From contig JADFIF010000015.1 of the NCBI GenBank assembly GCA_022566795.1, positions 1-33,166 of the forward strand: DNA of 33,166 nt, read 5' to 3'. Shown piece by piece: positions 1 to 33,166 of this stretch; position 1 is the stretch's first letter; every line of letters starts with the position of its first letter. The DNA is from Chloroflexota bacterium. GTDB taxonomy: Bacteria; Chloroflexota; Dehalococcoidia; Lucifugimonadales; G022566795. The notes under the pieces are model-generated. The model was not told the DNA's origin. It ran no database searches and was given only the letters and a program-made list of their open reading frames with translations. The position numbers and the translations under genes are program-made.

Positions 1-2
1 CA

Positions 3-1043
3 TCCCTGGCGGTGCCCGCCGCCTGCAGCGACGGCGCGGTGGCCCCGCCTGCGGCCCCACGTGCGCCCGCTCCGGCGCAGCCGGCCATCGCCTCAGTTTC
101 GGTCGAGCCTGCAGCCCCGGCCGAGCCCGCGCCCGCGCTCCCCGCGTTGGCCCCGCTTCCGGCCAGCGACGTGGCCCCCGCGCCGGCTCCGGCTGCGCTC
201 CCGCGGCCCACCCGTGTGCCGGCGCCCGTTCTATCTCCGGCCCCCGTGACCTTCCCGCTGTCCATCACCGACAGCAACGGAGCCGAGGTCATCTTCGACG
301 AGCCGCCGGAGCGTATCGTCGCCTACGACTCGGCGGTGGTGGAGATACTGTTCGCCCTTGGCGAGGGGCACCGCGTCGTAGGCACCCACGACTTCGTGTC
401 ATATCCTCCTGAAGCCGACGATGTGCCGCGCCTGGGAGGAGCCTTCGATATCAACGTGGAGGCTATCGTCGCGCTCGAGCCCGATCTGGTCTACCTCTTC
501 TTCGACCGGTTCCAGCCTGATCTAGAACGGGCGGGACTCAAGGTCCTGTACCTGAAAACCCTCAACAACGACTTCATCAAGGTCACCGACGACATAAGGC
601 TGTGGGGCCGCATCACCGGCAATCCAGCGGCAGCCGATGCGCTGGCAAAGAAGTTCCAGGCCAGGGTGGAAGGTTTCGAGGCGTCAATGGCCTCCTATGG
701 CCCGGGGCTGTCGATCTTTCAGGACATAGGCGGATTCTGGACCCCGGGCCCCGATACCCTTGTTGGTGAGGTGTTCCAACTGTTGAAGCTCCGGAACATC
801 GCGAGCGACATATCCGGCTATGCCCAGCTTAGCCCGGAGGTCATCGTCGAGAGGGACCCGCAGATAGTCTTCACCACGGACCCAAAGGCGTTTCTCGACA
901 ACCCTGCCTTCGCGGGCGTGCAGGCGGTTCGAAACGGCCAGGTGATCGAGATGAACTCGACGCTATTGAGCGTGGCGGGTCCAAGGTTCGTGGACGGCAT
1001 CGAGGAGCTGGCGAAGCTCGTGTACCCCGCGCTGTTTCCCTGA
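3..1043 (+). CDS. ABC transporter substrate-binding protein, BtuF/FecB-type (probable cobalamin/corrinoid or siderophore binding lipoprotein); 5' end off-window
   Basis: Periplasmic binding protein motifs (FDEPPERIVAYDSAVVEILFALGEGHRVVGTHDF; VEAIVALEPDLVYLF). The frame is open to the left window edge (SLAVPAACSDG..., possible lipoprotein Cys), followed by a Pro/Ala-rich tether. Followed by permease and ATPase genes. Confidence 0.85.
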   Translation, partial: SLAVPAACSDGAVAPPAAPRAPAPAQPAIASVSVEPAAPAEPAPALPALAPLPASDVAPAPAPAALPRPTRVPAPVLSPAPVTFPLSITDSNGAEVIFDEPPERIVAYDSAVVEILFALGEGHRVVGTHDFVSYPPEADDVPRLGGAFDINVEAIVALEPDLVYLFFDRFQPDLERAGLKVLYLKTLNNDFIKVTDDIRLWGRITGNPAAADALAKKFQARVEGFEASMASYGPGLSIFQDIGGFWTPGPDTLVGEVFQLLKLRNIASDISGYAQLSPEVIVERDPQIVFTTDPKAFLDNPAFAGVQAVRNGQVIEMNSTLLSVAGPRFVDGIEELAKLVYPALFP

Positions 1044-1068
1044 CGCGCGCTTCGGTAGAGACGAGAGG

Positions 1069-1779
1069 ATGGGGATGGAGCGAGTCCTGATGTCGTGGAG
1101 CGGTGGAAAAGACAGTAGCCTGGCGCTGCACGAGATACTCGGAGAGGGCAAATACGAGGTAGTGGCGCTGCTCACCACACTCAGCGACACGTACCGGCGC
1201 ATCAGCCACCACGGCGTGCGTGAGGAGTTGCTGGACGAGCAGGCGAGGTCGCTGGGCCTGCCTCTGGAGAAGATGTTCCTGCCCGAAAGCCCGTCGAATA
1301 CGGTGTACGAGGCACAGATGCGGGATGTGCTTACTCGGTACAAGGCGCGGGGCGTCGGCGCCGTCGTATTCGGAGACATCTTCCTGGAGGATCTTCGGCG
1401 GTGGCGCGAGGAGAAGCTAGCGCTGGTCGACATGAAGGGAATTTTCCCGCTGTGGGGAGAGAACACGGCCGCTCTGGTCCGCCGTTTCATAAACCTCGGC
1501 TTCAAGGCGAAGCTGGTCTGCATCGACCCGGACAAGCTCGAGGTGGACCTCGCCGGCTGTGAAATCGACGATGAGATGCTCGCCAGGCTGCCATCGGATG
1601 TCGATCCCTGCGGCGAGAACGGCGAATACCACTCGTTCGTCTACGACGGGCCCATCTTCAGCTTCTGCGTAAGGCATGAGCTGGCGCAGGTGGAGCAGCA
1701 CGGCCGCAACATTTTTCGTGAGGTGCTCCCGGCCGCGAACCCTGCCGGTCTTGCGCCCTCGGCGGTCGTAAAGCCGTGA
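1069..1779 (+). CDS. PP-loop ATPase, Dph6-like/MJ0570-related adenine nucleotide alpha-hydrolase superfamily
   Basis: N-terminal SWSGGKDSSLALHE PP-loop motif, GVGAVVFGDIFLEDLRRWRE, and DPCGENGEYHSFVYDGPIF, typical of the Dph6-like family. Translationally coupled to the next gene (start 1776 overlaps the stop). Confidence 0.88.
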   Translation: MGMERVLMSWSGGKDSSLALHEILGEGKYEVVALLTTLSDTYRRISHHGVREELLDEQARSLGLPLEKMFLPESPSNTVYEAQMRDVLTRYKARGVGAVVFGDIFLEDLRRWREEKLALVDMKGIFPLWGENTAALVRRFINLGFKAKLVCIDPDKLEVDLAGCEIDDEMLARLPSDVDPCGENGEYHSFVYDGPIFSFCVRHELAQVEQHGRNIFREVLPAANPAGLAPSAVVKP

Positions 1780-2870
1780 GCGTCCGCGCGACAGGGACCT
1801 TTTCCGGTCAGCACGCTGCCGATGCGCAGAGGGTCGTCCGTGGCGCTCCCTACCCCTGGCGGCGTCTGGTGGTGGGCGCTCTGGCGGTCGTAGCGATCGG
1901 CATCGTCGCCTCCAGCCAGGGTGCCGTCTGGATCCCACCCCTGACCGTGCTGGAAATCCTCGCATCGCGCCTGCCGCTGGTCGAGATAGCGCCTGGCTGG
2001 CCCGATTCATCGGAGACGATCCTGTGGCAGCTACGCCTTCCTCGGATCGTGCTCGCGGGCATAGTTGGACTGGCTTTGGCCTTCTCGGGGGCTACCTACC
2101 AGGGCCTGTTCAGGAACCCGCTGGCCGACCCGTTCCTCATCGGCGTCGCTTCCGGTGCAGGCCTGGGAGCGATCATCGTGCTCGTAACAGGCGTGCCGCT
2201 GTACTTCCAGGGCGTCAGCCTGCTGCCTATGGCCGCGTTCGTCGGCGCCGTGCTGGCGGTGACCGCCGCGTACCTCATCGCGCGGCAGTCCGAGGGCCTT
2301 CCGCTGACGACGCTGATCCTGGCAGGCGTCGCCATCGCCTCGCTGACCGGCGCCGTCACCAGCCTTCTGATGCTCAGGGGCGACCCCGACCTTCGCCCGG
2401 TCCTAAGCTGGCTTCTCGGCGGATTCATCTCCGCGCAGTGGAAGCATAGCTGGATGATTCTCCCGTACCTTGTGCCGAGCCTGCTGCTGGTGATGGGCTA
2501 CGGGCGAATCCTAAACGTATTTCAGCTCGATGACGAGCAGGCCAAGCAGCTCGGAGTCAACGTCGAGCGGACCAAGATTTTGCTTATCGGGGCCGCGACA
2601 ATGTCCACTGCCGCCGCGGTGTCGTTCAGCGGCCTTATCGGCTTCGTTGGCCTGATCGCACCGCACGCAGTTCGCCTGATGTGGGGAGCCGACTATCGGT
2701 TCCTGCTGCCCATGGCAGCACTGGTGGGCGCGGGCTTCCTGATCCTCGCCGATCTCATCGCCCGTACCGTCGTGAGCCCTACGGAGCTGCCTGTGGGCGT
2801 CGTGACCGCGTTCTGCGGGGCCCCGTTCTTCCTCTATCTTCTACGAAGGCGAAAAACCGTGGCGATGTGA
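1776..2870 (+). CDS. FecCD/BtuC-family ABC transporter permease
   Basis: LRLPRIVLAGIVGLALAFSGATYQGLFRNPLADPFLIGVASGAGLGA and FVGLIAPHAVRLMWGADYRFLLP are hallmark FecCD motifs. Confidence 0.93.
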   Translation: MSVRATGTFSGQHAADAQRVVRGAPYPWRRLVVGALAVVAIGIVASSQGAVWIPPLTVLEILASRLPLVEIAPGWPDSSETILWQLRLPRIVLAGIVGLALAFSGATYQGLFRNPLADPFLIGVASGAGLGAIIVLVTGVPLYFQGVSLLPMAAFVGAVLAVTAAYLIARQSEGLPLTTLILAGVAIASLTGAVTSLLMLRGDPDLRPVLSWLLGGFISAQWKHSWMILPYLVPSLLLVMGYGRILNVFQLDDEQAKQLGVNVERTKILLIGAATMSTAAAVSFSGLIGFVGLIAPHAVRLMWGADYRFLLPMAALVGAGFLILADLIARTVVSPTELPVGVVTAFCGAPFFLYLLRRRKTVAM

Positions 2871-3703
2871 TGCTCACCGTCGACGGTCTATACTTCGCGT
2901 ACAAGGACAGCCCCGTTCTCCGGGGCCTCAATCTGACGGCAGGCCGGGGCGAGCTGGTCGGACTGGTGGGACCCAACGGGACCGGCAAGACGACGGTGCT
3001 CAGGCTCATTAGCGGCGTTTTGAGCCCGTCCGATGGGCGAATCCGTGTCGACGGCCAGGACCTGCGCACCTTCAAGGCAGCCGAGCGCGCGGCTCTGATC
3101 TCAGTCGTGCCGCAAAACCCGACCCTCCCGCTGACCTTCAGAGTGGTAGACCTGGTGCTCATGGGGCGGAATCCGCACCTGGGCTTGATGCAATGGGAGG
3201 GCCGCCGCGACCGCGAAATCGCGTGGAGGGCGATGGAGCTCACGGAGATCGGCCATCTTGCCCAAAGGCCCCTGGGCAGCCTGTCGGGCGGAGAGCGCCA
3301 GCGGGCAGTGGTCGCAATGGCGCTGGCCCAGGAGGCTCCGGTCATGCTTCTCGATGAGCCGACCGCGAGTCTCGACCTGGCCCACCAGATCGGCATCATG
3401 GACATGGTGCGGGACTTTCAAGGGGCAAGGGCCGGCACGGTGCTTGTGGCCATGCACGACCTCACCCTCGCGGCGCAATACTGTGACCGGATCGTCATGA
3501 TAGCCGACGGTCGAGCCTACGCCGACGGTCCTCCCGGATCCGTGCTGACCGCAGAGAACATCTCGGCGGTGTACGGAGCCGATGTGTTCATCCTCGCCCA
3601 CCCTCAGGGTGGCACGCCGGTGGTGCTGCCACGCTCCGCCGGCCGAAGATATGACGCTCCCGGCGAAGCGTTGCGTCACACTGATGCGGACGGCCGGATG
3701 TGA
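2870..3703 (+). CDS. ABC transporter ATP-binding protein, BtuD/FecE type
   Basis: Walker A GPNGTGKTT, signature LSGGERQR, Walker B VMLLDEPTASLD. ATG at 2870 overlaps the permease stop (ATGA-type coupling), so it is preferred over the track start at 2681. Confidence 0.93.
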   Translation: MLTVDGLYFAYKDSPVLRGLNLTAGRGELVGLVGPNGTGKTTVLRLISGVLSPSDGRIRVDGQDLRTFKAAERAALISVVPQNPTLPLTFRVVDLVLMGRNPHLGLMQWEGRRDREIAWRAMELTEIGHLAQRPLGSLSGGERQRAVVAMALAQEAPVMLLDEPTASLDLAHQIGIMDMVRDFQGARAGTVLVAMHDLTLAAQYCDRIVMIADGRAYADGPPGSVLTAENISAVYGADVFILAHPQGGTPVVLPRSAGRRYDAPGEALRHTDADGRM

Positions 3704-3888
3704 GGGCGATATATGGTGGTCTGTTGGCTGAATTGCGGCTGCCGAGCGTATGAGGGCCGGCCCCCGCGCACTGCCGCAGTCGTATCCCTCGGGACATATG
3801 AGCTAGCCCCTCTCGGCGCATGAGAGGCTGCCTAAAGCGCAGTCGAAGGATCTGTTTTCACTCCGCAGAGAGGGCCGAAGGAGCGGCA

Positions 3889-5415
3889 TTGAAGGCCAAA
3901 GTCCTTATGGTGCAGGGCACCGGCTCGTCCGTCGGTAAGAGCATGCTGGTTGCCGCCCTTTGCCGTATCTTCAGGCAAGAAGACTACAGCGTGGCGCCGT
4001 TCAAGGCGCAGAACATGGCGCTGAACTCCTTCGCGACGCCGGACGGGGCCGAGATCGGCAGAGCTCAGGCGGCGCAGGCCGAGGCTGCCGGAGTGCTCCC
4101 CTCGGTGGATATGAACCCGGTCTTGCTAAAGCCGGAAGTCGACTATCGCTCCCAGCTCGTCGTGATGGGCCGGCCCGTTGGAACCCTCGAGTCCACGGAG
4201 TTTGGCGACCGAAAGGAGCTGCTGTGGGACGTCGTTACGTCGGCACTCGATCGGCTGCGGTCCGAGTACGAGATCGTCGTGATAGAGGGCGCGGGAAGTC
4301 CCGCGGAGATCAATCTGAGACAGGGCGATATCGTGAACATGGAGGTCGCCCTATATGCGTCATCGCCGGTGCTGTTGGTCGGAGACATCGACAGAGGTGG
4401 TGTCTTCGCGTCGCTCTGGGGCACTGTGTCGCTACTGGACGCCAGGGAGCGACAGCTAGTCAAGGGGATGGTGATCAACAAGTTCAGGGGAGACGTCTCC
4501 CTGCTGGCGCCGGGACTCACCAAGCTGGAGGAGCTCACCGGAGCGCCGGTCCTCGGGGTAGTTCCATACTTCCGGGATATCTACCTCCCCGAGGAGGACT
4601 CGCCAGCCTCGGGGAATGTGGCGGGGCCGGGGACAGGAGAAGCGCTGCTGGATATCGCCGTGGTTGCCCTCCCGCATATTGCCAACTTCGACGATTTCGA
4701 TCCCCTCAAGCGCGAGCCGGGAGTCGAGGTCCGCTACGTTCGCTCGGCCGTTGAGATGGGCACGCCGGACCTGATCATCCTGCCCGGCACCAAGACCACG
4801 GTGGCGGACCTGCAGCACATACGCGAGAATGGCATCGCCGACCTCGTCGTCAGCCACGCGCGGGCCGGAGTGGCAATCATCGGTATATGCGGTGGCTACC
4901 AGATGCTGGGACAAACCATCGCTGACCCCTACGGCGTCGAGTCCGGTCAGGCGGCCACGTCAGGGCTTGCGTTGCTGCCCGTCGACACGACATTCGTAGC
5001 CGAGAAACAGACCCATCAGGTGTCCGGATGGGTGTCGTCGGGGATAGGTCTGCTGGAAGGCTCGGAGGGTGTACACCTGGAAGGCTATGAGATTCACATG
5101 GGCTCCTCCAAGACCGGACGAAACTCCGAGGGTCGTATCCCCTTTCAGCTATCGCTCCGGTCTGGCATGGCGGTTGAGGCCGGGGACGGACACATAGGGG
5201 TGGACGGCTGGACTCTCGGAACTTACATCCACGGCCTGTTCCAAAACGCGGAGCTTCGGCAGAACATCCTCCATCGGCTTGCTGAGCGAAAAGGTGTTTC
5301 GCTGCCCCTCGGCGATGGCGCATTCTCTCAATCCCGCGAGTACGACAAGCTGGCCTACCTGATCCGAGAGAGCCTCGACATGCGCCGGCTGCGTCGAATC
5401 GTAGGTTTAGGCTAG
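3889..5415 (+). CDS. cobQ: Cobyric acid synthase (adenosylcobyric acid synthase, glutamine-hydrolysing)
   Basis: VLMVQGTGSSVGKSMLVAALCRIF, PFKAQNMALNS, NPVLLKP, GAGSPAEINLR, GICGGYQMLG, YEIHMG, GTYIHGLF. TTG start at 3889 preceded by GAAGGAG. The track ATG at 3820 lies inside a hairpin and adds a non-homologous leader. Confidence 0.93.
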   Translation: MKAKVLMVQGTGSSVGKSMLVAALCRIFRQEDYSVAPFKAQNMALNSFATPDGAEIGRAQAAQAEAAGVLPSVDMNPVLLKPEVDYRSQLVVMGRPVGTLESTEFGDRKELLWDVVTSALDRLRSEYEIVVIEGAGSPAEINLRQGDIVNMEVALYASSPVLLVGDIDRGGVFASLWGTVSLLDARERQLVKGMVINKFRGDVSLLAPGLTKLEELTGAPVLGVVPYFRDIYLPEEDSPASGNVAGPGTGEALLDIAVVALPHIANFDDFDPLKREPGVEVRYVRSAVEMGTPDLIILPGTKTTVADLQHIRENGIADLVVSHARAGVAIIGICGGYQMLGQTIADPYGVESGQAATSGLALLPVDTTFVAEKQTHQVSGWVSSGIGLLEGSEGVHLEGYEIHMGSSKTGRNSEGRIPFQLSLRSGMAVEAGDGHIGVDGWTLGTYIHGLFQNAELRQNILHRLAERKGVSLPLGDGAFSQSREYDKLAYLIRESLDMRRLRRIVGLG

Positions 5416-5485
5416 AACAACGGCCTCCCCATCGCTTAGAGCTACACCGCATGGCGCGCAAGTCGCCAGGGCCTGGTTAAAGGTA

Positions 5486-5491
5486 TATAAT
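5486..5491 (+). promoter_or_regulatory. Candidate -10 box (TATAAT) for plsY
   Basis: GGTATATAATTGAGACT ~37 nt upstream of the plsY ATG. The -35 is poorly matched. Confidence 0.35.
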
Positions 5492-5527
5492 TGAGACTAT
5501 CCTCCAAAGATTTCAAGCGGCGAGAGC

Positions 5528-6178
5528 ATGGGCGAGCTTTTCGTACACGTACCCAACCTGCTGATCGCAATTGTGGCGGGCTACCTCATCGGGGCCCTCC
5601 CGCTGGCGGTGCACATTAGTCGGCGGCAAGGCATCGACATATTTGCCGTGGGCACCGGCCTGGCAGGCGCTTCAAATGTTCTGAAGAGGGTTGGCAAGGT
5701 GCCCGCCTTCCTGGTCTTGTTGGGAGACATCGCCAAGGGGGTTCTTGCCGTCTTCATTGGCTGGATTCTGGGCGTGGAAGGCTCGTGGATACTGCTTCCG
5801 GCGGCCGCGGCAATCTTCGGCCACTGGAACTCGATTTTCTCACGCTTTCGCGGCGGTGACGGTCTGGCGACCCTTGGCGGGGTTATGATCGCGCTCTTCG
5901 CGATGGGCGGCATCGTGGGCGTGGCGATCGCCGGAATCGTCTCCCTGGGAGGGCAGCGGATTCCCTACACATCCCTGTTGAGCATCGTGTTCGGTTACTC
6001 GACTGTGGCCATGCTCAGCCTCATCCGGCAGGAGCAGCTGGCGCTTACGCTCGGCGTCGGCGGGCTCGCGGCTATAGTGCTGGCCCACGCGATCAGCGGG
6101 CACATGAAGCGGCGGCAGGGGGACGAGTGGGAGGAGCTGGGCGACACCGGGGCCGCAGAGAGCACCGGCGCCGGATAG
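5528..6178 (+). CDS. plsY: Acyl-phosphate glycerol-3-phosphate acyltransferase (PlsY family)
   Basis: GYLIGALPLAVHISRRQGIDIFAVGTGLAGASNVLKRVGK..., GHWNSIFSRFRGGDGLATLGG. Confidence 0.88.
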   Translation: MGELFVHVPNLLIAIVAGYLIGALPLAVHISRRQGIDIFAVGTGLAGASNVLKRVGKVPAFLVLLGDIAKGVLAVFIGWILGVEGSWILLPAAAAIFGHWNSIFSRFRGGDGLATLGGVMIALFAMGGIVGVAIAGIVSLGGQRIPYTSLLSIVFGYSTVAMLSLIRQEQLALTLGVGGLAAIVLAHAISGHMKRRQGDEWEELGDTGAAESTGAG

Positions 6179-6207
6179 AGAGAGCAGGGCCGGCCTCTGC
6201 TCCGCGT

Positions 6208-6438
6208 TTAGTCCAGGCAGACGCAGGTCGTCGTTCGCACCACGCCTTCGAGAGAGTGTATGTCGTTCGTCACGACGTCGCTTATCGCGTTTATGTCAGC
6301 GCCTTCAAGGACCGCGATGACATCGTACGGACCGGTCACCCGGTCAACGTCCGTAACCGACTCGCTGCCCCTTAGCGACGTTGCCAGCTTCCGAGAGTGC
6401 CCCGCAACCATTTCGATGAGTATATAGGCCCTGACCAA
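6208..6438 (-). CDS. Stand-alone Lrp/AsnC ligand-binding (RAM) domain protein
   Basis: MVRAYILIEMVAGHSRKLATSLRGSESVTDVDRVTGPYDVIAVLEGADINAISDVVTNDIHSLEGVVRTTTCVCLD: the full length is the Lrp C-terminal domain, with no HTH. Confidence 0.85.
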   Translation of the reverse strand: MVRAYILIEMVAGHSRKLATSLRGSESVTDVDRVTGPYDVIAVLEGADINAISDVVTNDIHSLEGVVRTTTCVCLD

Positions 6439-6585
6439 ACCGTGCCTCCTTCAACCAACCAAGATCGGCTACAAACGGACTGAGGGTCGGTCTATCGAGC
6501 GGGTAAAAGGATACAGGTTTGGGGGCATAGGGGCAAGTTGAGCATTTGCGGCGCCAACGAGCTAAAGCCTCCGGGGCGTCGCTAA

Positions 6586-7527
6586 CTATTCTCCAGTGGG
6601 CAGGGCAAAGTCCTCTTTCCTCTTGAGAAGGAACTCCACCAGGTCGCGGTCCATGATGTAAACAGTGCTTTCCGCGGGGTTCTTGACGTAGTAGGAGATA
6701 TCGTCGCGGGGTATGAAGCGCAGCCGCGTCGTTGGGATTCCCGACTCATCAACCGTGTTGATTACTATCGACGGCGTGGACGCGTCGAACTTGAGGTCCT
6801 CCATCTCCTCTGCGCTGGCGAAACCGGTCGCTTCCGGAAGATTCTCCAGGGCCAGCAGGATGTTGAGCACCAGTCCGTTGTCGGCGGGCTCTTGGCCATC
6901 CTCGCTGATGAGCACAGAGCCCAGCGGCGTTAGCGCGATGGTGAAATCCTCCTCGGGAGACGTGAAGACAATCGACTCGACCGCCGCTCTCGGAACCCTC
7001 AAGACGATGCGGTTTCGCCAACCATCGGGGTCTGTGTCGAACACATCGGGCGAGGCGCAAGGGATGCTGTAGACCTCGTTCTTGCTTGGCCGACGCAGGT
7101 AGCACAGTCTCACATCCGGAGACCACTTGCCCACCACAAACTGCTCTTGGATCGACCCTCCGAGAAAGAACTCCATTACAGTGCCCTGGCCGTCCGCCAC
7201 TCCCATGCGCGAGTGGTTTGCCGGATTCCTGGCCACGAGCTGCGCCCCGTCGATGTCGGACACGGCGCTCCAGAAATCCAGCAGCTTCGGTGGAAAGACG
7301 GGAAAGTCTCCCACTCTCCAGTTCGTCGCGTCGGTCCCGAAGCGACGAAGCTCGGCGGTGCTCTGATCCGAACGAAGACTGACAGAGTCGACAACATCGG
7401 GCGACAGCGGCAGCAGACCGGATAGGACGAGCTGGTCTGATCCGGATGACACGGCTCGGGCGATTAGGCCGGCGATGCCAATCGCAATCAGCGCTATCAG
7501 TACGAGCCCGACCTGCCTACTTTTCAC
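6586..7527 (-). CDS. DUF4340-type membrane-anchored protein, partner of the Gld-type ABC exporter
   Basis: Single N-terminal TM (VKSRQVGLVLIALIAIGIAGLIARAV), then LRSDQSTAELRRFGTDATNWRV and NPAESTVYIMDRDLVEFLLKR. Position after the GldF/GldG gene is typical. GTG start at 7527 preferred over 7575. Confidence 0.7.
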   Translation of the reverse strand: MKSRQVGLVLIALIAIGIAGLIARAVSSGSDQLVLSGLLPLSPDVVDSVSLRSDQSTAELRRFGTDATNWRVGDFPVFPPKLLDFWSAVSDIDGAQLVARNPANHSRMGVADGQGTVMEFFLGGSIQEQFVVGKWSPDVRLCYLRRPSKNEVYSIPCASPDVFDTDPDGWRNRIVLRVPRAAVESIVFTSPEEDFTIALTPLGSVLISEDGQEPADNGLVLNILLALENLPEATGFASAEEMEDLKFDASTPSIVINTVDESGIPTTRLRFIPRDDISYYVKNPAESTVYIMDRDLVEFLLKRKEDFALPTGE

Positions 7528-9784
7528 GGGAATACGACCTTTGCGTGACCCTGCGCCGAATGAAGAACCTGACAAACCCTATAATGACGAACAAGATCGG
7601 CACCCCGACGACGTTGGCGAGCCGGACCACCCTCTGGTGCGTTGTCGAGCTGAAAAGCAGCTGGCGCGACGACACAACCTTGTCGCGTACGCTGGCCAAA
7701 GCGTCCTCCTGGGCCAGCCAGTCGATCAGATTGAGCGCCAGCAGCAGATTGTCCGGGCTACGATTGGCCAGAGAGTCGGTGAGCCAATCGGAGTCTCCGA
7801 CGATCACAAGCCTAAAGTCACCTGTCGTGTCTCCCGCGTCGCCCCGTCCCGTCACTGTCACGCCCATGAGGCTTTCGATGAGATTTTGCTGAGTAACGTT
7901 GTCGAACACCGGACTGTTCGGTCTCAGATCGCCGGGATTGAAGTCGATGGCGGCGAAGGAGGTCGTCTCTAGAAGAGGGACCACGTCCACCTCGCCGATC
8001 GGTGCGTCCGTGATCCCCAGCGGACTGGCCCACGGCAGTACGGCCGACTGAACCCCCCCGGCTACCTTTTGGTCCGCTATCGGAACCCGCATCCAGTACG
8101 GATATTCCCGGGGCGTGTCTCCGAGCTGCGTAGTGAAGACCAGCGTCTCATGAGAGCGCAGGTCGAATACTAGGTTTTCGTCGACCACTATCCCATAGCG
8201 ACTCACGAAGCCTGCGAAGCTGTTCGGATTGGGAATGGCCACGAGGCCGACCGACGGATCCACAACGAACATGTCGATGAGGACCATAGCCTTGCCGCCG
8301 TTCGCCAGGTATCCATGCAGTGACTCCTGAACGGCGTCTGGAACCTGCTGCGTGGGGCCGGCAATGATCAGAACGTCGACTCCCGACAGGTCCAGCGACC
8401 CTCCGTCGACGGCTGAGACTTGCCTCACCTCGTACGCACCCTGCAGCTCACCGGCCAGAATCGTAAGGTCGACGTCCGCGGCCTTTTCACCGTATCCGGT
8501 CAGGAAGGCGACGCTCTTGAGAGTATTGGCGATCATCTTGTTGGTCTGCGACGCCAGCCGATACTCGAAGCCGTCCACCGTAGGAATGAACGGCAGAACC
8601 TCCCGGCGGTCCGTATATGTCATCGTAAGCCCGAGGTACCCGATTTTCCGGCTCACCTCCGTCTGGCCTACCTCAGCGAATTCCCGCGGCGGTATGCCCG
8701 CAAGGCTGGCCTCTCGCCGAGCATCCGGGTCGTCCAGCGGAAACTTCTCCACGATCTTAACCTTGCCGTCCGAGCCGGCCGCGAAATCCCTGAGGAAGTC
8801 GGTGACGTCTCGCGTCACCAGCGAGATCTGCGGAGGCGGGTCCTTCGACTTGTAAAGGGTTATAGTCACCAGGTCGTCTAGGTCTGAAATTATCTTCACC
8901 GTGCCCGGGCTGAGAGTGAACAGCTTGTCGCTGGTCAGGTCCAGGCGGCCGCCGATGGAGCTACCGAACCAGCCCACCAGCAGGCTAAAGACTATCAGCC
9001 CGGCGACGCCAAGCTGGAGATTCCGATATTGAGGCGAGAAGTGGCTAAGGCTCTTGCCGCGGATCGTCAGGAATGTCGCGCTAAGGAACGTGGACGTCAA
9101 CGCGACGAAGTAGAGCACGTCCCGCAGGTCTATGACCCCTCGCGCGATGCTGGAGAAGTGCGTGACCGGACTCAGAGACTGCACGAGTCCCGCCACCCTG
9201 TCCGGCAGCGTGACGGCAACCTGCTCCAGCCCCATAAGCATGAGCAGAACGATGAACGTCAGGCCCAGGAGAAAGGCGACGATCTGATTGCGCGTCAAGC
9301 TCGACGTGAACAGCCCAATGGCGACGAACGACGCCGCCAGGAACATCCCGCCAACGTACTGCGCGACGACCGCGCCCCAGTCCATGTCTCCCGCCGTTTC
9401 AAGTGCCAGCGGAATGCCCAGGGTCGCGGCCATCCAGAGCGTCACGAACAAGAACCCGGCGAGGAACTTGCCGAGCAGCACTATCCAGGCCCTGACCGGT
9501 TGGGTCAACAGGAGTTCGAGTGTGCCGTCTCGCTGCTCCTCCGCCAGCAGCCGCATCGTCGCGGCGGGCGTGAGGAACGCCAGTACCCAGGGGAGCGACG
9601 GCCTGTCTATGGCAAATTCGACGCTGAACAGCGGCCGTAACGAGGCCTCCAGCGTCAGTATCGTGGTGCGAAAGAACCACCATGATAGCAGCGCCACGAA
9701 GACCACGATGAGGATGTAGCCCGTGGGTTGATCGAAGTAGGCCCGCAGGTCCTTCCGGACGAGGGCGAATAGCGACGAGCGCAT
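7517..9784 (-). CDS. ABC-2 type permease fused to GldG-like auxiliary domain (GldF-GldG fusion)
   Basis: N-terminal ABC-2 permease (LVRKDLRAYFDQPTGYILIVVFVALLSWWFF; LLAEEQRDGTLELLLTQPV) followed by a GldG-type extracytoplasmic domain (LDLTSDKLFTLSPGTVKIISDLDDLVTITLYKSK) and a C-terminal TM. Confidence 0.87.
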   Translation of the reverse strand: MRSSLFALVRKDLRAYFDQPTGYILIVVFVALLSWWFFRTTILTLEASLRPLFSVEFAIDRPSLPWVLAFLTPAATMRLLAEEQRDGTLELLLTQPVRAWIVLLGKFLAGFLFVTLWMAATLGIPLALETAGDMDWGAVVAQYVGGMFLAASFVAIGLFTSSLTRNQIVAFLLGLTFIVLLMLMGLEQVAVTLPDRVAGLVQSLSPVTHFSSIARGVIDLRDVLYFVALTSTFLSATFLTIRGKSLSHFSPQYRNLQLGVAGLIVFSLLVGWFGSSIGGRLDLTSDKLFTLSPGTVKIISDLDDLVTITLYKSKDPPPQISLVTRDVTDFLRDFAAGSDGKVKIVEKFPLDDPDARREASLAGIPPREFAEVGQTEVSRKIGYLGLTMTYTDRREVLPFIPTVDGFEYRLASQTNKMIANTLKSVAFLTGYGEKAADVDLTILAGELQGAYEVRQVSAVDGGSLDLSGVDVLIIAGPTQQVPDAVQESLHGYLANGGKAMVLIDMFVVDPSVGLVAIPNPNSFAGFVSRYGIVVDENLVFDLRSHETLVFTTQLGDTPREYPYWMRVPIADQKVAGGVQSAVLPWASPLGITDAPIGEVDVVPLLETTSFAAIDFNPGDLRPNSPVFDNVTQQNLIESLMGVTVTGRGDAGDTTGDFRLVIVGDSDWLTDSLANRSPDNLLLALNLIDWLAQEDALASVRDKVVSSRQLLFSSTTHQRVVRLANVVGVPILFVIIGFVRFFIRRRVTQRSYSREK

Positions 9785-9789
9785 ACCTT

Positions 9790-10806
9790 CTATTCGTCCA
9801 CGCCGCCTTCGGCGGTCAGGCGGTGGAATACGTCCTCGAGATGTGCGACCTCTTCGTGCAGCTCCCAGAGGATCCAGTCATGGCGTTTCGCGAGGCGGAA
9901 GATCTCAGGGCGGATATCCTCATCTCCGTCGATCGACACGACGTAGCGCTTCCGGCCGTCCACTGGAGCCTGGCGCTCAACTGACGTCACGCTGTCGAGC
10001 TTCGCGAGCGCCGACTCGACCTCGCTTCCTTCGACCTCGACGTACACCGAGCGCATGCCCTCGGCCTTTTTGAGCAAGTCCTGCACAGGGCTGTCGGCTA
10101 TGAGGCGTCCGCGATTGATTACGAGGACCCGCTGGCAGGTGTTCTCGACCTCCTGCATAACGTGCGTGCTCAGCAGGACGGTGCGCTCTTTGCCAAGGGA
10201 TCGGATGAGGTCGCGTATTGTCAGGCGCTGGTTCGGGTCGAGGCCCTCGGTTGGCTCGTCCAACACGAGTATCGACGGGCGATGCAGGATGGCCTGCGCC
10301 AGGCCTACGCGCTGCCTGTAGCCCTTGGAAAGCTGGCTTATGGGCCGGTAGTAGACCTCGGTGAGTCCAGCCTCTTCCAGCGTCTGGTCCAGGTTTTCCT
10401 TCTTCGCTGCCCGCGACATGCCTCGAAGGTCTGCCACGAAGGTGAGATAGTCCCGGACCAGCATCTCCCCGTAGAGGGGGTTGTTTTCCGGCAGGTAGCC
10501 GATGTGCTGGCGCGTGGCCACGTCGTTGTCCTGCGTGTCGAGGCCGTTGATGTTGATCCGGCCCGCATCCGGCGTGTAGTAGGAGGTGAGCATCCGCATC
10601 GTAGTCGTCTTGCCCGAGCCATTGGGACCCAGGAATCCCACGACCTCTCCCTTGCGGATTTCGAAGGTGACGTCCTGAACGGCTTTTGTGGCGCCGAAAC
10701 TCTTGCTGACGCCACTGACCTGCAGCGTCAATGCGTCGCCGTTTCGCGCACCTGCGGCAGCTTCTCTCTTTGTTTCCGCTTCGGCCATGGTGGTCGCCGC
10801 CTTCAC
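9790..10806 (-). CDS. ABC transporter ATP-binding protein, GldA-like
   Basis: Walker A GPNGSGKTTTMRML, signature LSKGYRQRVGLAQA, Walker B ILVLDEPTEGLDPNQ. GTG at 10806 lies within a direct repeat, and the in-frame ATG at 10788 (MAEAET) may be the true start. Confidence 0.93.
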   Translation of the reverse strand: MKAATTMAEAETKREAAAGARNGDALTLQVSGVSKSFGATKAVQDVTFEIRKGEVVGFLGPNGSGKTTTMRMLTSYYTPDAGRININGLDTQDNDVATRQHIGYLPENNPLYGEMLVRDYLTFVADLRGMSRAAKKENLDQTLEEAGLTEVYYRPISQLSKGYRQRVGLAQAILHRPSILVLDEPTEGLDPNQRLTIRDLIRSLGKERTVLLSTHVMQEVENTCQRVLVINRGRLIADSPVQDLLKKAEGMRSVYVEVEGSEVESALAKLDSVTSVERQAPVDGRKRYVVSIDGDEDIRPEIFRLAKRHDWILWELHEEVAHLEDVFHRLTAEGGVDE

Positions 10807-10980
10807 TAAGAAGCTATCTCAAGAGGGCAAATGCCTTGTTCCCACTCACTCGCCCTCAGGGTCTTTTTGTTCCTGGGGGCACGTCCCTTCGACAGGCTCA
10901 GGGCAGGCTCCCCAGACCCCTTGCCCAAGGGGTTAGCCCTCTGGGCTCCCGGGGCGCCGGGTTTTGAGATAGTCACTAAG
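10803..10980. mobile_element. MITE-like hairpin-rich insertion with terminal inverted repeats and flanking direct repeats
   Basis: TCACTAAG at 10803-10810 and 10973-10980. CTATCTCAA (10814-10822) is the exact inverse of TTGAGATAG (10964-10972). The interior carries several hairpins and no convincing ORF. Confidence 0.55.
10885..10903. repeat. CCCTTCGACAGGCTCAGGG motif (dispersed intergenic repeat type)
   Basis: Exact motif read in the sequence. From general knowledge, CCTTCGACAGGCTCAGGG-type words recur in intergenic regions of many bacterial genomes. Single copy in this window. Confidence 0.5.
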
Positions 10981-11286
10981 CATACGCAGACGCGTTCGGG
11001 TTCGGATGCACGGTCCCCACCGCCCCGATTCGCACGCGCCGCCCATGACAACGCGTCATCAAGCAACGGACATTATACCAACCCAGGTCTAGGCGCGCGT
11101 CTCGGGCACCCGGAGTTTGGCGGCGCCCAAGGCGGCGGTGAGTGGTGCAGAGGGCACGACGGCCGGTCGAAGGGATAGGGCCTGGCGCTTTGGACATCCC
11201 ACACGCCGCAGGGCTGGTCCAAGACCCTGCTCATACACAGGGTGGCCGAAAGAGCTACCGCAAACGCCTTGCCAGCGCCCTGCCAG

Positions 11287-12888
11287 CTAGTCGTTGTACG
11301 GTGCTGGCAGCTTGGCGGGATTGAGCTCAGTAATCAGCGACTCGGTGGTCAGCACCATTCCCGCGACGCTGGCGGCGTTTTCGAGAGCTGAGCGAGTGAC
11401 CTTGGCGGGGTCGACGATCCCCATCTCGAACATCTTGCCGAACCGGTCAGCCTCCGCATCGAAGCCCCAGTCGCCCTCGCCTTTCCGGACTTGGTCGAGA
11501 ACGACCTCTCCTCCGAAACCTGCATTGGACGCGATGAGCTTCACGGGAGCCTCTGCCGCCGCTGCCACGATGTCGAAACCTATCCGCTCGTCGCCCGTGG
11601 CCTGGATCTTGTCCTTAGTCGCCTGGACCGCGCGCACCAGTGCCGTGCCTCCTCCCGGGACGATGCCCTCCTCCATAGCGGCGCGCGTGGCCGCAAGCGC
11701 GTCTTCCAGTCGCTGCTTTTTCTCTCGCAGCTCGATCTCCGTGGCGGCGCCGACCCGGATTACAGATACGCCACCCGACAGCTTCGCGGCCCGCTCCTCA
11801 AGCTTTTCTCGATCGTAGTCCGACGTTGTGTCCTCGGCCTGCTGCCTGATCTGACTGACTCGCGCCTGGATCGCCGAAGCGTCACCACCGCCCTCCACAA
11901 AGGTCGTGTCGTCCTTTGTGGCAATTATCCGGCGGCAGCGCCCCAGGTCGGAGATTTCAACGGAGTCGAGGGCGCGGCCGATGTCCTTGCTTATGACGGT
12001 CGCCCCGAACAGGATGCCCATGTCCTCGAGGATCGCCTTGCGCCGGTCGCCAAAGCCTGGAGCCTTGATGGCGAGGCAGCTTAGGTTACCCTTGATCTTG
12101 TTCACGACCAGCGTCGCCAACGCCTCGCCTTCGATGTCCTCGGCGATGACGACAATGTTCTTGCTCACGGGACTCAGCTTCTCCAACAGCGGAAGCAGGT
12201 CCGCCATGGCCGAGATCTTCTCCGTGGTGACGAGGACGTACGGCTCCTCGATCTCCGCCGTCATCTTCTCGGCATTGGTGACGAGATAAGGAGAGACAAA
12301 GCCGCGGTCGACCTGCATGCCTTCTACGTACTCGATCTCGTAGGTAAGGCCTTTGGACTCCTCGACCGTGACGATTCCGGCGGCGCCGAGTTTGTGCAAG
12401 ATGCCGGCGATGATTCCGCCCATCTCCTCGTCGTGAGACGAGAGAACGGCGACCTGCGTTATCTGCTCCTTCCCGGAGACGGTCTGGGCCATGGAGGTGA
12501 TCTCGGCCTTGATGGCATCGACGGCCTTCTCTATCCCACGCTTGAGGGACATCGGCTCCGCGCCGGCGGCCACGTTCTTGAAGCCCTCGTGAAGCATCGC
12601 CTGGGCGAGGATCGTGGAGGTCGTCGTGCCATCGCCGACGGCATCGTTGGTCTTGCTGGCGGCCTCTTTGAGTAGCTGGGCTCCCATGTTCTCGAAGGGC
12701 TCCTTGAGCTCGATCTCCTTGGCGATGGTTACGCCGTCACTGCATACGAGAGGCGACCCAAAGTCCTTGTCTAGGATGACGTTGCGTCCGGCGGGGCCGA
12801 GTGTGACTCCGACGGCTCTCGCGAGGGTATCCATCCCGTCCATTAGACGAGATCGCGCGTCCGCACTGAACTGAAATTGCTTGGCCAT
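11287..12888 (-). CDS. groEL: Chaperonin GroEL (60 kDa), lacking the GGM-rich C-terminal tail
   Basis: LARAVGVTLGPAGRNVILDKDFGSPLVCSDGVTIAKEIEL, NDAVGDGTTTSTILAQAM, APGFGDRRKAILEDMGILFGATVIS, EEGIVPGGGTALVRA. Ends ...ITELNPAKLPAPYND. Confidence 0.95.
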   Translation of the reverse strand: MAKQFQFSADARSRLMDGMDTLARAVGVTLGPAGRNVILDKDFGSPLVCSDGVTIAKEIELKEPFENMGAQLLKEAASKTNDAVGDGTTTSTILAQAMLHEGFKNVAAGAEPMSLKRGIEKAVDAIKAEITSMAQTVSGKEQITQVAVLSSHDEEMGGIIAGILHKLGAAGIVTVEESKGLTYEIEYVEGMQVDRGFVSPYLVTNAEKMTAEIEEPYVLVTTEKISAMADLLPLLEKLSPVSKNIVVIAEDIEGEALATLVVNKIKGNLSCLAIKAPGFGDRRKAILEDMGILFGATVISKDIGRALDSVEISDLGRCRRIIATKDDTTFVEGGGDASAIQARVSQIRQQAEDTTSDYDREKLEERAAKLSGGVSVIRVGAATEIELREKKQRLEDALAATRAAMEEGIVPGGGTALVRAVQATKDKIQATGDERIGFDIVAAAAEAPVKLIASNAGFGGEVVLDQVRKGEGDWGFDAEADRFGKMFEMGIVDPAKVTRSALENAASVAGMVLTTESLITELNPAKLPAPYND

Positions 12889-13192
12889 AAACCCCCCTCG
12901 GATCTTTGGTGTGAGCTAATCTGCGTTGATTGCCGGTAGCCGATGTCGGGCCCGTCGGAGCCCGGCAACAGACGCTTGGAGCACTCGGCGCTGGCCGGCT
13001 GCCGCTACGTCCATGACTGTTCGCGCCAACTATTCTACCATAGCGGACGTCCTGAAATGAACTCGGACAGCCCGCCGATGCGTTGGGCTCGGTTGACAGG
13101 GTCAGAGCCCTCAATTAGGATTCGGTCCATCCGGCAGAGGCCCAGAAACACGTTGTGATATTTGGCCCACCGGCGCGGGGCAAGGAGGAGAC

Positions 13193-14149
13193 ATGGTATC
13201 GAGTGTACTCGTAGGTAGCGGCGCTTTTACGTATGAGGCCCTGGCGACGTGGGAAAAGCTGCCCACGGGAGTCCGCCTGATCGAATGCCCCGGCGTGGCG
13301 GTGGATTCGAAGGACAACGTATACGTGCTCACGCGCAACCCGGACCACCCGGTCATGGTCTTCGACCGCGACGGTAGCTGGCAGAAGTCCTTCGGGCAGG
13401 GCGTCTTCAGCGACCGCACACACGGAATCTTCATCGGACCCGACGACTCGATCTTCTGTGACGACGATGGAACCCATACGGTGACGAAGTTCAACACCGA
13501 CGGCGAGCTGCTGATGACGATCGGCAACCGGGGCCAACCCTCGAAAAAGTGGGGAGGTGAGCCCTTCAACAGGCCCACCCATGCGGCGGTTTCACCCAAC
13601 ACGGGCCACATCTTCATCAGCGACGGATACGGCAACTCGCGTGTGCACAAGTATACGGCTGATGGCCAATACGTGCTCTCGTGGGGGGAGCCGGGAATCG
13701 ACGCCGGCCAGTTCATGCGGCCCCACAACGTGGTCGTAGACTCGGACGACAAGGTCTACGTTGCCGACCGCGAGTCCCATCGCGTTCAAATCTTCGACGC
13801 CGACGGAAAGTTCATCACAATGTGGAACAATATCCATCGCCCGGACGGCATGGTGATCGGGCCGGATGGGAACATCTATATCGGCGAGCTCAACGGCATG
13901 CCAGGTGTCGACGACGCGCCCGGTCTGGGACACCGTGTGAGCATTCTCAACCGACGGGGAGAGCTGCTGGCGCGCATAGGCGATCCTGAGGAGGGCGAGG
14001 AGCCAGGCAAATTCATCGCTCCTCACGGCATCGCCGTCGACTCCCGAGGCGATATCTACGTCGGCGAAGTCGCCTTCACGATACGCGGCCGCCACATGGA
14101 CCCGCCGAAGGAGCTCAAGAGCCTCAAGAAACTGCGCAAAGCCGGGTAA
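13193..14149 (+). CDS. NHL-repeat beta-propeller protein (peptidyl-alpha-hydroxyglycine alpha-amidating lyase-like)
   Basis: Repeated NHL units: GVAVDSKDNVYVLTRNPDHPVMVFD, PHNVVVDSDDKVYVADRESHRVQIFDADGKF, PHGIAVDSRGDIYVGEV. AAGGAGG Shine-Dalgarno before the ATG. Confidence 0.88.
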   Translation: MVSSVLVGSGAFTYEALATWEKLPTGVRLIECPGVAVDSKDNVYVLTRNPDHPVMVFDRDGSWQKSFGQGVFSDRTHGIFIGPDDSIFCDDDGTHTVTKFNTDGELLMTIGNRGQPSKKWGGEPFNRPTHAAVSPNTGHIFISDGYGNSRVHKYTADGQYVLSWGEPGIDAGQFMRPHNVVVDSDDKVYVADRESHRVQIFDADGKFITMWNNIHRPDGMVIGPDGNIYIGELNGMPGVDDAPGLGHRVSILNRRGELLARIGDPEEGEEPGKFIAPHGIAVDSRGDIYVGEVAFTIRGRHMDPPKELKSLKKLRKAG

Positions 14150-14223
14150 CCCAGCCCGTCACCGAGGCCGCCGGCCGCGGCAGGAGACCGATGGGGACGA
14201 GGGCGTCTGAACGCCAGGATTTT

Positions 14224-14673
14224 CTACGCTGAAGGCGTGCTGCCCAAGACGTGAAGGACGCGCCTGAGACTGAAGTCGGCCTTGGGGATGACCGCCTCCA
14301 AGTGAGCGTCGTGCGCCGCTCGTTTGAGGACCTCCTCCGTGTAGGCGGTGACCAGCGCGATCTTCACGTCGGGGCGCTGCTTTTTCATCCGCCTTGCCGT
14401 CTCCAACCCGTCGATGCCAGGCAGCCGGAAGTCGAGGAGGACTAGGTCGGGCGCCACCCGGTCGAGGGCGTCGAGAGCCTCTTCGCCCGACGACGCGATG
14501 AAGCCCACCTTCAGGTGTGGCTCCAGCGTGAGCGTCAGGACGACGAGCTCCTGGAACTCTGGCGCGTCCTCGACGACCATGATCGTAGCCGGCGACGCGC
14601 CCTTCGCATCCACAGCCCCGTTGCCAGTAGCCGCCTGTGCCGGATCGATGGTGCTGCCTCCGCGTGGCGTCAT
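14224..14673 (-). CDS. Single-domain response regulator (CheY-like receiver)
   Basis: IMVVEDAPEFQELV, DLVLLDFRLPGIDGLETARRMK, VTAYTEE, AVIPKADFS. No output domain. Confidence 0.88.
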   Translation of the reverse strand: MTPRGGSTIDPAQAATGNGAVDAKGASPATIMVVEDAPEFQELVVLTLTLEPHLKVGFIASSGEEALDALDRVAPDLVLLDFRLPGIDGLETARRMKKQRPDVKIALVTAYTEEVLKRAAHDAHLEAVIPKADFSLRRVLHVLGSTPSA

Positions 14674-14754
14674 GCGATGCGCCTCCTATGACTCATACGC
14701 TCGACTCATACGCTCCGGGAAAGCCTCTTTGGGCGTGGCGCAGTCTCGAGAAGA

Positions 14755-15249
14755 CTACTTCCACCCGAGGCTGCCTCCTTTGTCCGGTGTCAGCGATAGT
14801 CGGTGACCCTCGTCGCACCTGTAACGGCCCTCGCGGACGCCTTTTCGATTCCCCGAGACCGAGGAACGAATCATCTGCTTATCGCAGAAGGGGCACTTCA
14901 CACCGTGCACGACAAAGTTTCGCACCCGCTCGACATGTACGTGGGCGGTCAGGTCTGTCAGCGCGGGGAAGGTGCCGACGTACCGGATGACATAGCGAGT
15001 CGCGCTGCTTATGATGCTCTTCTCGCGAGCGCCGGCGTTTGGCGCCGTGTAGTGGTAGTCTACGTAGCCGCACTGCAGACACTCAGGCTCCTCGTAGGTG
15101 ATCCACAGGGGGGCCTCGCACCGGGGGCATACCATCCGGGAACGGGTGGACGTAATGGCCTCTGGCCGTCCCTGGGTCTCCGCGCCCTGGGTCTGCGCAA
15201 AGGAATCGTTTTCGTGCGTAACAGTGGGCCTTACAAGCGGGACAACCAC
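14755..15249 (-). CDS. Hypothetical protein with two zinc-ribbon-like Cys clusters
   Basis: CPRCEAPLWITYEEPECLQCGY and VKCPFCDKQM...RYRCDEGHRLSL. Open frame with coding-like composition. Confidence 0.65.
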   Translation of the reverse strand: MVVPLVRPTVTHENDSFAQTQGAETQGRPEAITSTRSRMVCPRCEAPLWITYEEPECLQCGYVDYHYTAPNAGAREKSIISSATRYVIRYVGTFPALTDLTAHVHVERVRNFVVHGVKCPFCDKQMIRSSVSGNRKGVREGRYRCDEGHRLSLTPDKGGSLGWK

Positions 15250-15517
15250 ACTGCTCCTCCTTCTTAATGAGCGCGGGAAGGCTTCGCCTACCCGGTCGCG
15301 GTATCTAGGATTCAGTCTGGGATGGGAACCATTACCCGAGTGTTACCTGTTTGCGCCCAGCTCCGAGCCGACGATCTGTCGGCCCGAGTTCTCGATGGCT
15401 TCTCCAGTGTCAACCGTGCCCGATGGCCGCCAAACCGAGCCTGGGTGCTCCCCTGTTCCCTCCCTGCTGTCAAAGGCTAGTTTAGGAACAGCGCATCAAA
15501 CCGGCATCAGAAATGGG

Positions 15518-15534
15518 TCCTAGTCGGACTAGGA
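15518..15534. promoter_or_regulatory. Perfect dyad TCCTAGTC-G-GACTAGGA, candidate operator
   Basis: 17-nt perfect palindrome in a ~665 bp divergent intergenic region. The half-site GGTCCTA is repeated at 15539-15545, 23 bp downstream of the first. Confidence 0.4.
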
Positions 15535-15914
15535 AAAAGGTCCTATGTCATCTCCGCCCACCAGTGCGCGAAACGCCCTTTCAACCAGCCCTCCGGTCCA
15601 CCTCTCGCAGGGAAGGGAGGGGAATCCGAACTGAGGGTTTCCCTCATCTTTCGGGGCAGAGCCGGCGAAAGGCTTCGCGCCCCTCGTCGACCCGACGCTC
15701 TTCGCCGGCGGCCAGGGCGACTCCCGCGACCGATTTTCAGTCGGTACGGCAGACTTGCGGACGAGAATCCCACGTTTGGTGTGACCAATGGACGGTTCGC
15801 GGCGGGTCGCCCAGTGCTACTGTTGGTCGAACCTGATGAGGCAACGTCGATGGCGGCGACGCCGTTTTACGACCGAAGACCCGCCCATCGAGAATCAAGG
15901 ACTGAGGAGGCGTC

Positions 15915-16568
15915 ATGACGAGCAAGCAGTTCAGCGAGCGTTTTGGAACAGAATGGGAGGCACGCGTGTCCGGGACATCCGGCCAGCAGGTCAGCCAGCA
16001 GGTGGACCAGCAGATGGAGACGTACGCCAACGGGAGCTCTGGACCAGCGCAGGACGGGAATTTCGATCACAGGCAGCAGTCGTCCCTGATGCAGCTCGCG
16101 GAACAGACCGTCATTGAGGCACACAAGCTCGCCGAGAGAATCAAGGAGCAGGGTGTCAAGGACGGCGAGGCCGAGGCGGAGAGAATCGCCTCGATCGCCG
16201 AGGAGAAGGCCAAGCGGCAAGCGGCGATGCTCCTGGAAACCACCCAAGACGAGGCGGCCGCCAACGCCAATGCAGTTGCTGCTCAGGCCGAGCAGGAGGC
16301 CCAACAGATGGTGCGGAAGGCTCGGCGAGAGGCGCACGACATCATCATGGCCGCCAAACAGCAGGCCGACGATTTCGTTTCCGATGCACGACTGGAAGCG
16401 GAGTACATGGTGCGGAAGCTGACCGCAAGGGCTACAGACGAGATCAGGGAGGCCGTGGCCAATATCTCGAATAGCCTGCTGCCCGACATCGACCAGCCGT
16501 TCGAGGTCGAAACCGAGAATCCCAATCCCACGAAGTCGCGCCGCGGCAAAGCTAAGAGCAAGCGATAG
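15915..16568 (+). CDS. Coiled-coil protein (DivIVA/ATP-synthase-b-like helical)
   Basis: Long Ala/Glu/Lys/Arg-rich heptad-like helix (AEQTVIEAHKLAERIKEQ...EAERIASIAEEKAKRQAAMLLETTQDEAAANANAVAAQAEQEAQQMVRKARREAHDII), basic C-terminal tail. Confidence 0.7.
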   Translation: MTSKQFSERFGTEWEARVSGTSGQQVSQQVDQQMETYANGSSGPAQDGNFDHRQQSSLMQLAEQTVIEAHKLAERIKEQGVKDGEAEAERIASIAEEKAKRQAAMLLETTQDEAAANANAVAAQAEQEAQQMVRKARREAHDIIMAAKQQADDFVSDARLEAEYMVRKLTARATDEIREAVANISNSLLPDIDQPFEVETENPNPTKSRRGKAKSKR

Positions 16569-16591
16569 CAGCGCGGGCGCGTCTGGGTGAG

Positions 16592-17239
16592 ATGATGACT
16601 AACTTCAACGGGAACCGGCACCTCTGGGGGCACGACTTTCGCGTGGTCGCCAACGGCCTGCACGAGGCCGATGTCGCCGCCTTCGTCGAGGGCGTGCTGA
16701 AAGAGTATCAGTCAAGCATCGAGAGGTCGAAGCACGTAGAGCCCCTGCACGAGCTTGCCCAAAAGACGGTGTCCGAAGCCGAGCGGATAGCCTCCCAGAT
16801 CAAGGCCGAGGCGGAAGCGGAGGCTGCGCGTCGGTCCACTCAGGTCGTCTCAGGCGCCGAGCACGAGGCGCAGGAGATCATCGCAAGGGCGCACCGTGCA
16901 GGGAGCACACTGGAAGCCGAGGGCCGGCGCAAGGTTCAGGACAGGATCGCCGAGATCGGCGAGACGCTCCAGACGATGAAGAGGTGGGCGGACGAGGAGT
17001 TTGCGGAGCTCAGGGAGCATGAGGGGCGGGTCGCTTTGTTTCACGCGTCCTTTGAGAGTTTCCTCAGGCTTATTGGCGACGGCGTTCAGCTCGACGGGCC
17101 ATCCGCGGAGCCGCTCTCGAAGGCCGTGGACCTCCCTCTGCTCGACGATTCGCCAGTCAACGGCGCCTCTGGGCAGCTCGGCCGCGATTTGGTCGAATTG
17201 CCGCCACCTCTCGACGACGGCGCGTACTCAAGCAACTAA
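16592..17239 (+). CDS. DivIVA-like coiled-coil protein, possible paralogue of the preceding gene
   Basis: HDFRVVANGLHEADVAAFVEGVLKEY is DivIVA N-terminal-like, followed by a coiled coil (LHELAQKTVSEAERIASQIKAEAEAEAARR) resembling the upstream gene. Confidence 0.68.
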   Translation: MMTNFNGNRHLWGHDFRVVANGLHEADVAAFVEGVLKEYQSSIERSKHVEPLHELAQKTVSEAERIASQIKAEAEAEAARRSTQVVSGAEHEAQEIIARAHRAGSTLEAEGRRKVQDRIAEIGETLQTMKRWADEEFAELREHEGRVALFHASFESFLRLIGDGVQLDGPSAEPLSKAVDLPLLDDSPVNGASGQLGRDLVELPPPLDDGAYSSN

Positions 17240-17318
17240 GGCTCGACTGGCAAAGGACCTGAGGGTTTCGTTCTGAGGGCATTTTTCTTGTCCCGCCCAC
17301 CAGCGCAGGACCCGAAGG

Positions 17319-18287
17319 CTAGGGCTCGGTGACCTCCGCGGCGAAGTGCTCGATGATGCGGACGCACGCCTCCACGTCGCGCGTGCGGAAGTCGTAGGTA
17401 AGCTGCGAGATGCCGATCTGGCTGCAGCGCCTGACGTCTTCGATCACCTCGCTCGTCGTGCCGATCATCGCGCCTCCGGTCCGTACCGTGCCGGTCTCCG
17501 GCATGCCCAGGTCGGTAAAGTGCAGGCTACGCTTCAGCGAGATGGTGATCTCATCGGGGTCCCGACCGGCCTCGTCCGCATAGCGCCGCAGGTAGGGCAG
17601 CATCCCCTCCACGTACTCGGGCGTCTGTCTCGTGGGGTGCCAGGCATCGCCAAAGGCGACCGTCCGCCGGATGGCCCGCCGGGTGTGGCCTCCGACCCAG
17701 ATGGGTATGTGCGGCTTCTGCACCGGCTTTGGGTAGAGCTGGATGCCGTCGAAGCTGTAGAACTCGCCCTGGTGCGAGGGATACTCCTCGGTCCAGAGGC
17801 ACTTGAAGATGGTCAGCCACTCGTCGCTCATCGCGCCGCGCCTGGCGTACGGCACGCCCAGGGTCTCGAACTCCTTCTCCAGCCAGCCAACGCCGACGCC
17901 GCAGATCACCCGGCCGCCCGTGAGCACGTCGAGGGACGCGAACATCTTGGCCTGGACGATTGGGTTGCGATACGGGAGGATGACGACCGTGCTGCCTATC
18001 CGTATCGTCCTCGTCCGAGCGGCGACGTAGCTGAGCAGCGTCATCGTTTCGAGGAATGGCTCGTCGGCCGAACGTGAGAATGAGCCATCAGCAGTGTACG
18101 GGTACTGGTCCGTGCCGGCCGTGGGCAGCACGATATGGTCCCCGGTCCAGATCGACTCGAAGCCCAGCGCCTCGGCGCGCTGGGCGAAGTAGCACAGCTC
18201 CTCGCCGTCGATAGAGTTGGGTAGCGCGAATCCGAACCTCATTGGCCTACGGAAGGGGCGACTGGAAGGAAGCGTCCATGGGGTCAC
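17319..18287 (-). CDS. LLM-class (probable F420-dependent) oxidoreductase
   Basis: MRFGFALPNSIDGEELCYFAQRAEALGFESIWTGDHIVLP, RTIRIGSTVVILPYRNPIVQAKMFASLDVLTGGRVICGVGVGW. Confidence 0.92.
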   Translation of the reverse strand: MTPWTLPSSRPFRRPMRFGFALPNSIDGEELCYFAQRAEALGFESIWTGDHIVLPTAGTDQYPYTADGSFSRSADEPFLETMTLLSYVAARTRTIRIGSTVVILPYRNPIVQAKMFASLDVLTGGRVICGVGVGWLEKEFETLGVPYARRGAMSDEWLTIFKCLWTEEYPSHQGEFYSFDGIQLYPKPVQKPHIPIWVGGHTRRAIRRTVAFGDAWHPTRQTPEYVEGMLPYLRRYADEAGRDPDEITISLKRSLHFTDLGMPETGTVRTGGAMIGTTSEVIEDVRRCSQIGISQLTYDFRTRDVEACVRIIEHFAAEVTEP

Positions 18288-18391
18288 CTCTGGTCGTTTA
18301 AGTCTGGATAGGCGACGAGTAGTTAGTCAGCAAGAACGCGATACGTACTTTTCCCACCCACCCGCTCGTGAGGCTCATGGTCTGCGGGAGC

Positions 18392-18420
18392 CCGAGGGGC
18401 TTGTCCCCTCGGAGCTTTTT
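18392..18420 (+). terminator. Intrinsic-terminator-like hairpin
   Basis: CCGAGGGG-CTTGT-CCCCTCGG (8 bp perfect stem) followed by AGCTTTTT on the plus strand. Confidence 0.5.
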
Positions 18421-18542
18421 CGAGTGTGGGCGGGCAGAATGTATCAAGACTTATGCAACCAAACACTGGGACACACACCGCTGTACTCGCTCTCCGGCGT
18501 CACTACCTTGAAGTGTAGTTTTCCCCGACGTCCGCTTTCAAC

Positions 18543-19289
18543 CTAGACGGCAGAGAGCTTCCGTCGCAGAACTCCGTGCGCTCGTGGTGCCAGCCATCGG
18601 GTAATGGCATCCAAGATACAGTAGCCCGCCCCGATGCACGCTGGTGGATTCGCGGCCGACAGCCTCAGCCACGGCAATATCGGCGCCCAGGTCCAAACAC
18701 CCAGGCTCGTGCCGTAGAACTCAAGTGCCATGGTCATGGCGAAGGACACAGCGTACAAAAGAGCGAACCGCTCGCGGAGGATGAATGGAATGAACATTAT
18801 CCAGGTCACCAGGCCCAGCATATCTGAGATCTCGGAGAGCGGCGCAGACCCCAGGTTACGAGCGAGGAGAGCGGTCGAGCCCAGGAACACACACAAAACT
18901 ATGAGCCGCGAGTGGCGACGCAGAAACGACACTTCAGCTAGCCGCAGCGCCGTGTAGTAGAAGAGCCCATGTCCAGCCGGGACGTAGATGGGCAGATTGC
19001 CCAGGCGGTACTCATAGGCGCCCCAAATCAGCGAGAACAGGCATTCGAAGAACGTTGCCACGCCGATGATGGTGACCACCTGGATCCGCTCCTTCCAGGG
19101 AGAGAACCGGAGCACCACGGCGAGGAACGTCCAGGTTGTAAGACCGATGAACGCCTGAGTTATGGCAGTGGACTGGGCATCCAGGCGCAGACAGACCAGC
19201 CAATAGAGTGTGAACCCAGCTGCCAGCTTTAGCGTCGAGCGCTCTCGTTCGCTCATGGTAATGGAGGGGGTAATGCCCAGCATGAGCAC
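18543..19289 (-). CDS. Polytopic membrane protein of unknown function
   Basis: Multiple hydrophobic helices; motifs LIWGAYEYRLGNLPIYVPAGHGLFYYTALRLAE, ALEFYGTSLGVWTWAP, SAANPPACIGAGYCILDA. Confidence 0.7.
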   Translation of the reverse strand: MLMLGITPSITMSERERSTLKLAAGFTLYWLVCLRLDAQSTAITQAFIGLTTWTFLAVVLRFSPWKERIQVVTIIGVATFFECLFSLIWGAYEYRLGNLPIYVPAGHGLFYYTALRLAEVSFLRRHSRLIVLCVFLGSTALLARNLGSAPLSEISDMLGLVTWIMFIPFILRERFALLYAVSFAMTMALEFYGTSLGVWTWAPILPWLRLSAANPPACIGAGYCILDAITRWLAPRAHGVLRRKLSAV

Positions 19290-19331
19290 CGCTCCGATAG
19301 GGTATTATGTGAGGGCTCTACGGTGTTCCTG

Positions 19332-20120
19332 CTAGAGAAGTGGCTGCCTGCCCGGCTCGCCCGGCATGAAAAACTCGTACCGGTCCGGGGCCCCGTAGCC
19401 GTCCATTACGGACGGGACCACGCCCGGGTGGTCCAGGGCCACGCTCACTATTCGCTTGTTGAACGGGCTGATGTCTTCGCTGCCGAGAAAGTCGGCGACA
19501 GGCATCCAGAGGCACTCGGCTATCTCGGATTCCTGCGCGGTGATCTCCAGGCTGAGCGGCGAGAGCCGGCATACGAAGTAGATGTCGGACTTCCCGAACC
19601 TGTAGCCATGCCAGTGCCGGAAGCAGACCAACGCCTCGAACTCCGTCTTGACCCCCGTCTCCTCCAGAATCTCGCGCACCACCGCGTCGACCAGGTGCTC
19701 GCCCGGCTGCAGCGCCCCACCGGGAAGCTTGTACGCCGGGCCACCGCCACGCCGCCGGTAGCGCTCGGACACCACCAGCAGCTCCCGTGCCTGGCTGAGC
19801 ACGACGCCACCAACGCCTATATAGTGCGTGGCGTGGTTGGGTACGTACGCGTCGTCGACCAGCTTGATCGTCAGCTGCAGGTACCCCTCTTCGGCGTGAT
19901 GGAAGCTGAAGCCCTTCTTGACGGCCACCGGGACCAGGTCGGCCTTGGAGACGGGTATCCGCAGCCAGACCACCCTGAAGCCATCTGCTCTCCACGCATC
20001 GAGGGAATGGCTGAGCGAGTCCGAAAAGGCGACAGGGTCTTCGGGGAAGCGCTCCGGGTTCGGTGCTATGCCTTTGAACGCGTCGGGGGTGGCCTCAAGC
20101 GGCTGCAACCGGATACTCAC
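19332..20120 (-). CDS. Nudix hydrolase with NUDT6-like pre-Nudix domain
   Basis: Nudix box GGALQPGEHLVDAVVREILEETGV. N-terminal ...WRADGFRVVWLRIPVSKADLVPVAVKKGFSFHHAEEGYLQLTIKL resembles the NUDT6 pre-nudix domain. Confidence 0.88.
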   Translation of the reverse strand: MSIRLQPLEATPDAFKGIAPNPERFPEDPVAFSDSLSHSLDAWRADGFRVVWLRIPVSKADLVPVAVKKGFSFHHAEEGYLQLTIKLVDDAYVPNHATHYIGVGGVVLSQARELLVVSERYRRRGGGPAYKLPGGALQPGEHLVDAVVREILEETGVKTEFEALVCFRHWHGYRFGKSDIYFVCRLSPLSLEITAQESEIAECLWMPVADFLGSEDISPFNKRIVSVALDHPGVVPSVMDGYGAPDRYEFFMPGEPGRQPLL

Positions 20121-20214
20121 ACGGAATCATAATCCTCACCCGATTATAGCCGAATCGCTTAAGATTGCCACTGCAGCCCGACCGGACCGGCGGCCGAAAC
20201 GGTGCTGGCGGAGG

Positions 20215-23200
20215 TCACGCCTCGGGCTCCGTGCAGTAGCCGTTTCTGAGGTCCCACCGCACCGAGGCCTCCGCTCGTTGCTCAGGCGCTCCGTAGCCGC
20301 CTCCACCGGACGACAAGCATACGATGCGGTCGCCAGGGTTCACGAGGACGCCCGTCTCCTTTGACCGGAGTATGCGGTCGGTCCCGTTTGAGACGATCTT
20401 GTACAGGTGGGGCTCCCCCGGCTCGCCGCCAAAGAGTCCAAAGGGCGGCACGATGACACCGTCGCCGGCTGTGTTGAGCCGCGCGACGCCCTCGCCCTCG
20501 TACTCAAGGTCGCACACCGCACCGAGTCCGCCGCGCCACCTTCCCGCACCGGCCGAGTCGGGGCGGAGCTCGTGGCGGCGAATGAAAAACGGGAATCGCT
20601 CCTCGGTGACCTCTATGCTTGGGCTGCGGATGCCGCCGACGACATTCACCTCGCCGATGTTGGTCCATCCGTCAAACCCTTCCGACGCTCCTCCGCCACC
20701 GCGCGCCAGGAAAAAGTGCCAGATGAACTGGCGGCCGGTCCGCGGGTCGATGCCCGTAATGGCGTAGCGCAATCGACGGGAGAAGCCGGCGTTGACCACG
20801 TCGGGCGCGGCCAGGGACATCGCCTTGAATATCGCCTCGACCACCTCCTCCGCGCAGTGATTCGTGCTCATGCATACGGGCGCCGGCGGGTTGGCGTTGA
20901 CGATCAGCCCCTTTGGCGCGACGACGGTCACGGGGCGCATCGAGCCCTCGTTCTTCGCGACATCTGACGGCGCCATGTACATGATTGCGGCGTGCGCCAG
21001 CGACCGCGTGTTGGCGTAGACGCTGTTGATGAATCCGGTAACTTGCTTATGGGACTCGCTCAGGTCGATGGTCATTCCGTCGCCCTTGATCGTCACGGTC
21101 GCCCGGATGGGAATCAGCTTGCTGTCGAAGCCGTCGTCGTCCACGAAGGACTCCCCCTTGTAGACGCCATCGGGCCAGTCCGAGATGAACCCTCGGACGT
21201 GCCGCTCGGTGGCGTCCAGTATGTCCTGGACGGTCTTCAGCAAAAGCTCCGGCCCGTACGCGTCCAGCAGCGCCCGCATGCGCCGCGCGGCGATGTTTAC
21301 CGAGCCGATCTGGGCGTTGAGGTCGCCCAGGAAGCTCTCGGGATGGCGTCCGTTGGCCGCCAGCATCCGAAGCAGGTCGCGCCTTGGCTTCCCCGCGTCG
21401 TAGAGCCTAAGGGGCGGAATGCGCAGACCTTCGTGGAAGATTTCGGTGGCCGCGGGATTATATCCGCCGTGGGTCCCGCCGCCGATGTCGCTATGGTGGG
21501 CGCGATTGACCGCGTAGAAGAGCAGCTTGCCCTCGTAGAAGATCGGCTGGATGACCGTTATGTCAGGAAGGTGACTGCCTCCGAAGTACGGGTCGTTGAG
21601 GGCGAAGAGGTCTCCCTCCGCCATATCCTCGGCGAAGTAGTCGCGCACCGCCGCACCGGCGATGGGCAGGGCGCTGATGTGGACTGGGATGCCCTCCCCC
21701 TGCGCCACCAGCTGGCAGTCGGCGTCCAGGATGGCCGTCGAGAAGTCACGGCTGGTGTTCAGGATCTGCGACATCGACGTGCGCAGCATCACCTCCATCA
21801 TCTCAAGAGCGATCGACTCGAGGCGGTTCTCGACGACGGCAAGGGTGATCGGGTCGGGGACGCCGGCGGCTGCGGGAGCATCCGCGGGCGCCAGCGCCAC
21901 GCTTAGCCGGACGCCGCCCAGCTCGTCCAGCCGGGCAGTGTCCCCGGCGTCGACCAGGATGGTGGTAAAGTCCGATTCGAGCACGGCAGGCCCGGCAATC
22001 TCCGCGTCCGGCGGCAGACGGTCGGCCGCGTAGACCGGCACGTCCCGCCACTCGCCGAGGTATATCGAGCGGTGGCCCTTCTCGGCTGCGGCCCAGTCTC
22101 GATCTCCGCCGGCCTTGGGCAGCTCGACCTTGGACAGGCGCCCGAATGCGGACACCCTCAACGTCACCAGCCTGATCTCTTGCTCGGATTGCCGGTAGGA
22201 GTAGAGCTCCTCATAGCGCTCGTGGAGGCTGGTGGCCCATTCGGAGATGCGCGAGCTGTCGCTCCCATCGAGGTCCGGAACCGCGACGTTCACCTCGTAG
22301 ACTTGGTCGAGGTATCGCATGTCGGCCGAGCGAACGATCTCGATGTCCGCGTCGCCCACGCCCTGCGCCTGGAGCTTTGCCCGTCCCTCGGCCTCAAGCT
22401 CGTGCAATATCGACTCTACGGCCTCGAGATCGATGCCGTCGAGGCTCGCCGAGTGGGAGCGGGAGAAGTCGTACTGGAGGTCTGTCGACAGCATCCCAAG
22501 GGCGGAGAGCACGGGAGCCGCGTTTGGAATGTAGACGCTCTCGATCCGCAGCTGGCGGGCGACGGCGGACGCGTGAAGTCCCGAGGCGCCTCCGAAGGCC
22601 ACCAGGGCGAACTGGCGTGGGTCCACGCCCCGTTTGACGGACGCCAGCCGTATGCCTTCGGCGACGTTGGTCGACACGAGCTGGTGCACTCCGAAGGCGG
22701 CCTCGATGGTCGAGAGGCCTAACGGCTGGGCCACGTGCTCCTCGAGGGTCGCGCCGGCCAGGCTGGGATCAAGAGGTGCCCTCCCTCCCAGAAAATTCTG
22801 GGCGCTCAAGTATCCCAGAGCCAGGTTGGCGTCGGTAACCGTTGGCTGGTCTCCGCCTTTGCCGTAGCAGGCAGGACCGGGGTCAGCCCCGGCGCTGTCA
22901 GGGCCGACACGCAAGATGCCGCCCGCATCGACGCGCGCGATGCTCCCACCGCCGGCGCCGAGCGTGTGTATGTCGATCATCGGAACGGCGATCTTCCAGC
23001 CCGCCTCGAACTTCTCGTTGGTCATATGCGCGGCGCCGTCCTCGATCAGCGAGATGTCGGTGCTCGTGCCCCCCATGTCGAAGCCGATGACTTTGGACTC
23101 GCCAAGCAGCTGGCCGTAGCGAGCCGCGCCGCTCACCCCGCCGGCCGGGCCCGACAGGATGGCTCGAACGGCTTGCCGGACTGAGTCCTCGATGGGCGCA

Positions 23201-23943
23201 ACCCCGCCGTTCGATTGCATGATCAGGATTTCGGGAGCCTGTCTGAAGGCCCCAAGCCGCCGCTGGAGGTGCGACAAGTAGACGCCCAGGACCGGTCCCA
23301 CGTAGGTGTTGACTACCGTCGTGCTGAGGCGATCGAACTCCTTGATCTGGGGCAGAATTTCGTGCGACGCGGAGATGTACATCCCCGGGAAGGCGGCGCG
23401 GACCATCTCGGCGACCCTGCGCTCGTGATCCGGGTTCAGGTAGGAGAAGAGAAAGCAGATCGCCAGGGCCTCCACGCCCTCGACCTTCATGGACTGGATG
23501 GCGCGCTCCACCGACGCCTCGTCCAGGGTGGTGTCCACCGACCCGTCGGACCTGACCCTCTCGGTAACGCCAAGGCGAAGGTACCGCGGGACCAGTGGCT
23601 CGACGGGCGTCATGCGGAGGTTGTACCGGTCCTCCTTCAGCCCCTCGCGCATCTCCAGCAGGTCCCTGAAGCCCTCAGTGGTCAGCAGGCCCACCTTGGC
23701 GCCCTTGCGCTCCACCAGCGTGTTGGTCGCGACGGTCGTCCCGTGAATGATGAGCTCAGTCTCGCCGAGCAGGGCGCCCGGCGAGAGACCGTAGGCCGCT
23801 GCCGCGTCTTCAAGGCCGGCGATGACGCCCTCGGACGGGTCGTGGGGAGTTGAGGGCCGCTTGAAGTAACGCGGAGCTTCCCCGTCCCTGACCACCACGA
23901 AGTCGGTGAAGGTGCCGCCGACGTCGATTCCGATCTTGTACAC
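20215..23943 (-). CDS. Hydantoinase A / hydantoinase B fusion (5-oxoprolinase-like, HyuA-HyuB)
   Basis: N-terminal HyuA (YKIGIDVGGTFTDFVVV; GFDMGGTSTDISLI) and C-terminal HyuB (PITLAVVENRLESIALEMMEVMLRTSMSQILNTSRDFSTAILDADCQLVAQGEGIPVHI; GAGRWRGGLGA). GTG start with GGAGGAGG. Confidence 0.93.
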   Translation of the reverse strand: MYKIGIDVGGTFTDFVVVRDGEAPRYFKRPSTPHDPSEGVIAGLEDAAAAYGLSPGALLGETELIIHGTTVATNTLVERKGAKVGLLTTEGFRDLLEMREGLKEDRYNLRMTPVEPLVPRYLRLGVTERVRSDGSVDTTLDEASVERAIQSMKVEGVEALAICFLFSYLNPDHERRVAEMVRAAFPGMYISASHEILPQIKEFDRLSTTVVNTYVGPVLGVYLSHLQRRLGAFRQAPEILIMQSNGGVAPIEDSVRQAVRAILSGPAGGVSGAARYGQLLGESKVIGFDMGGTSTDISLIEDGAAHMTNEKFEAGWKIAVPMIDIHTLGAGGGSIARVDAGGILRVGPDSAGADPGPACYGKGGDQPTVTDANLALGYLSAQNFLGGRAPLDPSLAGATLEEHVAQPLGLSTIEAAFGVHQLVSTNVAEGIRLASVKRGVDPRQFALVAFGGASGLHASAVARQLRIESVYIPNAAPVLSALGMLSTDLQYDFSRSHSASLDGIDLEAVESILHELEAEGRAKLQAQGVGDADIEIVRSADMRYLDQVYEVNVAVPDLDGSDSSRISEWATSLHERYEELYSYRQSEQEIRLVTLRVSAFGRLSKVELPKAGGDRDWAAAEKGHRSIYLGEWRDVPVYAADRLPPDAEIAGPAVLESDFTTILVDAGDTARLDELGGVRLSVALAPADAPAAAGVPDPITLAVVENRLESIALEMMEVMLRTSMSQILNTSRDFSTAILDADCQLVAQGEGIPVHISALPIAGAAVRDYFAEDMAEGDLFALNDPYFGGSHLPDITVIQPIFYEGKLLFYAVNRAHHSDIGGGTHGGYNPAATEIFHEGLRIPPLRLYDAGKPRRDLLRMLAANGRHPESFLGDLNAQIGSVNIAARRMRALLDAYGPELLLKTVQDILDATERHVRGFISDWPDGVYKGESFVDDDGFDSKLIPIRATVTIKGDGMTIDLSESHKQVTGFINSVYANTRSLAHAAIMYMAPSDVAKNEGSMRPVTVVAPKGLIVNANPPAPVCMSTNHCAEEVVEAIFKAMSLAAPDVVNAGFSRRLRYAITGIDPRTGRQFIWHFFLARGGGGASEGFDGWTNIGEVNVVGGIRSPSIEVTEERFPFFIRRHELRPDSAGAGRWRGGLGAVCDLEYEGEGVARLNTAGDGVIVPPFGLFGGEPGEPHLYKIVSNGTDRILRSKETGVLVNPGDRIVCLSSGGGGYGAPEQRAEASVRWDLRNGYCTEPEA

Positions 23944-23955
23944 GAGTCCTCCTCC

Positions 23956-23985
23956 GGGGCCGTTCCAAGCGGGGCCGTTCCAAGT
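23956..23985. repeat. Tandem duplication of GGGGCCGTTCCAAG(C/T), 2 x 15 bp
   Basis: Two adjacent 15-nt units differing only in the last base, just upstream of the HyuAB start. Confidence 0.8.
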
Positions 23986-24117
23986 GCGGGTCCCGGCCTA
24001 CCGGTCTGCCGGCGCCATGGTGGGTGTCCTAGCTGGCCGGCGAGGCGGAGCTTACCAGAGGCTGGCGCCTGGTGTACCATGTCGCCGGGATGGCCAGCGG
24101 CTACGCGAAAGGCGCTT

Positions 24118-24204
24118 TCACGAGTCTTTCAGGGCCTGTGCGAGAACGAACAGGGCCAGGGCGAGAATTATGAACCACCAGATGCGTCTGGGACTGAGCT
24201 TCAC
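24118..24204 (-). CDS. Candidate 28-aa single-TM small protein
   Basis: GTG-initiated MKLSPRRIWWFIILALALFVLAQALKDS* on the minus strand: basic N-terminus plus one hydrophobic helix. Below the 60-aa track cutoff and no clear RBS. Confidence 0.3.
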   Translation of the reverse strand: MKLSPRRIWWFIILALALFVLAQALKDS

Positions 24205-24287
24205 TTTCGTAACACGGGCGGTCGCTGCCTGGGTCGATAGACGAGCCAGATTCTAACATAGCAGACGCCGGGTAACACGGGTTGCGA

Positions 24288-25097
24288 ATGGGCTATAGAC
24301 TGATCGCCTTAGACATCGACGGGACTATCCGAAGCGACGACTACCCGCTCTCGGACAGGACTCGAGAAGCTGTCGCGGGAGTCCGTGCCGCCGGGGCCGA
24401 GGTGACGGTCGCCACCGGCAGAACGTTCCGGTCGGCCGCGCGGGCGAGCGCGGAGCTCGATATCACGGCCCCTATCGCCTCGTTCCAGGGCGCCCACGTC
24501 GCCGACCCCGCTACCGGTGAGGTGCTGTGGCACCGCCCTCTGACGGCAGGCCAGGCCGTGGAAGCCCTGGACGCCCTGGAACCCTGGGGCCTGGAGGTGC
24601 TTGCGTATCATGGCCAGGAGGTCTACGTCGACGAGCTGTCGCCGTGGGTCGAGGGCTATGGCAGGCGCAACGATACTCGGATCAACGTCGTCGACGATCT
24701 GCGATCGGTGGCCGATATGGAGTTCACAAGGCTCGTTGTGGTGGGCCACGACGGCAAGGTACAGAGCCTCGAGACGGCGCTTCGAGAGAGGTTCGACTCG
24801 ACGCTGTACGTCACCAGGTCGCTGCCTCACTTCTGCGAGATTTTGCATCCGGACGGTGGCAAGGACAAGGCCCTGTCGTGGCTGTGCGGGCATCTCGGCA
24901 TCGGCCCGGAGGAGACCGTCGCCTTTGGGAACGGCTACAACGACGTGCAGATGTTGCAGTGGGCCGGCCTGGGAGTTGCCATAGGAGGAGCGGTGCCGGA
25001 GGTGCTGGCGGTGGCTGACCGCGTGGCGCCTCCGATCGAGCAAGACGGGGCAGCGCAGGTGCTCGAGGAGCTGCTTGGCCACGGGCTTATAGGCTAG
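24288..25097 (+). CDS. HAD-superfamily hydrolase, Cof-type phosphatase
   Basis: LIALDIDGTIRSDDYPLSDRTREAV, VATGRTFRSA, PDGGKDKALSWLCGHLGIGPEETVAFGNGYNDVQML. Confidence 0.9.
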   Translation: MGYRLIALDIDGTIRSDDYPLSDRTREAVAGVRAAGAEVTVATGRTFRSAARASAELDITAPIASFQGAHVADPATGEVLWHRPLTAGQAVEALDALEPWGLEVLAYHGQEVYVDELSPWVEGYGRRNDTRINVVDDLRSVADMEFTRLVVVGHDGKVQSLETALRERFDSTLYVTRSLPHFCEILHPDGGKDKALSWLCGHLGIGPEETVAFGNGYNDVQMLQWAGLGVAIGGAVPEVLAVADRVAPPIEQDGAAQVLEELLGHGLIG

Positions 25098-25186
25098 CCG
25101 GCATTCGATTCCCTCTCCATCGCCTGCGCTCACGTAAGGCCCACCTCTCCACCTTGCCGAAAGCTGGCGGCCTGGGATTCACACGC

Positions 25187-25210
25187 CGTAGGGGCGGGTT
25201 TGAAACCCCC
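25187..25210. repeat. GGGTTTGAAACCC palindrome in a CGTAGGGGCGGGTTTGAAACCC context, possible dispersed intergenic repeat
   Basis: GGGTTT-G-AAACCC read directly at 25196-25208, in the intergenic gap before ribokinase. Confidence 0.4.
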
Positions 25211-25246
25211 CGAGCGATTCGCCCGCGCGATTGGTAGGAAAAGATC

Positions 25247-26194
25247 TTGGCGATCAGCAAGAACCATCAGACGGCTGCACCAAAGATCGTCGTTCTGGGC
25301 GGCATCAACATGGACCTCATAGGCGTCACGCCGAGGCTGCCGGCCCAGGGTGAAACCGTCATCGGCGAGCGGTTCTACACGACTCCCGGCGGCAAGGGCG
25401 CCAACCAGGCCGTTGCGGCCGCCAAGCTAGGCGCCAGCGTGAAGATGGTCGGCAGGGTCGGCGCGGACGCCTTCGGCCCGACGATGCTGGATGACCTCAG
25501 GCGGCACGGCATCGACGTGGGCGGCGTCGCCGTCGACCCGCACAACCCCTCGGGCATCGCCATCATCCTGCTCGACGCCGACCGGCAGAACCACATCGTG
25601 GCGATCTACGGCGCCAACACCGCCTGCGACGGGGCGCAGCTCGAGGCGGTCAAGGCCGCCCTCGACGGCGCCGACGCGCTGATGCTCCAGCTCGAGATCC
25701 CGGCGGACGTGTCATTGGCCGCGGCCGAGCACGCAAAGGCGCTGGGCGTCCGCGTCGTCTGGGACCCGGCGCCGGCGCTGGACCTGCCAGACGGGGCCCT
25801 CGCGCTGGCGGAGGTGCTGACGCCCAATCAGACCGAAGCGGCCTTCTTTACCGGCGTCGAGGTCACAGATGCCGGCTCGGCGAAGGCCGCTGCCGAGGCT
25901 CTGCTGGCCCAGGGGGTGAAGGTGGCCACCGTGAAGATGGGTGAGCAGGGCGTCTACTACGCCAGCCAAACCGAAAGCGGGCACGTTCCGGCCTTTGGCG
26001 TGGAGGTCACCGACACGGTGGCGGCGGGCGATGCCTTCGGTGCCGGGCTCTGCGTCGCCCTGGCCGAGGGCAAAAGTCTTGTCGAATCCGTCAGATTCGG
26101 GGCCGCCGCGGGCGCCCTGGCCGTCACCAGGCCCGGGGCTCAGGAGGCCATGCCGGCCCGCCACGAAGTCGAGAAGCTCCTCGACAGCTCGTAG
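25247..26194 (+). CDS. rbsK: Ribokinase (PfkB family)
   Basis: GGINMDLIGVTPRLPAQGETVIGERFYTTPGGKGANQAVAAAKLGASVKMVGRVGADAFG, TPNQTEA, DTVAAGDAFGAGL. Confidence 0.9.
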   Translation: MAISKNHQTAAPKIVVLGGINMDLIGVTPRLPAQGETVIGERFYTTPGGKGANQAVAAAKLGASVKMVGRVGADAFGPTMLDDLRRHGIDVGGVAVDPHNPSGIAIILLDADRQNHIVAIYGANTACDGAQLEAVKAALDGADALMLQLEIPADVSLAAAEHAKALGVRVVWDPAPALDLPDGALALAEVLTPNQTEAAFFTGVEVTDAGSAKAAAEALLAQGVKVATVKMGEQGVYYASQTESGHVPAFGVEVTDTVAAGDAFGAGLCVALAEGKSLVESVRFGAAAGALAVTRPGAQEAMPARHEVEKLLDSS

Positions 26195-26220
26195 GTGCGG
26201 GTTCAGCGGCCGTCGGGTGG

Positions 26221-26553
26221 CTAGATTTCCGGGTCCTTCGAGGCCTCGAGGGTGGCCCTCAGCGTATCCTCGAACCCCGGGTCGGTGAGCCGTGAGATGG
26301 GAATTGCGGGCATCGTGGCGACGTGCGCCCCAGCCCTGACGCCCAGCTCAACCGAAAAACGTGCCACGCACTCGTTGTCCGGCGCCTCCAAAACGCTGAC
26401 GAAATCGTAGTCGCCGAGGACCCCGTAGAGGCCGAGGGTCTGAATCCCGGGCTCGCTCACCAGGCTGTGCGCTCGAACCAGACTCTGCGGGTCGTCCATC
26501 ATCTTCTCGCGGCCCTCGGGCGTCAGCGTCAGCAGCAGGATGTAGGTCGGCAT
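26221..26553 (-). CDS. GYD-domain protein
   Basis: ATG at 26553: MPTYILLLTLTPEGREKMMDDPQSLVRAHSLVSEPGIQTLGLYGVLGDYDFVSVLEAPDNECVARFSVELGVRAGAHVATMPAIPI. The longer track ORF (to 27324) is antisense to pyrD and spurious upstream of this ATG. Confidence 0.85.
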   Translation of the reverse strand: MPTYILLLTLTPEGREKMMDDPQSLVRAHSLVSEPGIQTLGLYGVLGDYDFVSVLEAPDNECVARFSVELGVRAGAHVATMPAIPISRLTDPGFEDTLRATLEASKDPEI

Positions 26554-26726
26554 TTCGCGGTCCCCCAGGAGCGGTTTCCACAGAGTGTATGCCAATCCTG
26601 TGGCGTTGTCACCGAAAGGCATCAACCAAACTATCTCATCAGTAGCCGAGGGACACGCGAGTGAGGCTTGAGCGTCTCGCGAGGAGAGCTGGACACCCGT
26701 CAGTCGTCGCTCGAACGCCAGTGACT

Positions 26727-27758
26727 TCAGCGGCCGCCGTGCCGGAGCACCGCAAGCTCTCGATTGATCTGTTTGGCGACTCCCGGTCCCCGGTAGATGA
26801 GCCCCGTGAGAAGCTGCACCGTCGCCGCGCCCGCATCGAGGGCCCGCAGGGCGTCGTCTCCGGTGGAGATGCCTCCGCAGGCGTTGATGGGCACTGAGCC
26901 GGCGAACTCCGCACTGATGTCGGCCACCATCCGCAGCGTGTCCTCGAGGAGAAGCCTGCCGCTGAGCCCTCCCGACCCGACGGCAAGCCGGGGGTCGCGG
27001 TAAGGGCGGGTGTTGGCTATCGTGAGGGCACCGGCGTCGTTGTCCACGCAGGCCCGCGCGAGCCCAACCACCCCGTCCCGAGCCGTCCTCTCGTTCGCGT
27101 ATGGCGGCAGCTTGACGAAAAGAGGCTTCGAGCGGTCCCGGTTCACCTCTTGTAGAAGCTCGGACAGCGCCGCCGACTCTTGGAAAGCTCGCAGGCCCGC
27201 CGTATTGGGCGAGCTGACGTTGATCTCGATGGCGTCGGCCAGAGGCTCCAGGCGACGGTGGCAGCGGACGATGGCATCCACGCTGACGCCAGACACGCTG
27301 ACAACCACCGGCACTTCGCCACAACCGGCGCGGCCTCGGGCGAGGTGATCGGCGACGAACTCCAGTCCCCGGCTTGGGAATCCGAGAGCGTTGATGAGCG
27401 ACTCCTCGCGGGGGTAGCGAAAGACTCGGGGCTTCGGGTTGCCAGGTTGTGGCAGCACCGTAACCGTTCCGCCGGTAATGTAGCCGAACCCCAGCGCAGC
27501 CAACGAGGGCAAGAGCTCGCAGTTCTTGTCGTATCCTGCCGCCAGGCCGACGGGATTGGCAAGACTCAGCCCCGCGAGCTTGACGCAGGGTCCGCCCGCT
27601 CGCGCCTTGAGGGCGGGTGACAGGGCTCTCCAGATCGCGGGGCGTTTGAGTGCGAACTCCGCCACCGCTTGGGCGCGCTCCGGTGGTAACGCGAACAGCA
27701 GCGGCCGGACCAGACGCTCATAGGTTTTGGGATTCAGCGCCAGCATCATCCCTCGCAA
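26727..27758 (-). CDS. pyrD: Dihydroorotate dehydrogenase (quinone type)
   Basis: LANPVGLAAGYDKNCELLPSLAALGFGYITGGTVTVLPQPGNPKPRVFRYPREESLINALGFPSRG, EINVSSPNTAGLR, INACGGISTGDDALRALDAGAATVQLLTGLIYRGPG. Confidence 0.93.
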   Translation of the reverse strand: MRGMMLALNPKTYERLVRPLLFALPPERAQAVAEFALKRPAIWRALSPALKARAGGPCVKLAGLSLANPVGLAAGYDKNCELLPSLAALGFGYITGGTVTVLPQPGNPKPRVFRYPREESLINALGFPSRGLEFVADHLARGRAGCGEVPVVVSVSGVSVDAIVRCHRRLEPLADAIEINVSSPNTAGLRAFQESAALSELLQEVNRDRSKPLFVKLPPYANERTARDGVVGLARACVDNDAGALTIANTRPYRDPRLAVGSGGLSGRLLLEDTLRMVADISAEFAGSVPINACGGISTGDDALRALDAGAATVQLLTGLIYRGPGVAKQINRELAVLRHGGR

Positions 27759-27853
27759 ACGGGAGCCCCTCGGTTACGACCCGCGCGGCCACCGCGCAAG
27801 GGATTATAGCAGCCACGTCTCTGACGCGCGGAGTAGCATGGAACCTAGATGCC

Positions 27854-27883
27854 TTGGTAACCTGCCGTCTGGTCACTTATAAT
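27854..27883 (+). promoter_or_regulatory. Candidate sigma70-type promoter (TTGGTA-N18-TATAAT)
   Basis: TTGGTA at 27854-27859 and TATAAT at 27878-27883, ~55 nt upstream of the ATG at 27939. Confidence 0.5.
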
Positions 27884-27938
27884 GTCTACACTGGCGCAAC
27901 TGCCGTTGCATTAACAGCACCCTGCGGATATTTCAGAG

Positions 27939-28703
27939 ATGGCCATCGACTTCGAACGAGGCGACCCGAACGCACCCAAAGGGCACGCGCTGCTCTACTT
28001 CAGGAGCTCTTTGAACCCGGAAGAGATTCTGGGGACGTACGTCATCTGCTTCCCGATATCGTTCGACGTCGCGAAGTACGTCCCCCCCTTCTTGATGGGC
28101 CAGGTGAGCGGCATCGACCCCAAAGACCTGTCCGCACTCGCCTATCCGCCCGCTCCCGAGAAGCTTGATGGCCACTCAGCCCTGGTCAAGCTGGCCGCCT
28201 CCAGGGAAGATGACGTGCTCTTCTGTGGGACCCTTGACCCGTCCGACGTTCCCGCGGGAATGATGGCTGTGAATGACGCTGTGCGAGAGTACAACGAGAA
28301 GTACGGGAGCTTTGCTCTGTCGGCCGCCAGCGACGAAACACTGGTGGAGCCGGGGACGCCGGGATTCGCCGTCAACGAGGTGCTGTACGGGCTGATGAGC
28401 GACAACGACAAGCTAGGCGAGCTGACCAGACTGGTGGGCAGGCTAAGGTTTGCGGCTGAAGGGATGGAGGAGGGTCTGGTCGCTGAGACCGAGCGAGATA
28501 TCATGGCCCTGGCGCAGCATCTGCCTGAGAACCACCGGGTGCCGCGTCTCATCGAGGAAGCCAAGACGAAGGGCGAAGACGGCGCCAGGTTGGCGGACCT
28601 CTATCTGCAGCGCTGCTTCCATCTTACGCAAGAAGAGTACGTAAAGCTCGGGCAGGTGGAGGAGCAGATCAGCGACCTGGAGGCGCGGAACCCCTCTCCC
28701 TGA
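27939..28703 (+). CDS. Conserved-looking soluble protein of unknown function (C-terminal helical)
   Basis: 254-aa ORF with its own promoter; MAIDFERGDPNAPKGHALLYFRSSLNPEEILGTYVICFPISFDVAKYVPPFLMGQV... Confidence 0.75.
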   Translation: MAIDFERGDPNAPKGHALLYFRSSLNPEEILGTYVICFPISFDVAKYVPPFLMGQVSGIDPKDLSALAYPPAPEKLDGHSALVKLAASREDDVLFCGTLDPSDVPAGMMAVNDAVREYNEKYGSFALSAASDETLVEPGTPGFAVNEVLYGLMSDNDKLGELTRLVGRLRFAAEGMEEGLVAETERDIMALAQHLPENHRVPRLIEEAKTKGEDGARLADLYLQRCFHLTQEEYVKLGQVEEQISDLEARNPSP

Positions 28704-29022
28704 CGTCGTCACCGCGGGTCATCTCGCGCCACAGCACGACCCCAACGACAACGACTACGCCGAGAATCACCACCGGCTCTATCCATCGCTCGAACCACAG
28801 CAACCACGACGGTCCCCAGTTTCCGAAGGTCAGGGTTATCTCGCCCCAGGCTCGAATCCCGAGCCAGATCAGTAGGTATCCAGACTGACCCAGAACGACC
28901 AGGGTTACGGCCACAACCCGCAGGACCGTTCTAGCGTCCAGGGGTCTCCTCGTTCCGCGACTCCGCTCGTTCTGCATCGTAGGTTCGACCGCCATCGCCA
29001 TCCCGCACAACCTCAATTTCAA
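28669..29022 (-). CDS. Small membrane protein (two predicted TM helices)
   Basis: TVLRVVAVTLVVLGQSGYLLIWLGIRAW and IEPVVILGVVVVVGVVLW. Convergent, overlapping the previous gene by 35 nt. Confidence 0.5.
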   Translation of the reverse strand: MKLRLCGMAMAVEPTMQNERSRGTRRPLDARTVLRVVAVTLVVLGQSGYLLIWLGIRAWGEITLTFGNWGPSWLLWFERWIEPVVILGVVVVVGVVLWREMTRGDDVRERGSAPPGR

Positions 29023-29153
29023 ACTGGCAAGTACGAGGTTAGAGCGACGGGAAACCGACTGGTGGCGAATAGTCGCCAGCGAACGGCCAAGGAACAGATG
29101 AGGAGTGGTAAAGAACGTCGGCCCGGCGCGGAGAAGCGAGCGATCTGTCGCTG

Positions 29154-29450
29154 CTACGGCCCGTAGTAGCGACAGACGATGCAGCTCTCACGACAGCTTT
29201 CACAGCCGCAGTGGCCGCGCGGTGCGAAGACGGGATGCAGTATCTCGGCGACCACGTCGCACTTGGTCCCGCCCGAGACCTCAGCCTGGCGCAGTCGGTG
29301 AGAGATCTCTTGCCGCACCGCATCAAGCACAGTCGCTTTGATCGCGGCGTCTCCCTCGAGAATAAAACGTTTGGCGGCGTCGATCAGATCGTGGTCGGAC
29401 AACCTGGCAGCGCCTAGCTCCGAAGGTTTGTTGCTGTTCGGGCTGACCAT
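29154..29450 (-). CDS. Small protein with C-terminal Cys cluster
   Basis: ATG at 29450 with upstream AAGGGGG: MVSPNSNKPSELGAARLSDHDLIDAAKRFILEGD...HPVFAPRGHCGCESCRESCIVCRYYGP*; CxCx2Cx3Cx2C. Confidence 0.6.
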   Translation of the reverse strand: MVSPNSNKPSELGAARLSDHDLIDAAKRFILEGDAAIKATVLDAVRQEISHRLRQAEVSGGTKCDVVAEILHPVFAPRGHCGCESCRESCIVCRYYGP

Positions 29451-29800
29451 CGGATACCCCCTTGACCTCACCGTATACCCAGACACCGGCCAGTATCCGA
29501 TGGCCAGGTATGGTCCAGGGGCAAGACGGTAAAGCTTCGGGGCAAGAACGGAAGAGGACTGGCAAAACCAGGCAGCGCAGCAGCCGCCGCGCACTTCGAC
29601 GACCGGACCCATCGGGGCCACGCTGCCGCGAGCGGGGCGCCGCTCCGTCGGGCTCGCGTCCGGCGTTGATGGTCATACTCCCCATCCTTCATCAACCTGC
29701 TGGTGCTGTGTCTGGAATTATCCAGAGGCCGCTTTCATCCGCGACCCGTTTTGGGCAAGGGCGAGACCCATACCTGCAGACCGGAGACCAAACGACACGA

Positions 29801-29828
29801 TTGACATCGCTATATTTGCGGTGATAAG
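29801..29828 (+). promoter_or_regulatory. Candidate promoter for the SelW-like gene (TTGACA-N16-GATAAG)
   Basis: Perfect -35 TTGACA (29801-29806) and a partial -10, GATAAG (29823-29828), ~85 nt upstream of the ATG at 29913. Confidence 0.45.
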
Positions 29829-29912
29829 TTTTCCACATTACGAATCCCACCTTCCATAACTGGCGTCAGAGTCAGCATAAATTGGTGGGCAAAACTGCTC
29901 CAGGAGGGTTGA

Positions 29913-30197
29913 ATGGCCGACGAAGGAAAGTTTGAAATCGAGATCATCTACTGTGTGCCTTGAGCGCATTTCGGTACGGCGGCCTGGATGGCCTCCGAGT
30001 TCTTCGCGGAAGGCGGCAAGGACGTTGCGATCAGGCTGACGCCCGGCGTCGCTGGCATTCTGCAAGTGTTCGTCGATGGCGACAAGCTCTATGACAAGAA
30101 AGAAGAGGACGGACAGTTCCCGAATCTCCCTCGTGTGAAGCAGATGCGAGCTGTCATCAAGGACAGGCTTGGCGCGCTTGTGGCGGCTGACGACTAG
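29913..30197 (+). CDS. SelW-like Rdx-family selenoprotein with in-frame UGA (Sec at codon 17, TGA 29961-29963)
   Basis: AGGAGG SD (29902-29907), then ATG: MADEGKFEIEIIYCVP-U-AHFGTAAWMASEFFAEGGKDVAIRLTPGVAGILQVFVDGDKLYDKKEEDGQFPNLPRVKQMRAVIKDRLGALVAADD*. CxxU at the canonical Rdx CxxC/U site; PGVAGILQVFVDGDKLYDKK...GQFP matches the SelW/Rdx pattern. Confidence 0.93.
29977..29997 (+). promoter_or_regulatory. Candidate bacterial SECIS element
   Basis: CGG(C)GGCC-TGGAT-GGCC(T)CCG: 4 bp upper stem, 1x1 mismatch, 3 bp lower stem, apical loop UGGAU with G in the second position. The loop starts 21 nt after the TGA. Confidence 0.6.
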
Positions 30198-30222
30198 TTT
30201 GACCACATAGGTAGTCAATGGG

Positions 30223-30256
30223 GGCCTCGGTCACTCCGGCCGGGGCCTTTCTTTTT
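30223..30256 (+). terminator. Intrinsic terminator downstream of the SelW-like gene
   Basis: GGCCTCGG-TCACTCCGG-CCGGGGCC (8 bp, one G-U) followed by TTTCTTTTT. Confidence 0.85.
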
Positions 30257-30343
30257 GTCCGTCGCCGCCTTGACACGGGCCTTGCCGCGCATGACAATGG
30301 GGCTCGCCCCTCTGAACCCAACATAGGTGGAGGCAACCCAAAC

Positions 30344-32752
30344 ATGGCCAGCGCGCTGGACGGTATTACGGTTCTCGACCTAAGCGACGGCATGGCTGGG
30401 GCCCTCGCCGGCATGTTTCTGTGCGACAACGGCGCCCGCGTCATAAGGGTCGACACTCCCGGAACCGAGGAGCAGCGAAGCGACCCCGGCTACGCCGTCT
30501 GGGATCGAGGAAAGGACAGCGTCTACCTCGACCTGTACCAGGCATTTGGCGATGCGAATATGGTCCCGCGTGGAGTCGGCGACACGGCTGTGAACCGGCG
30601 CGCGCTAGCTCATTTCCATGAACTCGTCATCGGTAGCGACGTGTTGCTCGAAAGCTTGGCGCCCTCGTCTGCTTTCCAGACCTTTGTCAGCTATGATGCG
30701 CTCTCGTCCGCGAATCCCCGACTAGTGCACTGTTCAATCACTGCCTATGGCCCAGAAGGGCCGCTTAGAGATCAGCCCGCCGACGACGACCTTGTCATGG
30801 CCCGGGTTGGCATTCTCGCTACCCAGCCTTCCTCACGCCCAGGACCCATACACGTGATCCACCCGCTGCCGAGCGTCGGGGCGGGCATATTGGCCGCTCA
30901 AGGCATCACCGCGTCGTTGTACGCCAGAGAGAAGACGGGCAGCGGCCGGAAGGTCGACACCTCGCTGATGGCGGGTGCCTTGCTGTTTGCGCCAAAGGCG
31001 AATGGGGAGAGACTGAAGCAGCGCACACTTCAGAGGGCTACGGTCGGTGGCGGGCCGTTCTACAGCGCTTTCGAGTGCGCAGACGGCACCTGGGTACAGT
31101 TGGGCTGCGTCCACAATCGCTTCGTCGGGCTGGCCGCGTCGGTCATGGGCATTGAGGACGCCATGGCCGATCAGAGATTTGGCGACGGGCGCAATGTGCC
31201 TACCGAGGAGGCTCGCAGGGAGCTATATGGCATGGTCGGCGATGCGATAAAGACCAGGCCATACGAAGAGTGGGCCACGCTGTTCGAGGAAGCCGATGTG
31301 CCGTACGCCCAGGTCTGCACGACCCAAGAGGCTATGGACAATCCCCAGGTACGCGTGAACGACATGGTCATGCGAGGGGACGATCCGGCGTTTGGCGCCA
31401 TGTCGCATATGGGCCTGCCGATCAAGCTTACGGGTACGCCTGGCAAAGTAAGGGGCCCGCGCCCTGTTCCCGGACAGGGCACCGATACCGTGCTGTCGGG
31501 GCTGTCCGGAGCCAAACGTCAGGCGAGCGACGGGCCGGTGGCGCCCCGAGCGGACACCCTATCACAGCCTCTCGCGGGCGTGAGGGTGTTGGAGATAGCC
31601 AACGTGATAGCCGGTCCCACCGCCGGGAAGCTACTCGCCGACCTTGGCGCCGACGTGATCAAACTGGAACCTCCCGAAGGGGACATCTCCCGGCCCACCG
31701 CCCCTCCGTACTTTTACCTCCTCAACTCCAACAAGAGGTCGATATCGGTCAACGCTCGCACGGAAGAAGGAAGAGAGGTGGTGAAAAAGCTTGCCACCCA
31801 GGCGGACATCCTGGTGGCCAACATGCGCCCTGGGGCGACGGACCGGATTGGCATTGGCACCCAAGCGTTGGGCGGGCTGAACCCCTCTATCATCGAGGCC
31901 CACGTGACCGCGTTCGGCTGGACCGGCCCATACGCGCACCGGCCCGGCCTGGACCCATTGGCCCAGGCCCTCATCGGGTTGCAACGGGCCCAGGGTGGTC
32001 CGGAGAACCCGCCGGTCTTCCTCGGCCGGTTGGCGCCCAACGACTACGTTGCCGGCGCAATGGCTACGCTGGGCGCCATCATGGCGCTGTTCGCCAGAGA
32101 GCGCACAGGCGTGGCACAGCAGGTCCACACCAACCTCTTGAACGCGGGCATCGTGATCAGCTCCGGAGAGTTTATGAGGTTTCGGGGCAAGCCCCCGCGC
32201 CGCCTTGCCGACAAAGAACAGTACGGCCTCGGGGCACTCCACCGCCTCTACGAAACCGCCGACGGCTGGATTTATCTGGCGGCAGAAAGCGACCAATGTT
32301 GGGTTGGTCTCTGCAAGGCGCTGGACCGAGAGGACCTGGCGAGCGACCCGCGGTTTGCATCACCGAATGCTCGCGCCGAAAACGACCTGGCGCTGAGTCT
32401 CGAGCTGGCGCAAACGCTCTGCCGGCACCCGTCGGCGCACTGGCTGAGGATACTGGAGGACGCGAAAATCCCGTGTGCGCCCGTCGTCGAGGAGTACGAT
32501 GAGGGCTTCTTCTCCGATCCGCACGCTACAGCCAATGATATGGTCGTCGAGCATCATCACCCCAATATCGGGAGCTACGAACTCTCCCGAAATCTGATAA
32601 GACTGGCCGCCACCTCCAACGTAGACGCCCGCTCGACGCCACTGCTGGGCGAGCATACGGCCGAGGTGCTCGCCGAGGCGGGGTACCCCCCGGAAGACAT
32701 CGAGGCCCTCTACCGAAATGGCGTCGTCAAGACCGAAACGCCCGCGCCCTAG
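30344..32752 (+). CDS. CaiB/BaiF family CoA transferase, tandem two-domain protein
   Basis: Two homologous halves: LDGITVLDLSDGMAGALAGMFLCDNGARVIRVDTPG... and LAGVRVLEIANVIAGPTAGKLLADLGADVIKLEPPEGD... ATG at 30344 after GGTGGAGG. The track start at 30218 would overlap the terminator. Confidence 0.92.
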   Translation: MASALDGITVLDLSDGMAGALAGMFLCDNGARVIRVDTPGTEEQRSDPGYAVWDRGKDSVYLDLYQAFGDANMVPRGVGDTAVNRRALAHFHELVIGSDVLLESLAPSSAFQTFVSYDALSSANPRLVHCSITAYGPEGPLRDQPADDDLVMARVGILATQPSSRPGPIHVIHPLPSVGAGILAAQGITASLYAREKTGSGRKVDTSLMAGALLFAPKANGERLKQRTLQRATVGGGPFYSAFECADGTWVQLGCVHNRFVGLAASVMGIEDAMADQRFGDGRNVPTEEARRELYGMVGDAIKTRPYEEWATLFEEADVPYAQVCTTQEAMDNPQVRVNDMVMRGDDPAFGAMSHMGLPIKLTGTPGKVRGPRPVPGQGTDTVLSGLSGAKRQASDGPVAPRADTLSQPLAGVRVLEIANVIAGPTAGKLLADLGADVIKLEPPEGDISRPTAPPYFYLLNSNKRSISVNARTEEGREVVKKLATQADILVANMRPGATDRIGIGTQALGGLNPSIIEAHVTAFGWTGPYAHRPGLDPLAQALIGLQRAQGGPENPPVFLGRLAPNDYVAGAMATLGAIMALFARERTGVAQQVHTNLLNAGIVISSGEFMRFRGKPPRRLADKEQYGLGALHRLYETADGWIYLAAESDQCWVGLCKALDREDLASDPRFASPNARAENDLALSLELAQTLCRHPSAHWLRILEDAKIPCAPVVEEYDEGFFSDPHATANDMVVEHHHPNIGSYELSRNLIRLAATSNVDARSTPLLGEHTAEVLAEAGYPPEDIEALYRNGVVKTETPAP

Positions 32753-32899
32753 CCGAGATAGCGAGCATCTCAAGGGAGGCCGCCATGTCCTCGATTGCGA
32801 CTCTCCGCAGTTGACGATACGTGCCAGGACGTCCGCCCCACGACTTCGCAGCTGCGCGCCCATTCCTCAAGCTCGGCCGGCGGGGGCCACCCGAAGCGT

Positions 32900-33166
32900 C
32901 TACAGCCAACGACCGCCGCACTTTCGGCCCGGACTAGTACGCTCGAAGGTACTTTCGGACGGTGTGGCACTGTACGAAGGACAAGTGGACACAGTGGGCG
33001 CCGATGGCATGGGGAGCGCGAAAGCGACCCGAATCGTCCCATCTGCTGCGACGGTCACCTTCGTCTCCAATGACTCCAAGACGAACCTCTTGTCCTCGTC
33101 CGTGGCCTCGTCAAGACGGTGGCCAACGCGCTTGCAGAGAGCCTTGACCTGTTCCACGGTGGCAAA
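32900..33166 (-). CDS. Serine-type site-specific recombinase, C-terminal fragment (5' end beyond right window edge)
   Basis: FATVEQVKALCKRVGHRLDEATDEDKRFVLESLETKVTVAADGTIRVAFALP resembles the C-terminal region of large serine recombinases. Open to the window edge. Confidence 0.6.
   Translation of the reverse strand, partial: FATVEQVKALCKRVGHRLDEATDEDKRFVLESLETKVTVAADGTIRVAFALPMPSAPTVSTCPSYSATPSESTFERTSPGRKCGGRWL

Follow-up and report, generated by a model that had tools for sequence, protein, structure and literature searches.

The window, by which we mean the whole stretch of 33,166 nt that was analysed, comes from an uncultured marine Chloroflexota bacterium and carries a predicted selenoprotein gene of the Rdx (SelW-like) family together with the following features:

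29902–29907, plus strand: Shine-Dalgarno sequence AGGAGG, 5 nt before the ATG, read from the sequence
29913–30197, plus strand: Sec-Rdx (SelW-like) gene, 94 codons plus a TAG stop, from translation with TGA as U, Pfam PF10262 and homologues
29952–29963, plus strand: redox motif CVPU (C14–U17), from the same translation; C14 and C/U17 are invariant in the alignment
29961–29963, plus strand: TGA predicted to be read as selenocysteine, from 165 homologous sites and the genome's Sec machinery
29977–29997, plus strand: predicted bacterial SECIS hairpin, CGG.GGCC[UGGAU]GGCC.CCG, from fold, covariation and a published model
30218–32752, plus strand: two-domain CoA-transferase family III (CaiB/BaiF) gene, a neighbour outside the mechanism
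30220–30250, plus strand: predicted intrinsic terminator at which the Rdx transcript would end, from a consensus scan

One frame joins the ATG at 29913, the TGA at 29961–29963 (codon 17) and the TAG at 30195–30197, and because the codon directly preceding the ATG is itself an in-frame TGA, the N-terminus cannot extend further. For this locus a mechanical ORF list gives 29988–30197 alone (69 aa). The preliminary description had taken that ORF for the distal part of a 94-codon gene running through the TGA from an ATG with an AGGAGG Shine-Dalgarno sequence, had placed the TGA at the second redox position of a CxxU motif, and had expected a gene caller to drop or truncate the gene; the frame, the translated C14-V-P-U17 and the 69-aa entry bear it out on each point. 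Decoding of the UGA as selenocysteine would therefore cause ordinary gene finders to shorten the gene. Seven single-TGA frames with a cysteine three residues from the TGA occur in the window, and by eye only the 29913 frame yields a protein-like product; the others were rejected as chance-like. An antisense ORF (29838–30218, minus strand) with tblastn matches in relatives was also rejected, as it has no Pfam match and mirrors the sense codons.

The Rdx gene seems to be free-standing and is followed by a predicted terminator (the consensus scan returned 2 sites in the scanned stretch against 0.7 expected). Because the first ATG of the CoA-transferase open frame coincides with this terminator, the true start of that gene probably lies further in. 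A CoA-transferase III gene also follows Rdx in L060, L062, L067 and L031, and in L047 one adjoins Rdx on the same strand; we saw no sign of a functional link between the two genes, though their order is kept in near relatives.

Searched with selenocysteine at residue 17, as the preliminary description had proposed, the read-through protein matches the Pfam Rdx profile PF10262 at 45.1 bits (cut-off 22.6, E 1e-11), with residues 8–77 aligned to profile positions 1–70 of 74 and the TGA site inside the match. The NCBIfam model TIGR02174 (CXXU_selWTH) scores 28.5 bits, below its threshold of 34.2, and the Rdx placement therefore rests on Pfam and on the fold. The best NCBIfam match, SelTWH_Campy (NF041051, E 1e-7), is likewise a Sec/Cys SelT/W/H family, but its 32 bits, where the cut-off is 88, put the window protein outside that subfamily.

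An AlphaFold model of the read-through protein (pLDDT 81) has the secondary structure E7-14 H20-37 E38-45 E50-54 E57-61 H72-93, with the CxxU motif placed after the first strand (7–14). The top 22 PDB structural matches to this model are all SelW/Rdx proteins, comprising bacterial SelW-related proteins and mouse SelW (2npb, TM 0.78), and PDB sequence matches are six bacterial SelW-related chains, 2ojl, 2oka and 2fa8 among them. The solved bacterial proteins (2oka, 2fa8, 2obk, 2ojl, 2p0g and 3dex) share the fold at 27–38% identity by structural alignment but have cysteine where the window protein has selenocysteine, as aligned for 2ojl, 2oka and 2fa8 and presumed for the others. Mouse selenoprotein W, with the CxxU motif established for the family, is itself a selenoprotein of the same fold but is only 19% identical. 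Fold and motif together suggest that the window protein acts as a thiol/selenol oxidoreductase.

Of 59 genomes searched by profile, the window's own and 58 relatives, 46 contain Rdx. The named collection gave 80 Rdx loci, the nearest of them, at 80–89% identity, from SAR202 and other Dehalococcoidia/Chloroflexi MAGs, which points to a host of the SAR202 type within Chloroflexota; a search of the phage collection found no Rdx homologues. At the position of U17 the alignment offers 165 sites, almost entirely from SAR202-type Chloroflexota: the codon there is TGA in 100, TGT in 41, TGC in 23 (64 Cys) and GAT in 1. The profile-search and named sets partly overlap, and deduplication leaves 94 Sec and 63 Cys sites. 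The Cys homologues are full length in the alignment. Upstream of the TGA, where the preliminary description had pointed for a check, homologues are conserved and carry TGA or Cys at the site. Relative to the two nearest named relatives, L060 and L067, dN is 0.03 upstream of the TGA and 0.05–0.06 downstream, with dS at least 0.9, and in more distant relatives synonymous change likewise predominates on either side. Judged by these substitution rates, purifying selection holds both upstream and downstream of the TGA. On a tree of 155 proteins Sec and Cys forms cluster by clade, with at least 5 switches between them.

TGA-Rdx occurs in 41 of the 59 genomes. Seven genomes have neither a full selB nor tRNA-Sec, and six of these are also without TGA-Rdx (p 0.002); the seventh, G046, has TGA-Rdx and a truncated selB. 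G020, G026 and G046, which carry TGA-Rdx and no full selB, were considered as exceptions and rejected: with tRNA-Sec or a truncated selB present, they are read as incomplete assemblies.

Several relatives carry more than one copy side by side. A tandem pair is found in 17 (L082–L086, L088–L091, L093, L096–L099, L101, L102 and L104), always Cys-Rdx and then Sec-Rdx, with the Sec codon 334–382 nt further on; one carrier, L085, is the cultured Candidatus Lucifugimonas marina. Behind the Sec-Rdx gene of L154 (G020:C10) lies another copy, in which the redox motif is lost (YSLSD, with GAT replacing TGA), perhaps a non-redox partner. In L171 (G042:C37) the reading frame of a TGA-Rdx copy is broken part-way, by either pseudogenization or an assembly error.

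The preliminary description had reasoned that a host of a real Sec-Rdx gene needs selA, selB, selC and selD or acquired Sec insertion capacity, and family searches recovered all four genes from the genome (2.77 Mb, 85% complete, in 189 contigs of which the window is one): selA at 498 bits, selB at 344 bits (cut-off 242), selD at 391 bits with its own TGA in SCAGU, and selC, the tRNA-Sec, at 70 bits with anticodon TCA. Both selA and selB are full length and have no TGA codons inside. The host selD (L024:1501-2421) is thus a predicted selenoprotein in its own right, with the TGA of SCAGU falling on residue 11 of the stretch that matches. Two further Rdx genes, L001 (G000:C34) and L002 (G000:C73), have TGA at the same CxxU codon; one is 71% and the other 37% identical to the window protein, and L002 terminates at a normal TGA stop.

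Whereas eukaryotes place the SECIS in the 3' UTR, in bacteria it lies within the gene. The candidate hairpin, which is absent from the preliminary description and was detected in this analysis, starts 13 nt past the TGA, with its loop, UGGAU, 21 nt past it, and has a stem of 4+3 pairs (7) around a 1x1 mismatch at −13.2 kcal/mol. A bacterial SECIS model specifies a loop of 3–9 nt with G in the first two loop positions, an upper stem of 4–16 bp, a distance of 16–37 nt from the UGA and an MFE of at most −7.5 kcal/mol (PMC13188914), and the hairpin agrees with it in loop size, loop G, upper stem, spacing and energy. It has no excess stability over dinucleotide shuffles (z −0.1 to −0.3), and shuffling of synonymous codons separates Sec from Cys genes weakly (p 0.06). 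Because stability is near chance in these tests, we dropped it as SECIS evidence and built the case on covariation.

The stem is closed by pairing of the third base of codon U+7 with that of codon U+9. This closing pair is Watson-Crick in all 59 Sec genes that encode Ala-Trp there (C-G in 47, T-A in 10, G-C in 2), compared with 11 of the 45 Cys genes that have Ala at U+7, and the three inner stem pairs are formed in 85/94 Sec genes versus 12/63 Cys genes. Where U+7 is Ala, its codon has C as third base in 47/61 Sec versus 11/45 Cys genes (p 7e-8); at the control Ala, U+6, third-base C preference does not differ between Sec and Cys genes. All p-values here serve only as a guide, since related sequences are not independent. 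On the tree the U+7/U+9 pair type changes at least six times, a count that takes in one mismatched G-G type. The stem is missing from nine of the 94 Sec genes (L045, L049, L052, L056, L058, L144, L145, L173 and L174; for example GCC ACG TGG ATG GCG), whose SECIS may be shifted or of another kind.

Computation thus establishes the reading frame, the family and fold of the protein, the Sec machinery, the covariation of the SECIS and the selection on the gene, and these bear on several other accounts of the locus. A cysteine codon misread as TGA, or mutated to it in a pseudogene, would be in keeping with the fragmented assembly of 189 contigs at 85% completeness and with the frame-broken copy in L171. 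However, the three Rdx paralogues of the genome all have TGA at this position, as do 100 of 165 homologues drawn from many assemblies, and purifying selection maintains the codons on either side. Such recurrence, in two paralogues and in about 100 homologues that were assembled independently, makes an assembly error very unlikely, and we assign the error or pseudogene account as a whole a negligible probability. Equally hard to credit is a start at ATG 29988 or nearby that leaves the upstream part untranslated: it matches the ORF-caller output, but the resulting 69-aa protein would lack both the redox motif and the first strand of the fold, purifying selection acts on the upstream codons, an ideal Shine-Dalgarno sequence precedes 29913, and Cys homologues are full length. 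An in-frame TGA by itself would appear identical if TGA were reassigned genome-wide (to Trp, for instance) or read through by a near-cognate tRNA, with no selenocysteine involved. Yet full-length selA and selB are free of TGA, the L002 paralogue stops at an ordinary one, homologues have Cys and never Trp at the site, and the genome encodes selABCD including tRNA-Sec, which makes this account exceedingly improbable.

The window gene therefore almost certainly encodes a SelW-like selenoprotein of the Rdx family in which UGA 29961 is decoded as selenocysteine. We propose that ribosomes would initiate at 29913, that the hairpin at 29977–29997 would recruit SelB carrying Sec-tRNA-Sec, that SelB would deliver selenocysteine at the UGA in place of termination, and that translation would continue to the TAG at 30195. 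Insertion at this codon is very well supported by the comparative data, from which we infer that it takes place in cells.

What such a selenoprotein does is a separate matter, and to our knowledge the function of bacterial Rdx proteins is not settled. Roles other than general thiol/disulfide exchange, among them selenium handling, a dedicated partner (as in methionine sulfoxide or peroxide reduction) and regulation, are taken together possible though unlikely; the three diverged paralogues (71% and 37% identity) and the tandem Cys/Sec pairs suggest separate roles, while the redox-protein fold and CxxU motif give no pointer to different chemistry. More speculatively still, the expanded set of paralogous Sec-Rdx genes in SAR202-type Chloroflexota might make up a selenium-dependent redox relay specific to the lineage, with Cys and Sec paralogues cooperating, and might explain a large share of the SelW-like signal that is unassigned in ocean metagenomes.

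SelW-like selenoproteins were described in Sargasso Sea data in 2005 (PMC1088965), and in 2008 Global Ocean Sampling yielded 427 Sec and 56 Cys sequences of this family, making it the prokaryotic selenoprotein family of highest abundance in that survey and placing it among the most widespread marine selenoproteins (PMC2398784). The Sec-Rdx at 29913 is a further member of this known marine family, which it resembles as a small, abundant, marine Rdx/SelW protein with CxxU and in having, downstream of an in-frame UGA, a hairpin whose loop contains G. It differs in that the earlier sequences are environmental with unnamed hosts, whereas the window gene has a probable SAR202-type Chloroflexota host with paralogues and the full machinery, and in that covariation of SECIS pairs is seen for its family. 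A 2006 survey counts three selenoproteins in Chloroflexi (PMC1794560), and a sponge study reported enrichment of SelA/SelB in bins of symbionts from various phyla (PMC5649159). We found no report joining SAR202 with selenoproteins in the literature searched, which takes in few subscription-journal papers and no preprints, and the paper on cultured SAR202 makes no mention of selenium (PMC10444878).

Our analysis ties the SelW-like family, whose earlier ocean sequences had no named hosts, to SAR202 Chloroflexota. It also indicates that plain ORF calling truncates Sec-Rdx genes in this lineage, and that comparing Sec with Cys forms of Rdx makes a SECIS stem recognisable through covarying codon third positions. 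The closed genome of the cultured SAR202 species Candidatus Lucifugimonas marina (CP046147) contains both Sec-Rdx and the Sec machinery, with selB and tRNA-Sec, and because the tie to SAR202 includes such a species, the role of the family is testable.
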